In this document: piece after piece, positions 1 to 64,000 of the stretch
Layout: every line of letters begins with the position of its first letter
Position numbering within the stretch: the first letter of the stretch is position 1
Assembly (NCBI RefSeq): GCF_002633015.1
Contig: NZ_NSIU01000001.1
Span: forward strand, 124,001-188,000
Direction: 5' to 3'
DNA length: 64,000 nucleotides
Source of the DNA: Sulfuricurvum sp. PD_MW2
GTDB taxonomy: Bacteria; Campylobacterota; Campylobacteria; Campylobacterales; Sulfurimonadaceae
Translations under genes and position numbers: made by a program
Notes under the pieces: generated by a model
The model's database searches: none
What the model was told of the DNA's origin: nothing
Seen by the model: the letters and a program-made list of their open reading frames with translations, nothing else

Positions 1-832
1 GAGTGATATTGGAAGCGATACGGGTGAGTCGACCGAACAGGGCACGTTGATCAAACAGCTCTTCTGAGGCTTTATACCCTAAACGTTCATACGCGGCCAT
101 CGCCAACATCAGATTATCGCGCAAATACTCACTGAGATTATTTTTCATGGCAAGATGCAATGCCATCATTTCAATATCCGGTGTTATGCACTCAAGTACC
201 TTATAGAGCTTGCACTCTTTCTCATGAGCGATTTTTTGAGCGATTTGCTCCACTGCGGGATGTTTTTGTTTCCCTATCAATCCAACATGCTGCATGCTTC
301 GAAGTTTGGTTGAGGCGATAGAATCAATCGTGTTCCCCAAAAAGGCCGCATGATCAAAATCGATCGGAGTAAAAATACTAAGTTCTTTGGGAAATACCGC
401 CGTCGCATCAAACTCTCCCCCCAAACCTGCTTCGCAGACGACGTAATCACACGCTTCATAGACGATCATTGCAAGGAGTGTCGTATACTCGAAATAACTC
501 AGTTCATCTGCAACCGTCCCAGACAAAAGAGCGAGAAGTTTTAGGTGAGCCGCTTCCAAAGTTTCATCGTCTGCATCAGCACCGTTTATCCATATCCGTT
601 CATTGAAACGAAGAATATGCGGAGAAGTATAATGCCCCACCCGTTTACCTGAGCGATGCAGTGCTGTCGCCAAGAAACGCCCGGTAGAGCCTTTGCCGTT
701 CGTCCCGACGAGATGGATGATTTTGTTTTTCGGGAGACGATGTTGCACTAAAGCGTACGCCTTAGGAAAACGCTCAAGATCGATTTTGTCGTAATACAGC
801 GGCTTTTGCGCTAGAAATTCAGTTAAAGTCAT
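1..832 (-). CDS. folC: Folylpolyglutamate synthase/dihydrofolate synthase, N-terminal part (runs off the window)
   Basis: This is a Mur-ligase-family enzyme that adds glutamate to folates, and in many bacteria to dihydropteroate. 277 residues are visible from the ATG at 832; the 3' end lies beyond base 1. The P-loop GTNGKGS is at about residues 43-49, followed by a HYTSPHI stretch typical of FolC. Its ATG overlaps the stop of the upstream diguanylate cyclase gene by 4 bases (ATGA), so translation is probably coupled. It is the last visible gene of the yajC-secDF-leuS-lptE operon. The leuS-to-folC neighbourhood is the one known in Campylobacter. The frame stays open to the window edge. Confidence 0.9.
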   Translation of the reverse strand, partial: MTLTEFLAQKPLYYDKIDLERFPKAYALVQHRLPKNKIIHLVGTNGKGSTGRFLATALHRSGKRVGHYTSPHILRFNERIWINGADADDETLEAAHLKLLALLSGTVADELSYFEYTTLLAMIVYEACDYVVCEAGLGGEFDATAVFPKELSIFTPIDFDHAAFLGNTIDSIASTKLRSMQHVGLIGKQKHPAVEQIAQKIAHEKECKLYKVLECITPDIEMMALHLAMKNNLSEYLRDNLMLAMAAYERLGYKASEELFDQRALFGRLTRIASNIT

Positions 833-2364
833 GCCGGCTCAACACGATTTCGACCTTTTCGCTTTGCATCATAAAGGCGTTCATCGGCTCCGTTTATCAA
901 TGCTTTTAGCGATGGGTATCCCTCTCGTTCAGCTACCCCGATACTCACACTCACGGCAATCCGCTGCCCCTGATACATAAAGTGAGCCTGTTCGACATGA
1001 GCACGCACTTTTTCACAAAACACCTTCGCACCCGCCAAATCGGTATCACCCAATATCGCCAAAAATTCTTCTCCACCGAAACGCCCGACAATATCGCTTG
1101 TCCGAGCCTCTAATTTTAGAATTTTCGCAAATGCGATCAATACGGCATCACCCGCTTCATGTCCATAGGTGTCATTCACCGATTTAAAGTGGTCCAAATC
1201 GAGCATCGCAATACAAAACGAGTGAGCGTGACGCTCATACTCTGCTTCTTTGAGGTTCAGATATTCTTCGATCGCCCGCTTATTAAATAGCTTCGTTAAA
1301 AAATCTTCCCGCGAAGCTTGCGTAGCAACCGCCAACTCCGATTCCAAAGCGGCAATCTTTTTCCCCATATCGGTCACTTTTTCATTGTGTGCTTTCAAAT
1401 CTTGGCTCAACACGGCAACTTTCTCTTCCAATGTACTCGCAATCGTATAGAGTCGTTTATGCGCTGTTTTAAAATCGGTCGGCTTATTGTTCTCAAGCGC
1501 TTCTAAATCACGTTTTACTTCTCGGATCTCGCTGCTTGAGTTTTCGCTTCTCTCGATCAATTCGATCAATTGCGAAGAGAGTTTCTCCAACAACGCATCC
1601 AGAACACTGACCATCTCCTCAACGCTTTGCTTATCCAATGCAATTCTCATCGCAATAGCCGTTTTAAGCTCTTTCTCACACGCTTCCGTATTGATGTATG
1701 CCGGATTCTCATGCAGTTTTTGCGATAAAACCATCGTCGCATCGTCCATTTTCGGAGAAATAGAGGGGACCAAGGAAGAGACAATCAACTGGATTATTTT
1801 AGAATAATCGGCTTCGGCGACCGCAGTTCCTTGTAGTTTTAAACTCTCGATCGTACTACGCAAATTAGAGGTATCTACTGAACCGAAATGGGAGAGTTTC
1901 ATCAAAAACGAATCGTCATAAATACCGAGGAAATTGATCCAAGCCTGTTTGAGGAGCTCAATCTGTGTCGGTCCACCCCGCTCTTCAAGAAGGGCAAGTG
2001 TTTTTTTAGCCAGTGCCGATGCATCCGGATTGTGTAAAACATCGATACTCTCAGCCATCTTTTTTGCCAAGTTGCTGAGAGATTCAACCAAAATCGATGC
2101 TTCACTCGGATTCATCCGTGCCAGCCTCGAAATCAAAAAGCGGATCAGTTCCGCTGTGGTTCGAACTCGATACTGTTTTACCTCTTCAAGGGTCTTTTTA
2201 TCCATTGAATTGAGATACCGATCAATCCCGCTGCAATCTTCAACCGAAAAGCCCGCTTTTTTCGCTTCGGAGCAAAATGTTTCGGTATAGGCATCCGGAG
2301 TCCATACTTTCCCTTCGGCTTTTAATCGCTCAACCGTATTGCGAACGATTTGATTGATAGTCAT
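829..2364 (-). CDS. Diguanylate cyclase with uncharacterised helical N-terminal domain
   Basis: 511 residues. The C-terminal 165 residues or so form a GGDEF domain that makes c-di-GMP from two GTP. The signature is GGEEF at about residue 422. An inhibitory I-site RTSD lies exactly five residues before it, so product feedback is expected. A long charged, probably coiled-coil stretch (about 270-340) links it to an N-terminal alpha-helical region of about 260 residues that I do not recognise. There are no transmembrane segments, so it should be cytoplasmic. It sits between lptE and folC in a housekeeping operon, an odd place for a signalling enzyme. An SD-like AAGGGG precedes the ATG. The enzyme class is certain; the input signal is unknown. 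Confidence 0.92.
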   Translation of the reverse strand: MTINQIVRNTVERLKAEGKVWTPDAYTETFCSEAKKAGFSVEDCSGIDRYLNSMDKKTLEEVKQYRVRTTAELIRFLISRLARMNPSEASILVESLSNLAKKMAESIDVLHNPDASALAKKTLALLEERGGPTQIELLKQAWINFLGIYDDSFLMKLSHFGSVDTSNLRSTIESLKLQGTAVAEADYSKIIQLIVSSLVPSISPKMDDATMVLSQKLHENPAYINTEACEKELKTAIAMRIALDKQSVEEMVSVLDALLEKLSSQLIELIERSENSSSEIREVKRDLEALENNKPTDFKTAHKRLYTIASTLEEKVAVLSQDLKAHNEKVTDMGKKIAALESELAVATQASREDFLTKLFNKRAIEEYLNLKEAEYERHAHSFCIAMLDLDHFKSVNDTYGHEAGDAVLIAFAKILKLEARTSDIVGRFGGEEFLAILGDTDLAGAKVFCEKVRAHVEQAHFMYQGQRIAVSVSIGVAEREGYPSLKALINGADERLYDAKRKGRNRVEPA

Positions 2365-2373
2365 CTTGGCCCC

Positions 2374-2871
2374 TTATTTTGAGTTTACACCCAATGCAGC
2401 GATTTGTGCGACAAATGCATCAATCCCTTTTTGCGCACCTTGACGGATAGCTTCAAAACGGGCCTGATCCGAGATAATCGCATTCGGTTCAATATCAAAA
2501 TCGTATGTACCGTGGGTTGAATAGCTTGTGGTATTTCCATCTGTAGTTCTAGCAATCGACATATTGACCGTTGTCCGATACGTGATAACGTACCCTTTTG
2601 TATCATAACGCAACGGAGAGAATCCTACCGAACCGATTCCGATTTTGAGATGGGTTTTCGATTCATTTTTAGCGACAAGTGCCGTTCTAAATCTCGTAAG
2701 AACGGCCGTATCAACGGCATCTTTGATAATAACCGTATTTTGCGGATCTTCCATAGAGATGACCACTTCGGTACTAACACTGTCTCCTAAAATATTTTTA
2801 GTGTAATGGCTTGCAGGCTGATAACCGCAACCGGCTAAAAAGATCAAGAATCCCAGTGTCAAAAATCTCAT
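2374..2871 (-). CDS. lptE: LPS assembly lipoprotein LptE-like
   Basis: A small lipoprotein of about 165 residues. The N-terminus is a signal peptide with a lipobox (LAGC, Cys near residue 15), so the mature protein should be anchored to the outer membrane. The position directly after leuS and the size fit LptE, which plugs the LptD barrel that inserts LPS into the outer leaflet. Sequence conservation in this family is low, so context carries much of the call. I chose the ATG at 2871, which has AAGGG six bases upstream; a GTG lies immediately before it at 2874. It is only a few bases from the leuS stop, so it is cotranscribed. Confidence 0.8.
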   Translation of the reverse strand: MRFLTLGFLIFLAGCGYQPASHYTKNILGDSVSTEVVISMEDPQNTVIIKDAVDTAVLTRFRTALVAKNESKTHLKIGIGSVGFSPLRYDTKGYVITYRTTVNMSIARTTDGNTTSYSTHGTYDFDIEPNAIISDQARFEAIRQGAQKGIDAFVAQIAALGVNSK

Positions 2872-2874
2872 CAC

Positions 2875-5322
2875 TTACCCTTTAATCACTAGATTGACTA
2901 ATTTTCCCGGAATGACAATCGCTTTCACGATCTCTTTTCCCTCAATCCATTTTTCGACATGCGCTTTTGCAATAGCGATGATTGATTCTTCGGATTCAGA
3001 GACCCCTACTTCGATTGATGCGCGATTTTTTCCATTGATTGAAACACCAAGTGTAAGGGCTTCCACCTCAAATACCTCTTCGCGAACGATCTGGACGCCG
3101 AAGTTTTTCCCATGGAAAAGTGCTTCCGAGAGTTCCCAACAGATATGTGGAACGATCGGCTCCATAACGGAAGTCAAAATCCAATACCCTTCCGTCCACA
3201 CATCACGGTTGTTTTGTTCGTTGAGAGCGTTCATCGCTTCCATTACACCGGCAATCATCGTATTGAACGTATGACGCTCACCATAGACCTCTTGAGCGCG
3301 TTTAAGTGCTTCGTATACTTTTTTGCGTGCCGCTTTCTCCTCTTTGCTCAAAGAAGCATGATTGATGGCTGGTAACGTTTCGGTAACATTCACATTCGAA
3401 GCACGATCGGCAAAACGTTTGAGGAATCGAAATGCCCCCTCAACTGCACTGTCGTTCCACTCCAACTCTTGGGTCGGAGGTGCGGCAAAAAGGATAAACA
3501 GACGCGCCGTATCGGCACCGTATTTTTCGACCAATGCGCCCGGGTCTACAGTATTGCCTTTGGATTTTGACATCTTCGCACCGTCTTTGAGAACCATCCC
3601 CTGTGTCAGAAGGTGTTCAAACGGCTCATCGGAGCTAACGTACCCCAAATCCCGCAGCATTTTGGTAAAAAATCGGGCATAGAGGAGATGTAAAATTGCA
3701 TGTTCAATCCCGCCGATGTAGTGATCGACTCCCATCCAGTAATCGAGGGCTTGCTTATCCAACGCCTCTTTAAAATCGTTTTTAACCGTATAGCGGAGAA
3801 AATACCATGAGGATTGAATAAATGTATCCATCGTATCGGTCTCACGGATTGCCGCTTTGCCGCATTTCGGACACGCGCAGTGTTTCCACGACGGGTGGTG
3901 TTCAAGCGGGTTCCCCTCACCGTTGATCACGACATCTTCGGGTAGTGCAACCGGGAGGTTAACTTTATCCTCAGGGACAATACCACAGCTCTCGCAGTGG
4001 ATCAATGGAATCGGCGCGCCCCAGTAACGCTGACGGCTGATCCCCCAATCTTTGAGGCGGAAATTGATCACTTTTTTTCCGAGTTTGTTTGATTCGAAAT
4101 AATCCATGATGGAGGCTTTCGCCGTGACGTTATCGAGACCTGTGAATTCTCCGCTCTCATGGAGTGTTCCCGCTTCGGTATACGCACATCCTGATGGCAA
4201 TTCACCCTCTTGCGGAAAAATTACCGCTTTGATCGGAAGATCGTATTTGGTTGCGAACTCATAGTCACGATCATCGTGCGCGGGCACTGCCATAACTGCA
4301 CCGGAGCCGTAATCGGTGAGAACGAAATTCGCCACCCATACCGGCACTTTGGCACCCGTAAGCGGGTGGATGACATTGATCCCCAACGCTACCCCCTCTT
4401 TCGGGCTCGTTGCACGATCACGCGCACTGACGCGTTGCATCGCTTTAATTGCATTAGCGGTTGCCTCATCAAGCAATCCAAAAGAGAGCATGTGGCGTAC
4501 AATCTCATGTTCCGGTGCCAATGCCGCATAACTCACCCCGTAAATCGTATCGGGACGGGTTGTGAAAACATCAAACCCTTCGTACACTGCACCCAGACGC
4601 GCTTCGCTCTCATCATCAAATTTGAATTTGAATTCGAGTCCGTACGATTTACCGATCCAGTTCTCCTGCATCGTCAAAACCTGCTTCGGCCATTTCCCCT
4701 CAAGCGTTTTCAGCGATTCGAGAAGTTCTTCGGCATAATCGCTGATTTTGAGATAATACTGATACATCTCTTTTTGTACAATCGGGGTTCCGCATCTCCA
4801 ACATCCGCCATCCACTACCTGTTCATTGGCTAAAACGGTCAAATCGTGCGGACACCAGTTCAAAAACCCTTGCTTACGATAGAGTAACCCTTTGTTAAAC
4901 ATATCGATGATAAAGCCCTGCTCAAACGCAGTGTATTCAGGATTCGACGTTGCAAATTCACGCTCTTCGGAAAAAGAGAGTCCCAATCCCGCCAATTCAC
5001 CGCGCATTGTAGCGATGTTTTCATACGTCCATTTTTTCGGATGGACGCCATGTTTGATCGCCGCATTCTCAGCCGGCATACCAAAACTATCCCAGCCTAT
5101 TGGATGAAGAACATTGAACCCTTGTTGGCGGTAGTAGCGGGCAAACGCATCCCCGATGGTGTAGTTACGAACGTGCCCCATGTGAATGCGTCCCGATGGG
5201 TAAGGGAACATACTGAGGACATATTTTTTCGGTTTAGTAAAATCATTTGACGGCTCATACGCTTTTGTCGCACTCCACGTATTTTGCCATTTAGCTTCTA
5301 TCGATGCAGGGGTGTAATTCAA
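2875..5322 (-). CDS. leuS: Leucyl-tRNA synthetase
   Basis: 815 residues, a full-length bacterial class Ia synthetase that charges tRNA-Leu. The HIGH-type motif [11 protein letters not shown] is near residue 40-50 and the KMSKS loop (KMSKSKGN) near 580. A CP1 editing domain lies between them. Cys-rich zinc-binding segments are visible (CxxC pairs near residue 170 and near 455). The start codon is TTG at 5322, supported by AGGAG seven bases upstream; no ATG fits. It follows secF by 26 bases and is probably in the same transcript. Confidence 0.97.
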
Positions 5323-5348
5323 AAAAAACTCCTAAATTCTCTTAATAA

Positions 5349-6320
5349 TTAAACAATACCTTGTTCAAATTGCGCACGCATTTTCTCTTTTTCCGCTTGC
5401 ATTTTTTGCTTTTCAGCCATTTTTTCACGATAGCGTGCAACGCTAAATCCGGTCCAAACAACTAACTGAGCCGCAACGAAAATAGAGCTATAGGTTCCGA
5501 TAATAACCCCAACGAGCATCGGGAAACTAAAGCCGAGCATAATGTCGCCACCGAACAAGAACAGGGTCAAGACAACGAAAAACACGGTCAATGATGTCAG
5601 TGTCGTTCGTGATTGCGTACGTGAAACCGCTTCATTCACGATCATGACGAAATCGCTGTTTTTTGACTCTTGGATATGTTCGCGGATACGATCATATACG
5701 ATAATCGTATCGTGGATCGAATACCCCAAAATCATGAGCAATGCCGCAACGCTCTCGATATTGAAATCGATCTCGAAATATGAAACAAACCCGAATGTAA
5801 TGACGATGTCATGGACGATCGCGATGATCGCTGCCAAAGCAAAGCGCCATTCGTAGCGAAAGGTTACCATCGCCATAATCGCACCAAGCGTCAATAAAAA
5901 CGCCGTCAAACCTTTGACACGAAGTTCATCACCGACTTTCGGTCCGACCATATCAACACGACGGATTTCGAACTCTCCCGTCCCTTTGAGAACATCACGA
6001 GTAACATCCCCGATATCTTTGCTCAAACCGTCCGTTGATGCTGCCGTTTTGATGACGATCTCTTCGGGTGAGCCGAATTCGCTGACTGCCGCATGTTTGA
6101 ACAGCTCATCTTTTTCGAGTGCTTCACGCACTTTATTGATTGGAGCCGGTCCTTGGTATTTGACTTGAACAACCGTTCCTCCGGTGAAATCGATACCGAA
6201 TGAGAACCCTTTTGTTGCGATAAGCCCGATCGCCGCGAAAAAGAGGATGAACGAAGCGACAAAAAAGATTTTCCCTTTTCCAAGGAAGTTATAGACCTTA
6301 TCTTCTTTAAACAATTCCAT
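5349..6320 (-). CDS. secF: Protein translocase subunit SecF
   Basis: 323 residues. SecF pairs with SecD in the inner membrane and uses the proton motive force to help pull exported proteins through SecYEG. The N-terminal membrane helix is followed by the SecF signature (FSFGIDFTGG), a periplasmic P4-like domain, and then five C-terminal membrane helices. The C-terminus is rich in Lys, Met and Glu. It starts two bases after the secD stop. Order and spacing are those of the conserved yajC-secD-secF operon. Confidence 0.97.
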   Translation of the reverse strand: MELFKEDKVYNFLGKGKIFFVASFILFFAAIGLIATKGFSFGIDFTGGTVVQVKYQGPAPINKVREALEKDELFKHAAVSEFGSPEEIVIKTAASTDGLSKDIGDVTRDVLKGTGEFEIRRVDMVGPKVGDELRVKGLTAFLLTLGAIMAMVTFRYEWRFALAAIIAIVHDIVITFGFVSYFEIDFNIESVAALLMILGYSIHDTIIVYDRIREHIQESKNSDFVMIVNEAVSRTQSRTTLTSLTVFFVVLTLFLFGGDIMLGFSFPMLVGVIIGTYSSIFVAAQLVVWTGFSVARYREKMAEKQKMQAEKEKMRAQFEQGIV

Positions 6321-6322
6321 GA

Positions 6323-7897
6323 TTAGTTAACCTTTCTCGTCATACCAAACCACAGTTTGTAGTTTTTCGATTTTTCGATACGATTGGTGAAAAGTTGGAA
6401 AATTCCATACGTTCCGACAATCGCTGTGAGCATGGATGCCAAAATCCCCATACTGAGGGTGACAGCGAACCCTTTGATCGCTCCCGTCCCATAGACATAG
6501 AGGATCGTACATGCGATGATTTGGGTAATGTTCGAATCTAAAATCGCCCGCATCGCTTTGCTGTATCCCTCTTGCAATGCCCGTTTCAACCCGATACCCA
6601 AACGGATCTGTTCACGTACACGCTCATTGATGATAATGTTCGCATCGACTGCCAAACCGATATGCAGCACGATCCCAGCCATACCTGGCAATGTGAGTGT
6701 TGCACCCAAAAGTGCCATCATCGCCAAAATGATAAAAATGTTGATCACAACGGCAAGATTCGCAATGACTCCCGCCAAACCGTAATACATCACCATGAAA
6801 ATGAGAACCAGTACAAAACCGCTCACCAATGCCAAAGAAGAGGCTTTGATACTATCTGCTCCCAAACTCGGTCCGACAGAGCGTTTTTCGAGCATATAGA
6901 TCGGTGCCAAAAGTGCACCGGAACGAAGAGCAATCGCCAAATCGTTTGCTTCGGCAACACTGTAGTTACCGCTTATCTGTCCGCTTCCTCCACCGATACG
7001 TTCATTAATGACCGGAGCCGAATAGACTTTGCCGTCCAACACGATTGCTAGCCGTTTACCGACACTTTTACCGGTAAAATCTCCGAAAATCTGCGCACCT
7101 GCAGAGTTCAAAGAAAAGTTGATCACCGGACGGTTGTTTTGATCATAGCCGACATGTGCATCGGTCAGCATCGTTCCATCCAAAATCGGAATCTCATTCA
7201 CGAGATGTTTGATCTTAGGCTGAAGTGCATCTTCGAGAATTTTATCCCCATACGTTGCCGCTTCCGCATCGCTTAAATCATTCACCCGCATAGAACGATC
7301 TTCATCGACCGCCATCAGCTCAAGCTTTGCCGCACGAGAGATCAATTCACGCGCCCGTTGCTCCTCTTGCTGTGTTTTGATTCCCGGCAGTTCCACTAAG
7401 ATTTTATCGACACCCTGACGTGCAACAACCGGTTCCGCCAAACCAAACTGGTCAAGCCGGTTACGGATCGTCTCAATAGCCTGATCAACCGATTGGGTTT
7501 TGAGTTTTTCAACCTCTTCGGGTTTAAAAGAGACACTGTATGATTCGCCCGAAGTTTTTACCGCAGCACCGTGAATCGTTTTGAGGTGCTCATCGATTTT
7601 TGCCTTATCTTCGGCATCGAGAGCACTAAAGACAACGGTACCCTCTTCGACACTCAAACCGTCAATCAAAATATCATTTTTTTCAGTGAAGTTCTTGATT
7701 CCGGATGCAACCGACTTTAACTGTGAATTGACAGCTTCTTCCGTTTTAACCCCCAAAAGGAGATGTAACCCCCCCTGCAAATCAAGCCCGAGGGTGACTT
7801 TTGCCCCATGCTGGCTTTGGGTCAATGAGGGTATCGAGAAAAGTATCCCGAAAACAGCTGCGGCGATGAGTAATACTACGCGAAAATTAAGCTTCAT
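6323..7897 (-). CDS. secD: Protein translocase subunit SecD
   Basis: 524 residues from the ATG at 7897. It forms the SecDF export motor. The TLGLDLQGGLHLLLGV signature follows the first membrane helix, then comes a large periplasmic domain with P1-like and head regions, then six transmembrane helices in the C-terminal third. I prefer this start over an upstream in-frame ATG at 7930. From 7897 the protein begins directly with a short basic stretch and a hydrophobic helix, and it overlaps yajC by only 11 bases rather than 44. Confidence 0.95.
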   Translation of the reverse strand: MKLNFRVVLLIAAAVFGILFSIPSLTQSQHGAKVTLGLDLQGGLHLLLGVKTEEAVNSQLKSVASGIKNFTEKNDILIDGLSVEEGTVVFSALDAEDKAKIDEHLKTIHGAAVKTSGESYSVSFKPEEVEKLKTQSVDQAIETIRNRLDQFGLAEPVVARQGVDKILVELPGIKTQQEEQRARELISRAAKLELMAVDEDRSMRVNDLSDAEAATYGDKILEDALQPKIKHLVNEIPILDGTMLTDAHVGYDQNNRPVINFSLNSAGAQIFGDFTGKSVGKRLAIVLDGKVYSAPVINERIGGGSGQISGNYSVAEANDLAIALRSGALLAPIYMLEKRSVGPSLGADSIKASSLALVSGFVLVLIFMVMYYGLAGVIANLAVVINIFIILAMMALLGATLTLPGMAGIVLHIGLAVDANIIINERVREQIRLGIGLKRALQEGYSKAMRAILDSNITQIIACTILYVYGTGAIKGFAVTLSMGILASMLTAIVGTYGIFQLFTNRIEKSKNYKLWFGMTRKVN

Positions 7898-8153
7898 CCT
7901 CGTACTTTCTCGCAACGGCTTTTTTATCAAGGCGTGCTTCGGTTTCGTTATTTAATTTGATCAAAAAATAGCTCTCTTCGACTTTTTTGATTTCGACGAT
8001 CAATCCGCCGCTGGTAACGATTTTATCCCCTTTAGTAAGGGCATTAAGCATCTCTTCATGTCTTTTAGCCTGTTGGTTTTGGGGACGGATGATCACAAAG
8101 TACATAATAGCGATCAAAAAGACGAAAGGGAGAATTTGTTGAAGAATTTCCAT
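7887..8153 (-). CDS. yajC: Preprotein translocase accessory subunit YajC
   Basis: 88 residues with one N-terminal membrane helix ending in the family signature FVIIRPQNQQ, then a small cytoplasmic domain. YajC associates with SecDF. The ATG at 8153 has AAGGA seven bases upstream, and a TATAAT box on the minus strand at 8184-8189 would give a leader of about 24 bases. An upstream in-frame ATG at 8207 would read through that promoter and is rejected. It is the first gene of the operon running down to folC. Confidence 0.95.
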   Translation of the reverse strand: MEILQQILPFVFLIAIMYFVIIRPQNQQAKRHEEMLNALTKGDKIVTSGGLIVEIKKVEESYFLIKLNNETEARLDKKAVARKYEDEA

Positions 8154-8183
8154 GAATATCCTTGGGTAATGTGAAATTGGGGC

Positions 8184-8189
8184 ATTATA
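8184..8189 (-). promoter_or_regulatory. -10 box of the yajC-secDF-leuS operon
   Basis: Perfect TATAAT on the minus strand about 31 bases upstream of the chosen yajC start. Campylobacterota housekeeping promoters usually show a good -10 and a poor -35, which is what is seen here. No start site has been mapped. Confidence 0.6.
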
Positions 8190-8210
8190 CTCAAATGTGG
8201 CTAACAACGA

Positions 8211-8216
8211 TATAAT
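8211..8216 (+). promoter_or_regulatory. -10 box immediately before lnt
   Basis: Perfect TATAAT on the plus strand, ending only six bases before the lnt ATG at 8223. If used, transcription would begin at or very near the start codon and give a leaderless mRNA. No Shine-Dalgarno sequence is visible before this ATG, which agrees. Confidence 0.5.
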
Positions 8217-8222
8217 TCCCCC

Positions 8223-9440
8223 ATGAAATATCGATCATCCCCCCTTATTGAAATTGTTGTAGCCCCTTTGGTTATCGCCTTGTTATTCTCCGCGTTTATC
8301 TATTGGGAACATTTTGCCCTCACCTCAAAAGCACTCAATACCATCTCGGGTGTATTAGCGCTTTATGCCCTCTTACATGCTCCGAAACGTGTCGTTCTCA
8401 TTAGCGGATTTTGGATCGGATGGCTCTGGTGCTATTGGATCGGATTTAGCTTTCAGTATTACGGTCTGGGGTGGGCGACATGGCTCGTCGCTTTAGGCTT
8501 TGGCTTCGTTTATGTTCTTTATTACGGAACGATGGCGCTCACCGCCAATGCACTGTTGCGCGCTCTCATCTTGTTTGGTCTCACCTTTGTGTGGCCGATG
8601 GATTTCAACTGGATGCAGCCCGAGCTTATCTTTGTAGAGAGCTATCTTGGATTTTCGAAATGGCAATTTGCGCTTATCCTCTTTTCACTCTCACTGACCG
8701 GCTATATCAGCGGTTTCAAAAAATTCTTTCCGCTTCTTTTATTGATCGGTGCCGTACAAACATCCTATACCCCGCCGTCGATTCCGGATCTTAAAATCAA
8801 ACTCGTCTCTACCGATATATCACAAGATTTCAAATGGCAGAGCGAACAATTGCCCCAAACGATCCAAGACAACTTCTCTGCAATCGATCAGGCAATCGAT
8901 AAAGGATACGATCTCATCGTATTGCCCGAATCGGCATTTCCCCTCTACATGAACGAACACACTGAGATAGCCCAAGCGCTTAGTGAACGATCGCTGCATA
9001 TCGCTATCCTCACCGGGACACTTCACAAAGAAAACGGCTTGAACTACAACGTCTCGTATCTCTTCAACCAAGGTACTATCACCGTTGCCAAAAAAACGAT
9101 CTTGGTTCCGTTTGGCGAGTATATTCCGTTGCCGAGTTTCCTAAAAGGGTGGGTGGATCGTCATATTTTCGGCGGAGGCTCTGATTTTGTCACAGCGGAT
9201 AAACCGACGGATTTTACGATCAAAGGGGTCACCTTCCGCAATGCCGTCTGCTACGAAGCAACGCGCGCCGAACTCTACACTCCCGATGTACGTTACATGA
9301 TTGCAGTGAGCAATAACGGATGGTTTAAACTCTCTATAGAGCCGACTGTACAAAATCTATTGATCCGTTTTTATGCCCGTAAAAATCATACGGTTGTCTT
9401 TCATTCAGCGAATGGCGGAGGAAGCGGGATTGTTTATTAA
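8223..9440 (+). CDS. lnt: Apolipoprotein N-acyltransferase
   Basis: 405 residues, shorter than E. coli Lnt but with both halves. The N-terminal part (about 1-185) is a set of membrane helices. The C-terminal nitrilase domain carries the expected Glu in LPESAF (about residue 238), a Lys just before LVPFGEYIP (about 290) and the nucleophile in VCYEAT (about 343). It adds the third acyl chain to lipoproteins in the inner membrane. It diverges from yajC, as in Campylobacter relatives. The start appears leaderless. Confidence 0.92.
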   Translation: MKYRSSPLIEIVVAPLVIALLFSAFIYWEHFALTSKALNTISGVLALYALLHAPKRVVLISGFWIGWLWCYWIGFSFQYYGLGWATWLVALGFGFVYVLYYGTMALTANALLRALILFGLTFVWPMDFNWMQPELIFVESYLGFSKWQFALILFSLSLTGYISGFKKFFPLLLLIGAVQTSYTPPSIPDLKIKLVSTDISQDFKWQSEQLPQTIQDNFSAIDQAIDKGYDLIVLPESAFPLYMNEHTEIAQALSERSLHIAILTGTLHKENGLNYNVSYLFNQGTITVAKKTILVPFGEYIPLPSFLKGWVDRHIFGGGSDFVTADKPTDFTIKGVTFRNAVCYEATRAELYTPDVRYMIAVSNNGWFKLSIEPTVQNLLIRFYARKNHTVVFHSANGGGSGIVY

Positions 9441-9446
9441 ATGAAG

Positions 9447-9468
9447 AATCAAGCCAAAAGGCTTGATT
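9447..9468. terminator. Hairpin between convergent lnt and biotin carboxylase genes
   Basis: Perfect 9-bp stem AATCAAGCC/GGCTTGATT with a four-base A loop (9447-9455 and 9460-9468), in the 30-base gap between two converging genes. It lacks a strong T tract on either side, so efficiency is uncertain. Position and perfection favour a bidirectional terminator. Confidence 0.6.
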
Positions 9469-9470
9469 GA

Positions 9471-10928
9471 TTAGTGGCGAACGTTCAGGTTGTTTTTCTT
9501 GATAGCTTCGATAACCGCTGTGATGTGTTTCATTTTCGCCTCTTCGTCGTCCATGTTGTGGATCGCATCAAGGTTGAAGTGTTGCAATTTCGTATCAAGG
9601 TATCCCGTATCGAGTGCACCTTTGATAAAGTCTTCATCACGAACGATTTGACGGTGAAGTGGGATATTCGTTGGAACACCCTCGATCAAGAACTCATCGA
9701 GTGCACGGCGTGCTTTACGAACCGCATCTTCCCATGTCAACGCCGTAACGATCAATTTACCGATCATAGAGTCGTAGTTTGCAGGAATTTGGTAGTTTGT
9801 ATACGCCATAGAGTCCAAACGTACTCCCGGACCACCCGGTGCAAGGTAGTTGGTGATAAGACCTGGTGATGGAACGAAACCGAGTTTCGGGTTTTCTGCA
9901 TTGATACGAAATTCAATCGCGTATCCGCGGAATTTGATCTCTTCTTGCATGAAGATCAACGGATCGCCCTCAGCGATTTGGATCATACGTTGGATCAAAT
10001 CGATCCCCGAGATCGCTTCAGTAACCGGGTGTTCTACTTGAACGCGGGTGTTCATTTCGATGAAATAGATATTGTCGTCTTGGTCAACCAAATACTCGAT
10101 GGTTCCAACGCTCTCGTAGCCGAGTTTGAACATCGCTTTGGTAGAGATACGGTACAACTCACGGCGTGTCGCTTCGTTCAAGAGCGGTGATGGAGCGATT
10201 TCGATCACTTTTTGGTGACGACGTTGGATAGAGCAGTCACGGTCTCCGAGGTGAACAACGTTACCATATTTATCCGCAACAATTTGGATCTCGATATGGC
10301 GTGGATTTTTGAGGTATTTTTCGATAAAAACTTCACCGCGGCTGAAAAAACGGAGTGCTTCTTTGGTCGCAGACTCGTACATCTCTTTGAAATCTTCAGC
10401 TTTCTCGACGATACGCATACCGCGTCCACCGCCACCAAATGCCGCTTTGATAATGATCGGGAATCCGATACCGGTTGCGATTTTTTCTGCATCTTCGATG
10501 TTGTCGATCGGCTCATCCGTACCCGGAAGCATCGGAACACCAACAGCACGCATCGCAACTTTTGAAGCCATTTTATCACCGAACAATGCTATATGCTCAG
10601 GTTTTGGTCCGATAAAGATAATACCGTTGTCAGCACACGCTTGTGCGAATTCAGCACTCTCAGACAAGAATCCATATCCCGGATGGATAGCATCACAATC
10701 CGCTTTTTTGGCCAATGAGATGATTTTATCGTACTCAAGATACGCTGCAATCGGGTCACCCATAATCGGATAGCATTCATCAGCTTTACGGACCCAGACA
10801 CCGTTTACGTCTGCTTCTGAAAATACGACAACACTTTTAATACCGAGCTCTTTACAAGCACGAATAATACGAAGTGCAATTTCACCACGGTTTGCAATCA
10901 ATACTTTGCTGATCTTTTTAGTTTCCAC
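9471..10928 (-). CDS. accC: Biotin carboxylase subunit (AccC family; may be pyruvate carboxylase subunit A)
   Basis: 485 residues with an ATP-grasp fold. The N-terminal motif is LIANRGEIALR, the glycine-rich ATP loop is GGGGRGMR, and the catalytic stretch is EMNTRVQVEHPVTE. It carboxylates biotin using ATP and bicarbonate. The length, the sequence QRRHQKVIEIAP and a C-terminal extension of about 35 residues resemble the A subunit of two-subunit pyruvate carboxylase more than the 450-residue AccC. There is no biotin carrier gene beside it, whereas accB normally precedes accC. The start is GTG at 10928 with AGGA seven bases upstream. Family certain; partner and substrate uncertain. Confidence 0.9.
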   Translation of the reverse strand: METKKISKVLIANRGEIALRIIRACKELGIKSVVVFSEADVNGVWVRKADECYPIMGDPIAAYLEYDKIISLAKKADCDAIHPGYGFLSESAEFAQACADNGIIFIGPKPEHIALFGDKMASKVAMRAVGVPMLPGTDEPIDNIEDAEKIATGIGFPIIIKAAFGGGGRGMRIVEKAEDFKEMYESATKEALRFFSRGEVFIEKYLKNPRHIEIQIVADKYGNVVHLGDRDCSIQRRHQKVIEIAPSPLLNEATRRELYRISTKAMFKLGYESVGTIEYLVDQDDNIYFIEMNTRVQVEHPVTEAISGIDLIQRMIQIAEGDPLIFMQEEIKFRGYAIEFRINAENPKLGFVPSPGLITNYLAPGGPGVRLDSMAYTNYQIPANYDSMIGKLIVTALTWEDAVRKARRALDEFLIEGVPTNIPLHRQIVRDEDFIKGALDTGYLDTKLQHFNLDAIHNMDDEEAKMKHITAVIEAIKKNNLNVRH

Positions 10929-10997
10929 TACTTATTCCTCATTTGAACATCATTGAGTATAAAGACTCTGATACCCGATATCCGATTTAAAAACGAA

Positions 10998-11003
10998 ATT
11001 ATA
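10998..11003 (-). promoter_or_regulatory. -10 box upstream of the biotin carboxylase gene
   Basis: Perfect TATAAT on the minus strand about 70 bases before the GTG start. It implies a leader of about 60 bases. Little else is recognisable in the 231-base gap up to cysK apart from this and the cysK promoter. Confidence 0.5.
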
Positions 11004-11128
11004 GGATAATTCTCCTGTGAATGCAAAACTTTTTACCATCAACCCCATTTATTCGATCACAGCTGCCTCAATATGGATTTATTCCTACTAGTTTACTAAC
11101 AATTATTGGATTTTTCAGCATTCTTTAT

Positions 11129-11134
11129 TATACT
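11129..11134 (+). promoter_or_regulatory. -10 box upstream of cysK
   Basis: TATACT on the plus strand, 25 bases before the chosen cysK ATG. It is followed by an A-rich stretch and an AGGGA ribosome-binding site. No -35 hexamer stands out. Confidence 0.5.
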
Positions 11135-11159
11135 TAGTGAAAAAAAACAGGGATATCTC

Positions 11160-12083
11160 ATGAAAATAGCAGCCAATATCACTGAACTCATCGGTAATAC
11201 GCCTTTAGTACGACTCAATGCTCTTTCAGAAACCAACGGTGCTACCGTCTTGGGAAAATGTGAATTTATGAATCCGACCAGCTCCGTAAAGGACCGTATC
11301 GGATTTAACATGATAAAGACCGCTATGGATGCAGGTTTGATCAATCAAGAGACCCTTATTATCGAACCGACCAGTGGAAATACCGGTATCGCGCTTGCCG
11401 CTATCTGCACTGCATTAGGGCTAAAGCTTACGTTGACCATGCCAGAATCAATGTCGATTGAACGTCGTAATCTGCTCAAAGCGCTCGGTGCGAATCTCGT
11501 ATTGACTCCTGCTGCGTTAGGAATGAAAGGGGCTATCGATGAAGCCGATAGACTTGTTGCGACACATCCAAATGCCATCGTATTGCAACAATTTTCAAAC
11601 CCTGCAAATCCTGCAATGCACCGTATCACGACAGCTCAGGAAATTCTCCGTGATACAGACAACACCGTCGATATTTTTGTTGCCGCAGTCGGAACCGGCG
11701 GTACGATCACCGGAACAGGAGAAGCCCTACGAGACGTATTGCCCAATGTTCAAATCATTGCTGTTGAGCCAAAAGATTCTCCAGTACTCTCCGGCGGTAA
11801 GCCGGGGCCGCATAAAATACAAGGGATCGGAGCCGGTTTCGTCCCAAGTGTTCTTAACACTTCACTATACAATGAGATTATAACTGTTAGCAATGAAGAC
11901 GCAATTGCTGCAGCCAAAGCGTTGGCAAAAACCGAAGGGATCCTCGTCGGTATATCTGCAGGAGCAAACATCCATGCTGCTTCACTCGTTGCCGCACGCC
12001 CAGAAAACAAAGGGAAAACAATTGTCACCATCCTCTGTGATACGGCTGAACGCTATCTCAGTACTCCTTTATTCGAAGCCTAA
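11160..12083 (+). CDS. cysK: Cysteine synthase (O-acetylserine sulfhydrylase family)
   Basis: 307 residues. This PLP enzyme replaces the acetyl group of O-acetylserine with sulfide to give cysteine. The PLP lysine lies in [11 protein letters not shown] (about residue 43) and the acetylserine-binding loop is PTSGNTG (about 72-78). GTGGTITG, which grips the PLP phosphate, is near residue 180. I chose the ATG at 11160, preceded by AGGGA; an upstream in-frame ATG at 11106 would place extra residues across the promoter. The last base of its TAA is the first base of the next ATG. CysM-type substrate preference cannot be excluded. Confidence 0.93.
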
Positions 12084-12652
12084 TGTTATTAGAAACCATC
12101 CGATGCGAAAATGGTGAGGCAGACAACCTCATCTACCATCAAAGACGGATGGAATATTCGCTCGAAAAACTCGGATGGAATGCAATTTACGATCTTGAAT
12201 CGATCATTATCCCTCCCAAAAGTGGACTATATCGATGCCGTTTTTTATACGATGCAAATCATTATGCGATCGAATTTCACCCTTACGTACCCAAAAAAAT
12301 TTCTTCGCTTAGGCTGATACAAGCCGATACACTCGAATATTCACTCAAATCGGCGGACCGAGAAAGCCTGAATGCACTCTTTGCACAACGTGGATCATCC
12401 GATGATGTCTTGATTGTTAAAAACAACCTGCTCTGCGACACCACGATCGCCAATATCGCTTTGCTGATCGATAATCAATGGCTTACCCCCTCAACGCCGC
12501 TTTTAGAGGGGACAATTCGTGCGCGCTTACTTGATGAAGGTTTTCTGAATACAGCTTTCCTAACCCCTAAAGATATAGAGAAAGCCGCCAAAATCGCCAT
12601 CATGAATGCGATGGTAGGATTCGTTGAAGTCGAAAATGGTATAATTTCCTAA
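12083..12652 (+). CDS. pabC: Class IV aminotransferase-fold protein, short PabC-like (aminodeoxychorismate lyase)
   Basis: 189 residues, well below the 270 or so of E. coli PabC. The N-terminus (LLETIRCENG) and the C-terminal block (TTIANIALL then PLLEGTIRARLL) match the class IV PLP fold. The candidate PLP lysine is in LKSADRESL. PabC converts aminodeoxychorismate to 4-aminobenzoate for folate. It is translationally coupled to cysK by a one-base TAATG overlap. The deletions relative to the usual family appear to be in the N-terminal half, where the small domain is compressed. Confident of the fold, less so of the exact activity. Confidence 0.75.
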   Translation: MLLETIRCENGEADNLIYHQRRMEYSLEKLGWNAIYDLESIIIPPKSGLYRCRFLYDANHYAIEFHPYVPKKISSLRLIQADTLEYSLKSADRESLNALFAQRGSSDDVLIVKNNLLCDTTIANIALLIDNQWLTPSTPLLEGTIRARLLDEGFLNTAFLTPKDIEKAAKIAIMNAMVGFVEVENGIIS

Positions 12653-12669
12653 AAAACAGGTCAAAACTC

Positions 12670-13131
12670 ATGTTATTCGATATTATTAAAAGCTCTTCAT
12701 TCGCACGCTTGATGGAAAATCATCTGCGCGATATGCTTATTTATCTTTTCGAAAATGACCAAAACTTCGGTATTTTATGCAAAATTGAACATGTTACGTT
12801 CGATCCGGCGCTTCCAAAGCATATCAATGATGAGTTTCGTTCTATGACTCTCTTTTTTCTTGCGGGATATACGTTTGAGAGCGCCCGTATCGATAATGAT
12901 ATCTTAATCTTTGAAGCGGGATTCGGTCACGAAAATATCGGCAGCTTTGTCTCTGTACCGTTACTCTCAATCGTACAAATCATCATTGACGACACACCGG
13001 CATTTGTCAACCTCGCCCTTCCGCAAGAGCAGCATCCGATCATTAACATTGAAAAGCATGAAGGGGTTCAAAACTCGATGAGTGCTTTACTCTCGAATCC
13101 TGAAAATCAGAAGTTTTTGAAGAAAAAGTAA
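12670..13131 (+). CDS. Conserved hypothetical protein, possibly SspB-fold
   Basis: 153 residues, no signal peptide or membrane segment. I do not recognise it as a named protein. The order of elements, an N-terminal helix, then a HVTFDP strand, then LIFEAGFGHENIGSFVSVPL, then a tail, resembles the pattern of SspB, the ClpXP adaptor with an Sm-like fold (compare its FGGIPERLVIPF-type segment). This similarity is by eye and weak. The C-terminus is lysine-rich. It lies 17 bases after pabC in the same direction, so it is probably cotranscribed with cysK-pabC. A hairpin follows its stop. Confidence 0.6.
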   Translation: MLFDIIKSSSFARLMENHLRDMLIYLFENDQNFGILCKIEHVTFDPALPKHINDEFRSMTLFFLAGYTFESARIDNDILIFEAGFGHENIGSFVSVPLLSIVQIIIDDTPAFVNLALPQEQHPIINIEKHEGVQNSMSALLSNPENQKFLKKK

Positions 13132-13157
13132 GGGCTGAAGTTTATAACTTCAATCCC
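13132..13157. terminator. Hairpin between convergent unknown gene and LysR gene
   Basis: TGAAGTT-TAT-AACTTCA (13136-13152) with flanking GGG and CCC, giving an imperfect longer stem. It overlaps the last codons of the LysR gene. No long T tract follows on either strand, so it is a tentative bidirectional terminator. Confidence 0.4.
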
Positions 13158-14041
13158 AATAAATACGTCACGACATTGTCGATAAATGCATCGTGTTTAC
13201 GCTCTTTGCTGTACGCAATATAAAATTTGCGTTTGATCTTGAAATTTTTGATTCGAGCTTCAAAAAGTTTCCCCTCTTCGGCCTCATCCTTGATAACATG
13301 ACGAGAAATAACCGACACCACAGGACGCGCCGCATCTTTAGGTGAACGCATCAATGTCTCTTTGATCGCTGTTGAGCTGGCAACCACTCCGATAACGTTG
13401 AAACCGGAACACTCTACTCCGATCTCTTCAAATACTTCTGCGGTCAATTTGCGCGTATGCGAATTTTCATCGCGGCAAATCCAGTCGAATTTATACATAT
13501 CTTCTTTGCGAAGCTGTTTTGGAATTTGCTGATTTGAGAAAATAACCAATTCATCCTCTTCCCATTCACGATAAATTAAACCGTCCCTAAAAATAGGTGA
13601 TTCGATCAATGCAATATCGATTTTTTTATCCAAAAGCTGCTCGATAATCTCTTCAGAAAACGCAACCCGAATATGAACTTCGTTGTTGATTTTCTCTTTG
13701 AGTTGCCCGATATAGGATGGAAGGACATAGTTACCGATAGCATACGATGCCCCAACAACAAACGTAAACTCTTTGTTGATGATTTTAAGAAGCTCTTTTT
13801 CGCTTGATTGAATCGACTTTTCTAATTTCGCTGCAATACGAAAAAGATCTTCACCCTCTTTGGTCAGCTTGATCCCGTTTTTCTTACGCTCAACAACGCG
13901 GGTATCAAGATAATCCTCGATAAATTTAATCTGCTGCGTTACTGCAGGCTGCGAAATACCCAGTTTAGCCGATGCTTTCGAAAAGCTTTTTTCCCGAACT
14001 ACCGTTAAAAACGTCATCAGTTTGGCAAAATCTTTTAGCAT
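13142..14041 (-). CDS. LysR-family transcriptional regulator
   Basis: 299 residues. The winged helix-turn-helix is at the N-terminus (SFSKASAKLGISQPAVTQQI, about residues 18-37), followed by a linker helix and a two-lobe periplasmic-binding-type effector domain. The ATG at 14041 has AGGA seven bases upstream; an in-frame ATG at 14071 would extend through the -10 region and is less likely. It stands alone between a convergent unknown gene and the divergent helicase operon, so its target is not obvious. The effector and target are unknown. Confidence 0.9.
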   Translation of the reverse strand: MLKDFAKLMTFLTVVREKSFSKASAKLGISQPAVTQQIKFIEDYLDTRVVERKKNGIKLTKEGEDLFRIAAKLEKSIQSSEKELLKIINKEFTFVVGASYAIGNYVLPSYIGQLKEKINNEVHIRVAFSEEIIEQLLDKKIDIALIESPIFRDGLIYREWEEDELVIFSNQQIPKQLRKEDMYKFDWICRDENSHTRKLTAEVFEEIGVECSGFNVIGVVASSTAIKETLMRSPKDAARPVVSVISRHVIKDEAEEGKLFEARIKNFKIKRKFYIAYSKERKHDAFIDNVVTYLLGLKL

Positions 14042-14072
14042 AATAATTCCTATAAGTTGTTTGAATAGCACT

Positions 14073-14092
14073 ATTATAACTCATAATTATAA
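14073..14092 (-). promoter_or_regulatory. Paired TTATAA elements at the LysR gene promoter
   Basis: Two TTATAA hexamers (14074-14079 and 14087-14092) separated by seven bases. Each overlaps a TATAAT -10 box on the minus strand. They could be tandem -10 elements or the two halves of an autoregulatory LysR site; sequence alone does not separate these. Confidence 0.4.
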
Positions 14093-14163
14093 CCATTTCA
14101 AGAGTTTTACTGCCACTTTTTATAACAATCAGCGATAGAATTTTAAAAACAGAAAAGTTGGGC

Positions 14164-14169
14164 TATAAT
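14164..14169 (+). promoter_or_regulatory. -10 box of the helicase-truB-csrA-ispE-smpB operon
   Basis: Perfect TATAAT on the plus strand, 37 bases upstream of the helicase ATG, inside an AT-rich region that also holds the LysR promoter on the other strand. A purine-rich AGCAGGATAA lies before the ATG. Confidence 0.55.
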
Positions 14170-14206
14170 AAATTAACTATATAGATCGAAGCAGGATAAC
14201 GGCGGC

Positions 14207-16255
14207 ATGGATAAAATTCTCTCAGACCTTAACGAAGCACAGCGCAGTGCGGTCGAAAAGATTGACGGTCCTCTGCTCATTTTAGCGGGAGCGGGGAGCG
14301 GAAAAACCAAGACGATTACAACCCGTTTGGCATACCTGCTCGATCAAGTCGGTATTCCCGCAAGCAACACCCTGACACTCACCTTTACCAATAAAGCGGC
14401 AAAAGAGATGCGTGAGCGGGCGATGGGTCTCATCACCCAAAATTCCTATCCGCCTCTATTGTGTACTTTTCATAAATTCGGTCTTCTATTCTTAAAGTTT
14501 CATATTCATCTTTTGGGGCGTGCCAATAATTTCGTCGTCATCGATACCGACGACAAAAAAAAGATCATCAAAAAAATCAATGCCGATCTCCCTACCGCGC
14601 TCATCGCTTCAGAGATTTCACGCTACAAAAATTCACTTATCGATCCCCAAGAGGCGTATGCCCAAGCGGAACTGACCAATTACAAACATATTGCTAAAAT
14701 TTATGAAGAGTATGAAGCATATCTTCTCAAAAACAACCTTGTCGATTTCGATGATTTGCTGTGTCTCACCTACAAACTCCTCGACGAGCACCCTGATTTG
14801 TGTACACTAACCTCTGAAAAATATCGCTATATTATGATTGATGAGTATCAAGACACCAATGAACTCCAACTGCGCTTGCTTCAAAAACTGTGCAGTACTC
14901 ATAACAATCTTTGTGTCGTCGGGGATGACGATCAAAGTATTTATGGGTGGCGGGGAGCGCACGTTCGTAATATCCTCGAATTTGATCAGGATTTCGAAGA
15001 TGCGATGGTGGTCAAATTGGAACACAATTACCGCTCGACCCAACCGATCCTCACCGTTGCAAATGCCCTCATCGAGCACAACCGCTCACGGCTGGGAAAA
15101 ACTCTTATTGCCACCAAAAGCGGCGGAGATGATGTTCAAACGATAAGTTCCAATGATGAAAGTGAAGAGTCCAAAAAAATTGCTAAAGCGATCAAAGAGT
15201 TGATCAATCGGGGAGTTCGTCCCAATGAAATTGCCGTTTTGTACCGGATCAATGCGCTAAGCCGCTCTCTCGAAGAGGGGCTTAATCGTGCCGGAGTCGC
15301 CTACAAGCTCGTTGGAGGGTTGCGATTCTATGACCGTGCCGAGATCAAGGATCTTATCAGTTATCTGCGCGTCATCACCAATGTCCACGATAATTTTTCC
15401 CTCAAACGGATTATCAATAAACCCAAACGAGGTCTCGGAAAAGCGACCATTGATAAAATAGAGCTCTCTTCGATCGAAGCGGGCAAATCAATGTTTGAAT
15501 TTATCTCGACACTCAGCGATCCGGATCTTGAAGCATTGGTACGGAAAAAAAGTGCGACTGAACTGCGGGATTTTGTTTCTGAAATTCTCGAACTTCGCCG
15601 TGTAGCCGATGAAGCGATTTACCGTTTTATTGATCTGCTCGAAGAGCGTTTCAAAATCAAAGAGACCCTCAAAGGGCTCCCCGATGAAGCCGAAAAAATC
15701 GCTAACATTGATGAATTTTACGGGCTCTTTCGCGATTACGTCAAACAAAACCCCGAAGCGGCTTTGGCTGAGTTTCTCAATGACATTACGTTGCAAAGCG
15801 AGCAAGATCAGGTGGAAGGTGAGAGCATCTACATCATGAGCATCCATGCGTCCAAAGGGTTAGAGTTCGAACACCTTTTCGTCATCGGATTGGAAGAGGG
15901 ATTCTTGCCGCTGATCGGAGATGGAAGCGATCTTGAAGAGGAACGCCGTTTGGGGTATGTCGCCTTCACTAGAGCAAAAAGTAATCTCACCCTCTCCAAC
16001 GTCAACAGCCGTTTTTACAAAGGACGCCGAACCGAACTCCAAAAAAGCCGCTTTATCAACGAAGCTGGGCTGTGTGAAGGTTCTTTAATACTCGAGAAAA
16101 ACACTTCGTATAAAAAAGGGGATTTGGTACGGCACAAAATCTTTGGTGCCGGTCGCGTGGAGGGAGTGAGTAAAGCGGGACGTGAATTCAAACTTTCCAT
16201 CAACTTCGGCGGAAACAAACGTGAGATTCTTGCTTCTTTTGTGGAGAAACTCTGA
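14207..16255 (+). CDS. UvrD/PcrA/Rep-family ATP-dependent DNA helicase
   Basis: 682 residues, superfamily 1A helicase with 3'-5' polarity expected. Walker A is LAGAGSGKTKTI (about residue 27-38), Walker B is DEYQDTN (about 210), and motif III is GDDDQSIYGWRGA. Late motifs are HASKGLEFEHLFVIG and GYVAFTRAKSNL. The C-terminal tail, after a disordered stretch, looks like the small Tudor-like domain of UvrD/PcrA. It unwinds DNA in repair or replication restart. It is first in a six-gene operon; its stop abuts the TTG start of truB. Confidence 0.93.
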   Translation: MDKILSDLNEAQRSAVEKIDGPLLILAGAGSGKTKTITTRLAYLLDQVGIPASNTLTLTFTNKAAKEMRERAMGLITQNSYPPLLCTFHKFGLLFLKFHIHLLGRANNFVVIDTDDKKKIIKKINADLPTALIASEISRYKNSLIDPQEAYAQAELTNYKHIAKIYEEYEAYLLKNNLVDFDDLLCLTYKLLDEHPDLCTLTSEKYRYIMIDEYQDTNELQLRLLQKLCSTHNNLCVVGDDDQSIYGWRGAHVRNILEFDQDFEDAMVVKLEHNYRSTQPILTVANALIEHNRSRLGKTLIATKSGGDDVQTISSNDESEESKKIAKAIKELINRGVRPNEIAVLYRINALSRSLEEGLNRAGVAYKLVGGLRFYDRAEIKDLISYLRVITNVHDNFSLKRIINKPKRGLGKATIDKIELSSIEAGKSMFEFISTLSDPDLEALVRKKSATELRDFVSEILELRRVADEAIYRFIDLLEERFKIKETLKGLPDEAEKIANIDEFYGLFRDYVKQNPEAALAEFLNDITLQSEQDQVEGESIYIMSIHASKGLEFEHLFVIGLEEGFLPLIGDGSDLEEERRLGYVAFTRAKSNLTLSNVNSRFYKGRRTELQKSRFINEAGLCEGSLILEKNTSYKKGDLVRHKIFGAGRVEGVSKAGREFKLSINFGGNKREILASFVEKL

Positions 16256-17077
16256 TTGAATCGCCTCTTTGTTGCCTATAAACCTGCCGGAATCAGTTCT
16301 AATCAATTGCTTGGTCGTCTAAAGCGGCGCTATGGCGTTAAAAAAGCGGGCTATTCAGGAACGCTTGATCCGTTTGCCAAAGGTGTATTGATCATCGCAT
16401 TCGGCAATCACGGACGATTGTTCCGCTTTTTGAACAAAACTCCGAAACGCTACCGTGCGACATTGTGGCTTGGAGCCTACTCGCCGACCCTCGACATTGA
16501 AAAAATTGAAACGATCGATAGCGTATTGCCCCTTTCGGAAGATACAATTCGGTCTATTTTGTCTTCGTTTATCGGAGAGCTCACCTATCTTCCGCCCAAA
16601 TACAGTGCCAAAAAGATTGACGGCAAACGGGCATATGATCTGGCACGCGCGGGGAAAGAGGTCGATTTGCGTGCTATCACTTCAACCATCTATGATATTT
16701 CATTGATCCACTACTGCCATCCTTTTATCACTTTTGAAGCTACTGTGTCGGAAGGGAGCTATATCCGATCTTTAGGGGAGATTATCGCGAATAAACTTGG
16801 AGAAAACGGTGCACTCACTGCGTTGGAGCGCCTCAACGAAGGTCAGTTTACTTTTGAAAATGAACGAGCCCTCGATATCAAATCTTCCCTAGGAATAACG
16901 AAAAACCGCTATAATGGCACATTAGAAACCGTTCTGTTGGGGCAACCCTTGCAGCGAGAAGATTTTGATCTTCAAGCCAATGGAACGTATTGGATCGACA
17001 ACGGCGAGACCATCTCGATCATCGAACTGCTCCCTGAGGGAGTTCGTTATATTCTCAATAAGGTTGAAGCATGCTGA
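16256..17077 (+). CDS. truB: tRNA pseudouridine-55 synthase TruB
   Basis: 273 residues. It makes pseudouridine 55 in the T-loop of tRNAs. The catalytic Asp is in GYSGTLDPFAKGVLII (about residues 33-48). The start is TTG at 16256, the base after the helicase stop. No ATG occurs before the conserved FVAYKPAGISSN N-terminus, so the non-ATG start is well supported. The 3' end overlaps csrA by 7 bases. Confidence 0.94.
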   Translation: MNRLFVAYKPAGISSNQLLGRLKRRYGVKKAGYSGTLDPFAKGVLIIAFGNHGRLFRFLNKTPKRYRATLWLGAYSPTLDIEKIETIDSVLPLSEDTIRSILSSFIGELTYLPPKYSAKKIDGKRAYDLARAGKEVDLRAITSTIYDISLIHYCHPFITFEATVSEGSYIRSLGEIIANKLGENGALTALERLNEGQFTFENERALDIKSSLGITKNRYNGTLETVLLGQPLQREDFDLQANGTYWIDNGETISIIELLPEGVRYILNKVEAC

Positions 17078-17301
17078 TTCTCTCCAGAAGAGCCGAAGAA
17101 TCGATTATTATCGCCGATACGATCACGGTCAAAGTAGTTTCCATTGAAAAAGGGGTTGTAAAACTCGGGATTGATGCCCCTCACAATATACGTGTCTTGC
17201 GGAGCGAGCTGATCCGTGCCGTAGAAGATTCCAACAAAGAGGCTTCAAGCCACCAAGACGAATCACTGCTTCATCAGCTGGCTCAAAAATTCAAACTATG
17301 A
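17071..17301 (+). CDS. csrA: Carbon storage regulator CsrA
   Basis: 76 residues, a dimeric RNA-binding protein that blocks or activates translation at GGA-containing leaders. The N-terminal MLILSRRAEESI and the VVKLGIDAPHNIRVLR core are classic. In Campylobacterota it controls flagellin translation and is itself bound by FliW; no fliW is in this window. The tail after residue 55 (rich in Glu, Ser and His) is longer than in the 61-residue E. coli protein. It overlaps truB (7 bases) and ispE (4 bases), so it is translationally embedded. Confidence 0.95.
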   Translation: MLILSRRAEESIIIADTITVKVVSIEKGVVKLGIDAPHNIRVLRSELIRAVEDSNKEASSHQDESLLHQLAQKFKL

Positions 17302-18062
17302 TCCGTTACAAAGCGTACGCAAAAGTCAATATTTTCTTGAAAATTACCGGAAAACGGGGAGAGTACCATACTCTCAGTTCCCGTTTTATGCGGGTCGATT
17401 CCCTTTTTGATATTTTATGGTTTGAACCTAAATCTACCCCTGAATTTGAGATACGGGGCGATTTTGACTGTGAAGTCCACTCCAATACCATCTACAAAGC
17501 CTATAAATATCTCCAAAGCGCTACACGCTCCGATAAACTCTCCACTTTTTTTGAACAACATGCCGTCTGTGTCGATAAAAAAATCCCCTCTTTTGCGGGA
17601 CTCGGAGGAGGAAGTTCGGATGCGGCAACTTTTTTGCACATGTGTAATGATGAACTTGATTTAGGGCTCACAATCGAAGAACTTGCTGAAATCGGCTCAT
17701 CCGTCGGTGCGGATGTCCCATTTTTCGTCTATGGCTATGAGAGTGCCAATGTTCGCGGCATCGGTGAGATCGTGGAACGTTTCGAGGAACCACTTATCGA
17801 TTTTGAGATTATTACGCCTAATATCCAAATCAGTACACCTGCTGTCTATCGCTACTACCGTGAACATCTCTATGAACCAATCAGCCCCGAAGAGGTACTA
17901 CGCCTCGAATCAACCTCTTCACGAGAACTTCTTGCTACAATGAATCCAAAAGTGGCAAATGATCTGTACCCTTCGGCATTGGGGTGCTACAATGAACTTT
18001 CTGAAAAAGAGGGATGGTTTTTCTCCGGCAGCGGAAGCAGTTTTTTTAGGATCAAGGAATAA
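17298..18062 (+). CDS. ispE: 4-diphosphocytidyl-2-C-methyl-D-erythritol kinase
   Basis: 254 residues, GHMP kinase of the MEP isoprenoid pathway. The ATP loop is [14 protein letters not shown] (about residue 95-108), with the N-terminal [10 protein letters not shown] motif and the C-terminal [10 protein letters not shown] motif. It phosphorylates CDP-methylerythritol. The ATG overlaps the csrA stop (ATGA). The smpB start follows two bases after its stop. Confidence 0.95.
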
Positions 18063-18064
18063 GT

Positions 18065-18517
18065 ATGGGTGAAAATATCGCTACCAACAAAAAAGCCTTT
18101 TTTGATTACTATATCGAAGAGAAATTCGAAGCAGGTTTAGTGCTCAAAGGGAGTGAAGTCAAATCGCTTCGTGCCGGTCGTGTCAACCTCAAAGACGGAT
18201 TCATCAAAATCGTTCGCGGTGAAGCATTTGTTTTTGGAGTCCATATTGGCGTACTCGATACAACACACCGTTTTTATGCCCATGAAGAGCGCGGAAGCCG
18301 AAAGTTGTTGCTCCATAAAAAACAGATCGACAAAATGTTCAAAGCAGTCGAAAAAGAGGGATTTACACTTGTCCCGCTCAGCATCTATTTTAACGATCGA
18401 AATATCGCTAAAATGCAAGTCGCTATCGTCAAAGGGAAAAAACTTTACGATAAACGCGATGATTTAAAAGAAAAAAGCATCAAGCGTGACATTGAACGAG
18501 CGTTAAAAGGAGAATAA
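18065..18517 (+). CDS. smpB: SsrA-binding protein SmpB
   Basis: 150 residues. It binds tmRNA and delivers it to stalled ribosomes. Signatures are [20 protein letters not shown] near the N-terminus, [16 protein letters not shown], and a basic C-terminal tail ([10 protein letters not shown]) that enters the mRNA channel. It follows ispE closely. The tmRNA gene itself is not in this window. Confidence 0.96.
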
Positions 18518-18521
18518 TTTC

Positions 18522-19292
18522 ATGGTGGATATACACGAACTTCACCTAAAAGATCTCCAAAATCCGCTTCATCCTTCTATGTATGAAGAATATAATAACT
18601 ATTCTATACTTATTCTGCGTCTTCCTGAACAGATCGGGAAAAGATCTAAAATCCATTCATACGGATTCATTCTCTCTGAAAATGTAGTTTATTACTACGA
18701 TAAAAAGCAAAACCTATTTCACTCTTTTGTTAATAATCTCGAAGAGCTATACCATTTTTTAAATGACAAAATCGATTCGCTCATGCATGATATTGAGTAT
18801 GTTCAAGAAAAGGTAGTTTCTCTCGAAGAGAGCCTGTATAAAAAATTTACCTCTTCTTTTATGGATCACTGGCACGAACTCAAAAAGGAACTTTCACGCT
18901 CAGAACGAGTCCTTTTAAAAGCGGTCGATGCTCTCAAAATTTTTATGACAAAATCAAAAGCTCTAGATACATTTCCCCTCAATGAATTTAATGATCTTCA
19001 TGAGCATCTAGAGCGAATTTTACGCTCTAACGTTGCGGTAAAAGATCAGTTGGATAATCTCTATCATTATTACACCCTTCGATCCAATGACCGAATGAAT
19101 CGGAGCATCTATCTGCTCACCATTATTTCGGTGATTTTTCTCCCGCTCAATCTGGTAGTCGGATTTTTTGGAATGAATACAGGCGGATTGCCGTTTCAAA
19201 ATTCAATGGGAACATTCGATGCATTTATTGCAATGATTGTTTTTGCCGTTATGCTGACTGCTGGTGTTCTATGGAAAATAAAAAGAGAATAA
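18522..19292 (+). CDS. CorA-family divalent metal ion transporter (short form)
   Basis: 256 residues, against about 315 for E. coli CorA. An N-terminal cytoplasmic domain with long helices (about 75-180) precedes two C-terminal membrane helices. The signature GMN is present in FFGMNTGG at the end of the first helix. CorA and ZntB share this architecture, so Mg, Co, Ni or Zn transport is possible. It has its own GGAG site and ends the operon. A terminator-like hairpin follows. Confidence 0.82.
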   Translation: MVDIHELHLKDLQNPLHPSMYEEYNNYSILILRLPEQIGKRSKIHSYGFILSENVVYYYDKKQNLFHSFVNNLEELYHFLNDKIDSLMHDIEYVQEKVVSLEESLYKKFTSSFMDHWHELKKELSRSERVLLKAVDALKIFMTKSKALDTFPLNEFNDLHEHLERILRSNVAVKDQLDNLYHYYTLRSNDRMNRSIYLLTIISVIFLPLNLVVGFFGMNTGGLPFQNSMGTFDAFIAMIVFAVMLTAGVLWKIKRE

Positions 19293-19313
19293 GAAACGAA
19301 ATGAAGAATAAAG

Positions 19314-19333
19314 TGCCGCTTTGAGAAGCGGCA
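19314..19333. terminator. Bidirectional terminator between CorA-like gene and rplS
   Basis: Perfect 8-bp GC-rich stem TGCCGCTT/AAGCGGCA with a TGAG loop (19314-19321, 19326-19333). On the minus strand it is followed by CTTTATTCTT, consistent with ending the rpsP-rplS operon; it also lies just after the CorA-like gene on the plus strand. Confidence 0.7.
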
Positions 19334-19339
19334 GAGAGA

Positions 19340-19699
19340 TTACTTGCGGCGAATTTCTTTAATACGCGCTGCTTTACCAGCAAGGTCACGTAGGTAGAAC
19401 AATTTCGCACGACGTACACGACCACGGCGAAGAACTTCGATTTTCTCGAGGCTGTCGCTGTAGATTGGGAATACACGTTCGATACCAACACCGTTAGCAC
19501 CGATTTTACGTACAGTAATAGTTTTACCAGTACCTTCTCCACGAATAGAGATACAGATACCTTCATAATTTTGAACACGTGATTTTTCACCTTCAGTAAT
19601 GGTTACTGCCAAACGAAGAGTGTCACCTGCACGGAACTCAGGGATGTTTTTACCAGCGATTTGCGCTTGTTCGAAGCTTGCAATATACTTATTTTTCAT
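19340..19699 (-). CDS. rplS: Ribosomal protein L19
   Basis: 119 residues. L19 sits at the 30S-50S interface. The [11 protein letters not shown] and [13 protein letters not shown]-like region ([18 protein letters not shown]) are characteristic. It is last in rpsP-khpA-rimM-trmD-rplS, and its first codons overlap the trmD stop by 11 bases. Confidence 0.97.
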
Positions 19700-20384
19700 A
19701 AGATGTCCTTAGTTTATGCTTTTGAAGCTGCTCCGGCCTGAAGTATGCAGTTTTGCATTCAGACAGAGACGATTTTAGTGCACGGATTTTACTATGATTT
19801 CCCTTTAAGTATTCTGATGGAACACTCATATTCTCATAGAGCGGGGGTTTCCCAAACGTAGGTGCTTCCAAGAGTGGGGATTCGAAACTCTCATACTCCA
19901 GTGACTCGCTATTACCGAGTACCCCTTCGATATTTCGGACGATAGCATCTGTCATTACGAGAGACGGGAGTTCTCCTCCGGTGAGAACATAATCACCAAT
20001 ACTGAACACTTCATCGGCAAAACGCTCAACCACCCTCTCATCAATCCCTTCATACCGGCCGCTAACAAAAACGACATGTTGCTTTGAAGCAAGGCGCTTT
20101 GCATCGTTTTGGGTAAATTGCTTCCCTACCGGTGCCACAAAAATAATATGGGCATTTTCAGGAAGTGTTTTTAATGTATCAAAAAGGGGCTGAGGGGTCA
20201 TCACCATTCCAGCACCGCCTCCGGCAGCGGTATCATCGACTTTGTGATGTTTTGATGTACTAAAATCTCTGGGATTGAGAAAGTGTATCGAGAACTTCCC
20301 CGCTTCGATCCCCCGCTTGAGGATTGAATCTTGAAAATACCCCTCGATTAGGTTGGAGAAAATAGTGACATAGGTAAAGCGCAT
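19689..20384 (-). CDS. trmD: tRNA (guanine-37-N1)-methyltransferase TrmD
   Basis: 231 residues. It methylates G37 next to the anticodon, which prevents frameshifting. A SPOUT knot methylase: [12 protein letters not shown] near residue 56, [12 protein letters not shown] near 110, and the knot region [12 protein letters not shown] near 135. The C-terminal domain is present. The ATG overlaps the rimM stop by one base. Confidence 0.96.
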
Positions 20385-20938
20385 CAGGATGCCTCTAACA
20401 GATCCAATCCGCCCTCTACACTGATCACTTTTGCAGCTGCATCCGTTTTGAGAACAAAGTGATCAATGTACGGAATTAAAAACGTTGCACTTAATCCTTT
20501 GGCAACCAATGCGCCATCGGTTGCCACCAAAAGATAATCCTGAACACCGATCCGTTCAATCTCTTGTACTTTACCCAAAATCATCTCTCCCTCAACGACA
20601 CTGGCACCCAATAAATCAAACCAAAAAAACTCATTTTCACTCAGGTTGCATCGCTCGCGTGTTGCTTCGTATGTGGTGAATAATTTCGCATTCGTGAGTA
20701 CTTTGGCCGCTTCAGGAGTATCGATTCCTTTGAGATGGACAAGTTCACGTTCAGCGTTATAGGAAAGCAAAACGATCTCTTTGCCATTTTCAAGCATAAA
20801 AGCAGCATTGGGGATAAACTGTTCGGGAAAATCGGTGAAGAGGTTCAGTTTCATGTCCCCTTTAAGGCCGACACTGCGACCTAAAGTAGCGACATGAAGA
20901 AGATTTTCAGGCTGTGAATTACGAAAGCGGTTCGACAT
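20384..20938 (-). CDS. rimM: Ribosome maturation factor RimM
   Basis: 184 residues from the ATG at 20938. It assists 16S/30S head assembly. The N-terminal barrel (LLHVATLGRSVGLKGDMKL) and the C-terminal PRC-barrel domain (FFWFDLLGASV onward) are both visible. An in-frame upstream ATG at 20998 would overlap khpA by 80 bases and add 20 unconserved charged residues, so I reject it. The chosen start overlaps khpA by 20 bases. Confidence 0.93.
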   Translation of the reverse strand: MSNRFRNSQPENLLHVATLGRSVGLKGDMKLNLFTDFPEQFIPNAAFMLENGKEIVLLSYNAERELVHLKGIDTPEAAKVLTNAKLFTTYEATRERCNLSENEFFWFDLLGASVVEGEMILGKVQEIERIGVQDYLLVATDGALVAKGLSATFLIPYIDHFVLKTDAAAKVISVEGGLDLLEAS

Positions 20939-21158
20939 TGATTCGGTAACTTTTTCCGTCTTTGGCTTTGCATCCGGAAATGACGGTTTTGATCGCACCG
21001 ATCATTTTACCCTCTTTTCCGATCAGCTTGCCCACATCTGCCTGATTGGCGTACAAAACGATTTCGGTCACTTCGTCACCATCAAACGACTCCACCCGAA
21101 TCTCTTCGGGATAAGAGGCTATTAACTTAGCAAAACCTGCGACGAAGTCCGCGACCAT
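20919..21158 (-). CDS. khpA: KH-domain RNA-binding protein KhpA
   Basis: 79 residues, a single KH domain with the GxxG loop in VGKLIGKEGKMIGAIK. KhpA-type proteins (YlqC) bind RNA broadly, and in several bacteria pair with KhpB to affect cell division or small-RNA regulation. The position between rpsP and rimM is the standard one. It is separated from rpsP by two bases. Confidence 0.93.
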   Translation of the reverse strand: MVADFVAGFAKLIASYPEEIRVESFDGDEVTEIVLYANQADVGKLIGKEGKMIGAIKTVISGCKAKDGKSYRINVEPLS

Positions 21159-21160
21159 GA

Positions 21161-21391
21161 TTATTTACCGGTAATTTTTTTAACGCGGTCTGACATTTGA
21201 GCACCAACGCTCAACCAGTAGTTTAGACGCTCTTCATCTACTTTTGTAGTGATTGGGTCTGTCATTGGGTTGTAATAACCGATCAATTCGATCCAACCGC
21301 CATCACGGCGTTTACGACTATCGGTTACCGCGATACGGTAGAAAGGTTGTTTTTTACGTCCCATACGGGTAAGACGGATGACTGTTGCCAT
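21161..21391 (-). CDS. rpsP: Ribosomal protein S16
   Basis: 76 residues, starting [20 protein letters not shown], a strongly conserved S16 N-terminus. It is needed for 30S assembly. AAGGA lies seven bases before the ATG. It is the first gene of the ribosome-maturation operon. Confidence 0.97.
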
Positions 21392-21485
21392 AGTGTGTTC
21401 CTTGTGTTTAATGTTTCACGTTAAAGTAACTTTGCAGAGTGTTTTGCCCACAAAAGCAAAAGAAAAACCGCAAAATCGCTTGAAC

Positions 21486-21535
21486 GCTAAGATAAGCGCT
21501 TCGAAAAGCGGCTACCTTAACGCTCTGACGCAGAG
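21486..21535 (-). other. Structured spacer between ffh and rpsP
   Basis: The 145-base gap holds two hairpins just after the ffh stop: a short perfect CTCTG-ACG-CAGAG (21523-21535) and a longer imperfect one (about 21486-21523, arms around AAGCGCTT and AAGCGGCT). No strong T run follows on the minus strand directly, although a T-rich stretch appears further on. It could be an ffh terminator or a leader of the rpsP operon. Confidence 0.35.
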
Positions 21536-21536
21536 T

Positions 21537-22883
21537 TTAGCGTGGTAAGCGCATCCCCTGCATCTGTCCCATCATACTTTGAAGATCTTTCATCCCCTGT
21601 TTGCCGGAGAATTTTTTTGCCATCTTCGAGGCATTTTTGAACTGTTTCAAAATACGGTTCACTTCGATGATATCCAAACCGCACCCTTTTGCCAAACGGG
21701 CTTTTCGGCTGTTGTTGAGCAACTCCGGATCTTCGCGTTCTTTCACCGTCATCGAGGATACAAGAGCTTTAATTTGTTTGAGCTGACTGGAGTTTTCCAA
21801 GTCAAAATCTTTGAGGGCAGAAGCCATATTCCCCATTCCCGGAATCATACCGAGAATAGATTTCATACTTCCCATCTTTTTGAGACTTTCCATTTGCTCT
21901 AAAAAGTCATTAAAGTTAAATTCACCTTTTTTGATCTTTTTGCTGAGCTGTTTCGCTTTTTTCTCATCGATAACAGAAGCGGTACGTTCTGCAAGCCCTT
22001 CGATATCACCAAGTCCCATGAGACGGTTGACGATACGATCCGGCAAGAAGATTTCAAGGTCTTCCATCTTCTCACCCGCACCGATAAAGCGGAGCGGCAC
22101 TTGGATCTGAGAAGCGATGCCGAGTGCAACTCCCCCTTTGGAATCCCCATCGTATTTGGTGAGAATGACCCCGTCGATACCGATTTTTTCGTTAAACGTC
22201 CCAGCAGTACGAACCGCATCTTGCCCAGAGAGTGAGTCGGCAACGTAGAAAATCTCATGAGGGTTGGCAGCCGCTTTGACTTCGGCCAATTCGCCCATCA
22301 ACTCATCATCAATTGCCAAACGTCCTGCGGTGTCGATGAGAACGACATCAACAAGCACTTTCTTCGCATGATCCAATGCCGCTTTGACCACATCAACCGG
22401 ATTTTTCGTCGTATCATCGGCATACAGTTCTACATCGATGCTAGCACACACTTGGCGAAGTTGCTCTACCGCCGCAAGACGCTGTAAGTCCGCTGCTACA
22501 ACGAGAACTTTTTTCTTTTGACGTACTTTGAGCCAGTTCGCCAATTTTCCAGTCGTCGTTGTTTTACCAGAACCTTGCAAACCGCTCATTAAAATAACGG
22601 TTGGAGATACCGGTGCATACACAAACCCTGATTTGCCTTTGACGTCCAAAAGTGCATACAAAGAGGTACGTAATGCATCCAAAAACTGATCTTTACCGAT
22701 GCCGCTTTGTTTCGTTTTGATCTCAACAGAATCGATCAGCTCTTTAACGACTTTATGATTTACATCGGCTTTGAGAAGCGCTTTTTTCAACTCGCCCAAT
22801 GCTTTTGTCAACGCCTTTTCATCATCGTGAAAACGGATTTTGCGAATGGCGGATGTAAATGATTCGGTTAGTGTATCAAACAC
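21537..22883 (-). CDS. ffh: Signal recognition particle protein Ffh
   Basis: 448 residues. The SRP54 GTPase binds 4.5S RNA and signal sequences and delivers membrane proteins to FtsY. The N domain is at 1-90, the G domain has P-loop GLQGSGKTTTTGKLA (about 105-119), and the C-terminal M domain is methionine-rich, ending MGQMQGMRLPR. The 4.5S RNA gene is not recognised here. Confidence 0.97.
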   Translation of the reverse strand: MFDTLTESFTSAIRKIRFHDDEKALTKALGELKKALLKADVNHKVVKELIDSVEIKTKQSGIGKDQFLDALRTSLYALLDVKGKSGFVYAPVSPTVILMSGLQGSGKTTTTGKLANWLKVRQKKKVLVVAADLQRLAAVEQLRQVCASIDVELYADDTTKNPVDVVKAALDHAKKVLVDVVLIDTAGRLAIDDELMGELAEVKAAANPHEIFYVADSLSGQDAVRTAGTFNEKIGIDGVILTKYDGDSKGGVALGIASQIQVPLRFIGAGEKMEDLEIFLPDRIVNRLMGLGDIEGLAERTASVIDEKKAKQLSKKIKKGEFNFNDFLEQMESLKKMGSMKSILGMIPGMGNMASALKDFDLENSSQLKQIKALVSSMTVKEREDPELLNNSRKARLAKGCGLDIIEVNRILKQFKNASKMAKKFSGKQGMKDLQSMMGQMQGMRLPR

Positions 22884-22927
22884 TTCAGCTCCTAAATGCT
22901 TTGGTTACAGGGTATAAAAAGTTTCGA

Positions 22928-22933
22928 ATTATA
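22928..22933 (-). promoter_or_regulatory. -10 box upstream of ffh
   Basis: Perfect TATAAT on the minus strand, 45 bases before the ffh ATG, in the 85-base gap after the pseudouridine synthase gene. This marks ffh as the start of its own transcript. Confidence 0.55.
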
Positions 22934-22968
22934 CTTAATTTTTTCTTGATTTAGACTTTATAGTGTTA

Positions 22969-23706
22969 TCAACTTCCAAAATGCCCGAATACTTTCGGCT
23001 CAGGCGCTTCAAATGTTTGCCCAAGTAACGTCACTTTTTTCGCATGAAGCATAACCCTCTTCGACTGTCGTCCGCCGTAACTCTCATCTCCGATAATCGG
23101 ATGTTGTGCGAATTTCATGTGCGCACGGATTTGATGCGTTCGTCCATGATGGATGATCAACTGTACCTTTGTCTTTTTCCCCGACACTTCGATCGGTGTC
23201 ACTTCGGTAATAGCAGGTTTCCCTTTTTTAGCCACTTTTGTATAGGCTTTGTTCCCTTTTTTCTCGGTAATGAGCGGCTGATCGATCACAAACGGTTCGG
23301 TTACCAATCCCTCGACCCACGCGACGTACTCTTTGTAAACACGGTCTTTTTTAAATTCGCTGATCGCTTTGAGACGGAACTCTTCGTTTTTGACCAGCAT
23401 CAACACACCGCTCGTTTCACGATCAAGACGGTGCAGTAATTGTGAACCTTTGAATTGACGCTCAATCTCATCGGAGTTGACAAATGCCGGCTTATCGACA
23501 ACGATCAAATCGTCGTTTTCAAAAATCGGGCGAACTTTTTCCACTTTTTGGACGATGAACACTGTCTTTGGACTGATCTCGCCCCGTGCGATCATCACCT
23601 TGTTATTTCCGACATAAACCAAACCGCGATCGATCAGTGATTTGGCCTCAGAGTTGGATATTCCCTCTTGCTCTGCTAGGAGCTTATACGCTTTTGGTTT
23701 TTCCAT
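22969..23706 (-). CDS. RluA/RluD-family RNA pseudouridine synthase
   Basis: 245 residues. The N-terminus has an S4-like segment (GISNSEAKSLIDRGLVYVGN). The catalytic motif is LLHRLDRETSGVLML (about residue 90), with the Asp as nucleophile. The C-terminal HHGRTHQIRAHMKF block is also typical. It isomerises uridines in rRNA or tRNA; the exact site cannot be read from sequence. It is one base after waaA and ends the operon that begins with the TPR gene. Confidence 0.92.
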   Translation of the reverse strand: MEKPKAYKLLAEQEGISNSEAKSLIDRGLVYVGNNKVMIARGEISPKTVFIVQKVEKVRPIFENDDLIVVDKPAFVNSDEIERQFKGSQLLHRLDRETSGVLMLVKNEEFRLKAISEFKKDRVYKEYVAWVEGLVTEPFVIDQPLITEKKGNKAYTKVAKKGKPAITEVTPIEVSGKKTKVQLIIHHGRTHQIRAHMKFAQHPIIGDESYGGRQSKRVMLHAKKVTLLGQTFEAPEPKVFGHFGS

Positions 23707-23707
23707 T

Positions 23708-24871
23708 TTATTTCTCCGTTAAATAATTAAGTACTTTTTGCAGATCGACACTTCCGTTGATCTGTGATGGAGGCATTCTTTCGGCATTTTTCAGTGCCGT
23801 CTCAATATTCTCCAATGTTGTGAACTGTACATGCGAGACGTATTTAAACAACTCACGTTGCAAAAACATCTGCTCGCCCGTAATGATTTTGCATCCGAAT
23901 GTTGCAGGTTCAAGGGGGTTATGCCCCCCGATCGGTGCGTAAGCTCCTCCCAAAATCGCGATGTCACTAATGGCATAGAGATTGTTGAGTTCTCCCATTG
24001 CATCGACGAGGATAATGTCACTTTCCAACGTTTGCGATTGGCTCCAGCGCTCAACACTCATCTGAGGCGCTATTTTCTGAATCAGTTCTCCCACTTTGGC
24101 AAAACGCTCCGGGTGACGCGGAACGACGAGCAACTTTGAGGATGGGTTATACATGTGATACGTAATAAAGCCTCTAAGTATCCCCTCCTCTTCCCCCTCA
24201 TGGGTACTCGCTGCGACAACAACCGTCCCCGTTGGTTTCATATAATGCTTTGTAGCTTCAATCTTTTGGGAGAGTTTAATATTCCCAACGACTTCGACAT
24301 TTTTGGCTCCCAAAGCGATGAAGCGAGCCATATCTTCAGTACTTTGACAAAAAATACGATCGCATTGAGAGAGTAATATCCGATAAAACCATCGCATCCG
24401 ATAGTATTTAGGAAAGCTTCGATCACTGATACGGGCATTGAGAGCAATAACACGCCCGCCTCGTACACGAACTAAACGAAACAATAGATACCAAAACTCC
24501 GCTTCGAGCACCACAACGGTTTTCGGACGTTTGATCCAAAACCATAGCCAGATTTCATAAGGGAGGTATCTCACCTGAGCAACGTATTTAGACGCTGCCT
24601 CATATCCTGTATGCGTGATAACGCTGATGGCGATCTTCTTATCTTTCAGTTTTTCTACAATCGGAGCAATCGCTTTTGCCTCTCCCAAAGAACAGACATG
24701 AAACCAAATATCATGCTCATCAAACGGAGAATTATTTCTGCCAAAAAAACGTGCCGGAATGGAATCGCGATATTTTTTTTTGAATGAAAGAAAAATCAAT
24801 GCAGGAAAAGTTACGACGTAAAGGAACGCCGCAACCAAAGTGTAAAAAAGATCGAACAGTATGTTACGCAC
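23708..24871 (-). CDS. waaA: 3-deoxy-D-manno-octulosonic acid (Kdo) transferase
   Basis: 387 residues, GT-B glycosyltransferase. It transfers Kdo from CMP-Kdo to lipid A precursor at the cytoplasmic face of the inner membrane. There is an N-terminal anchor helix, then HVCSLGEAKAIAP, the catalytic-region VVLEAEFWYL (about residue 120) and the C-terminal GGHNPLEPA motif that binds CMP-Kdo. The start is GTG at 24871, overlapping the upstream gene by 8 bases. Confidence 0.95.
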   Translation of the reverse strand: MRNILFDLFYTLVAAFLYVVTFPALIFLSFKKKYRDSIPARFFGRNNSPFDEHDIWFHVCSLGEAKAIAPIVEKLKDKKIAISVITHTGYEAASKYVAQVRYLPYEIWLWFWIKRPKTVVVLEAEFWYLLFRLVRVRGGRVIALNARISDRSFPKYYRMRWFYRILLSQCDRIFCQSTEDMARFIALGAKNVEVVGNIKLSQKIEATKHYMKPTGTVVVAASTHEGEEEGILRGFITYHMYNPSSKLLVVPRHPERFAKVGELIQKIAPQMSVERWSQSQTLESDIILVDAMGELNNLYAISDIAILGGAYAPIGGHNPLEPATFGCKIITGEQMFLQRELFKYVSHVQFTTLENIETALKNAERMPPSQINGSVDLQKVLNYLTEK

Positions 24872-25586
24872 CGATAGCGTCAGAAGGCTCTAAAAATAAG
24901 ATACGTCCACAGTGTGGGCAGAGAGTAATCTCTTCGCCTTTGATGACGTCGCTGTATACTTTATCGCTTACCGCCATAAAACAACCCATACATGCTTGAT
25001 TGCGAACCGGTACTGCCGTCGTATTTTTTGCCCAGCGGCGAATTTTTTGGTAGAACGACAATCCTTTTTGATTCATTGTTCCAACGAGCGCTTCTTTACG
25101 AGCGAATACCTCTTTGCGCTCTTCGTCTATGCGTGCCAATTTGACATCAACATCCGCTTTTACGCTAGAAAGTGTCCCTTCGATCTCCGCAGCTTTTGTT
25201 TCAAGCTCATCGATTTTGCTTTGTTTATGATCGATCAATTTTTCCAAACGCTCAATCTCTTCGTTAGCGAAGCTCACTTGCTCTTTTGCAATCTCTTCTT
25301 CAAGCTGAAGCGATTTCATTTCACGTTCTGTTTTCACTTCACCGCTTTTTTTAGCGTTCTCTTCCAATTTTGAAGAGAGTTCAGCAAGGTGAAGCTCATT
25401 TTTATGTTTTTTGATTTGTTCGTCTTTAATCTCTTGTTTGAGAGTATTGATTTCATTTGCGATGCCGTTTTTTGTCGCCATCAATGCTTCATACTGAAGG
25501 TTTGCTTCTTCGATTTGCGGTTCAAACGCGTCAATCTCTTTGTCTACCTGAGAAAGTTCGATCAATTGTTCAAGGTGTTTGTTCAT
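24864..25586 (-). CDS. flgZ: C4-type zinc-ribbon coiled-coil protein, FlgZ (HP0958)-like
   Basis: 240 residues. A long coiled coil (about 5-175) is followed by a zinc ribbon with CMGC and CPHC pairs. The family includes Helicobacter pylori HP0958, known to stabilise RpoN and to bind flaA mRNA, thereby linking sigma-54 to flagellar assembly. The ATG at 25586 has AAGGA just upstream; an in-frame start at 25610 is less likely. It sits between NIF3 and waaA, away from the flagellar genes, as in Campylobacter. Fold certain; role by family. Confidence 0.85.
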   Translation of the reverse strand: MNKHLEQLIELSQVDKEIDAFEPQIEEANLQYEALMATKNGIANEINTLKQEIKDEQIKKHKNELHLAELSSKLEENAKKSGEVKTEREMKSLQLEEEIAKEQVSFANEEIERLEKLIDHKQSKIDELETKAAEIEGTLSSVKADVDVKLARIDEERKEVFARKEALVGTMNQKGLSFYQKIRRWAKNTTAVPVRNQACMGCFMAVSDKVYSDVIKGEEITLCPHCGRILFLEPSDAIGA

Positions 25587-25621
25587 ACGGTTCCTTTTGG
25601 AGTTACACAATTACCTAATAT

Positions 25622-25640
25622 AGGGCATTTGAGATGCCCT
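25622..25640. other. Intercistronic hairpin between NIF3 and FlgZ genes
   Basis: Perfect 7-bp stem AGGGCAT/ATGCCCT with a five-base loop. On the plus strand it is followed by TTT; on the minus strand, the direction of the operon, by ATATTAGG. It could be a weak terminator or an mRNA-processing site separating the two parts of the operon. Confidence 0.4.
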
Positions 25641-25647
25641 TTTACAC

Positions 25648-26370
25648 TTAAAGATAGGTGAAGGGGTTTTTTGATGGTGAAATTATAACACTCAATCCTA
25701 ATTTTTCCAAATGTCTCCCTAAAACCTCACCAAAATAGCGTTCACTCTCATAGTGTCCGATGTCGATCATCGACAATCCAAGTGACTGTGCTTCCATCGC
25801 GTCATGGTACTTGATATCTCCCGTCAAAAAGCAATCGGCTTCTATTTGGCGCATCAGTGATGCACCCGATCCAGTCACTAATGCGCATGTTCGGATATAC
25901 TCATGACATTTCACTCCCCTTGTATGGGGAAGGCCTAATGCCATCTTGATCTTTGCCGCAAACGTATCATACGCTTCATCTATCCCAAGATACGCGACAA
26001 ATCCCTCTTTTGCGATAATCGGATATCCCAATACTTCGGTTGCGACATAATCGTTTAGATGGGTTTGGTCAAAATTGGTGTGCATCGCGATATTAGTAAT
26101 ATTTTTTCGAATCATCGGTGCAACAATTTTTGCGGGATATTGATTGAACTGCAACTGCTTCAATCCGCCAAAAATCACCGGATGGTGGGTAATTAACAAC
26201 GCATTCTCAGGAATAGATTCAATCAATTCTTCATCGATGTCGATACTGAGTACCACGTGTTCAATCTTTTGGGCAAAGTCCCCAACCAAAAGACCAGAGT
26301 TATCCCACCCTTCTTGCATCGCGAAGGGAGAAAGGGTATCCAGATGCTCATAGATCTCTTTGACTGTCAT
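25648..26370 (-). CDS. NIF3/YbgI family dinuclear metal-binding protein
   Basis: 240 residues, about the size of E. coli YbgI. Metal-binding histidines are seen in LLITHHPVIFGG (about residue 55-66), in HTNFD, and in the C-terminal GHYESE. Members form a hexameric ring and some were annotated as type 2 GTP cyclohydrolase I, but the physiological role is not settled. It overlaps the NYN gene by 4 bases. Confidence 0.9.
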   Translation of the reverse strand: MTVKEIYEHLDTLSPFAMQEGWDNSGLLVGDFAQKIEHVVLSIDIDEELIESIPENALLITHHPVIFGGLKQLQFNQYPAKIVAPMIRKNITNIAMHTNFDQTHLNDYVATEVLGYPIIAKEGFVAYLGIDEAYDTFAAKIKMALGLPHTRGVKCHEYIRTCALVTGSGASLMRQIEADCFLTGDIKYHDAMEAQSLGLSMIDIGHYESERYFGEVLGRHLEKLGLSVIISPSKNPFTYL

Positions 26371-27101
26371 TTTTCATAACTCCTTTTTGGACGTTTGATC
26401 CGAACGTGTACCGCCTGTGAACCTGAAAGCGGATCGGAGTATTTAAACTCAAACTCTCCCAAACTCTCTATCAGATCAAGCAGTTTTTTGAACCCATAAC
26501 TACGGGGATCGAATTCGGGAGATTTATTGATCAAATTTTGTCCGATTGCCCCAAGATAAGACCACCCCGCTTCGTTTGTCGTATCTTCGATGGCATTGCG
26601 TACCAGTGCCAAAAGAGCCTTATCGTCCCCTTTGATTTTGACATGCTCTTTATGATTGGATGAGCGTCGAAGGTTTTCTGTATAAATAAATTTATCACAT
26701 ACGCCGATGAATGCTTTGGGCGTTTTTTGTTCTCCAAACCCGTACACTTTGATCCCCGATTCCCGAATACGGCTTGCCAAACGGGTAAAATCACTGTCAC
26801 TCGAGACAATGCAAAATCCGTCAAAATTTTTCGTATAGAGCAGATCCATCGCATCGATGATCATCGCACTGTCCGTAGCATTTTTCCCGGTAGTGTAGGC
26901 AAATTGCTGCATCGGATGAAGACCATGTTCCAAAAGAACGTTTTTCCACCCTTTGAGCTTCATGTCCGTCCAATCACCGTAAATTCGTTTGACACTCGCA
27001 ATACCGTGCGCCGCAATCTCGTCCATGAGACCTGCAATGATCGAAGGTTGAGAATTATCCGCATCGATTAATACGGCAAGTCGGGCTTGATCATCGATCA
27101 T
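26367..27101 (-). CDS. NYN-domain (PIN-like) ribonuclease with OST-HTH/LOTUS domain
   Basis: 244 residues. The N-terminal NYN domain has the acidic residues of a PIN-like nuclease: LIDADNSQPS (about 11-20), NATDSAMIIDAMDLL and SSDSDFTRLA (about 100-110). After a linker, residues 165-235 fit an OST-HTH (LOTUS) domain, a fold thought to bind RNA. The combination suggests an RNA-cleaving protein with its own RNA-recognition module, in the cytoplasm. It is flanked in one operon by a TPR protein and NIF3, with 4-base overlaps on both sides. Target unknown. Confidence 0.85.
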   Translation of the reverse strand: MIDDQARLAVLIDADNSQPSIIAGLMDEIAAHGIASVKRIYGDWTDMKLKGWKNVLLEHGLHPMQQFAYTTGKNATDSAMIIDAMDLLYTKNFDGFCIVSSDSDFTRLASRIRESGIKVYGFGEQKTPKAFIGVCDKFIYTENLRRSSNHKEHVKIKGDDKALLALVRNAIEDTTNEAGWSYLGAIGQNLINKSPEFDPRSYGFKKLLDLIESLGEFEFKYSDPLSGSQAVHVRIKRPKRSYEK

Positions 27102-27685
27102 ATTTTCTCTCCTAATGTGAGCAATGCCTCTCGCGCCTGCGGAAAATCGTTTTGAAGTTCAAGTGCGCGTTTGTACATCGTTCTGGCTTCCTCAATGTTC
27201 CCCATGTCTGACAACAAATTGCCGTAATTAAAATAGGTCTGATAATATTGATCGTCAATCTCAAGCGCTTTGAGGTAATGGTCCTGAGCTCGTTCGTACG
27301 CCCTCTCGGATCGGTACAATGACGCTATAGCGTTGTGGGTCAAATCATCGTTTTCATCCAGTTCCAACGATCTCTCGTACAATTTGATCCCTTTGAGCCG
27401 ATCTCCATTTTTTGCCGTTACGTATGCAAGTTTGTTAATAATTTCCGGATTTTCAGGTTCCATCCGATGCGCCTCTTCGAGAATCGATTGGGCTCTCTCC
27501 GTCTCTCCACGTTCATACGCATCATCCGCCTCTTCAACCAACGATTCCGCTGAGAAAACTGCACTGTCTCCCTCTTGTGAAGGTTCGTTTGCCGATGTTT
27601 TATCTTCAAGTGTTTGGACGTGCTGATAAATCTGATATGCGAAAAAAAGTGTCGCCGCAAACATTAAAATTTGAAATGTTGACAT
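27098..27685 (-). CDS. Membrane-anchored TPR protein
   Basis: 195 residues. One N-terminal membrane helix (about residues 4-21), an acidic linker, then four to five tetratricopeptide repeats (about 50-190), with typical A/G-Y/F-A/P pattern as in YFNYGNLLSDMGNIEEARTM. It should lie at the inner membrane as a protein-interaction scaffold. No enzymatic motif. AAGGA precedes the ATG. It is first in the TPR-NYN-NIF3-FlgZ-waaA-pseudouridine synthase series. Confidence 0.85.
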   Translation of the reverse strand: MSTFQILMFAATLFFAYQIYQHVQTLEDKTSANEPSQEGDSAVFSAESLVEEADDAYERGETERAQSILEEAHRMEPENPEIINKLAYVTAKNGDRLKGIKLYERSLELDENDDLTHNAIASLYRSERAYERAQDHYLKALEIDDQYYQTYFNYGNLLSDMGNIEEARTMYKRALELQNDFPQAREALLTLGEKI

Positions 27686-27708
27686 AGTGTTCCTTTTTTG
27701 TAACGATA

Positions 27709-27721
27709 AGTATAATATAAT
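27709..27721. promoter_or_regulatory. Divergent overlapping promoters for the TPR operon and ppk1
   Basis: On the plus strand two overlapping TATAAT boxes (27711-27716 and 27716-27721) precede ppk1. On the minus strand TATACT (27714-27709) precedes the TPR gene. The two promoters occupy the same few bases, so they may compete. The whole gap is 69 bases. Confidence 0.5.
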
Positions 27722-27754
27722 CCCGTTAACTTAAAACCAAAATCGGTAGAACTT

Positions 27755-29854
27755 ATGCCAAATAATTACAAAGATCCAGCACTTTATATCAACCGCGAGC
27801 TATCATGGCTCCAATTTAATACCCGTGTCCTTCGACAGGCACAAGACGAATCCCTCCCGCTTTTTGAGAGACTCAAATTTTTAGCGATTTATGGAACCAA
27901 TCTCGATGAGTTTTATATGATCCGTATTGCAGGGCTCAAAAAACTCTTCAGCGCGGGAGTGAACGTCTCCGGTGCCGATCGATTTACCCCGTTACATCAG
28001 CTTCGTGAAATCCGTTCGTATTTGCACAAAGAACAGATAGAAGTTGAAGAGTGTCTGTTAGGAATCATGGAAAAACTTGAAAAAGAGGGGATCTTTTTCA
28101 AGCCTTATAAACAAGTAACCGCTCAACAGCAACAATATCTCGACAACTATTTCAAAGAGAATATCTATCCCGTCGTTGTCCCTATTGCTGTCGATGCAAC
28201 CCATCCATTCCCGCATCTCAACAACCTAAGCTTTGGGCAAATCGTCAAACTCCGCGACAAAGACGATCCGAGTGTCGAGCGCTATGGGATTATCCGTATT
28301 CCGCGCGTTTTACCGCGTTTTGTCGATATCGATAATCGTATCTATATTCCAATCGGCAGTATCGTCTCCGAACATATCCAAGATCTCTTTCCAGGCTATG
28401 AATTGCTCAAATTCTCCGCATTCCGTATCACCCGAAATGCAGATTTGGCGATTGAAGAAGAGGAAGCGGATGATTTTATGGAGATCCTCGAAGAAGGATT
28501 GAAACTCCGTAAAAAAGGGGAAATTGTCCGTCTTGAACTCAGCAATCATGCTGATGATGATCTGCTCAATTTCTTCAATCGTCATGCGAATGTCTTCAAA
28601 GATGACATTTACCGCTTCCAAACTTATCTCAATTTGGGTGCATTGTGGCAAGTGGTCGGAAACAAAGATTTTGCACATCTCAATGTCCCTAGTTTTAAAC
28701 CTCGAAATCTACCGCCGCTTGATTCGGACGAAAACCTATACACGATTCTCGACAAACAAGATCTGGTTTTGTTCCATCCATTTGAGAGTTTTGAACCCGT
28801 TGTCCGATTGATCCAAACGGCAGCAAAAGACCCTGATGTCGTCTCAATCCGAATGACACTCTATCGTTCCGGTTCCAAATCGGTTATCGTACAATCATTG
28901 ATTGCAGCAGCCGAAGCGGGGAAACAAGTCACCGTCATGGTAGAATTGCGCGCCCGTTTTGACGAAGAAAACAATCTTCAGTGGGCAAAAGCGCTTGAAA
29001 GTGCCGGTGCGCATGTTATCTATGGTATTACCGGATTTAAAGTTCATGCCAAAGCGGCGCTTATTACCCGCCGCGTAGATGGAAAACTCAAACAATACGC
29101 CCATTTGGGGACCGGAAATTATAACCCTTCGACCGCGACCGTTTATACCGATATCAGCTACATGACCAGCGATGATGCGATCACCTATGACATGACCCGT
29201 TTTTTCCACTTTTTGACTGGATTCAGTAAAAAAGGGAAGCTCAATGAGCTCTATATGGCACCAACGCAGATCAAACCAAAAATTCTCTCTCTCATCCATA
29301 ATGAAACACGTATGGGTCACGAGGGTGTCATTATCGCCAAAATGAACGCTTTGGTCGACGAAGATATCATCCGTGCCCTTTATAAAGCTTCTCAAGCAGG
29401 AGTTAAAATCGACCTGATCATACGAGGGGTCTGTTGTCTGCGTCCTGGAGTAAAAGGGGTAAGTGAAAATATCCGCGTTATCTCGATTATCGGAAAGTAC
29501 CTTGAGCATGCTCGTATTTTCTACTTTAAACACTCCACGCCGCAAACCTATATTTCTAGTGCTGATTGGATGCCAAGAAATCTATTGCGTCGGATTGAAC
29601 TTCTCACCCCGATTAACGGTGAAGACGCATCCAATAAACTGATGCAGATTTTACAGCTGCAGATTTCAGACAATGTCCTCGCCCATGAGCTCCAAAGCGA
29701 TGGAACGTATGTCAGAGTAACCCATGACGGACAAAATCCGATCAATAGCCATAGCATCGTAGAGACCCACACGAATAAAGTGTATAATTCAGTCAAAAAG
29801 CAGGCTCCGAATTACGTACAACAATTAACTACGCGACTGTTCAAAGAGAGCTAA
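27755..29854 (+). CDS. ppk1: Polyphosphate kinase 1
   Basis: 699 residues, full length. It reversibly polymerises the ATP gamma-phosphate into polyphosphate. The N-terminal INRELSWLQFN is diagnostic. The autophosphorylated histidine is in KVHAKAALITRR (about residue 431), and a second conserved histidine is in YAHLGTGNYNP (about 449). Acts at the membrane or in the cytoplasm; in Campylobacter it affects stress survival and motility. It is followed at 9 bases by the gamma carbonic anhydrase gene. Confidence 0.97.
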   Translation: MPNNYKDPALYINRELSWLQFNTRVLRQAQDESLPLFERLKFLAIYGTNLDEFYMIRIAGLKKLFSAGVNVSGADRFTPLHQLREIRSYLHKEQIEVEECLLGIMEKLEKEGIFFKPYKQVTAQQQQYLDNYFKENIYPVVVPIAVDATHPFPHLNNLSFGQIVKLRDKDDPSVERYGIIRIPRVLPRFVDIDNRIYIPIGSIVSEHIQDLFPGYELLKFSAFRITRNADLAIEEEEADDFMEILEEGLKLRKKGEIVRLELSNHADDDLLNFFNRHANVFKDDIYRFQTYLNLGALWQVVGNKDFAHLNVPSFKPRNLPPLDSDENLYTILDKQDLVLFHPFESFEPVVRLIQTAAKDPDVVSIRMTLYRSGSKSVIVQSLIAAAEAGKQVTVMVELRARFDEENNLQWAKALESAGAHVIYGITGFKVHAKAALITRRVDGKLKQYAHLGTGNYNPSTATVYTDISYMTSDDAITYDMTRFFHFLTGFSKKGKLNELYMAPTQIKPKILSLIHNETRMGHEGVIIAKMNALVDEDIIRALYKASQAGVKIDLIIRGVCCLRPGVKGVSENIRVISIIGKYLEHARIFYFKHSTPQTYISSADWMPRNLLRRIELLTPINGEDASNKLMQILQLQISDNVLAHELQSDGTYVRVTHDGQNPINSHSIVETHTNKVYNSVKKQAPNYVQQLTTRLFKES

Positions 29855-29863
29855 GGAATCAAA

Positions 29864-30400
29864 ATGATCGGAAATTATTTGCACTATTCCCCTAAAATCG
29901 GGGAACGAACATGGATCGCCCCCTCTGCTGACGTGATCGGAAGAGCCGAAATCGGTGAAGATGTCAGCATTTGGTTTGGTACGGTCATCCGTGCCGACGT
30001 ACACTACATCAAAATCGGCGATCGTACCAGTATCCAAGATTTAAGTATGGTACATATTACCCACCACAAACGTGACGATATGTCTGATGGCTATCCGACT
30101 ATCATCGGAAATGACGTCACTGTCGGACATCGGGTTATGCTTCACGGCTGCACGATCGAAGATGCATGTTTAATCGGAATGTCCGCTACAATTCTCGATG
30201 GTGCCGTAATCGGCAAAGAGTCTATCGTCGGTGCGGGTGCATTGGTCACAAAAAATAAAGTATTCCCGCCGCGCTCCCTCATCATGGGGAGCCCTGCTAA
30301 AGTGGTGCGAGAGCTCACCGATGAAGAGGTCGCCGAACTCTATGCCTCAGCGAAGCGTTACGTCAGTTTCAAAGAAAACTACCGCACTCCGAATGTCTGA
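29864..30400 (+). CDS. Gamma carbonic anhydrase family hexapeptide-repeat protein
   Basis: 178 residues forming a left-handed beta helix, expected trimer. Zinc-ligand histidines appear as MVHITHH (near residue 64), GHRVMLHGC (near 87-92). Members of this family (YrdA, PaaY, CaiE) show variable anhydrase activity, so catalysis is plausible but unproven. The stop overlaps the next gene's start by 8 bases. Confidence 0.88.
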   Translation: MIGNYLHYSPKIGERTWIAPSADVIGRAEIGEDVSIWFGTVIRADVHYIKIGDRTSIQDLSMVHITHHKRDDMSDGYPTIIGNDVTVGHRVMLHGCTIEDACLIGMSATILDGAVIGKESIVGAGALVTKNKVFPPRSLIMGSPAKVVRELTDEEVAELYASAKRYVSFKENYRTPNV

Positions 30401-31019
30401 GTTCAATCTCGTTCTTGCCGCCGATATTCTCGGTATTATCGCCTTTGCCCTCAGCGGGTTCCTCGTGGGTGTACGGAACAATCTCGATCTTCTTGGCCTA
30501 ATCATCTCCGCATCGCTAACCGCATTGGGCGGAGGTGTCGTTCGTGATGTCATCCTCGGACGCACACCGTTTGCTTTCAATGAATATTATCCGGCTATCA
30601 CCGTGATCGTCACCATCTTTCTGGCTTTTTCGTTTCGACTCTACCGTCGTGAGCAGTTGGAACGTCAGTGGCTCTTTATCATCTCTGATACGATCGGCTT
30701 GGTCGCATTTAGCATTACCGGTGCCCTCCTCGCGATCGAAGTGGAGTTCAATTTCTTCGGAGTGATGATTTTGAGCTTTCTCACGGCAGTAGGAGGCGGA
30801 GTGCTGCGCGATACGATGATCAATCAGGTCCCCTCTGTCCTGATCAGCGATTTTTACGGTTCTATCGCCATCATCGTCTCCGTACTCCTTCTTCTCTTGG
30901 CACAAATGGATATGATTAATACGCTAGGTGTTGCGGGTGTTGCAGCATTTGCTATCTTTTTACGTCTTTTAGCCGTTAGCAAACAATGGCATCTACCAAA
31001 ACTCAATATGGAATCCTAA
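30393..31019 (+). CDS. TRIC-family (UPF0126/YicG) cation channel protein
   Basis: 208 residues with about seven membrane helices and an internal duplication: GGGVVRDVILG (about residue 46) is repeated as GGGVLRDTMIN (about 131). Prokaryotic TRIC homologues form trimeric cation channels. The ATG at 30393 lies inside the end of the carbonic anhydrase gene; upstream starts would run deeply into it in another frame. The TAA shares a base with the mtgA ATG. Confidence 0.88.
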   Translation: MSEFNLVLAADILGIIAFALSGFLVGVRNNLDLLGLIISASLTALGGGVVRDVILGRTPFAFNEYYPAITVIVTIFLAFSFRLYRREQLERQWLFIISDTIGLVAFSITGALLAIEVEFNFFGVMILSFLTAVGGGVLRDTMINQVPSVLISDFYGSIAIIVSVLLLLLAQMDMINTLGVAGVAAFAIFLRLLAVSKQWHLPKLNMES

Positions 31020-31870
31020 TGTCTAAACTCAAACGCTTCATCCTCCTTTTTATCTTCGGCGGAGTGCTCGATATAGGTCGCTATTTTGTGTACCCTAATG
31101 TCTCTGATTTGATAGAAACGAATCCGGTCCCTACCGCATTTATGGAATTCCGAAAAGCCGAATGGGCAGAACAAAATCGAGAGATGCAAATTAATCAAAA
31201 ATGGGTACGTATGTCCCAAATCTCCCCGAATGTCATCAAAGCCGTATTGATCGGCGAAGACGATAAATTTTGGAATCATGACGGATTCGATGTCAAAGGG
31301 ATGGAACAAGCTCTCGAAAAAACCCTGACAAAAGGGAAAGTTGCCGGAGGAAGTACAATTTCTCAACAGCTCTCTAAAAATCTCTACCTCTCTCCAAGCA
31401 AAAATCCCGTACGCAAAATCAAAGAGGCCATCATCACATGGCGTATTGAAAAGACACTTTCTAAACGTCGAATTTTAGAAATATATCTCAACGTCGCCGA
31501 GTGGGGTGACGGAATTTTCGGGATTGAAGCAGCAGCGCGCCATTACTATCATAAAAGTGCAAAAAATCTTTCTGGATTGGAAGCGGCACGTTTGGCCGCA
31601 GTACTTCCAAATCCAATCAAATATGATCCGACAGGCGATCAAAAATACGTCCAAAACCGCTCTCGTATTATCTACAAAATCCTAAAACGCAGAGGTGTTG
31701 TAATTCCTGATTTCAAAGAGGTTATGACTCCGTCTAAAAAAGAGAACCAAACTCTTTTGGATAACAATCAAAGTGTAGTCGATCTATTCAACACATCACC
31801 CTCGGATGAAGCAGCTGCGGCGATTGAGAACAACGCCCTTCAATCAAACGATTTGAATCGTTCCGAGTAG
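31019..31870 (+). CDS. mtgA: Monofunctional peptidoglycan glycosyltransferase MtgA
   Basis: 283 residues, GT51 family. One N-terminal membrane helix anchors a periplasmic domain that polymerises lipid II into glycan strands. The catalytic Glu is in GEDDKFWNHDGFD (about 78-90), followed by GGSTISQQLSKNLYLS (about 115-130) and RILEIYLNVAEWGDGIFG. The C-terminal tail of about 70 residues is extra compared with short MtgA proteins and looks unstructured. The ATG at 31019 is chosen because it is coupled to the upstream stop. Confidence 0.92.
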   Translation: MSKLKRFILLFIFGGVLDIGRYFVYPNVSDLIETNPVPTAFMEFRKAEWAEQNREMQINQKWVRMSQISPNVIKAVLIGEDDKFWNHDGFDVKGMEQALEKTLTKGKVAGGSTISQQLSKNLYLSPSKNPVRKIKEAIITWRIEKTLSKRRILEIYLNVAEWGDGIFGIEAAARHYYHKSAKNLSGLEAARLAAVLPNPIKYDPTGDQKYVQNRSRIIYKILKRRGVVIPDFKEVMTPSKKENQTLLDNNQSVVDLFNTSPSDEAAAAIENNALQSNDLNRSE

Positions 31871-31915
31871 GTGTTTTTATGCTACACTATCTCCATCATT
31901 AATAAGGATAGTCGA

Positions 31916-32686
31916 ATGGATAAGCGTACGTTTCTTAAATTTTTTGCCATTACCTCAGGGAGTGCCATCCTAGCCCCCAATATAGCATTTGCTTCCGATG
32001 CGCATCACAGCACACCTAACACTGCCCAATTGCAAGAGATTGCCAACAAAATGTTTTCAGAAGTCATTTCTCAAAATGATTACTATGTCAATCATCAAGG
32101 AACCTCTTTCTTTGAAAAAATGAAAAATTCCCAACATCCGCGCGCAACGGTTATCGGATGCTCAGATTCCCGTTTCCAAAGCGATGCATTGGATGCAACG
32201 GCAGAGAATGATCTTTTTATCATCCGCAACATCGGAAATCAGTTCAGCTCCAATATGGGAAGTGTCGAGTACGGTGTGCGCCACCTCAATACACCGCTAT
32301 TGATTATTGTGGGGCATTCACGATGCGGTGCTATCAAAGCTGCGTTGGGTGATTACTCCGAGGAGGGGCCACATATTATCAAAGAGCTGGATTCACTCTC
32401 CTTGGCGGTACGCAAAACATCATTAAATAGCGGTACTGAAGAGGGAAAATGGCTCGCAGCAGTCATTAGCAATGTCCATCAACAAGCCTACTACGCGCAA
32501 AAAGAGTTCAAAGAAGATGTTGAAAGCGGAAAATTGACAATCGTCGGAGTTGTCTATGATCTGGCCAACGATTTCAATAACGGTTATGGGCGACTAAAAA
32601 TCGTTAATCTAAATGGAGAGACCAATCCTGAAAAAATCATGGAATTTCCGTTGATGAAATCTCTTTTTAAACCGGTGCACGTCTAA
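31916..32686 (+). CDS. Exported beta-class carbonic anhydrase
   Basis: 256 residues. Zinc ligands of the beta class are visible: CSDSR (Cys and Asp, about residue 82) and GHSRCGA (His and Cys, about 135-141). The N-terminus DKRTFLKFFAIT followed by a hydrophobic run and ASDA is a signal sequence resembling a Tat signal with Lys in place of the first Arg, so the enzyme should be periplasmic. AAGGA lies before the ATG at 31916. It interconverts CO2 and bicarbonate outside the cytoplasm. Its 3' end overlaps the convergent MFS gene by 20 bases. Confidence 0.9.
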   Translation: MDKRTFLKFFAITSGSAILAPNIAFASDAHHSTPNTAQLQEIANKMFSEVISQNDYYVNHQGTSFFEKMKNSQHPRATVIGCSDSRFQSDALDATAENDLFIIRNIGNQFSSNMGSVEYGVRHLNTPLLIIVGHSRCGAIKAALGDYSEEGPHIIKELDSLSLAVRKTSLNSGTEEGKWLAAVISNVHQQAYYAQKEFKEDVESGKLTIVGVVYDLANDFNNGYGRLKIVNLNGETNPEKIMEFPLMKSLFKPVHV

Positions 32687-33905
32687 GGACGATCCATCCG
32701 ACCAAAGACGTTGCCGCTATCAATGCAGCAGGTGCATACGGATCTCCGCTCACCTTTTCTAAAGAGGTCATCAGTGCAGGGGTGATTCCACCTACTATCC
32801 CTGCCGCACTTCCCAAAATCACTGCCGTAAATGAGGCGCGATAGCCATGATAGCTCAAAGCAGTAACGGTGGATGCGAATATCGGCGCTTGAAATGCACA
32901 TAAGAATATGACCATAACGACCGTCCCAGCCAATGCAATCCAATACCCTCCGATACTCATTGCTACCATCAAAGGATAGATACCCAGTGCCAATCCTAAT
33001 GCAGCAATACGCATAACACGTAATGAACCGATTTTATCCGCAACCATCGCCATCAACGGTATAAAAACAACCCCTACGATAATTGATAATGTATTAATCT
33101 GCCCCGCTTGCGCTTTTGAGAGATGCGCGCTCCCTTGCAACCATATCGGGAGATAGACAAATACCGTATAATAAAAAATCCAAATTGATGATGCAACGAT
33201 CAGGAATTGCCAAAATTCCCCTCTGTGATGACGTAATATAGCCATAATAGGTACGGTTTTATCTTCACTCGGAACGTAATCATCGGCAAGATTTCGACGC
33301 AAATACAACCCTGCAGCTGCAATAACAATACTGAGTAAAAATGGGATTCTCCATCCCCATTCACCCATCGCCTCTTCACCCAGATACCACAATAACGCTC
33401 CGCATAAGCCGGAGCCCAGAGCCATACCGATTTTAGCACCGACCGAGACAAACGAGCCATAGAGATTTTGAGAATTCGGTGAAGATTGTTCGACCAAATA
33501 GACGATGGAGCTTGCATACTCTCCTCCGACAGAGAGCCCTTGAACCATCCGTAGTAGAACTAAAAGTATAGGTGCCATAATCCCTATTTGAGCATAGGTA
33601 GGCAAAAATCCGATCAAAAAAGTCGGAAGCGCCATCATCATGAGTGAGCTCATCAGTGCGTATTTGCGTCCTACACGATCTCCGATATGACCGAATACTA
33701 ATGCACCCAGGGGACGCATAACCATCCCTGCAGCAAATGCTCCAAAAGAACCTAATAGAGAAAGAAAAGGATCATTCGAAGGGAAAAATAGATTTCCCAT
33801 CATCACAGCTAAAAAGCCGATGAGGGCGAAATCGTAATATTCAATGACGTTGCCGATAATCCCTGCGGCGATGATTTTCTTTTTGGAGCGGATCAAACGA
33901 TCCAC
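32667..33905 (-). CDS. MFS transporter, metabolite:H+ symporter type
   Basis: 412 residues with 12 predicted membrane helices. The motif GHIGDRVGRKYALM between helices 2 and 3 is the MFS signature, and the N-terminus (GNVIEYYDFALIGF) is that of the ProP/ShiA/KgtP subgroup, which imports organic acids or betaines. The substrate cannot be told. The start is GTG at 33905, 13 bases inside mnmA. Confidence 0.88.
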   Translation of the reverse strand: MDRLIRSKKKIIAAGIIGNVIEYYDFALIGFLAVMMGNLFFPSNDPFLSLLGSFGAFAAGMVMRPLGALVFGHIGDRVGRKYALMSSLMMMALPTFLIGFLPTYAQIGIMAPILLVLLRMVQGLSVGGEYASSIVYLVEQSSPNSQNLYGSFVSVGAKIGMALGSGLCGALLWYLGEEAMGEWGWRIPFLLSIVIAAAGLYLRRNLADDYVPSEDKTVPIMAILRHHRGEFWQFLIVASSIWIFYYTVFVYLPIWLQGSAHLSKAQAGQINTLSIIVGVVFIPLMAMVADKIGSLRVMRIAALGLALGIYPLMVAMSIGGYWIALAGTVVMVIFLCAFQAPIFASTVTALSYHGYRASFTAVILGSAAGIVGGITPALMTSLEKVSGDPYAPAALIAATSLVGWIVLRRAPV

Positions 33906-34912
33906 CCGCCGCCCAGGAGTTTTTCCCCCTCATAAAAAACGCCCGCCTGTCCTGAAGCAACACCAAGTACCGGTTCGTGCAATTCCACACGTGCGCGATC
34001 TCCCTCAATTATAACACTGCATCGGACAGCCGTTGTGCGATAGCGAAGTTTAACATCACACTCAAATTCGCTGCGGGAATCAAACATATTGACTCGTTCC
34101 AATTCGACTCGGTGGCATTCAAGATCTTCTCGCTTACCGACAACAATCTGATTCGTTTCAGGCTTGATCTCTACGACAAAATGGGGATCGTGTGCACCGT
34201 TGACGGTGAAACCTTTACGCTTTCCGATCGTATAGTGCATATACCCTTTATGTTTTCCGACTACTTTACCGTCCATATCAAGAACTTCACCTTCTTGATC
34301 GACGAGCACATGGGGTTTGAGAACATCCATGTAGGTTGTTTCGACAAAACAAATTTCACTTGATTCATTTTGAGACGCAAACGATTCTAGCCCCTCAATA
34401 CTTGCTGCATACGCTTTAATATCGCTTTTATGCCGTTCACCTAAAGGAAACAGCAACCGTTTGACAAGAGTAGGTTCGATGTAAAAGAGAAAGTAGCTTT
34501 GATCTTTTGTATCATCATGCGCTTGGAGCAGATATTGTCCATCATGACGAATATAGTGCCCTGTCGCAACATAATCGGCACCGACGCTATCCGCATACGC
34601 CACCATCGCTCCGAATTTGATATTACGGTTACACAGTGCGCATGGGTTGGGTGTTTTCCCCTCTTTATACGTTTCGATAAACGGACTAAAAACTTTTTGA
34701 TTAAATTCTTCTTGAAGATCTAGAATATGCAGTTTTACTCCGGCAAAATCAGCAGCTTTCTGGGCGCGGACCTGATGAATTTCATGATATCCCGGTTTCG
34801 AATGGAGTTTCATATAAACCCCTTCTACTTCATATCCTTGTTCTTTTAAAAGCAGTGTTGAAACGGTCGAGTCAACCCCGCCACTCATTCCTATCAAAAC
34901 TTTTTTGGCCAT
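33893..34912 (-). CDS. mnmA: tRNA-specific 2-thiouridylase MnmA
   Basis: 339 residues. It thiolates wobble U34 of Lys, Glu and Gln tRNAs. The PP-loop is GMSGGVDSTVS (about 7-17). The two catalytic cysteines appear in NPCALCNRNIKF (about 92-103) and SSEICFVE (about 185-192). The C-terminal beta-barrel domain is intact. The start shares a base with the stop of the LOG-family gene. Confidence 0.95.
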   Translation of the reverse strand: MAKKVLIGMSGGVDSTVSTLLLKEQGYEVEGVYMKLHSKPGYHEIHQVRAQKAADFAGVKLHILDLQEEFNQKVFSPFIETYKEGKTPNPCALCNRNIKFGAMVAYADSVGADYVATGHYIRHDGQYLLQAHDDTKDQSYFLFYIEPTLVKRLLFPLGERHKSDIKAYAASIEGLESFASQNESSEICFVETTYMDVLKPHVLVDQEGEVLDMDGKVVGKHKGYMHYTIGKRKGFTVNGAHDPHFVVEIKPETNQIVVGKREDLECHRVELERVNMFDSRSEFECDVKLRYRTTAVRCSVIIEGDRARVELHEPVLGVASGQAGVFYEGEKLLGGGWIV

Positions 34913-35703
34913 TAGCTGCTCCCTTGCCCCGCATAACAGCGTGCTTCATCTCCATGAGAAGCAAGCGCTTTGTAGTATTTTGTGTCGGTCAATCCCTCTC
35001 GCTCCATCGCCTGTATCTGTGTAAACAGCGATTTTTCGATCTCTTGAACGACAAAATCCAAATCGTCGGTTAGATTGATCAAACGGACATCTTTCTCATC
35101 AATCATCCCCTCACTCAGCATCTTTTCTTTGATAAACTGAATCAAAGGAGCATAGAATTCGGTCCCAACAACAAACAATCGTACACCCCACACTTTTCGG
35201 GTTTGAATCAGCGTCAACGCTTCAAACATCTCATCAAGCGTTCCAAATCCCCCCGGAAAAATGACATAGGCCATGGAATATTTGACCAGCATCACTTTGC
35301 GTGAAAAAAAGTAATCGAACCGTTGCCCTTTACTGATGTAAGGATTTGGCTGTTGTTCGGAAGCAAGCTCAATGTTCAATCCGATAGATTCTACATTTTC
35401 ATAATCATAGGCTCCACGATTGGCAGCTTCCATAATCCCCGGTCCACCGCCCGTGATAATGTTATACCCTCGTTCTGCCAACATAGCCGATAACTTCATC
35501 GCCTGTTGATAATAGGGGTGTTTCTCATCAAGGCGGGCACTTCCAAAAATCGTAACGGATGGCCCTAATTCACCTAATTCATCGAATCCTTGAACAAAAT
35601 CGGCAATAATTTTAAATACACTCCATACGTCCGCAGATTTTATATCTTTGACGTAACGGCTGCTTTCATATACTTTTTTTTTGCCGTGTCGTGGCGCCAT
35701 CAC
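34912..35703 (-). CDS. LOG-family Rossmann-fold protein (nucleotide 5'-monophosphate phosphoribohydrolase type)
   Basis: 263 residues. The signature GGGPGIMEAANRGAYD (about 78-93) and PGGFGTLDEMFE (about 145-156) place it in the TIGR00730/LOG family, which hydrolyses cytokinin-like or purine nucleotide monophosphates. The in vivo role in this group is unclear. It is directly downstream of fliY with one-base overlap, so it is transcribed with the flagellar switch genes. Confidence 0.87.
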   Translation of the reverse strand: MMAPRHGKKKVYESSRYVKDIKSADVWSVFKIIADFVQGFDELGELGPSVTIFGSARLDEKHPYYQQAMKLSAMLAERGYNIITGGGPGIMEAANRGAYDYENVESIGLNIELASEQQPNPYISKGQRFDYFFSRKVMLVKYSMAYVIFPGGFGTLDEMFEALTLIQTRKVWGVRLFVVGTEFYAPLIQFIKEKMLSEGMIDEKDVRLINLTDDLDFVVQEIEKSLFTQIQAMEREGLTDTKYYKALASHGDEARCYAGQGSS

Positions 35704-36560
35704 TATCCTTTTAATTTATTCAAACGATCGCGCTTCGTTCCGATTGACGTAATTTGAACACCAAAGTTTCCATCCACAATAACCACTTCGCCTTGTGCAA
35801 TGACATGATCATCAACCAAAATATCAAGCGGATCGTTCGCGAGTTGATTAAGTTCGATAACCGAACCGATATCCATACTCAAGACGTCTTTAAGGAGCAT
35901 CTTTTTCTTCCCGATACGAACGCGAACCGGAAGTTTTACACCCATAATCAATCCGATGTTTTTCATCTCGCCATCGTCAAGTTTAACTGCTGGCTCAGTT
36001 GGTGCAGCATCGAAAATGCTCCCCTCAGCTTTAGGTGCAGTCCCTTGTGTACCGTTTAGAGCATTAGAAATCGTCTGATCGATAGCTAACATCATCAATG
36101 AATTAATCGACCCCAGAGAAAAACTAAACACATACATTTTAGCGTATCCATCAAGGTTGACTTCACCGCTCTCAGGAATAAAATCTGCTTTTTCAGGTTT
36201 AATAGTAAATTTCGGAAGCTCTTTTTGAGACGCGAGAGTCGTACTCATCGCTCCGACGATATTGGAAACAATCTCTTTGGCCGCATCCATATCTTCATCG
36301 GACATCGTGTCGTGTGCTTCACCGTCTCCGCCTAGCATCATATCACCCAATGCGGTTGCAAGCTGTGGAGGCATCATCACAATTCCGCGGCCTGCAGCGG
36401 CCCCGCTAAAACTGACATGAATCTGTGCAATAGGAGGAATTACATTTGAAACAATAGAGATATCTTCAGCTTCTTTAAGGGTGATGGTAGGAGCTTGTCC
36501 CGTAAGCCCTTCTATCGTCGCAGTTGCTTCTGTTGTAAATACGCCTGAAAAATCACTCAT
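35703..36560 (-). CDS. fliY: Flagellar motor switch protein FliY
   Basis: 285 residues. A central CheC-like lobe (about 40-190) precedes a variable acidic linker and a C-terminal FliN/SpoA domain (about 205-285, VPVRVRIGKKK-like region LPVRVRIGKKKMLLKDVL). In Campylobacterota FliY works with FliM and FliN in the C-ring and may dephosphorylate CheY. The start is one of two adjacent ATGs (36563, 36560) inside the end of fliM; GAGGAGG lies six bases before the second, which I choose. Confidence 0.92.
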   Translation of the reverse strand: MSDFSGVFTTEATATIEGLTGQAPTITLKEAEDISIVSNVIPPIAQIHVSFSGAAAGRGIVMMPPQLATALGDMMLGGDGEAHDTMSDEDMDAAKEIVSNIVGAMSTTLASQKELPKFTIKPEKADFIPESGEVNLDGYAKMYVFSFSLGSINSLMMLAIDQTISNALNGTQGTAPKAEGSIFDAAPTEPAVKLDDGEMKNIGLIMGVKLPVRVRIGKKKMLLKDVLSMDIGSVIELNQLANDPLDILVDDHVIAQGEVVIVDGNFGVQITSIGTKRDRLNKLKG

Positions 36561-37650
36561 CATCGTCCTCCTCTTCTTCAACTGGTCTGCTGATCATCTC
36601 TTTTACACCGCTGATACGCGCTTTTCGTTTGTTTTCAAACTCTTTAAGGGCCCGTTTGACAGCATCTTTTTCGGTATCAATCAACGATGTAATCTGAATC
36701 GATTTGCGGAAACGGCGTAGCCCCATTTGACCTACAAATCGCTCTTTTCCATCCACACTGACATGCACTACATCATCTGCAGGAATATTCAGGCGAATTA
36801 TATCCCCTTCAGCTAAGTCCAAAAGCTCATGAAGACTTAACTCTGCTTCTCCAAGGTTCACTTCAACATTGACATGCGCTCCACCAAGGAGAACTTGAAG
36901 CTCTTGGTTACGGCTTTTTTTCGAACTTGTTTCGTTCAACATCAAATCACGGCTCGCAAGTTTCGGCAACACCGGCTCCAGCGCGATAACAGGATAACAA
37001 ATGTTCATCATCCCCGAACTGTGCCCGATAATAATCTCCATAACGACCATGACAACGATCTCATTTTGGGCAACGATTTGAACGACGTTTGGACTTGATT
37101 CTTTGGATTCAATCTGAGGATAAAGATCGGTTACAGGGCCCCACGCTTCACGCAAAGTCCCCATCATAACCCGTAAAATAGTCTCAAATAATGAGAGCTC
37201 GATATCGGAGAATTCACGATTGGCTTCAAAAGGTTCCCCTTTTCCCCCCAAGATTCGATCCAACATCGGAAATGCGATTGATGGGTTAATCTCTAAAACA
37301 CCGTTCCCTTCGAGCGGCTTCATCGAAAAAACGTTAAAACTGGTCGGATTTGGGAGAGACATCAAAAACTCTCCATAGGTCATCTGATCGACCGAATGGA
37401 GCTGTATCTCTACAATAGAACGCATGATTGCAGAGATCTGGGATGCAATCGAACGTGCCATTTTGTCATGAATCCCTCTAAACGCACGAAGCTGCTCTTT
37501 AGAGACGCGGTTAGGGCGTTTAAAATCATACAGCGTGATCTGCCGTTGAGGGAAAAGGGCATCATCGCCCGTCTCTAAGGCACTATCACCCTCATCATCA
37601 ACAACGTCTAAAAGGGCGTCAATCTCTTCTTGCGATAATATATCTGCCAT
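36553..37650 (-). CDS. fliM: Flagellar motor switch protein FliM
   Basis: 365 residues. The N-terminus ILSQEEIDALLD is the CheY-P binding peptide. The middle domain is CheC-like, and the C-terminal SpoA domain (about 275-345) joins FliN/FliY. The tail is acidic (PVEEEEDDDE). It sets the rotation sense of the motor. The start codon overlaps the fliA stop (TGATG type), so production is coupled to the sigma factor. Confidence 0.95.
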   Translation of the reverse strand: MADILSQEEIDALLDVVDDEGDSALETGDDALFPQRQITLYDFKRPNRVSKEQLRAFRGIHDKMARSIASQISAIMRSIVEIQLHSVDQMTYGEFLMSLPNPTSFNVFSMKPLEGNGVLEINPSIAFPMLDRILGGKGEPFEANREFSDIELSLFETILRVMMGTLREAWGPVTDLYPQIESKESSPNVVQIVAQNEIVVMVVMEIIIGHSSGMMNICYPVIALEPVLPKLASRDLMLNETSSKKSRNQELQVLLGGAHVNVEVNLGEAELSLHELLDLAEGDIIRLNIPADDVVHVSVDGKERFVGQMGLRRFRKSIQITSLIDTEKDAVKRALKEFENKRKARISGVKEMISRPVEEEEDDDE

Positions 37651-38342
37651 CAGCGCCCTCCAACTGCGTCTTTAATCCGCCGAATCACCGATTTGTGTAT
37701 CTGTGAAATCCTCGACTCTGTAATATTCACAATCTCACTGATCTCTTTGAGGGTCAACTCTTCGAAATAGTAGAGCTGTATGATGATTTGTTCCCTCTCT
37801 TCGAAACTCATCAAAACTTCTTGAATCGCTTCAATCAAATCTTCGTGTTCTATCCGTTCAAGCATTCCGCTCTCTTCGGGAGTACCAAGCTGATCATCCA
37901 GAGGAAGAACGGTATAAATATCTGAAGCGATACGGGCTTCACGCACTTTTTCTTCTTCAATGCCTAAAATATCGGCGAGTTCTTTATCGCTTGGTTCATC
38001 ATCATGATCCGCCATATACACTTCGATAGCATGATCGATCTCTTTGATCAAACGGCGGCTCGAACGACTCACCATATCAAGTGATCGGAGATAATCGAGC
38101 ATTGCACCGTACACACGGGTTTTTGCATATCCCCAAAAGGAATCGTTTTGACTCTCATCATAGCGGCGCGCCAGTTTAACCAACTCTTCGGTCCCAATAG
38201 CGCATAAATCCATATAATCAATCGAGCTTGGAAGGCGCTCTTTCAGACGAAAAGACATCGCTTTGACCGCGGGGAGGAATTGAATAGCTAATTGATCTTC
38301 ACGATGTTTCAGCTCTTGTGAATACACATTAGCGCCGCTCAT
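37650..38342 (-). CDS. fliA: Flagellar sigma factor FliA (sigma-28)
   Basis: 230 residues. Regions 2, 3 and 4 are present; region 2 includes LPSSIDYMDLCAIGTEEL and region 4 ends LTLKEISEIVNITESRISQ, a helix-turn-helix for the -35 element. It directs late flagellar genes such as the major flagellin. It overlaps the small membrane protein gene upstream by 4 bases and fliM downstream. Confidence 0.95.
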   Translation of the reverse strand: MSGANVYSQELKHREDQLAIQFLPAVKAMSFRLKERLPSSIDYMDLCAIGTEELVKLARRYDESQNDSFWGYAKTRVYGAMLDYLRSLDMVSRSSRRLIKEIDHAIEVYMADHDDEPSDKELADILGIEEEKVREARIASDIYTVLPLDDQLGTPEESGMLERIEHEDLIEAIQEVLMSFEEREQIIIQLYYFEELTLKEISEIVNITESRISQIHKSVIRRIKDAVGGR

Positions 38343-38665
38343 CCTTGCCCCCTTCCATGATGATCATCCAGTAATTCGGATTTGTGCGTGTAAAAAGCAT
38401 CAATAAACTGCTCACGCTTATTGATTTCACGCACAAAAAAGTCGAGGTTGTGTTCATGTGCTTTTTTCGGAAAAGTCTGTGCTTTAACACCGAGTGATTG
38501 GAAAAAGAATCCGACACACAAATGGGCGAACAGATAAAAAAAGAGGATGATTAAGATGACATAGCCCAAAAAGCTTTCGGCTGAGTCCGATTGCAATATC
38601 CCGAAAACAATACCGATAAAAAACCCCAGTACCGTTAAAAACGAGACAAAATTCGAACCCCTCAT
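38339..38665 (-). CDS. Small integral membrane protein of the flagellar operon, unknown function
   Basis: 108 residues with two hydrophobic segments (about 8-25 and 32-55) and a charged C-terminal half (about 60-108). I know of an equivalent gene in the same place, between flhG and fliA, in Campylobacter, but no function. The conserved position and 4-base overlap with fliA suggest a role in flagellar regulation or assembly; that is an inference. Confidence 0.75.
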   Translation of the reverse strand: MRGSNFVSFLTVLGFFIGIVFGILQSDSAESFLGYVILIILFFYLFAHLCVGFFFQSLGVKAQTFPKKAHEHNLDFFVREINKREQFIDAFYTHKSELLDDHHGRGQG

Positions 38666-38742
38666 ACCTCTTATTATCCTTCTTTTAGCGCTTTACTCCG
38701 AAAAACAGTCTATGGTATCCCCTAAAATAAACGCTTTATGGA

Positions 38743-39615
38743 TCAAAAATGTTCCATCAAACGTTTAAACAAACCGCCCAAACCGCTTTCTTTGGGATCT
38801 ACGAGCACATTTCGTTCCAGTTTTTTTGCAATTCGCTTAACAATCAACTCTAATTCATTTGTTGGGGTCGCCGTCGGGAACTCTTGTGAAAAAAGGGCTC
38901 TTTTTTTGACACTGGTTGAAATTTTCGGATCGTTCGAGATTTGTCCTAAGTAATTCAATTGTAACGGTGATCCGATATTCGCAGCGGCAACTTTATGAAT
39001 TTTTTCAAACAGAGTCTCAGCTTCTTTTCCTGAACGGACTTGGTTCATAATCACATTAATCTCATTACGCAACCTTGAGGTGACTTTGATCGTTGCATAC
39101 GCATCGGTAATTGCCGCAGGATCAGGAACAGTCACAACAATAACATCATCACATGCTCGTAAAAAAAGCTGAATATGTTCTCCGATTCCGGCACCTGTAT
39201 CGATAATCATCACATCCAAATCATCCAATACACCCGCTTGATCCATAAACCGCTCGAATAATCCGCCTGAAGCGTATTTAAAAATCTCTTCTCCGCTCTC
39301 TCCGGGGATTAATACAAGATTTTCTCCGATCGGAACCAAAATCTCCTCGACAGTGGCTTCCCCTTTGAGCACGTGCAAAATATTTTTTTTGATTTTGACG
39401 TTAAACATGACATCGAGATTGGCCAAACCGATATCCGCATCGAAAATACCGACTTTCAATCCATATTTGGCCATAACGAATGCCATATTGGAGCTGATAG
39501 TGCTTTTTCCGACGCCACCCTTACCACTTGTTATCGCTATAAAACGGGTCTTTTTAGCTTTTGTATTGCGGTTTTGGTTTACTATCGCTTCGAGCTTAGA
39601 GGCTTGGTGGTTCAT
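38743..39615 (-). CDS. flhG: Flagellar number regulator FlhG (MinD-like ATPase)
   Basis: 290 residues. The deviant Walker A SGKGGVGKSTISSNMA (about 30-45) and the GIFDADIGLANLDVMF stretch place it with FlhG/YlxH. It works with FlhF to set flagellar number and, in Campylobacter, division-site placement. It lacks a clear C-terminal membrane-targeting helix beyond a Lys-rich end. It overlaps flhF by 4 bases. A 77-base gap separates it from the next gene, with no clear promoter. Confidence 0.94.
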   Translation of the reverse strand: MNHQASKLEAIVNQNRNTKAKKTRFIAITSGKGGVGKSTISSNMAFVMAKYGLKVGIFDADIGLANLDVMFNVKIKKNILHVLKGEATVEEILVPIGENLVLIPGESGEEIFKYASGGLFERFMDQAGVLDDLDVMIIDTGAGIGEHIQLFLRACDDVIVVTVPDPAAITDAYATIKVTSRLRNEINVIMNQVRSGKEAETLFEKIHKVAAANIGSPLQLNYLGQISNDPKISTSVKKRALFSQEFPTATPTNELELIVKRIAKKLERNVLVDPKESGLGGLFKRLMEHF

Positions 39616-40883
39616 ACACTTTCACCTCTGCTAAATCCATTCATCAAACAATCAACCAAAAAGTCAGATGTTGCCGCTACCAAATCTTCGGGTACTTCCT
39701 GACCAACCGAGAAATAGCTAATCGGTACTTTCGTCTCATACACGAGAGAAAAGATGTTTCCAAATCCTCGTGTTTCATCCAGCTTGGTGAACATCATCGT
39801 ATCAATACCCAAAGGAGCGAAATTCTCATACGTTGCTTTCAGATCATCGTATTTGATCGAACTTGGCATAACCAGCACGACATCTACCGTATATTCAGTG
39901 TTGTTTTCACGAAGACATTCGTATATCTTTTCAATTTTCCCTTTATCGTAAGGGGATGAACCCATCGTATCGATCAAAATATAATCCGAATAGCGCAAAG
40001 CATTCAACGCATTCGAAAATTCCGGCGGATCAACGACGGTTTCAATTCCGAGTTTCATCATTCGAGCGTATTGCATCAACTGCTCAACCGCACCAATTCG
40101 ATAGGTATCGAGAACAACAAGTCCGACTTTGTATTTTTTTTCTAACAGATACGAAAATCGTGCCGCCAGTTTTGCGATGGATGTTGTTTTTCCAACTCCC
40201 GTAGGACCGACGAGCATAATCACTTTTTTGCTTCCAGGTTTTGGAGACGTCTCTAAACGTACCGGAATCATTTTACGCATTAGTACCTGGAAATACCGTT
40301 TTACGGTTTCTGAACTCTCCCGCATTTTAGAGGGCATATGCTCGAGTGTGAGATGCATAATCTCATCCAAATGTTCCTGATCCATACCGCTCTCTTGGGC
40401 AAGACGGTATATTTCAGCAAACTCCGGCGGGATGGCAGCTGTCGTTTTCGGAGATTTTTCACTCCAAAACATATTTTGAATCAGCTTGACTTTATCCCCG
40501 AGTTTCTCGATCTCTTCTTTGATCCGTTTGAGATCTTCGCTCTCTTTGTGCGGCATTTGACGCGGAGATCTATCCTCTTCGGTGACCTCAGCGATTTTAG
40601 AAATTTGTTTCGCCGCTTCGGAAATATTATAGAGAACATCGCTGCTTTTTTGGGTTAGAGGACGCTGTTTCATAAACGCCTCTTCATTTTTCGGCTTTGG
40701 TTTAGGAGTCGGAGGGGCAGCATTCTCTTCGACACCGACCACAATCTCATACAAAGCACTTTTTCCCAGCGATTTTTTTTGTACTTCGCGGGTTTCGATC
40801 AGCATAGCTTCTTCGCCAACCTCTAACTGCGCTTTTTTTAGCGCTTCCGCCGGAGTAGTACCGCTAAATGTCAAGATTTTCAT
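39612..40883 (-). CDS. flhF: Flagellar SRP-like GTPase FlhF
   Basis: 423 residues. An N-terminal basic domain (1-130) is followed by a helical N domain and a G domain with P-loop LVGPTGVGKTTSIAKLAARF (about 212-231) and DTYRIGAVEQL. FlhF marks the cell pole for flagellum assembly and, in Campylobacter, is needed for RpoN-dependent genes. Its ATG lies 20 bases inside the end of folK. Confidence 0.95.
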   Translation of the reverse strand: MKILTFSGTTPAEALKKAQLEVGEEAMLIETREVQKKSLGKSALYEIVVGVEENAAPPTPKPKPKNEEAFMKQRPLTQKSSDVLYNISEAAKQISKIAEVTEEDRSPRQMPHKESEDLKRIKEEIEKLGDKVKLIQNMFWSEKSPKTTAAIPPEFAEIYRLAQESGMDQEHLDEIMHLTLEHMPSKMRESSETVKRYFQVLMRKMIPVRLETSPKPGSKKVIMLVGPTGVGKTTSIAKLAARFSYLLEKKYKVGLVVLDTYRIGAVEQLMQYARMMKLGIETVVDPPEFSNALNALRYSDYILIDTMGSSPYDKGKIEKIYECLRENNTEYTVDVVLVMPSSIKYDDLKATYENFAPLGIDTMMFTKLDETRGFGNIFSLVYETKVPISYFSVGQEVPEDLVAATSDFLVDCLMNGFSRGESV

Positions 40884-41388
40884 AATATCTCCGTGCGCCC
40901 TTACGAGCTAAACTTCCAAGTGGTATGGTTACACTTACCCGCTCATGCCAATGAGGATGAGGAATCACCAATTCTTTGGTTTTAATGGATCGTTTCTCAA
41001 AGAATAGTATATCCAAGTCCAACGTCCTCGGCGCGTTCGCAAAACTGCGACGTCGCCCAAAACGTTTTTCAATCCGCCAAATCAACCGTAACAGTGCCCT
41101 AGGCTGCAGTGACGTAGCAATCTCCATCACCGTATTCTCAAAATCACCTTGTTGCGTGTATCCAAACGGAGGATTTCGTAGAATAACCCCGCTTTGGATC
41201 ACTTCTAAAAGGGACAAACGCTGCAGATAGAACCACAAATGATTCATTCTTCTACGTACATCCCCTATATTTCCCCCAACCCCTAAATGGGCTCGATAAC
41301 GGTAAACGCTCTTTTGCTTTACACGTCTGGGAAAATTCGGTTCGATATAGATCGTATGTCTATGATCGATTTTTCGGCGTAATGCCAT
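40864..41388 (-). CDS. folK: 6-hydroxymethyl-7,8-dihydropterin pyrophosphokinase
   Basis: 174 residues, a folate-pathway enzyme that pyrophosphorylates hydroxymethylpterin. Signatures are HLGVGGNIGD near residue 34, and the catalytic block RTLDLDILFF followed by VIPHPHWHER. The first 30 or so residues before the conserved core are basic and longer than usual; an internal start is possible, but the ATG at 41388 is coupled to the aroQ stop. Its position between flhF and aroQ matches Campylobacter. Confidence 0.92.
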   Translation of the reverse strand: MALRRKIDHRHTIYIEPNFPRRVKQKSVYRYRAHLGVGGNIGDVRRRMNHLWFYLQRLSLLEVIQSGVILRNPPFGYTQQGDFENTVMEIATSLQPRALLRLIWRIEKRFGRRRSFANAPRTLDLDILFFEKRSIKTKELVIPHPHWHERVSVTIPLGSLARKGARRYYENLDI

Positions 41389-41876
41389 TATTCTTCTTCT
41401 GCACCTTGTTGTGCTGCTGCTTGAGCTTGACGCATCGCGTTGATTTCACTCAAAATTTGCATCATTCCCACCATTGCCAAATGGTATCCAAACGGTCCAA
41501 ATCCGATAATAGATGATGTACATACCGGAGCTGTCATACTTTTTTGACGGAACTCTTCACGGCGATAAATATTACTGATATGCACTTCAATGGTCGGAAG
41601 ACTCACGGCACTGATTGCGTCACGAATAGCAATCGATGTGTGCGTATACGCTGCGGGATTGATAATAATACCATCTGCATCGCCGTAACACTCTTGAATA
41701 CGATCTACGATCTCCCCTTCGAGGTTGCTTTGATAAAATTCGATTTCAATTCCGTTTTGGGTTGCTACATCTTTCATTTGCGCATGGATTTGTTCCAAAC
41801 GCATCGGTCCGTAGACTTGTTGTTCCCGAACTCCTAACATATTGAGATTCGGCCCTTGGATAACGACTATTTTCAT
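41388..41876 (-). CDS. aroQ: 3-dehydroquinate dehydratase, type II
   Basis: 162 residues. It dehydrates 3-dehydroquinate in the shikimate pathway. The motifs [12 protein letters not shown] at the N-terminus, [16 protein letters not shown] and [14 protein letters not shown] are those of the dodecameric type II enzyme. The Ala/Gln/Glu-rich tail (about 148-162) is not conserved. Confidence 0.96.
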
Positions 41877-41908
41877 TGATAAACCTTGATTGGTATTTTT
41901 GAGTATAG

Positions 41909-41931
41909 ATTATAAGTGGTTCTATATTATA
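41909..41931 (-). promoter_or_regulatory. Tandem -10 boxes upstream of aroQ and the flagellar operon
   Basis: Two perfect TATAAT boxes on the minus strand (41914-41909 and 41931-41926). The nearer would give a leader of about 26 bases. This 77-base gap is the only obvious promoter region before aroQ-folK-flhF-flhG, so it may drive the early flagellar regulators. No sigma-54 site (GG-N10-GC type) was seen. Confidence 0.5.
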
Positions 41932-41953
41932 AGGAACTAAATTCCTCTATTGC

Positions 41954-43237
41954 TTAAAGGCATTCGATCCGATTGCGGCCGTTTTCTTTTGCTCGATAGA
42001 GTGATGAATCTGCTCGATGCATCATACTCTCTTGAGTATCTCCCGCTGTGAATATCGTAACACCGAATGAAGCTGTCACCTTTCCGACGTTTTGAATATC
42101 GAGCTGTTCTACCGCCAAACGGAGTTTTTCTGCAACATAGAGTGCTTTTGCCTTGTCAACTGCGGGGAGTAAACAGACGAACTCTTCACCGCCCCAACGT
42201 GCAAGAATATCACCGATTCGGATCGTTTCGGAAAAGGCATGTGCGACTTCGATCAAAACCTTGTCTCCGATTTGATGCCCATAGGTGTCATTAACCCGTT
42301 TAAAATAATCGACATCTGCGATGATCAGCCCGAATGTATGGTTCTCGTCCCAATGACGTCGCTGAACCATATTTTCAAACACTTCATTAAATTTATGTCG
42401 ATTGTACAGCTTGGTCAACGGATCGGTTATCGATAAAAGTTCAATCCGTTTTTTGTCACTGATGTCATTAAAGATAACGGTGTAGCAAAATGCATCGTTC
42501 TCTTCATTAAAAGGGGTAACTACCGCATCAAACCACACTTGCTCTTCATCGTGTAAACGTGCTTTTACCTCTCCAGACCACTTCTTTTGCGATGCGATTG
42601 CGTCACAAATTTGAACCGTATCAAAATCGACAGAAGCATCTCCGAATACTTCAGCAAGCTTTGAACCCACCACATTTTCAGATTGATATCCAAAAAATTC
42701 CAAAAACGCCTGCGTTGCTTCGACGATTCGACACTCGCTATCTATCTTGATAATCAACAAATTAGCATCAATGATCATTTTATCGCGGTGCAGTTCGCTG
42801 TTAAGCTCTGAAATTTTTTCCATTTGAGACTGCAATGTTAATTTGAGCTCATGCAGATCACTGATGTCGTAGATTGATACCATCACTAAGTTTTCTTCAA
42901 CATCATACGGAGAAATTGTTACCTGCAGCTGCATATATTTGAGTAACGATGTGGTGATCTTCGTTCGGGGAATCTCAATAAACCGGTTTTGCAACGATGC
43001 ATCGTAAAAGGTCGGAGATTGGAGTCTAAGCGTCGTTCGAATTTTGCGTGAGAGTACCTTGTAATCAATATCGGGATAAAACGCATGTAAATTTTTCCCG
43101 ATGATATCGGACGATCGGACGGATGTATTAATCTCCATCCATTGATTCCAATAGCGCACTTCAAATGTCTCATCGATGATCATAACACCGATTTCCAGAG
43201 CATCAAGGAGAACATTCGGATAAGTGATGGTAACCAT
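41954..43237 (-). CDS. PAS-domain diguanylate cyclase
   Basis: 427 residues. Two PAS domains (about 5-120 and 150-265) are followed by a GGDEF domain. The signature is GGEEF at about 347, with the inhibitory RIGD site exactly five residues upstream. No membrane helix, so cytoplasmic. The ligand of the PAS domains is unknown. Its ATG overlaps the stop of the CheC-like gene (TAATG), placing it last in a response regulator-CheC-GGDEF operon beside the flagellar genes. Confidence 0.94.
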   Translation of the reverse strand: MVTITYPNVLLDALEIGVMIIDETFEVRYWNQWMEINTSVRSSDIIGKNLHAFYPDIDYKVLSRKIRTTLRLQSPTFYDASLQNRFIEIPRTKITTSLLKYMQLQVTISPYDVEENLVMVSIYDISDLHELKLTLQSQMEKISELNSELHRDKMIIDANLLIIKIDSECRIVEATQAFLEFFGYQSENVVGSKLAEVFGDASVDFDTVQICDAIASQKKWSGEVKARLHDEEQVWFDAVVTPFNEENDAFCYTVIFNDISDKKRIELLSITDPLTKLYNRHKFNEVFENMVQRRHWDENHTFGLIIADVDYFKRVNDTYGHQIGDKVLIEVAHAFSETIRIGDILARWGGEEFVCLLPAVDKAKALYVAEKLRLAVEQLDIQNVGKVTASFGVTIFTAGDTQESMMHRADSSLYRAKENGRNRIECL

Positions 43238-43854
43238 TACGCGTACAACTCTTCAAGTTTGCGATCGATCAGATCTTTGAGACTGCCGATCATTCCATCT
43301 TTGGTCAAAATAAAAATCTGCCCGTTGATATTTTGGTGCTGGAATTCCATTTGGGTGCTAATGATAATAATTCGGTGATAATTAATAATGTCTTCTTGGC
43401 TGATCAGCGCATTCCCATCAACCACCTCGGTAGAGGGGACAAAAAACTGCACTTTGGTATGCAGTTCTTCGGTCAAACGGCTAATCATCGTTGCACTCAA
43501 AATATTCGTCAATTCGATGACAGCATCTAAAATATCACCATCCGAAGGCTGATCGACATCATAGAGATGATGCCCCAAATGGATTGCTGATTCTTCAGAG
43601 ATGACAAATAAAAACTCTCCGCTAAACTCTCCGCCGAAAAGCTGTTTGGTTACATAATTGCGCTGATCTTTTGGGATGGACTGCTGAATATAACCATCCA
43701 ACCCTTCCATATCGCTGATCATGATTTGAGGGATGTGCATTTTTCCGAATGCTTCCAGCAAATCGGCAATACTCGCCGTCGCATTTCCCATCGCGATATT
43801 CATCAATTCGCGGAGCATATCGAGATGATCGTCAGTAAACCCGTTTTGGTGCAT
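43237..43854 (-). CDS. CheC-like chemotaxis phosphatase
   Basis: 205 residues. Both pseudo-symmetric CheC active sites look intact: ELMNIAMGNA (about 16-25, E-x2-N) and ELTNILSATM (about 112-121, E-x2-N). CheC-type proteins dephosphorylate CheY-type receivers. The receiver gene lies 15 bases upstream, and so is the natural substrate. The C-terminal part (about 140-205) is longer than the minimal phosphatase core. Not FliY: it has no SpoA domain. Confidence 0.88.
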   Translation of the reverse strand: MHQNGFTDDHLDMLRELMNIAMGNATASIADLLEAFGKMHIPQIMISDMEGLDGYIQQSIPKDQRNYVTKQLFGGEFSGEFLFVISEESAIHLGHHLYDVDQPSDGDILDAVIELTNILSATMISRLTEELHTKVQFFVPSTEVVDGNALISQEDIINYHRIIIISTQMEFQHQNINGQIFILTKDGMIGSLKDLIDRKLEELYA

Positions 43855-43869
43855 GCTTAACTCTTTTTT

Positions 43870-44229
43870 TTATATAGAAAGTTGCTGTAACACAGACAAC
43901 ATCTTTTCACTGTTAATCGGTTTTGGAACCATCATTTTGGCACCCGATGCGAGAACCGTAGATTGTGCCTGAGCCTGAATATCTGCAGAAACAATGACAA
44001 CTTGCGCTTTAGTATCCATTTTTATAATCTCGTTCAACGCCTCATAGCCGTCCATTACAGGCATGGTCAGATCCAAAAAAACGGCATCCGGTTTTTCAAC
44101 TTTAAACAATTCAACTGCTTCCAAACCGTTTTCGGCTTCCAACACTTTGGCGGAAGGTTCCAGTTCTCTCAACGTTTTAATCAGAAACATACGTGCTAAT
44201 TTAGAGTCATCGACAACAAGTATTTTCAA
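43870..44229 (-). CDS. Single-domain response regulator (CheY-like)
   Basis: 119 residues from a TTG at 44229. The acidic pair is in VVDDSK, the phospho-acceptor Asp is in AVFLDLTMPVMDGYEAL (about residue 53), Ser in VIVSAD and the final Lys in MVPKPI. It has no output domain, so it acts by protein contact. I prefer TTG because AAGGGA lies just before it and a TATAAT (44260-44265) lies upstream. The alternative ATG at 44271 would put that promoter inside the gene. No histidine kinase is in the window. Confidence 0.88.
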   Translation of the reverse strand: MKILVVDDSKLARMFLIKTLRELEPSAKVLEAENGLEAVELFKVEKPDAVFLDLTMPVMDGYEALNEIIKMDTKAQVVIVSADIQAQAQSTVLASGAKMMVPKPINSEKMLSVLQQLSI

Positions 44230-44259
44230 TCTTTCCCTTTTTGCTTTACCTAACCCATT

Positions 44260-44265
44260 ATTATA
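44260..44265 (-). promoter_or_regulatory. -10 box of the response regulator-CheC-cyclase operon
   Basis: Perfect TATAAT on the minus strand, 31 bases before the preferred TTG start of the response regulator gene. Confidence 0.5.
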
Positions 44266-44350
44266 ACGCAATACTCTTTAAGATGTATCGAAAGGATTCC
44301 CTGTGATACAATTGCACTCATTAAATATTCTAAATGGAAACTGTACTCTT

Positions 44351-45562
44351 ATGAAAATATTCTTAGCCGATGCCATATTCAGCGATGATGTCATTCTACG
44401 TGATCACGGTATCGTATTCGACAAAACGATTCTTGAAATCTCCTCTCATGAGGATTTGCGGGCTCGTTTCGGTGAATCATGTCATTCATTGGGAGAAGGC
44501 TCCCTCATCATCCCCGGACTTGTGAATGCCCATGTACATCTGGAGTTCAGTGCCAATCGTTCCACTCTGACATATGGCGAATTCATGCCATGGCTCTCCA
44601 GCGTTATCGCTTCTCGCAATGATCTTATCAATGAATGTGATGATGATTGTATCTCCGCAGCCATCCATACGATGCTCTGCAACGGAATCACCGCTTTTGG
44701 CGCGGTAAGTTCCTATGGATTTGACTTGAATCCTTGTGCGGCGGCTTCCCAAAAAGTGGTCTATTTCAATGAATTGATCGGCTCCGATCCCGCCATGGCA
44801 GATGCTCTATATGCCGATTTTCAAGAGCGTCTCTTTGCTTCCCAAGAGATAGAACGGGAGGGATTTTACCCTTCAATTGCCATCCATTCTCCCTACTCTG
44901 CCCACCGTATCTTGATCCAAAAAGCCCTCAAATATGCTCGTGAAAAAGAGCTTCGTGTCACCGCCCATTTACTCGAAAGTACTGCTGAACGCGAATGGCT
45001 CGATGACAACAGTGGAGCATTCCGCCCTTTCTTTGAAAATTTTCTCAAACAGACCCAAGCTGCCAATACTTCCGAGGAGTTTTTGAGTTATTTTAATGAA
45101 ATTCCTACCCTCTTTACTCACGCAGTCCAAACGAAAGATGCTGAGCTATCAATACTTTCCGAAGCCAATCATACGATTATCCATTGTCCGATTTCCAACC
45201 GCCTTTTGGGTAACGGTGTACTCGATGTATCACGTCTGAATGAAAAAAATATCCGCTTCGTATGCGGTACCGATGGCCTCAGTTCCAACTATGCACTCGA
45301 TCTGTTCGAAGAGATGAAAATCGCTCTGTTCATCCATCCGCATGAAAATCTGCTCAACCTCGCACAACAATTATGGAAGAGTGTTACCGCCGATGCGGCA
45401 GAAGCATTGCGTCTGAATTGTGGTAAAATCATCCCAACATTCGATGCCGATTTTTTAGTGATGAGGATCGAGTATCCGATCAACGAACAGCTGCCGATCC
45501 ATCTGATCACGCAGCCGCATACTATTGAATCGGTTTATATCCAAGGGGAAAAAGCAAAATGA
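44351..45562 (+). CDS. mqnF: Amidohydrolase, probable 6-aminodeoxyfutalosine deaminase
   Basis: 403 residues, amidohydrolase superfamily. Metal-binding histidines are in VNAHVHLEF (about residue 60), a further His in THAVQTK, and the catalytic Asp in VCGTDGLSSN. The Campylobacter/Helicobacter counterpart beside sppA is thought to deaminate aminodeoxyfutalosine in the futalosine route to menaquinone. A ubiE/menG gene lies 3 kb away, which fits. The start is ambiguous: the ATG at 44351 aligns with the family N-terminus as I know it, but a GTG at 44303 has a good AAGGA before it. The activity is inferred from family and context. Confidence 0.78.
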   Translation: MKIFLADAIFSDDVILRDHGIVFDKTILEISSHEDLRARFGESCHSLGEGSLIIPGLVNAHVHLEFSANRSTLTYGEFMPWLSSVIASRNDLINECDDDCISAAIHTMLCNGITAFGAVSSYGFDLNPCAAASQKVVYFNELIGSDPAMADALYADFQERLFASQEIEREGFYPSIAIHSPYSAHRILIQKALKYAREKELRVTAHLLESTAEREWLDDNSGAFRPFFENFLKQTQAANTSEEFLSYFNEIPTLFTHAVQTKDAELSILSEANHTIIHCPISNRLLGNGVLDVSRLNEKNIRFVCGTDGLSSNYALDLFEEMKIALFIHPHENLLNLAQQLWKSVTADAAEALRLNCGKIIPTFDADFLVMRIEYPINEQLPIHLITQPHTIESVYIQGEKAK

Positions 45563-46431
45563 TGGAGATCATCCGAAAAATCGGTAGCTGTCTGGCAACC
45601 GGACTTAAATTTATACAATCCCATTTCAAAGCTACCGTATTAGTGCTAATCGTTCTATGGCTTCTTCTCCCCTCCGGAGAAGCGGGAATCACCCCCCATA
45701 ATCTCCAAAAAATCGCCCTTACCGGACCGATTTTGGATGCTACCACTATCGTAACCCAAATCGATGAGGCCCGTGAAAACAAAGAGGTCAAGGGGGTGCT
45801 CTTCAGCATTGATTCTCCCGGCGGTGCCGTTGCCCCTTCAGTCGAAATCGCCTATGCGATCAAACGTCTCTCCGAAACCAAACCGACCGTCATCTACGCC
45901 GCGGGGATCATGGCAAGCGGCGGATACTACTCCGCTATCTGGGGCAATGAGATCATCGCCAATCCCGGCAGTATGATCGGCTCTATCGGTGTGATCATGG
46001 AGGGCGCCGATATTTCAGAACTTATGGACAAAGTGGGAGTCAAAACCCAAGTGGTTCATGCCGGTACCTACAAACAAGTAGGGACGTTTGATCGCGAATG
46101 GAGCGATGTCGAGCGGGCCGAACTTGATAAAGTGATCAGCGGAACATATACTATGTTTGTTGCTGATGTCTCACGTGCCCGCAAACTCGATGTAAACCGC
46201 AGCAGTGAGTACGCTGATGCGCATATCTTTACGGCTGCACAAGCGAAACAAGTAGGGCTTATCGATCGTATCGGGGTCGAGTTTGATGCCAAAAAACGGG
46301 TCGAAGAGTTGAGCAAGGTTCAAGAACCGATCTGGAATAAAGAAGACCCTATGGACAAATTTTTGAAGCAATTCGCGGCGGAGGGAGCATCATTGGCTCA
46401 CATGTACTTCCCACCCGTTACATTGAAATAA
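45559..46431 (+). CDS. sppA: Signal peptide peptidase SppA (S49)
   Basis: 290 residues, short-form S49 serine protease. One N-terminal membrane helix (about 22-38). The nucleophile Ser is in IMASGGYYSA (about residue 118) and the general-base Lys in AGTYKQVGTFDRE (about 170). It degrades cleaved signal peptides in the inner membrane. The start overlaps the amidohydrolase stop by 4 bases. Its end overlaps convergent xseA by 14 bases. Confidence 0.94.
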   Translation: MMEIIRKIGSCLATGLKFIQSHFKATVLVLIVLWLLLPSGEAGITPHNLQKIALTGPILDATTIVTQIDEARENKEVKGVLFSIDSPGGAVAPSVEIAYAIKRLSETKPTVIYAAGIMASGGYYSAIWGNEIIANPGSMIGSIGVIMEGADISELMDKVGVKTQVVHAGTYKQVGTFDREWSDVERAELDKVISGTYTMFVADVSRARKLDVNRSSEYADAHIFTAAQAKQVGLIDRIGVEFDAKKRVEELSKVQEPIWNKEDPMDKFLKQFAAEGASLAHMYFPPVTLK

Positions 46432-47671
46432 TTTCTCTCACTTCCGATCGGACGACTCTGCGGTCGTTCATCGCCTCAAATTGATCCCCGACACTCAAGG
46501 TATCCAAATCGATTACTTTTCCATCACGGGCGATTTGCGCAAATCCGCTTTTGTTTTTGTGTTTTGGATGGTGTGATTCAAAACTGTTTTTCATATGCAT
46601 AATCAGCGACTCTTTCTCTCTAAACCGCTGTATAGTCCCTCTTTCCATCGCCTCTTTGAGGGTCGGTATCTCACTCATGGCACGCTGCAACCGCTGTAGT
46701 ATCTGCATCTCAAAACGCTTTTTTAACTCCGTAACGATCTCTTTTTGACTCTCCAAACGGTATTCAATTCCGTTGCGTTTAAACCCCTCTGCCATAGCGC
46801 TTAATTGGTCCCGCTTACGTGCTAATTGCTGTTGGATCATGCTAAGCGCTCTGAGTTGCATCTCATCGATACTTTGTGTAAACTCATTTTGGTCAGGGAG
46901 AAGCATCTGCATCGCCGCGCTCGGTGTCGGAGCACGCATATCGGCGACATAGTCACTGATGACCCAATCGATCTCATGCCCTACCGCTGACATCACCGGA
47001 GTAGTCATCGCAAATATAGCATCCGCTACGATCTCTTCATTAAACGCCCATAGATCCTCGATACTGCCGCCGCCCCGTCCGACGACAACCGCATCCGCAT
47101 TCAACGTGTCGGCATAGAGCAATGCATCGGCTATTTGAGACCCTGCACGCTCACCCTGCACCAATACGTCTAAGACGATGAGTTTGATCAGTGGCCAACG
47201 ATGGGAAGCAACACGCTGCATATCCTGCAATGCTGCGCCTGTTGCCGAAGTAACCAAAACGATTGTTTGAGGGAATTTTGGAAAAGCTTTTTTATGTGAA
47301 GGATCAAAATACCCCTTTTCGGAGAGTTTGGTCTTTAGTTGTTCAAATGCCACTGCAAGTGCCCCGACTCCATAGGGTTCAGCACTAAAGGCATTAATCT
47401 GATACTCTCCGCGCGGTTTATAAAGAGAAAGTGCGCCGTGCAAAATAATATGTGCACCCTCTTCGAGACGAAATTTTAGCCGTGCGGCATTCCCTTTAAA
47501 CATCACACATTTGATGGAGGAATCGTTGTCTTTGAGAGTAAAATAGATGTGTCCGCTGCCATGGTGGGTAATACGGGAGAGTTCTCCCTCGACACTGACA
47601 AATTCAAAAGAGGTTTCTAGCAGTGTCTTGATCTGCTCATTGAGAGAAGAGACACTAAGGGTTGTTGCCAT
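46418..47671 (-). CDS. xseA: Exodeoxyribonuclease VII large subunit
   Basis: 417 residues. The N-terminal OB-fold (about 1-100) includes HIYFTLKDNDSSIKCVMFKG. The catalytic domain has VVVGRGGGSIEDLWAFN and PVMSAVGHEIDW, then a coiled coil. It degrades single-stranded DNA to oligonucleotides with XseB, whose gene is not here. It follows ubiE by 5 bases. Confidence 0.95.
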   Translation of the reverse strand: MATTLSVSSLNEQIKTLLETSFEFVSVEGELSRITHHGSGHIYFTLKDNDSSIKCVMFKGNAARLKFRLEEGAHIILHGALSLYKPRGEYQINAFSAEPYGVGALAVAFEQLKTKLSEKGYFDPSHKKAFPKFPQTIVLVTSATGAALQDMQRVASHRWPLIKLIVLDVLVQGERAGSQIADALLYADTLNADAVVVGRGGGSIEDLWAFNEEIVADAIFAMTTPVMSAVGHEIDWVISDYVADMRAPTPSAAMQMLLPDQNEFTQSIDEMQLRALSMIQQQLARKRDQLSAMAEGFKRNGIEYRLESQKEIVTELKKRFEMQILQRLQRAMSEIPTLKEAMERGTIQRFREKESLIMHMKNSFESHHPKHKNKSGFAQIARDGKVIDLDTLSVGDQFEAMNDRRVVRSEVREIISM

Positions 47672-47676
47672 TGCGT

Positions 47677-48387
47677 TTACTTTTTACGGGCAATCATTAG
47701 TGTCGAAATATCCATCGAGAAGCTTTTCGTATAGAGCATCTCAAATCCCGCTTCTTCGAGTTCTGCTCTCATTTTCGCAACCGTCAAAAAACCCTCGATA
47801 GAATCGGGAAGATAGCGGTACGCTTCGTAGTTGTTGGAGATCAATCCACCGATACGCGGAAGAACATTATTCATATACCAATCACGCACTTTACCGAGCA
47901 TTGAGGGATTTTCATTTTTCATAAATTCAAGAATAACCACAAGACCGCCCGGTTTTAGAACGCGGTTAAACTCCCGCAACCCCGCTTGACGCTCGACTAC
48001 GTTGCGGATCCCGTACGAAATACTGATAATATCCGCACTTGCACCTCCTTGTGGAAGTTCAGTCGCCGGAGCAATATGAAATGCAAGTTCCGGAAATTTT
48101 TCCCGTCCGACACCCACCATCCCCTCTGATGGATCAACTCCTACAATTTTTGAAACAGCAACACCGTTTTTATCGGCCTGGCGACGCCAGTAACCCATCA
48201 TATCACCCGTACCGCACGCGACATCAACGATGGAATCAAGCGTAGAGGCATTGCAATAACCGTACGCCAAATCGCACGCACGCCGACGCCAAAACGTATC
48301 GACACCCATACTCAAAACACGGTTTGCTCGATCGTACGTCGGCGCTATATCATTAAACATCGATACGATTTTTTCTTGTTTGGTCAT
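47677..48387 (-). CDS. ubiE: Demethylmenaquinone methyltransferase (UbiE/MenG)
   Basis: 236 residues. SAM-dependent methylase with VDVACGTGDM (about residues 53-62) and the family start MFNDIAPTYDRANRVLSMG. It performs the last step of menaquinone synthesis. A hairpin separates it from upstream ribD. Confidence 0.95.
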   Translation of the reverse strand: MTKQEKIVSMFNDIAPTYDRANRVLSMGVDTFWRRRACDLAYGYCNASTLDSIVDVACGTGDMMGYWRRQADKNGVAVSKIVGVDPSEGMVGVGREKFPELAFHIAPATELPQGGASADIISISYGIRNVVERQAGLREFNRVLKPGGLVVILEFMKNENPSMLGKVRDWYMNNVLPRIGGLISNNYEAYRYLPDSIEGFLTVAKMRAELEEAGFEMLYTKSFSMDISTLMIARKK

Positions 48388-48408
48388 TTTGATCCTTTAT
48401 ACGCCGGC

Positions 48409-48438
48409 AGAAAGCTCACGCACGCTTGCGTGCTTTCT
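48409..48438. other. Long hairpin between ribD and ubiE
   Basis: Stem AGAAAGC plus ACGCA paired with TGCGT plus GCTTTCT, a total of 12 bp with a two-base bulge and a CGCT loop. No T tract follows in the operon direction and ubiE begins 22 bases later. It may be a weak terminator, an mRNA stabiliser, or a leader element. It does not match a riboswitch I know. Confidence 0.5.
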
Positions 48439-48441
48439 AAA

Positions 48442-49455
48442 TTATTGTTTATTTTTCATCCAAAGGATAATATTATCGGTGATTTTAGCGCTAAGAACCT
48501 CAAAATCCTCTTGCACCATTCCAAGAGTTTGTGATCCCCCACCGATTTTCGGTGCAATGTAACTCAAATGCCAATCGCATACCTCACGAGATGCTTCAAA
48601 CATTCCTGCACCCCCCTCTATCATTACCAAACGATACTCTTTGATTCGCTCAAATGTTGGTTCAATAAATACGTGACGGTTAGGGATACTAAAAAGTGGG
48701 ATTGTTCTATCAAAATCACTGCTTTGTGAGTAGATCAAGACGTCGGGGGCTTTCCCCTCGACCAGCCGTGCATCGAGAGTTGGGCGATCACTGCGCACCG
48801 TATTGCCTCCGATCACGATCAAATCGCACTTATCGCGAAGCGTATGTACGTGGTTCCGTGAAGATTCTGAACTGATAATACCTTTATCTATGGTACCATC
48901 TAAACGTTGCGCCCACTTGAAAAATACAAACGGGTTCTTTTGCCATTGAACAAAAGGTTCCAATAGTACCTTTCCCTCTGTTTCCATGACACCGAATCTA
49001 CATTTAATCCCGCTATCTTCGAGAACTTTTCTTCCGTTTGCCGCTTCGGGATTTGGGTCCATGCATGCTATAAATACCTCTTTGATCCCTAAATCTCGGA
49101 CCAACAATGCGCATGAAGGAGTTTTACCGCTATGTGAACACGGTTCCAGCGTCACTGCCATTGAGATCGAATGAAATAGTCCGTTGTGATGTGCTCTTAG
49201 ATAATCATGTATTGCGTGAGAATCATCGCTGTGCGCTATTGTGTTATCACCGCTGAGAAGCGTATAGGCATCGCGTAATGCATAGACTTCTGCATGAGGT
49301 CCGCCTGCAAATTTATGCGCACCGATAGATAGAACTTCACCGTATTCACCGATGCAAACAGCACCGACAGCAGGGTTAGGGAAAGTAAGAAGTTGATAGT
49401 CCCACGCTGCATTAAGAGCGAGGGTCATAGCGTGGTGGGCTACAGAGGTATCCAT
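48442..49455 (-). CDS. ribD: Riboflavin biosynthesis bifunctional deaminase/reductase RibD
   Basis: 337 residues. The N-terminal deaminase domain (about 1-145) has the zinc-site HAEVYAL and CSHSGKTPSC. The C-terminal reductase domain is shortened but retains SRNHVHTLRDKCDLIVIGGN. The start ATG at 49455 overlaps the rimP TAA; a GTG at 49461 lies two codons upstream. The reductase half ends earlier than in E. coli RibD. It makes the pyrimidine precursor of riboflavin. Confidence 0.92.
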   Translation of the reverse strand: MDTSVAHHAMTLALNAAWDYQLLTFPNPAVGAVCIGEYGEVLSIGAHKFAGGPHAEVYALRDAYTLLSGDNTIAHSDDSHAIHDYLRAHHNGLFHSISMAVTLEPCSHSGKTPSCALLVRDLGIKEVFIACMDPNPEAANGRKVLEDSGIKCRFGVMETEGKVLLEPFVQWQKNPFVFFKWAQRLDGTIDKGIISSESSRNHVHTLRDKCDLIVIGGNTVRSDRPTLDARLVEGKAPDVLIYSQSSDFDRTIPLFSIPNRHVFIEPTFERIKEYRLVMIEGGAGMFEASREVCDWHLSYIAPKIGGGSQTLGMVQEDFEVLSAKITDNIILWMKNKQ

Positions 49456-49886
49456 TACCACTCGAAGTAAGTTTTTGCCTTGCTGATAGAGCGAAAGGGG
49501 ACAGTATGCGTTTCTCCCTCTTTCGTTTTGATGGTAATCTCTTCGTTTTGGGCAGAGACCATTTCACCATCAAATTTTTCTTTATTTACGGTTGAAAAAA
49601 CAACTTTTTCCCCGATTGACTGGGCAAAATGCTCTAAGGTTTTGAGGCGACGTTCAATCCCGGGACTGCTCACTTCAAGACGGTATTCTCCTCCGACTGG
49701 AGGGGTAACATCCAAAAGCGGAGAGATCAGATGCGTTGCTTCGACACATTGGTCCAAACTCACTCCACCCGGTGCAGTTACACTGACACGATAAATAGTG
49801 TTTTCGTTTTCATTCAAAATAGCCGCATCGTATAAAGACAAGCCGATTGATTCAACCATTTTTTTGATATCTGATTCAAGACTCAT
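49455..49886 (-). CDS. rimP: Ribosome maturation factor RimP
   Basis: 143 residues from the ATG at 49886, which has AAGGAG seven bases upstream. An in-frame start at 49961 would overlap rbfA by 86 bases and add 25 basic residues. RimP assists 30S assembly. The core EVSSPGIERRLK (about residue 78) is diagnostic. Confidence 0.93.
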   Translation of the reverse strand: MSLESDIKKMVESIGLSLYDAAILNENENTIYRVSVTAPGGVSLDQCVEATHLISPLLDVTPPVGGEYRLEVSSPGIERRLKTLEHFAQSIGEKVVFSTVNKEKFDGEMVSAQNEEITIKTKEGETHTVPFRSISKAKTYFEW

Positions 49887-50241
49887 TTTTTTTCTCCTTG
49901 GCAATTTTGGCAAACAACGCTTCAATATTTTGACTACGCTTAAGCGTATCGTCGAAAACAAAAGTCATCCGTGGACTACGAAACCACCCCTGATCCTTCA
50001 TACAATGTTCTTCGATAATTGGACGGGCTTTTTCAAGCAGTTTCAAAAATGCGGCTTGTTCTTGGGCAGTATAGTCGTGTGGATCGAGATACACTTTTGC
50101 ATCACTTCGTCCACGCGAACAATGAACATCGATCACATCCACCTCACGCACACGCGCATCGGAAAGCTGGCTGATCGCTTCGGGAATCAGCTCTTTTAGG
50201 ATCGATTCGGTCCGTTTGAGTTTGATTTGCGCCGGTGTCAC
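49876..50241 (-). CDS. rbfA: Ribosome-binding factor A
   Basis: 121 residues with a KH-like fold. It binds the 16S 5' helix during 30S maturation. The start is GTG at 50241, which overlaps the infB stop as GTGA; no ATG is in frame before the conserved [11 protein letters not shown] region. The order infB-rbfA-rimP is classic. Confidence 0.92.
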
Positions 50242-52778
50242 AGGGATACTTTTTTCTCGATTTTGGTAAAGGTCTCGATGACGTCGCCCACTTTGACATC
50301 GGTGTATCCGTTGAGAACAACACCACAATCAAACCCTTTGGTAACTTCTTTGACATCATCTTTAAATCGGCGCAATGAAGTGAGATCGCCCTCATGGATA
50401 ACAACACCCTGTCGGATAACGCGAACCATTCCGCCACGTACCAATTTACCGTCAACAACGACACACCCTGCGATTGTTCCGCCGCCTTTTGGCATCGGGA
50501 ATGTATCGCGAACTTCTGCTTGACCGGTATTTTCTTCACGGAACTGCGGAGCCATCATGCCGGTCAACATTGCCGTAACGTCGTCGATCAATTGATAAAT
50601 GATCGAATACGTTTGAATTTTGATTCCCATTTGTTTTGCTAGGGCATTTACATTACCTGTCGGTCGGACGTTAAATCCGATCAATGCACAATTTTCACTG
50701 TTATTCACGAGTGCCACGTCATTTTCGGTAATTCCACCGACACCGCTCGAAATCACTTCAACTTTAACTTCTTCATTACGTAATTCAGAAAGAGCTGATT
50801 TAATTGCTTCGAGTGATCCGTGAACGTCGGTTTTAAGGACCACTTTAAGCGCTTTCAAACGTCCTTCCGCAATCAACGAACTCAATTCGTCAAGGGTTGT
50901 TTTCGTACTGTGTGAAAGTTCACGGTGACGATCGTATTCGTATCGTTTTTGTGCAATCTCACGTGCTTCTTTGTCACCTTCTACCACCATCAATATTTCA
51001 CCCGATGGCGGAACGTCGCTAAGACCTACAACAACAGCTGTTTCACTCGGTCCAATCTGTTTGAGCTGCGCTTTGCGATCATTGATTAATGCACGAACGC
51101 GTCCGTATGCACTTCCGCACACAATGTTGTCACCGATTTTGAGGGTACCGTTTTGAACGATAACGGTAGCAACCGGCCCGCGTCCTTTTTCCAATGTCGA
51201 TTCAACGACGACGGCTTTAGCCATATTGGTTGGATTTGCTTTGAGTTCCATGATCTCGGCTTGGAGCAAAATCGCTTCGAGCAAATCATCGATACCCGTC
51301 ATCGCTTTTGCCGATACACCAACGAACTCAATATCTCCGCCCCAATCGACCGGGTTAAGCCCGAGTTCGGCCATTTGCGCTTTTACCATATCCGGATTAG
51401 CACCCGGTTTGTCCATTTTATTGATTGCGACGATTACCGGTACTTTTGCTTCTTGAGCATGTTTAACTGACTCGCGCGTTTGCGGTTTCACGCCATCGTC
51501 TGCCGCAACGACGATAACAATAATATCGGTCAATTGTGCACCGCGAGCACGCATAGAGCTAAACGCTTCGTGTCCCGGAGTATCGAGGAATGTGATCAAT
51601 TTACCGTGCTGCTCTACTGAATAGGCACCGATATGCTGTGTAATTCCACCCGCTTCACCGTGTGCTACTTTCGCATTTCGGATCGCATCGAGGAGTGATG
51701 TTTTACCGTGGTCAACGTGTCCCATGATCGTGATAACCGGAGGACGTTCCTCCATTCCCTCTTCGTCGATTGTCGCTTCTTCGTACATCTCTTCGAGGTT
51801 AAAGGCATCTTTTGGGTCAATCGTGGTTACTTCGATTCCGAATTCACTTGCCAAAATTTCGATTTCATCTTTTCCGAGGAAATCATTTTTGGTTACCATC
51901 ATACCGAGGTTGAAAAGAATTTTGATCACTTCTGAGAGTGGTTGACGCACTTTGTCGGCAAATTCATAAACACGGATGTCTTCAGGAATTTCAACATGGG
52001 TAATAACTTCGTCTTCTTTGACGTCACGTGTATATTTTTTACGTGCTTCACGAGAGACTTGACGCGGTTTATTTCTATTTGCACCCTGTTTTTTACCGGA
52101 ATTGCGGCCAATCGGTTTTTTCTCTTTCGGTTTTTGTTCTTCTTCCGGTTCAACTTTAGCGCCCAAATCATTGAAGTCCATCAATACGATTTGGTCATCT
52201 TCGTAATCCATTGAAATATCAGAAATACCGCCGCCAAAAATGTCAAGTTTAACACCTTGATCTTTTTTCTGTACCGGAGCATTGTTATTCTGTGCTTTTT
52301 TAGCACGTTTTGCTTCTAATTCACGTTGAGCTTGCTCACTCAATTTTCCGTAGCTTGATACGGACGATGCACTTGTCTGTACTACAGGAGCCACTACTTC
52401 TTCTTCCTGCGGGCGCTTTTTCTTGACAATTTTCAAACCAGAGCGTTTTGGTGCTTCTTCATCGATTGAAGGAGTTTCTGGAACCGCTTCTTCACGTGAT
52501 TCTGGAGCGGTATTCACCATAGTAACCACCGTTTCTACAGGAGTAACCGGAGTTTGTGTCTCTTCTTGCACAGCTGTTTTTGGAGATGACTTCGGTGCAG
52601 CGGTCTCTGTTGATGCCCCACTCATGATATAGTTCATGATTTGCTCAGCTTCTTCAATCGAAACCGAACTTGAGGCCGTTTTAACATTCAGTCCCATTGC
52701 GGCTGCTTTATCCACGACCTCTTTTGAATTGATACCAAGCTCTTTGGCAATTTCATGAACTCTAACTTTATCCATCAT
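50238..52778 (-). CDS. infB: Translation initiation factor IF-2
   Basis: 846 residues. The N-terminal region has the IF2N domain and a low-complexity linker (about 60-260). The G domain has [15 protein letters not shown] (about 354-368), [16 protein letters not shown] and [12 protein letters not shown]-terminal domains bind fMet-tRNA. Two adjacent ATGs (52778, 52775) are possible; GGAG lies ten bases before the first. Confidence 0.97.
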
Positions 52779-53022
52779 TAACGATGATCTCCTTTAACCG
52801 ATTCATTAGCTCTACCGTCGCGCCGCTTTTGCATTGTCGGGCAAGTTGGCCCGGAGTTTTTTTGTGTTCTACACAGTCACGACACAAATAAAAACTTCTC
52901 CCTTGATGACTGAAAGGTTCTAATGTACCTGCTCGGCACTGCAGTCTCAAAAGTGAAGATTGCGAAAAACGCTCACGACAAACCACACACATACGTATAG
53001 GCTGATGTAACTTTTGCGCCAT
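52768..53022 (-). CDS. ylxR: YlxR-family (DUF448) nucleic acid-binding protein
   Basis: 84 residues. A conserved CVVCRERF near the N-terminus and a second Cys pair (CRDC) define the family. In other bacteria YlxR modulates RNase P or transcription. It is placed before infB, as usual. The ATG at 53022 is preferred to an in-frame TTG at 53031. It overlaps infB by 11 bases. Confidence 0.85.
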
Positions 53023-53105
53023 TATATCCAATACTTTCTTTTATTTTCATTGTTTAGGCAAAGCCCTCTTAACTGCGATTGCAATGGGCCGCCTCAAATA
53101 GAGAG

Positions 53106-53111
53106 ATTATA
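53106..53111 (-). promoter_or_regulatory. -10 box of the ylxR-infB-rbfA-rimP-ribD operon
   Basis: Perfect TATAAT on the minus strand. A leader of about 75 bases would follow, with a weak GC-rich inverted repeat in its middle (around 53060-53090) that might be structured. Confidence 0.5.
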
Positions 53112-53120
53112 CTTCGTTTT

Positions 53121-54002
53121 TTAGCGTTCAACCACTAAACCGTCATTATCAAAACTTAAAATTTTAACCTCAAAATCACTGAATTCCGATTTGAATTTAT
53201 CGGCCAACATTTGTGCATCTTGGTCGTAAACCATGTTAAAAAATGTCGATCCGCTTCCTGATAGAGTCGACATCAAAGCTCCGTTGTCGTATGCCATTTT
53301 TTGAACGGCAAAGAGTTCCGGTAACATTTTCATCCGCACTTTCTGGTGAAAACGATCTTGGGTAGCCAGACGAAGCATCTCCCAATCTTCATTAAAAAAT
53401 GCCCCTACCGTAACCGCCGTATGCGAAAGATTAAATACCGCATTCTCTTTGCTGTACGATTTAGGAAGCGTTGTCCGGGATTTCGCGGTTGAAATCGGTT
53501 TATTCGGAATGACGACTACCGCTTTGAGATAATCAGGGAGGTGTTTTTGTTGAGAAAATACTTTTTGTTTCTCCACCATCGCTGCATTAAAGCCACCCAT
53601 AACAGCCGGAGTAATATTGTCGGGATGGGATTCATAGACCAATGCATGATTGAGGATACGACGTTTGGAAACTTTTACCCCTGCCGCTTCATGCGCACAG
53701 CTGATCGCACTCACGATGACTGCTGATGAGCTTCCAAGCCCTCTGGACATAGGAATTTGGTTGTAAAAAGTAAATTTGAAATTTTGACGTTTTTGCGTCA
53801 AACGGCGGTAGTGCTCGTTAAAAATGGAGACGAACAGATTGTTCCCTTTGAGACGCGGGTTGTTTTCCCCTTCTCCTTTGATCGAAACAGCAAAAAAACG
53901 TGACGGCACCAATTCTACTTGGTTACGTAAATCAACAGCAAGTCCTAATGAATCGAATCCTGGTCCTAAATTGGCACTTGTTGCAGGTACACTAACGAAC
54001 AA
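53121..54002 (-). CDS. thrB: Homoserine kinase
   Basis: 293 residues, GHMP kinase that phosphorylates homoserine for threonine synthesis. The N-terminal [16 protein letters not shown] and the ATP loop [16 protein letters not shown] (about 85-100) are characteristic. It follows tsaB by 9 bases. Confidence 0.95.
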
Positions 54003-54011
54003 ATAATTTCC

Positions 54012-54464
54012 TTATCCTACGGCATCAATCCCATAATAGGGAAGATTGTCCGCATCAAAATTTTCTAAATCGATGTATTTAGGGAGTTCAAACGCAATGA
54101 TTTCAGGTGTCTCTATCGGTTTTAACTCAATGACTGAGCTATTTTTAACAAAATAGAGCTTTCCAACTGCTTTGATGGGACTATTTTGATTGAAAAAAAA
54201 CGCATCTGTCGCTAAAAGGGGAATTTTTTTCGTAATACTCAGGGTTTTTAAAAAAAGATAGGTAACCTTGATCCCCATAAAACTTCCGGGACCTTTGGCA
54301 TAGATCAGATTCGAAAAACTGTATTTTTTGAGCAATGAATCAAAAATTTCAGGAAGCAGATCGGAACTCATCCCCTCTTGCTTGATCTCTTCTACCAAGG
54401 TACCCTCTTTATAGATACCGACTAAAAGAGGAGAACCCAGCGCAATCACCAGCGCATCATGCAT
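54012..54464 (-). CDS. tsaB: tRNA threonylcarbamoyladenosine (t6A) protein TsaB-like, short
   Basis: 150 residues, shorter than the 230 of E. coli TsaB; Campylobacterota versions are short. The ASKHA N-terminus (LVIALGSPLLVGIY) and the YAKGPGSFMGIKVTY motif are retained. TsaB scaffolds TsaD and TsaE in making t6A37. The second lobe is reduced. It overlaps lpxC by 8 bases. Confidence 0.82.
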   Translation of the reverse strand: MHDALVIALGSPLLVGIYKEGTLVEEIKQEGMSSDLLPEIFDSLLKKYSFSNLIYAKGPGSFMGIKVTYLFLKTLSITKKIPLLATDAFFFNQNSPIKAVGKLYFVKNSSVIELKPIETPEIIAFELPKYIDLENFDADNLPYYGIDAVG

Positions 54465-55341
54465 ATGCTTTGGCCAACTCTTTGGATTCGGCAGTCGCTA
54501 ATTCTACAATCTCATAATTTTCAGGATCTTTTAGCAGTTCCAGAGTCAATTTGTGGTTCAAATCATGACTCCCCGCAAATGCTTCGTAATTTCCGATAAA
54601 GTTCATCCCAATCAGCGACATATCACCGATCGCATCGAGAATTTTATGGCGAACAAACTCATCCCCGAAACGAAGCCCCTCTGGATTGAGAACTTTTTTA
54701 TCGTCCAATACAACCGCATTTTCCAAACTACCGCCGAGGGCAAGACCTTTTGAACGGAGATACTGCACTTCATGAACGAATCCGAATGTTCGTGCACGTG
54801 CTATCTCTTTTTTGTAGTTTTCTTTGGTAAATGCTAATACATAGCTTTGACGGTCAATCACAGGATGAGAGAATTTGATTGTAAAATCGTAATTCATGTC
54901 ATTAGAAGGGATCAATTTGACGTACTTATCCCCCTCTTGAACCATCACCTCTTTTTTAATCCGCATAATTTTTTTAGCAACATCTTGAGCGATCACACCT
55001 GCTTCTTCAAGCAGCATACAAAAACTCATGGATGAACCGTCCATCACCGGGATTTCATCCGCATCAACAATGACGCGAAGGTTATCAATACCATAGGCAT
55101 AGATCGCTGAGAGCATATGCTCAATCGTAGAAATCGTTACCCCATCACGCCCAATGACGGTTGCCATTTTTGTATCGACCACGTTTTCGGGGGTCAACGG
55201 AATAGAAATTCCAGCATCACTGCGATAAAAGACGATACCGCTGTTGGCACCAAGCGGTTCAAGGCGCAACTTTACGGGTGATCCGCGATGTAGTCCGATC
55301 CCTACGAGTTCAACACTTTTACCTATTGTTGTTTGCATCAT
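54457..55341 (-). CDS. lpxC: UDP-3-O-acyl-N-acetylglucosamine deacetylase LpxC
   Basis: 294 residues, zinc amidase and committed step of lipid A synthesis. Zinc ligands lie in STIEHMLSAIYAYGIDN (about residue 77) and HKILDAIGDMSL (about 235), with the catalytic-region His in GSHDLNHKLT (about 263). The first of two adjacent ATGs is used. A TATAAT at 55381-55386 (minus) lies 40 bases before it. Confidence 0.96.
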   Translation of the reverse strand: MMQTTIGKSVELVGIGLHRGSPVKLRLEPLGANSGIVFYRSDAGISIPLTPENVVDTKMATVIGRDGVTISTIEHMLSAIYAYGIDNLRVIVDADEIPVMDGSSMSFCMLLEEAGVIAQDVAKKIMRIKKEVMVQEGDKYVKLIPSNDMNYDFTIKFSHPVIDRQSYVLAFTKENYKKEIARARTFGFVHEVQYLRSKGLALGGSLENAVVLDDKKVLNPEGLRFGDEFVRHKILDAIGDMSLIGMNFIGNYEAFAGSHDLNHKLTLELLKDPENYEIVELATAESKELAKAYA

Positions 55342-55380
55342 AATGGGTGTTTCCCTCGTTCATAAACATTTAATAATAAA

Positions 55381-55386
55381 ATTATA
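55381..55386 (-). promoter_or_regulatory. -10 box of the lpxC-tsaB-thrB transcript
   Basis: Perfect TATAAT on the minus strand in the 52-base gap after the M23 peptidase gene, giving a leader of about 33 bases. Confidence 0.5.
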
Positions 55387-55393
55387 CCGTGTT

Positions 55394-56764
55394 TCAGCGT
55401 TGGTTAATAAAAACCTTCGCAGTATCAATTACACTTGTAATATTATCGGCAATCCATTTGCTATCCATCCACTCTTCAGGACGTACTTCGATCCCTTGTA
55501 CCAAAATTCCAAAATGGAGATGATCTCCCATCGCATATCCGCTCAAGCCGCTTTTCGCGATTTGTTGTCCCGGCACAATCGTATCGCCTTCTTGTACATT
55601 CACTTCAGAACAGTGTCCGTATAGCGTAAATAATCCCAATCCATGATCAATAATCGGTAGATTACCGTAAATACCGTTTGGCTGCGAAAAAACCACTTTA
55701 CCGCTATTGGATGATGTAATGACCCCCATATGGACACTTGCCAAATCAAGGCCCATATGATATGCGTTAGAGAGGTCCTCTTTACCTTTATAGCTGTAGA
55801 TACGGTGATCTCCGAAATCGGCAACTTTTTGACCGTTTACCAACGGATAAAAAGGGGCAGGTCTAAAATCAGGAATCAACGTTTGTGAAACCTTTGAGGT
55901 GATATCATGAATAATTTTTTCATTATCACTACGCACTTTTTCATTGATGATGCTAAATTGCTGCAAACGATCATCCACTCCCGCCGTTTGTTCATAGGTA
56001 TTGGCAAGTTCGGCAATTTTCCCTTCCAAAAACTGATCACTGAGTTCAATATTGGACACTTTGTAAGCATGGTCTTTCAAACGAAACGGAACACCGCTTT
56101 TTGCTTCATTGCCCGCTTTATCGCGTGCTACGACGGTCGCACTGAAACTTGCTTCTTGAACCGGCCAAGCGACCAAAGAAGCGTAATACCCCTTTTTAAT
56201 AAACGGTTGTGCAATAAAAGTCTTCCCGAAATTGGTCTGAATTTTCAAACTTTCCAGATTGGCATCTTCAGCTTTGAAAACGACGATTGCAGAACCCCCT
56301 TTTTGAATTTTGTATGAGTTGGCAACAATTGAGAGAGACGGCTGATGTTGGTCAATCACGAGGGTAAATTCTTCTTTATAGGTATTCCCCATAAAAAGGC
56401 CCCACAAACTGTTGTCCGTTGCCTCAATTTTTAGTACAACAGATGCGGCTTCTACACGGCGAACGCCATTTGGAGGGAGAATATCAAATGCTTGTTTGAC
56501 CTCTTTTGCAGGAGCTGTTTGATCCGAGACTACCCACTCATCATGAGGCGTTGTAATCGTAGCTCTAAACGATTTCAAACCGCTTGCATCTTCTACATTG
56601 ACATGAATCGGATCTCTAAAATTCCAATATCCTTGTTGCGAAATACTCACTTTTGGTTCATCACGTTCAAACAAAGGTGAAAAGCCCATAAATGCAAATA
56701 TCCCTATTACTGCAGCTCCTATGATCCATCCGATCAATCCCGAATTATTTCGGCCTCTTCTCAC
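55394..56764 (-). CDS. M23-family peptidoglycan endopeptidase, membrane-anchored
   Basis: 456 residues. One N-terminal membrane helix (about 9-27), a large periplasmic region (about 40-310) with two beta-rich modules, then an M23 domain with zinc-site HMGLDLA (about 340-346) and HLHFG (about 416-420). It should cut peptide crosslinks; related enzymes shape helical Campylobacterota cells. The start is GTG at 56764, overlapping the DHH gene stop as GTGA. The upstream beta modules resemble those of a C. jejuni peptidase next to lpxC. Confidence 0.9.
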   Translation of the reverse strand: MRRGRNNSGLIGWIIGAAVIGIFAFMGFSPLFERDEPKVSISQQGYWNFRDPIHVNVEDASGLKSFRATITTPHDEWVVSDQTAPAKEVKQAFDILPPNGVRRVEAASVVLKIEATDNSLWGLFMGNTYKEEFTLVIDQHQPSLSIVANSYKIQKGGSAIVVFKAEDANLESLKIQTNFGKTFIAQPFIKKGYYASLVAWPVQEASFSATVVARDKAGNEAKSGVPFRLKDHAYKVSNIELSDQFLEGKIAELANTYEQTAGVDDRLQQFSIINEKVRSDNEKIIHDITSKVSQTLIPDFRPAPFYPLVNGQKVADFGDHRIYSYKGKEDLSNAYHMGLDLASVHMGVITSSNSGKVVFSQPNGIYGNLPIIDHGLGLFTLYGHCSEVNVQEGDTIVPGQQIAKSGLSGYAMGDHLHFGILVQGIEVRPEEWMDSKWIADNITSVIDTAKVFINQR

Positions 56765-57693
56765 ACCAACTCCTTTGTTATCATGGTTATTAAATTTTTG
56801 ATAAGTTCACTATCATTATTTTGTTTATACCGAGCTCCTGAACGCGTAGCATGACCACCACCGCCGAACTCTTTTAGAATTTTTGCCGCATTCACCTCTC
56901 CATCGGTTCGAAGTGAAATTTTTGATCCACCCCTCGGATGTTCAATGATCATTAAAGCCGCTTGAATAAATCTCATCTCAAGAGCTTCATCCAAAATCTG
57001 TTTGCACTCAACAAGTGTTGCACCCGTCTCTTCCAACAATCCAAGTGTCACTTCAAATAAAGCAACTCTTCCATCGCTCAAAAGCTTCATCTGACTCAGC
57101 AGTTTCCCCTTCAGGCGTAACGATGCCAATGAACGGCGACGATAGAGCCAATCGGTACACATAGCGTGATCAGCACCTGATTGAATCAGGTGGTGCGCCA
57201 TTGCAAATGTTTTTGCATCGCATTTGCCCAGACTGAAACATTTTGAATCATCAAGTAGCCCGGCATAAAGCGCAGTCGCTATTTTACCATTGATTTTTAC
57301 GCTATTGGCAACAAAATACTCATAAACGACTTGGGTTGTACTCATCGCTGAAACGTCGATAATCGCATGGGTTCCATACCCGTCATTACTTGCATGATGA
57401 TCGATATTAATCAACGGTAATGTCGTATCGATACCAAGCCGGCTGTAACTACCGCAATCAAAGCAAATCACGCAATCCGCATCGACGGGAAAACGTTGCG
57501 TTAGTTTATCAAACCATGGCAGAAAGGCCAATCGTTGATCAATATCGTTTGAAGTACAAAATAGGCTTATCTTTTTTTGACTTCTGAGCAAATAGGAGTA
57601 AAAAGCGCATGCCGCTCCCAAAGAATCAGCATCGGGATTGATATGGGCAACTAAAACGATATGTGACGATGATTCGATCAAGGATGAGGGCAT
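56761..57693 (-). CDS. DHH-family phosphoesterase (NrnA-like)
   Basis: 310 residues. The DHH domain has HINPDADSLGAACAF (about 17-31), FDCGSY (about 76), and NIDHHASND (about 93-101). The DHHA1 domain carries GGGGHATRSGAR (about 280). Such enzymes clear nanoRNA or pAp, and some degrade cyclic-di-AMP or pGpG. In this c-di-GMP-rich genome pGpG clearance is possible but unproven. Confidence 0.9.
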   Translation of the reverse strand: MPSSLIESSSHIVLVAHINPDADSLGAACAFYSYLLRSQKKISLFCTSNDIDQRLAFLPWFDKLTQRFPVDADCVICFDCGSYSRLGIDTTLPLINIDHHASNDGYGTHAIIDVSAMSTTQVVYEYFVANSVKINGKIATALYAGLLDDSKCFSLGKCDAKTFAMAHHLIQSGADHAMCTDWLYRRRSLASLRLKGKLLSQMKLLSDGRVALFEVTLGLLEETGATLVECKQILDEALEMRFIQAALMIIEHPRGGSKISLRTDGEVNAAKILKEFGGGGHATRSGARYKQNNDSELIKNLITMITKELV

Positions 57694-57732
57694 TAAAAAC
57701 TCTAACTAGCCTGGATGGCAAAAATATCCCGA

Positions 57733-59718
57733 TTATACCATCTCACTCCCCATTTTTTCTTGATCGAAATAGGTTATTTGGTTTCGACCGTTCTCTTTTG
57801 ATAGGTACATCGCTGCATCGGCGTGGCGGACCAAAATCTCAATTTCATCTCCGTGATCAGGATAAAATGCCGCGCCGATACTCACCCCGATGCTCATAAA
57901 TTTTCCGTTCACCAAAAACGGTTCTTTAAGCGCTTTTAAGATTCTTTCAAAGAGCGGATGGACATCTTTGATCGAAGCGATATCACTAAAAATGATAACA
58001 AACTCATCCCCCCCGATTCGAGCTATGGCATCACTTTGTCGAAGCTCTTTTTCCAAACGGTGAGAGACTTGACGCAATAAATTATCACCCGCATCATGCC
58101 CGTGGGTATCATTAATATTTTTGAACCCATCCAAATCCAAAAATGAGATAACCGCTTTTGTCTTGTTTCGCTTTGAAAACGAAAGAATCTGCTCTGCCAA
58201 TGTGAGGAAAAGATGACGATTCGGCAAATTGGTCAACGGATCATAATTGGCCATATGGTGTAGCTGCTCTTGACGTATTTTATGCTCGGTAATATCACTG
58301 AAAATACCGATGTAGTTTTCTACATTCCCATCTTTGTCACGTATTGCATCAATTCTTAAGAACTCGGCATAAAGTTCACCGCTTTTTTTCTTGTTCCATA
58401 TCTCTCCGCGCCAGGAGGCATTCACCCGAATCGCTTCGTCCAGTTTGTTATAAAACTCTTTTTCATGAATTCCCGAACGTAATAAAACCGGTTTTTGTCC
58501 GATTACTTCTTCTCGAGCATACCCCGTAACCTCACAAAATGCTTCATTCACTTCGATAATATATTTTTTGGTATCGGTTATAACGATACCTTCTCGCGAA
58601 TTATGGAAAACTCCCGCAGCACGGCGCAATGATTTTTCATGTGCTTGAACAAGTTGAACCTGATTTTCAAGTGATACCGATTTGAAATGCAATCGATTCG
58701 TCAATTGTCTCATTTTACCCACCAGAAAAATCAAAAGAATGATTACCATACTGAGAGAAAGTATGATATATAAACCATATCGGGTAATAACATCATGAAG
58801 AGAAAAACGGGGAAGCGTATCATAAGGTTTTACCCGCAACTCCTGCATCATCGTACGAATTCCCTCATAGGATAAGGGGATACTCCATCCGTAATATCCT
58901 GCTTTTTTAGTAACATCTGAACCATAAGGGAGCTTGAGCAATGCCACGACCACTTTGTTTGCCAAAGTATGGTTTGTTTTTTTGGTGGATGCAAATGGCC
59001 ATTCAGGGTAAAGCGTCGTAGAAAGAGCTAATGGAAAGTTATCAACCGGATGGATGATTTTAAAATCTTCTCTTTTGATTTTCCCCTCTTTTGCCATTTT
59101 TTCCAGTACACCGGTTCGAATAAATCCGATATCCGAAGCCCCTCTTTCAACACTATACACAACCTTGTCGTGCGGCATATCAACAAAAGCAATGGTTGTT
59201 TCATCGACAATATTAATACCGTTCTCCTCGAAAAGTTTCCGCTGTGCCAAATAGCCTCCCAGTGAGAGTTCATCAACCGCAGCAACTCTTTTCCCTTTGA
59301 TGTCATTGAGATTTTTGATATCACTGCGGTTAGATCGGCTGATTATCACTCCTCCAAACTCTGTTAGCTCTTTACCTCCAATATTTGTTCGAATCAATGT
59401 CGCTATCCGTGTAGCATCATATTTTGTCGAAAGGTAGATATAGTGTTCGGGATTGGTGAACATAAAATCGAGTTCATTGGCTTTTGCCGCATCGTTAAAC
59501 TCAGCATAGCTCAAAGGTCGAATTGTAAAAGAATGGGTAGAAATTTGTGTATTCAAATAATCGGCTAAAGGCTGCCACTCGTGAAGTGTCTCGGCTTTAG
59601 AACGAAACGCTAAAACACCTATCACAGCTGTAGGCTTTTTTGATAATGAAGATTGCGCTTCAACAGAAGCCATCAAAGAGACAAGAGCTAAAAAGAGTAT
59701 AAAAATAGACTTGATCAT
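57733..59718 (-). CDS. PhnD-like periplasmic sensor with PAS and GGDEF domains
   Basis: 661 residues. A signal peptide (1-21) leads to a PhnD-like phosphonate/oxyanion-binding domain (about 30-290). One membrane helix (about 315-336) follows, then a PAS domain (about 370-478) and GGDEF domain (about 495-655). The signature GGDEF is at 569-573 with inhibitory RQSD at 560-563. So a periplasmic ligand likely controls c-di-GMP output inside. It is the last gene after the Sox-linked genes, on the same strand. The start ATG at 59718 has GAGG six bases before it and lies in a hairpin. Confidence 0.93.
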   Translation of the reverse strand: MIKSIFILFLALVSLMASVEAQSSLSKKPTAVIGVLAFRSKAETLHEWQPLADYLNTQISTHSFTIRPLSYAEFNDAAKANELDFMFTNPEHYIYLSTKYDATRIATLIRTNIGGKELTEFGGVIISRSNRSDIKNLNDIKGKRVAAVDELSLGGYLAQRKLFEENGINIVDETTIAFVDMPHDKVVYSVERGASDIGFIRTGVLEKMAKEGKIKREDFKIIHPVDNFPLALSTTLYPEWPFASTKKTNHTLANKVVVALLKLPYGSDVTKKAGYYGWSIPLSYEGIRTMMQELRVKPYDTLPRFSLHDVITRYGLYIILSLSMVIILLIFLVGKMRQLTNRLHFKSVSLENQVQLVQAHEKSLRRAAGVFHNSREGIVITDTKKYIIEVNEAFCEVTGYAREEVIGQKPVLLRSGIHEKEFYNKLDEAIRVNASWRGEIWNKKKSGELYAEFLRIDAIRDKDGNVENYIGIFSDITEHKIRQEQLHHMANYDPLTNLPNRHLFLTLAEQILSFSKRNKTKAVISFLDLDGFKNINDTHGHDAGDNLLRQVSHRLEKELRQSDAIARIGGDEFVIIFSDIASIKDVHPLFERILKALKEPFLVNGKFMSIGVSIGAAFYPDHGDEIEILVRHADAAMYLSKENGRNQITYFDQEKMGSEMV

Positions 59719-59751
59719 CTTATACCTCACTTAGTCTCAGTATAAGATGAT
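59714..59751 (-). promoter_or_regulatory. Perfect 12-bp inverted repeat containing the start codon of the PhnD-PAS-GGDEF gene
   Basis: Arms ATCATCTTATAC (59714-59725) and GTATAAGATGAT (59740-59751) with a 14-base spacer. In the mRNA, the 3' arm contains the AUG and the spacer-arm boundary contains the GUGAGG ribosome-binding site. The structure could hide the start codon, act as an operator, or end the upstream transcript. It is present in the sequence; the function is inferred. Confidence 0.6.
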
Positions 59752-59777
59752 TAGTATTAATAAAAAATTAAATTAAC

Positions 59778-60686
59778 TTATTCAAGCGTACTTTGGAGTA
59801 CGGCTTCAAAATCTTTTTGCGCCTGAAGTAATACTGCTTTTGCTTCTGCATCATTTACACGAGCACTGCTCATCCAGTTATAAACACCCGGGAAACCCAT
59901 TACGATTTCGTTTGCATCTTTCTTTTTGTATACCATCAATGAACACGGAGCAAAAGCTGCGGCTTCAGGACGCGTTTTTGCTACCGTATAAATGACTTTT
60001 AATTTACAGATTGAGTAAGTATCATAAAAGTTAAATGGACTTGGTGTATTGCTTTCGTTCAGGATAAAGTTATAGTCAGTAAAGTTAGACAATACAAATC
60101 CAGCCGGTTTCAATCCCTCTTCAATCATCATCTCAGTGTTCTCTTTGTCACCTGACCAACTCTCAGCGCTCGTTGTACGTACGTATTTGGTTAATAGTTT
60201 TCCCTCAGATGGTAAAGATGCTTCACTTACACTAAATTTCGCGCTCGGTAATGCTTTTTTGAGAGTATTCAAGACTTCTTTTTCGATCAATGCAAATTCA
60301 GGAGCATCAAAACCTGCGATTTTTTTCATCGATTTTGCTGTTAGCACCGAAACATGAAGAGCCTTGTCATCTTTACGTTGATAGATCCCAAATCCCATCG
60401 GAACGAAAATCCCTGCGTCAGGATGTGATTTCACCAATGACGCCGCTAACTTTTTATGAAATCCCGTCAAAAGATTGAATTGAGCAAAATCGCTTTGTCC
60501 GAATTGTTTCATAAACGGACCGTTCATCTCACTGTTCGCCGAAATCACAAAACCGTTCGCTTCCAGGGCTTTTTCAATGACGCCTGCATTGACTTTTCCA
60601 TCAGCGTTCGGAACACTGATCAAATGCAAATCTCCCCCAAAGAGAGATAAAACTCCTATTACTAATAACAAAACAATGTTTTTCAT
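59778..60686 (-). CDS. Exported tandem DUF302-like protein
   Basis: 302 residues. A signal peptide (about 1-18) implies the periplasm. The mature protein has two related halves. The first (about 20-120) includes ALEANGFVIS and GIFVPMGFGIYQRKDD. The second (about 185-285) includes EEGLKPAGFVLSNF and AAAFAPCSLMVYKKKD. This is the DUF302 pattern. DUF302 proteins have no settled function but are often near sulfur genes in this phylum. It lies 8 bases downstream of the DsrE-like gene. Confidence 0.75.
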   Translation of the reverse strand: MKNIVLLLVIGVLSLFGGDLHLISVPNADGKVNAGVIEKALEANGFVISANSEMNGPFMKQFGQSDFAQFNLLTGFHKKLAASLVKSHPDAGIFVPMGFGIYQRKDDKALHVSVLTAKSMKKIAGFDAPEFALIEKEVLNTLKKALPSAKFSVSEASLPSEGKLLTKYVRTTSAESWSGDKENTEMMIEEGLKPAGFVLSNFTDYNFILNESNTPSPFNFYDTYSICKLKVIYTVAKTRPEAAAFAPCSLMVYKKKDANEIVMGFPGVYNWMSSARVNDAEAKAVLLQAQKDFEAVLQSTLE

Positions 60687-60694
60687 ACTGACTC

Positions 60695-61129
60695 CTATGG
60701 TTGAATATAAAATGCGCCCTCTGTGGCACGTTCGATCACTTCTGCAATCCCTGCACTGACAATTTCGACATCATCATCGAGCTGATCGGGAGTGATTTTT
60801 TTAGTCTCCATCGTATTGCCGCATGCAACGAATTCGACACCGTATTGCTGCAACGCTCTGACGCGTACCGCAATATCTTTTTCACTTTTAAGCAACGTTC
60901 GGATACCGTGATAGTACGCGACGATACGCAGGTGAATTTTCTCAGGTCCGTAAAATTTGAGAATATTGTTCGCAGTACTCAAACCGTGGTGAATTGCTTC
61001 ATCATCCCCATGACTGATCCCCATAACCACTTCTCGCGGTTTTTCCATCGTCGGAATCGGTTCCGCCAAACGGACATCACCGAAAGCAAGTACCGATAAA
61101 AAGGAGAAGAGTACGATAAAGCGTTTCAT
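60695..61129 (-). CDS. Exported DsrE-family protein
   Basis: 144 residues. A signal peptide (about 1-17) followed by a DsrE-type fold: MGISHGDDEAIHHGL near residue 35 and the conserved Cys in FVACGNTM (about 106). DsrE-family proteins carry sulfur as persulfide. Being exported is unusual for them and suggests a periplasmic sulfur role. The ATG at 61129 overlaps the upstream stop by one base. Confidence 0.85.
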   Translation of the reverse strand: MKRFIVLFSFLSVLAFGDVRLAEPIPTMEKPREVVMGISHGDDEAIHHGLSTANNILKFYGPEKIHLRIVAYYHGIRTLLKSEKDIAVRVRALQQYGVEFVACGNTMETKKITPDQLDDDVEIVSAGIAEVIERATEGAFYIQP

Positions 61130-62040
61130 TATTGTTCCCATTCCAAAACCCGATACGAAGCTTCAACGTTTCCGCCTTGCATTGCATCGTACAGTTTTAG
61201 TGAGCGATATTCGCGCATCTGTACTTTTTTGATTGTCTCATCAATACCCATCCCAGAATCGATCGCCGAACGGATTTCGGAACGCATTTGTGAAAGGTAT
61301 TCATGGGTCATTTTCGAACTGTTCTTGTCACTATTGCGTCCATGTCCGCCGATCACGTGCAATGCTCCCATCGCTTCAAGTTCCTCAAGGGTTGTAATCC
61401 ATCCGTTGATATTTCCCCCTTTGACAGACGGAAGTCGATCATTAAATACCAAGTCTCCGGCAAACAAAACACCTAATTTTGGGAAATAGACCACTAAATC
61501 TTTTGTCGTATGGGCCATTCTAGGAATGATTTTCAATTCAACATCGAGATTGCCTACTTTTTTACGTGTACTCTGCGAAATCATCTCGCTTGGAAGGCTC
61601 ATCTCCGTCCCTTTGTACGCCTCCGGGGAAATAGTACTTTGCATTCGTGTCGCTTCATGCACATTTACATTGTGCAAAAAGTCATCCGAACCCACAACAC
61701 TAACTCCGTTTTGGGTAAAAAATCCATTACCGAGCCAATGATCGTCATGAATATGGGTATTGATGACGAGTTTAACCGGTAGCGGTTTGATTTTTTTCAT
61801 TGCATTGTATGCCGACTCGGCGTATGCATACGAGGGACCCGTATCAATGACTATATATCCCTCACCTGCATCGACATAACAGCTGTTTACGATATTGCCG
61901 TTGTTGGTTTTATTCATCACTTCAGGCGCACCAAAAAAACAGTGCACGTTTGAAGTGACTCGAACCGGTTTAAGTGCGTACTCAAATGCACTCAAGCTCG
62001 ATACAGTGAACAGAAAAGCAACCAACAACGTTTTCATCAT
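61129..62040 (-). CDS. Exported metallo-beta-lactamase-fold hydrolase (SoxH-like)
   Basis: 303 residues. A signal peptide (about 1-17). The metal site has THIHDDHW (about 96-103), a further His in MAHTTKDL, an Asp in LFAGDLVFNDRL, and a His in IGGHGRNSD. It resembles SoxH and the quinoprotein-linked periplasmic hydrolases. It probably acts on thiol or glutathione-type adducts in the periplasm, but the substrate is unknown. It is 7 bases downstream of the porin gene. Confidence 0.85.
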   Translation of the reverse strand: MMKTLLVAFLFTVSSLSAFEYALKPVRVTSNVHCFFGAPEVMNKTNNGNIVNSCYVDAGEGYIVIDTGPSYAYAESAYNAMKKIKPLPVKLVINTHIHDDHWLGNGFFTQNGVSVVGSDDFLHNVNVHEATRMQSTISPEAYKGTEMSLPSEMISQSTRKKVGNLDVELKIIPRMAHTTKDLVVYFPKLGVLFAGDLVFNDRLPSVKGGNINGWITTLEELEAMGALHVIGGHGRNSDKNSSKMTHEYLSQMRSEIRSAIDSGMGIDETIKKVQMREYRSLKLYDAMQGGNVEASYRVLEWEQ

Positions 62041-62047
62041 TCAGCCT

Positions 62048-63589
62048 TTAGAAGAGATAATTCATTTCAAAACGATATTCGTTATACGAGTTATTATCAA
62101 CCGTTCCTTGAACTGTTGCACTCGTATATGCCGGATCAGCGTTTACAGTTGCAAAACGAAATTTAAACTCTGTGTTCGGCAACGATTTAAACGTTTGTGT
62201 TGCATCTACATGGAAAATTGTACGGTCGGTAAATGTTGATGTAAATGCTTTTTTATCATCAAAATTCATATTTTCATAATCCGCTGCAACCAGCAATCCT
62301 GGAACCAATCCTGCTTTTCCGAAATCATATACTGCTTTTACAGCCCAGTTTTTCGTGTTTGCGATCCAGTCAACTTGCGCCATTGAACGGGTATATCCAC
62401 CTGTCGGAAATCCACGCCATGGAGCGATAATATCCGCATCATCCGAGATTTTTGAGTACCCGGCAGACAATTCTAACGGTCCGCTTGCCGCAACCAAACG
62501 CGCCATGATAATGCTACCATCCGCATTACGTGCATCTTTATATCCGCCTGAAGCGGTCCCCACTGGAATAGCTCTTAAGCTTCCGCTTAACGATGCACCA
62601 CCAATATATCCTGCGCCATCATCCATTTGTTTTAAGTAACGAATACCTGGGGTCAATGTCCAAGAATCATTCAGTTTGATTTGATAATTTGCTTCACCGA
62701 TTACGGTATTAAAAAATCCTTGGAGTCCGATATACTCACCATCAAGTTTTAAATTCGGGATTGATTTGTTAGAAACTGTCAACAATTTCATTTCAGGATC
62801 AACATCACCCCCACCTTTAGTACGAATATTGTATGCAGACAATCCTTTATGTGTCCCAGAATCATCATTGTATGCCGTTTTATCTGTACTTAAAGTTGCA
62901 CTGTCAGCTCCGCTGGCAATTAAACTATGAAATTCTTGGTGATCACGTAATTTTTGAGCCGTAATATATCCAGCACGAATGGTCGTGTCAGGAATATCTT
63001 TATTTTCAATCACAGCAGCTTCAAAGGTATTCGGAATCATTTTTGTGTCGTTGGTCGCAATCATGATGCTATCGATCCCTTGTCGCCCAACTTTAACATT
63101 CGTTTTGCCATTTTTGTATTCCAAATAAGCTTCGGCAAAATTCCCCATTGCACCTTCAGTGCCATCACGTCGTGTATGATAGGTATCTTTACCTGCTTTA
63201 CCAAAGTTTGTATTCGCTACTGCAGGGTCGATATTGTCTCTATGCATAGGAACAGTCCCATAAAATCCTGCTGTTGCACCTAAACCATGGAAAAAACCGG
63301 TTTTATAGACAACACTTCCCCCAAGTCCCCACATATTGTTATCACGTGTTTGGCTTGATCCAGATGTTTTTTCAGTATCCCAATCCCACCAGAACATATT
63401 CGAACGTAACCGGCCATATACTTCACCCTCTGTAAACATTTCAGTAAAAGAATTTACTGAACCCGGTGCTTTTGTATATTCAACTTGATAATTTGCTTTG
63501 AGCACGCGATCTTCTGTTTTAAGTGCATACGCTGACGTTGCCAACAAACAGGTAGCCGCTGCTACCATACTCAATTTCACTAATTTCAT
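62048..63589 (-). CDS. Outer-membrane porin of the Sox cluster
   Basis: 513 residues. A signal peptide (MKLVKLSMVAAATCLLATSA) is followed by alternating beta-strand sequence ending in the aromatic Phe typical of barrels (YRFEMNYLF). The length suggests an OprD-like barrel of about 18 strands. The ATG at 63589 has AAGGAG upstream. The cargo, perhaps thiosulfate or other sulfur oxyanion, is inferred only from position 38 bases after soxB. Homologous porins occur widely in this phylum. Confidence 0.88.
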   Translation of the reverse strand: MKLVKLSMVAAATCLLATSAYALKTEDRVLKANYQVEYTKAPGSVNSFTEMFTEGEVYGRLRSNMFWWDWDTEKTSGSSQTRDNNMWGLGGSVVYKTGFFHGLGATAGFYGTVPMHRDNIDPAVANTNFGKAGKDTYHTRRDGTEGAMGNFAEAYLEYKNGKTNVKVGRQGIDSIMIATNDTKMIPNTFEAAVIENKDIPDTTIRAGYITAQKLRDHQEFHSLIASGADSATLSTDKTAYNDDSGTHKGLSAYNIRTKGGGDVDPEMKLLTVSNKSIPNLKLDGEYIGLQGFFNTVIGEANYQIKLNDSWTLTPGIRYLKQMDDGAGYIGGASLSGSLRAIPVGTASGGYKDARNADGSIIMARLVAASGPLELSAGYSKISDDADIIAPWRGFPTGGYTRSMAQVDWIANTKNWAVKAVYDFGKAGLVPGLLVAADYENMNFDDKKAFTSTFTDRTIFHVDATQTFKSLPNTEFKFRFATVNADPAYTSATVQGTVDNNSYNEYRFEMNYLF

Positions 63590-63627
63590 TCCTAACTCCT
63601 TAAGTTTGATTACATTATGCGCATGGC

Positions 63628-64000
63628 TTAGCAGCCGCGAGCACCTTTTTTCGGGCATCCGCAGTCATAATCCATAATTTTGACATTGCTATTACCACTT
63701 ATATTAACATTTTTTTGCCGACGAATGTATGCAGAGGTTACATCATATACCGGACGGGTCAGCTGTTCTTTGAGATTGCTTCCCGCATTTTGGAGATTGC
63801 CGCCCCATGAAGATACTTTGTATACTTTCGTATCACTCAAAGGTTTCCCGCCTACCATGATATTCGTAATCCGTTTACCGCTCGGAGCACCGATACGAAT
63901 TTCATAGGTCACACCGCCCAAACGGCTCATATCTCCACCTTGTTGATAAAGCGGGTTGGCGTTGAATACATTATCCGCAATGTCTTCCAACAATGTTCGG
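63628..64000 (-). CDS. soxB: Sulfate thiohydrolase SoxB, C-terminal part (runs off the window)
   Basis: About 123 residues of the C-terminus are visible; the N-terminus with the dimanganese site is beyond base 64000. VFNANPLYQQGGDMSRLGG and GAPSGKRITNIMVGGKPL match the C-terminal nucleotidase domain of SoxB. SoxB hydrolyses sulfate from the SoxY-bound sulfane adduct during thiosulfate oxidation. The tail after residue 100 has a Cys-rich end (CGCPKKGARGC), which is unusual for SoxB as I know it. Confidence 0.9.
   Translation of the reverse strand, partial: RTLLEDIADNVFNANPLYQQGGDMSRLGGVTYEIRIGAPSGKRITNIMVGGKPLSDTKVYKVSSWGGNLQNAGSNLKEQLTRPVYDVTSAYIRRQKNVNISGNSNVKIMDYDCGCPKKGARGC

Follow-up and report, generated by a model that had tools for sequence, protein, structure and literature searches.

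A start-codon hairpin overlapping a probable promoter at a Sulfuricurvum sensor gene, and its proposed role in read-through from the sox genes

We asked why the start codon of a sensor gene that follows a run of sox genes in Sulfuricurvum sp. PD_MW2 lies inside a perfect hairpin, and which transcripts of the gene would carry it. The window, meaning here the whole stretch of DNA that was analysed, comprises 64,000 nucleotides (contig NZ_NSIU01000001.1, positions 124,001 to 188,000), and all positions below refer to it unless a contig is named. Labels such as G028 denote genomes, the window's own genome being G000.

The inverted repeat and its gene neighbourhood

The preliminary description of this DNA had reported two exact 12-base arms, separated by a 14-base spacer, around the AUG. 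The coordinates, read on the minus strand, bear this out: the arms are 100% complementary and form a single perfect inverted repeat (Table 1). No other 12-bp perfect inverted repeat with a spacer of 3 to 20 nt exists in the window, and when the window was simulated 20 times with a first-order Markov model, one run held a repeat of this length. The statement that a chance match was unlikely also holds, with a mean of 0.05 such repeats per simulated window and a nine-pair core that relatives carry at the corresponding position. The sole other perfect inverted repeat of at least 10 bp within the same spacer limits is found at 28076-28102 (11 bp, loop GGGGA). Folded as RNA, the repeat at the sensor start gives 13 pairs, with an extra inner U·G beyond the exact arms, and the isolated hairpin is predicted at −15.1 kcal/mol; a 191-nt context was only modestly more stable than its shuffles (z −1.63, 11 of 200 shuffles as good).

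Table 1. Positions of the features at the sensor gene start and in the upstream gene run (window coordinates)
Feature	Position	Strand	Basis or remark
Downstream (3') arm GTATAAGATGAT	59714..59725	(-)	Inverted-repeat search, folding
Upstream (5') arm ATCATCTTATAC	59740..59751	(-)	Inverted-repeat search, folding
ATG start codon	59716..59718	(-)	Position kept in relatives
Shine-Dalgarno GAGG	59725..59728	(-)	Last G inside stem, preceding G pairs as G·U
Probable −10 hexamer TATACT, overlapping the upstream arm	59739..59744	(-)	TATACT in 13/13 loci
HP1043/HsrA-like box TTTAAT-N5-ATTAAT, in the −35 place	59756..59772	(-)	Pattern match G000:C23:183739-183771; consensus and position as in published promoters
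Predicted transcription start, in the loop, +/- about 2 nt	59732..59732	(-)	Placed from the −10 position; 5' leader of about 14 nt
Sensor gene, PhnD-like periplasmic binding domain (PF12974) + PAS + GGDEF, 661 aa	57733..59718	(-)	Domain search
DUF302 domain gene, next upstream; stop 26 nt before the upstream arm	59778..60686	(-)	Domain search
DsrE-like and SoxH-like metallo-hydrolase (MBL) genes	60695..62040	(-)	Domain search; part of the upstream run
OprD-like porin gene	62048..63658	(-)	soxB, A, Z, Y, X further upstream, mostly past the window end

The genes upstream form a run, soxXYZAB-OprD-MBL-DsrE-DUF302, that is co-oriented with the sensor gene. The names soxX, soxY, soxZ, soxA and soxB were assigned above the NCBIfam cut-off, and that of the SoxH-like metallo-hydrolase below it. 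A junction scan found no terminator-like site between the DUF302 gene and the sensor gene. In the PDB, the N-terminal binding domain of the sensor has matches to PtxB, to a phosphonate-binding protein and to ArrX; it resembles the oxyanion-binding proteins PtxB and ArrX, which makes an oxyanion a plausible ligand.

Orthologs (E <= 1e-150) were found in 13 of the 228 genomes of the family, all belonging to one genus; a search of named genomes gave 5 loci, all from Sulfuricurvum MAGs, on contigs at least partly shared with the family-genome set. In 12 of the 13 stretches the DUF302 gene is followed by the sensor gene, or by a GGDEF gene and the sensor gene. The thirteenth, G013, is a short stretch with no genes listed; it was included in the start scan, the alignment, the covariation and the 5'-arm opening-cost analyses, and left out of the comparison of read-through with own-promoter RNA (12 loci). 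In G003 and G023 a second PAS/GGDEF gene (L054 and L055, respectively) lies between the DUF302 and sensor genes. The start of this first gene was used for both genomes (rows G003p and G023p); at the sensor's own start a comparable arm is absent in G003 and only weak in G023. The promoter-hairpin of G023 stands in front of a different GGDEF gene, the first after DUF302.

The probable promoter in the upstream arm

The hexamer TATACT is likely the −10 of the sensor's own promoter. It is retained even in G028 and G003p, where the stem is broken, and its overlap with the hairpin arm, a point absent from the preliminary description, is well supported by sequence. If TATACT occupies −12 to −7, the first transcribed base would fall in the loop, at about 59732. 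A simple sigma-70 scan that requires a −35 did not report this promoter, as expected if another box replaces the −35. Most loci have TTTAAN-N5-NTTAAN upstream of TATACT (in G011, TTTAAC-N5-CTTAAA). As far as the available text of two papers on Helicobacter pylori goes (PMC8345958, PMC5253667), promoters activated by HP1043 have no −35 but two TTTAAG hexamers separated by 5 bp, which in one promoter, with the site TTTAAG-5bp-CTTAAA, span −42 to −26. In sequence, the promoter proposed here resembles these HP1043/HsrA promoters, as described there, in having a −10 without a −35 and paired TTTAAG-like hexamers 5 bp apart; unlike them, the site in the window is degenerate. An HP1043/HsrA-type activator box probably serves instead of the −35.

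A relaxed pattern chosen after seeing these loci, TTAA-N7-TTAA-N12-TATANT, matches 8 of the 13 loci exactly, the others deviating from it, and occurs 154 times in 41 genomes, versus 24 times for the reversed pattern. A stricter one (TTTAAS...) had zero matches in G000 because G000's own box ends in T. Four further sites of the relaxed pattern were found in G000 (G000:C29:44663, C36:50656, C69:619 and C10:23917; L119-L122), each with a same-strand open reading frame starting just downstream. These HP1043-like box promoters precede L21/L27, typA and two other genes; from inspection by eye, we take two of the four reading frames to be typA and rplU, the latter coding for ribosomal protein L21 and lying next to the L27 gene. 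The enrichment of the pattern across the 41 genomes could help to define a CosR/HsrA regulon in the genus. An HP1043/CosR-like response regulator gene (L068) is located at G000:C23:199059, on the contig of the window and about 11 kb past the window's end. G000 thus encodes a response regulator, an HP1043 relative, whose match to PDB 2hqr is full-length; 2hqr is HP1043, and 8uvx and 8uuz are CosR-type proteins.

Conservation of the stem and evidence for pairing in RNA

The preliminary description had named arm conservation and compensatory changes in relatives as the check on its suggestion of translational control, and this check was run. The conserved part of the stem consists of the core CTTATACT/GGTATAAG and the first base of the start codon, that is nine pairs. 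Full pairing of the AUG is peculiar to this genome; relatives usually carry a mismatch at its second base, which is unpaired in 9 of 13 rows. The sequence CTTATAC-N14-GTATAAG is exact in 7 genomes; G023p has the same core with N15, and G016 and G022 have TTTATAC/GTATAAA with spacers of 15 and 16. Both the sequence and the length (14-16) of the loop drift among loci. The start scan covered 228 starts with a Shine-Dalgarno-like motif. Perfect pairing of at least 8 Watson-Crick pairs was found at 10 of the 13 orthologous loci, which account for every such stem in the scan, versus 0 of 218 other gene starts, where the maximum was 7 pairs; these 218 are not independent, because many are orthologs of each other.

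Covariation was assessed on an alignment of 13 rows (A1). The 13-pair structure gives 84.6% paired cells versus 39.6-53.3% in slid registers. Its covariation score of 0.213 exceeds those of all slid registers (0.094-0.126), and one of 500 shuffles, which ignore ancestry, scored as high; the counts rest on 13 related sequences. The number of further pair types in A1 was not above that of the shuffles (202/500). An unguided RNAalifold prediction returned the nine-pair core with changes on both sides at three pairs. At the first base of the start codon, T-A becomes C-G in G028, which has a GTG start and a C replacing T in the 5' arm; a C-G pair is changed to T-A in G016, G022 and G003p, and a T-A pair to C-G in G021. 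For the C-G/T-A pair, compared among ten loci, the tree requires at least 2 changes; columns less than 80% filled were removed from the tree alignment, and among the gene patterns used for it the MBL protein was found in 1 genome only, DUF302 was not found in G023, and G013 contributed the sensor only (28% of columns filled). G·U pairs are present in G021 and G003, and in G021 they preserve seven inner pairs. The covariation is based on few events, and the pairs within TATACT say little about RNA pairing because the −10 itself fixes part of the pairing. Altogether, the conservation of the stem is well supported, and so is the hairpin as a real, conserved RNA element.

One could imagine that the two arms are constrained separately, the 5' arm by its role as a −10 and the 3' arm by that of ribosome-binding context; that they are complementary would then be an ancestral accident kept by both constraints. 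The persistence of TATACT where pairing is lost and the location of the 3' arm between the Shine-Dalgarno sequence and the start codon agree with this explanation. However, it does not account for a stem seen at none of the other starts, for the paired changes at three core positions, among them the one at the GTG start of G028, or for the G·U-preserving changes of G021, and we regard it as unlikely, though worth keeping in mind.

The preliminary description had also offered a symmetric operator, which here would mean a dimeric regulator bound to a dyad over the promoter and the start. The perfect dyad of G000 indeed overlaps the probable promoter, and the distance between its half-site centres (7-bp core, spacer 14) is 21 bp, which corresponds to about two turns of the helix. 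However, the exact core occurs at this locus alone in 7 genomes and nowhere else. Pattern searches allowing up to 3 mismatches gave no second operator site; allowing at most one mismatch in the core gave only scattered one-mismatch matches in G021, G022 and G036, not above the reversed-pattern control. A dyad core present once per genome therefore provides no regulon. The half-sites also have no fixed spacing (14, 15 or 16 nt), and G·U pairs are meaningless in DNA. The palindromic operator was rejected on these grounds, and we hold it to be improbable. The changes on both sides of the stem, the G·U pairs and the drift of the loop favour pairing in RNA over a DNA operator.

Proposed insulation from read-through and comparable systems

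We propose, as the rather more probable reading of this arrangement, that the hairpin hides the sensor start in read-through mRNA only, that its 5' arm doubles as the −10 of the gene's own promoter, and that the sensor is thereby insulated from the sox genes. Comparing the sequences establishes that stem and −10 are conserved, that the box is there and how the genes are ordered; the start site, the read-through and the translational silencing are what we infer. The read-through mRNA from the sox gene run would carry both arms and fold the hairpin over the ribosome-binding site and the sensor start. The mRNA from the gene's own promoter would begin in the loop and so lack the upstream arm; it would be translatable, and the full hairpin would form only in read-through mRNA. 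Because only the own-promoter mRNA would escape the hairpin, the sensor level would be set by that promoter and shielded from swings in sox transcription. The footprint of a ribosome reaches about 15 nt downstream, and a ribosome stopping at the end of the DUF302 gene would, given the distance of that stop codon (Table 1), be too far away to open the arm.

Folding gives mixed support for poor translation of the read-through RNA and good translation of the gene's own mRNA. When the pairing of the 5' arm was removed, the predicted cost of opening the ribosome-binding site fell by at least 2.5 kcal/mol in 10 of 13 loci (120/60 context); in a 60/40 context it did so in 11 of 13, the window's own locus showing a drop of only 2.1 kcal/mol. 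Between read-through and own-promoter RNA the cost differed by at least 4 kcal/mol in only 7 of 12 loci, and the difference was absent or small in the other five (G028, G020, G024, G003p and G023p).

The earlier suggestion of translational control stands in kind, through the conserved pairing, the compensatory and G·U changes and a stem over the ribosome-binding site. Its form as a thermometer or ligand-type leader in the normal mRNA is disfavoured, because the upstream arm holds the probable −10 and that mRNA would be without the arm. A different possibility is that the sequence is under double selection, as a sigma-70 −10 and as an anti-RBS strand, and acts as a conditional switch: read-through sox mRNA would normally be silent for the sensor, but a ligand, protein or small RNA could open the stem, so that sox expression would itself raise the sensor; we give this little credence. 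A leader hairpin that belongs to the normal mRNA of the gene and is regulated as a thermometer, by RNA or by protein would suit the strong stem over the ribosome-binding site and AUG but conflicts with the probable −10 in the 5' arm, and we judge it very improbable; an Rfam search gave no family at threshold, the only match being RsaJ at 14.2 bits against a threshold of 100, and a known Rfam leader or thermometer was set aside on that result.

If insulation from read-through is the true function, this would be a chromosomal case, conserved across species, in which a promoter set inside the stem that hides the start keeps the operon mRNA from being translated into the product of the gene at the operon's end. 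The thiosulfate oxidation genes and the neighbouring c-di-GMP-type sensor would then be under separate control. It would also show how misleading it can be to annotate genes of this sort as plain members of an operon.

In our literature search this kind of arrangement appeared in phage T4 and in Bacillus subtilis sigG, and no paper on the present locus was found. In the available text of PMC3014915, long read-through transcripts of T4 gene e form a hairpin that covers the start, and late-promoter transcripts, which lack the 5' portion, escape it; the silencing was measured at about 100-fold. The arrangement proposed for the sensor gene resembles that of gene e (and soc, 49 and I-TevI) in combining a read-through hairpin over the start with an own-promoter transcript that would lack the 5' part. 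In T4, however, a phage late promoter, lysis timing and measured silencing are involved, whereas here the setting is a bacterial chromosome, with a sigma-70-type −10, an HP1043-like box, a c-di-GMP-type sensor and a silencing that is proposed. For sigG, which lies behind spoIIGA-sigE, the portion of PMC5942855 available puts forward a hairpin as a block on the translation of mRNA that reads through from the operon upstream, and own-promoter transcripts are described as unable to form it, as would be the case for the sensor gene under our proposal. The sigG hairpin is much larger (20+ pairs) and belongs to the sporulation sigma factors of a Firmicute, and no homology is claimed. By analogy with T4 gene e and sigG, a translational insulator against read-through appears to be the best reading of the hairpin at the sensor gene.

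Follow-up and report, generated by a model that had tools for sequence, protein, structure and literature searches.

Genes for a porin and for SoxH-related, DsrE-family, and tandem DUF302 proteins that follow soxB in Sulfuricurvum: candidates for handling sulfur left on SoxYZ

The Campylobacterota, several of which lack SoxCD, are major thiosulfate and sulfur oxidizers of vents, aquifers, and oil fields. How such hosts dispose of the sulfane sulfur on SoxY is the question raised by the end of the 64,000-nucleotide stretch of Sulfuricurvum DNA analyzed here (the window), where four genes follow soxB. We judge it reasonably likely that these four form the conserved 3' portion of a single Sox operon and encode envelope proteins for the sulfur left on SoxYZ. 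With a small gene set tied to SoxB, and DsrE as an exact co-occurrence partner, the question of sulfane disposal becomes testable.

Parts of this arrangement are already known, namely, the dsrE-soxW-soxH1-soxB neighborhood in one species, soxH together with soxCDYZ, and DUF302 genes in the sox clusters of Acidithiobacillia. We found no description in the open literature of the full unit, in which a porin, a tandem DUF302 protein, and the sensor module all take part, nor of the exact coupling of DsrE to SoxB or of the SoxB cysteine tail; subscription papers, including a transcriptome and proteome study of Sulfurimonas denitrificans, were outside the scope of this search, and priority is therefore uncertain. 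The open literature also yielded no biochemistry or knockout for the porin, SoxH-related, DsrE, or DUF302 proteins.

Gene content downstream of soxB

The window ends within soxB, whose 3' end (positions 63628 to 64000, minus strand) encodes the C-terminal 123 amino acids, a fragment that is matched by TIGR04486. The next gene on the same strand encodes an OprD-family outer-membrane porin of 513 amino acids with a signal-like start (62048 to 63589; PF03573, 59.1 bits against a cutoff of 25; E value, 5.5e-16); a longer start option at 63658 would overlap soxB. It is followed, again on the minus strand, by genes for a SoxH-related metallo-β-lactamase-fold protein of 302 or 303 amino acids (61129 to 62037 or 62040; PF00753, 70.5 bits; E value, 2.4e-19), a DsrE-family protein of 144 amino acids (60695 to 61129; PF02635, 36.8 bits against a cutoff of 22.7), and a tandem DUF302 protein of 302 amino acids (59778 to 60686; PF03625, 34.9 bits against a cutoff of 23, in the C half only). 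The spacing from soxB through the porin, SoxH-related, DsrE, and DUF302 genes is 38, 7 to 10, -1, and 8 bases, with the stop of the SoxH-related gene and the start of dsrE overlapping in TAATG. Judged by eye and by hydropathy, all four proteins have export-type N termini, each opening with a few basic residues followed by a hydrophobic segment; MKTLLVAFLFTVSSLSA and MKRFIVLFSFLSVLAFG are examples from the set.

The preliminary description had named these genes as soxB, porin, SoxH-like, DsrE-like, and tandem DUF302-like, and the family scores bear out these identities with small corrections. It had also counted five tightly spaced exported genes: the common strand, the tight spacing, and the export-type starts hold, and the number becomes four complete genes plus the end of soxB. 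On its downstream side the tandem DUF302 gene is adjoined by a gene for a protein with a PhnD-type binding domain, PAS, and GGDEF (57733 to 59730, minus strand). We rejected it as an operon member and place it outside the conserved unit, because it is a same-strand neighbor in only part of the Sulfuricurvum loci and is elsewhere absent or on the opposite strand.

The Sox operon beyond the window

Beyond the window, the contig completes the operon. The full soxB gene encodes 588 amino acids (L002:6628-8394, where the window coordinate equals 57000 plus the L002 coordinate) and runs to G000:C23:189394, G000 being the window genome; its product scores 824.7 bits with TIGR04486 against a cutoff of 550 and has a Tat-type start, MDLSRRDFF. 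Upstream of it lie soxA, soxZ, soxY, and soxX, each above its NCBIfam cutoff (211 against 110 bits for SoxA, 110 against 76 for SoxZ, 167 against 125 for SoxY, and 78 against 61 for SoxX), so that the soxXYZAB core is one cluster. Upstream of soxX come a histidine kinase, then a response regulator, then a dCache-domain protein. The operon starts outside the window, with soxX and this sensor trio upstream, and the four genes therefore form the distal end of a more extensive Sox operon. The earlier proposal of a periplasmic sulfur-handling branch thus stands in assigning the genes to the Sox system, but a separate branch proves too small a frame for the end of an operon that has a sensor module of its own upstream.

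Consensus promoters and terminators did not rise above the level of shuffled sequence and carry no information here. One promoter-like site was seen between the kinase gene and soxX (L002:10650-10623).

Conservation of the gene set next to soxB

The class sample comprised 249 Campylobacteria genomes, among which SoxB was found in 39, including one truncated at a contig end. We inspected the soxB loci of the 38 SoxB genomes other than the window genome and, in addition, 80 named loci fetched with a DsrE profile. Two types of Sox locus were distinguished. In type 1, SoxX is long and SoxA is short, and the gene order is soxXYZAB-porin-SoxH-(thioredoxin)-DsrE-DUF302; this type occurs in Sulfuricurvum, Sulfurimonas, Hydrogenimonas, and Nitratiruptor, among others, and spans five GTDB families of the class sample. 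Type 2, which is Arcobacter-like, has adjacent soxCD and a DsrE gene and lacks the tandem DUF302 gene. The preliminary description was to be refuted if relatives lacked the set next to soxB, and the set does adjoin soxB in the relatives; its occurrence there exceeds chance, and the full order recurs in the five families.

Of the named loci, 53 extended 6 kb or more upstream; all 53 had SoxB, 51 the porin, 40 the SoxH-related protein, and 33 the thioredoxin, and a DUF302 gene lay downstream in 67 of 73 named loci; because these loci were fetched via DsrE, the figures give the frequency of the other genes given DsrE. The thioredoxin gene stands between SoxH and DsrE in most relatives and is missing there at Sulfuricurvum-type loci, a thioredoxin homologue being found about 35 kb from the cassette in the window genome (L162). 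With SoxH absent from its slot in 13 of the 53 loci and thioredoxin absent from the site in this genus, neither is indispensable at the site. The closest relatives by DsrE are Sulfuricurvum genomes. Outside the phylum, a search of plasmid records returned a DsrE with 41% identity about 5 kb from soxB in the alphaproteobacterium Indioceanicola (L165); an Acidithiobacillus plasmid match (L166) had no sox genes nearby, and the remaining plasmid-record matches were weak.

Two further features follow the Sox type. The sensor trio precedes soxX in 46 to 47 of 49 type 1 loci (the kinase in 44), compared with 0 of 16 type 2 loci. SoxB of the window genome ends in a cysteine tail, DYDCGCPKKGARGC, which sits past the last residue matched by TIGR04486 (575 of 588). 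The tail motif DYxCGCPxKG is present at 18 of 20 type 1 loci of the class sample and at 0 of 17 type 2 loci; of the two type 1 loci without the full tail, one is cut at a contig end and the other ends in GCP.

Could the genes adjoin soxB simply by descent, as a transferred island with unrelated envelope functions? Within families the operon has a patchy distribution, and in Sulfurovum mangrovi it lies on a plasmid record, as such a history would allow. We nevertheless hold the island explanation to be very improbable. DsrE is retained in four SoxB genomes in which it is away from soxB; the porin slot is filled, depending on the relative, by an OprD-like porin or by an unrelated Porin_4-type porin; and in Sulfurovum indicum thiosulfate raises the expression of dsrE, soxW, and soxH1 (PMC10045233).

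Co-occurrence of DsrE with SoxB

In a profile search of the 249 genomes, DsrE was found in 39 of the 39 SoxB genomes and in 0 of the 210 others. The E values fall into separate ranges, about 1e-54 or better for the SoxB genomes, then 2e-26 and 6e-23, which are second copies within SoxB genomes, and then 1e-11 or weaker. The Fisher p value of 1.7e-46 ignores relatedness and has descriptive value; the 39 genomes represent 18 genera, so that counts are nonindependent, and physical linkage inflates joint loss. Linkage alone, however, fails to account for the co-occurrence, because DsrE is distant from soxB in four genomes (G003, G044, G058, and G237). Three genera (g2, g5, and g49) each contain genomes with both SoxB and DsrE and genomes with neither, and the eight SoxC-positive, SoxB-negative genomes all lack this DsrE. 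This exceptionless co-occurrence, the position of the set beside soxB in relatives, and the thiosulfate response in S. indicum (PMC10045233) all uphold the assignment of the genes to the Sox system.

The sole cysteine of DsrE, C103, is invariant across 33 sequences, and the alignment profile (A3) matches structure 1l1s with an E value of 1.7e-21. The operon contains no DsrEFH/TusBCD partner genes (TusC model, 12.8 against 94.15 bits). DsrE may serve in sulfur sensing, storage, or repair instead of carrying.

Tandem DUF302 protein and soxCD

The N and C halves of the DUF302 protein align with each other with 97.6% probability (hhalign; E value, 3e-12), making this an internal repeat, and two cysteines, C227 and C248, are invariant. 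The structural model has a pLDDT of 91.6 and matches the DUF302 structures 1q9u (TM score, 0.81 by target length) and 1j3m. The tandem form (E value below 1e-100) occurs in 22 of the 39 SoxB genomes and in 2 other genomes, and its distribution follows the position of soxC: 21 of 22 SoxB genomes with soxC absent or nonadjacent carry it, compared with 1 of 17 with adjacent soxC. All nine SoxB genomes without SoxC have it.

These counts, together with a DUF302 gene in the soxCD-less clusters of Acidithiobacillia (PMC5037610), suit the idea that the DUF302 protein and the SoxH-related protein stand in specifically for SoxCD, oxidizing or removing the SoxY-bound sulfane. The idea is weakened by the presence of SoxC in 13 of the 22 DUF302-carrying SoxB genomes and of a second, more distant tandem DUF302 gene beside soxC in nine genomes; moreover, no redox cofactor is known for the DUF302 or the SoxH-related family. 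We judge it improbable, and since the cassette is also found in SoxC genomes, it is not simply a SoxCD substitute. In a genome without soxB (G138), the tandem DUF302 gene comes after SoxYZ. With this and the copies beside soxC, the partner of the DUF302 protein looks like SoxYZ rather than SoxB.

SoxH-related protein and possible carrier maintenance

The metal ligands of the SoxH-related protein (H95, H97, D99, H100, H176, D195, and H232, including the HxHxDH motif) are invariant or more than 90% conserved. Its model (pLDDT, 94.3) has the metallo-β-lactamase fold, with 8d2z as best PDB match; its nearest PDB neighbors are chlorothalonil dehalogenase and an uncharacterized protein from Burkholderia, and the alkylsulfatase SdsA1 ranks further down. 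It scores below the curated cutoffs of TIGR04558 (191.9 against 300 bits) and TIGR04559 (201.0 against 280 bits). Hydrolysis of SoxYZ-bound species by SoxH is a proposal put forward in PMC10045233 and PMC9122950.

Alternatively, the SoxH, thioredoxin, DsrE, and DUF302 proteins may stand off the main path, restoring SoxYZ by clearing dead-end adducts and reducing disulfides, and shielding the periplasm from persulfides. SoxH-related proteins are also found with the fused SoxYZ-like carriers of PQQ dehydrogenase systems, DUF302 and SoxH-related proteins adjoin SoxYZ at soxCDYZ loci as well, and thioredoxin is often part of the set, all of which would fit carrier maintenance. DsrE, however, tracks SoxB and not SoxYZ, as its absence from the SoxC-positive, SoxB-negative genomes indicates, and we consider maintenance an unlikely main role.

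Fate of the sulfane sulfur

The window genome is 99.99% complete, and in it no SoxCD (best TIGR04555 score, 180.6 against 420 bits) and no DsrA exceeded the cutoffs, nor was YeeE/SoxT found. An assembly gap as the reason for the missing SoxCD was rejected: the slot that holds soxCDYZ in a congener (L157) has different genes in the window genome, flanked by the conserved neighbors (G000:C69; L156). Sulfuricurvum kujiense and strain RIFRC-1 have likewise been reported to lack soxCD (PMC4288042), and S. kujiense growing on thiosulfate alone formed no S0 particles in five weeks (PMC6890823). With SoxCD, DsrA, and YeeE/SoxT not found, the sulfane on SoxY after SoxB needs an outlet, and the cassette is the best candidate for handling it in the window genome.

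The most likely course is a transfer of the sulfane to C103 of DsrE, a step that we infer, with the thioredoxin, SoxH-related, and DUF302 proteins in support of this carrier. SoxXA would load thiosulfate on the SoxY cysteine and SoxB would then cleave off sulfate; the sulfane of the SoxY persulfide would pass to C103 of DsrE, the putative periplasmic sulfur carrier. A thioredoxin of the SoxW type would maintain cysteines in the reduced state, and the SoxH-related protein, as a predicted zinc hydrolase, may rid SoxY or the carrier of sulfonate or thiosulfonate. The DUF302 protein, with its two cysteines, would have SoxYZ as its substrate or partner, because the two occur together both at soxCDYZ loci and in the soxB-less genome. 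The porin may admit thiosulfate or let sulfate or polysulfide out. In genomes with soxCDYZ, sulfane may go from the carrier to the second SoxYZ; in the window genome, where SoxCD, DsrA, and SoxT were not found, the product would exit as polysulfide or S0 or enter an unknown oxidation route.

A broader proposal is a SoxCD-independent periplasmic route in Sulfuricurvum-like bacteria, made up of DsrE, the tandem DUF302 protein, and the SoxH-related protein, with the SoxB cysteine tail as a possible further component. It would take sulfane off SoxY to a second carrier or to oxidation in hosts that use SoxXYZAB without SoxCD, rDsr, or SoxT import. We offer it tentatively and regard it as doubtful.

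Comparison with known Sox systems

The nearest described locus is that of Sulfurovum indicum ST-419, where dsrE-soxW-soxH1 lies beside soxB-A-Z-Y-X and the expression of dsrE, soxW, and soxH1 was 2.17- to 3.83-fold higher on thiosulfate than on S0 (PMC10045233). It resembles the window cassette in the kinds of genes and their relative order beside soxB; the passages on this locus do not mention a porin or tandem DUF302, and the window genome differs in having no thioredoxin gene between SoxH and DsrE. The soxCDYZH cluster of Sulfurimonas (PMC9122950) and soxCDY2Z2H2 of Sulfurovum (PMC10045233) share SoxYZ and a SoxH-related hydrolase with the window operon. In our analysis clusters of this type also contain tandem DUF302, a MOSC protein, and often thioredoxin. 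Unlike the window operon, they are linked to soxCD and are without SoxXA and SoxB, and genomes with only such a cluster lack the periplasmic DsrE.

The soxXYZAB cluster of Acidithiobacillia has a 191-amino-acid DUF302 protein between soxA and soxB, for which its authors speculate on periplasmic trithionate oxidation (PMC5037610). Like the window operon, it combines a DUF302 protein with a Sox cluster without soxCD, but the protein is shorter and in another position, and SoxH, DsrE, and porin genes were not described there (PMC5037610). The quinoprotein-relay zinc metallohydrolases of TIGR04558 and TIGR04559 (for example, Pseudomonas putida PP_2678; PMC12997753), which have a SoxYZ-like carrier alongside, are the nearest curated relatives of the SoxH-related protein, which falls below both cutoffs and lacks the PQQ dehydrogenase context. 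DsrE/TusD carriers share with the window DsrE the DsrE/F family and one conserved cysteine; the window protein differs in its export-type N terminus and in having no adjacent TusB/C or DsrF/H partners.

The Arcobacter-type single-cluster Sox (PMC2147049) has SoxXYZAB and the DsrE family in common with the window operon. It differs in its adjacent soxCD, its type of SoxXA, its MOSC and α/β-hydrolase neighbors, and its lack of tandem DUF302 and of such a sensor module. Already in 2007, Arcobacter butzleri was noted to differ in Sox type from Sulfurovum, Nitratiruptor, and Sulfurimonas denitrificans (PMC2147049).

SoxB terminus and the gene following the cassette

Type 1 SoxB, in the Sox locus of the window genome and in its relatives, closes with a conserved cysteine tail, DYxCGCPxKG..C (window positions 63628 to 63670), that runs on beyond the stretch covered by the SoxB family model; type 2 SoxB lacks such a tail. 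Directly after the cassette, a gene at window positions 57733 to 59730 encodes a fusion of a PhnD-type substrate-binding domain with PAS and GGDEF domains. Its N-terminal half is similar to TtrS, the tetrathionate sensor, with a score (172 bits) under the cut-off, and the protein might therefore sense a sulfur oxyanion.

Related loci

In genome G220, a tandem repeat (locus L163; G220:C1:1763639-1772873) comprises three near-identical units of 3,883 bases, each containing thioredoxins, DsrE, and DUF302, with a junction at which a SoxH fragment is joined to the start of a 4Fe-4S protein. The triple unit is either a true amplification or an assembly error.

Sulfurovum mangrovi carries the Sox operon together with its sensor module on a 395-kb plasmid record (NZ_CP087125.1). 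Short hypothetical open reading frames occupy the porin slot, and soxB is missing from the gene table, which is itself incomplete. On a plasmid of Indioceanicola profundi, an alphaproteobacterial sox locus contains a DsrE with 41% identity, located about 5 kb away from soxB and on the opposite strand, which suggests that the DsrE-soxB link may reach past the Campylobacterota.

Genome G138 is without soxB; one cluster there (L160, contig C2) combines SoxY, SoxZ, and tandem DUF302 with a protein that resembles flavocytochrome c sulfide dehydrogenase. The window genome has a second sulfur cluster (L162; G000:C23, 219.2 to 222.3 kb) outside the window, about 35 kb off, encoding, one after another, two DsrE proteins, a rhodanese, a thioredoxin, and an OprD porin. 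A second Sulfuricurvum-type cluster (loci L089 and L090), with DsrE, SoxY, SoxZ, and two SoxB-like matches, is distinct from the main Sox operon.
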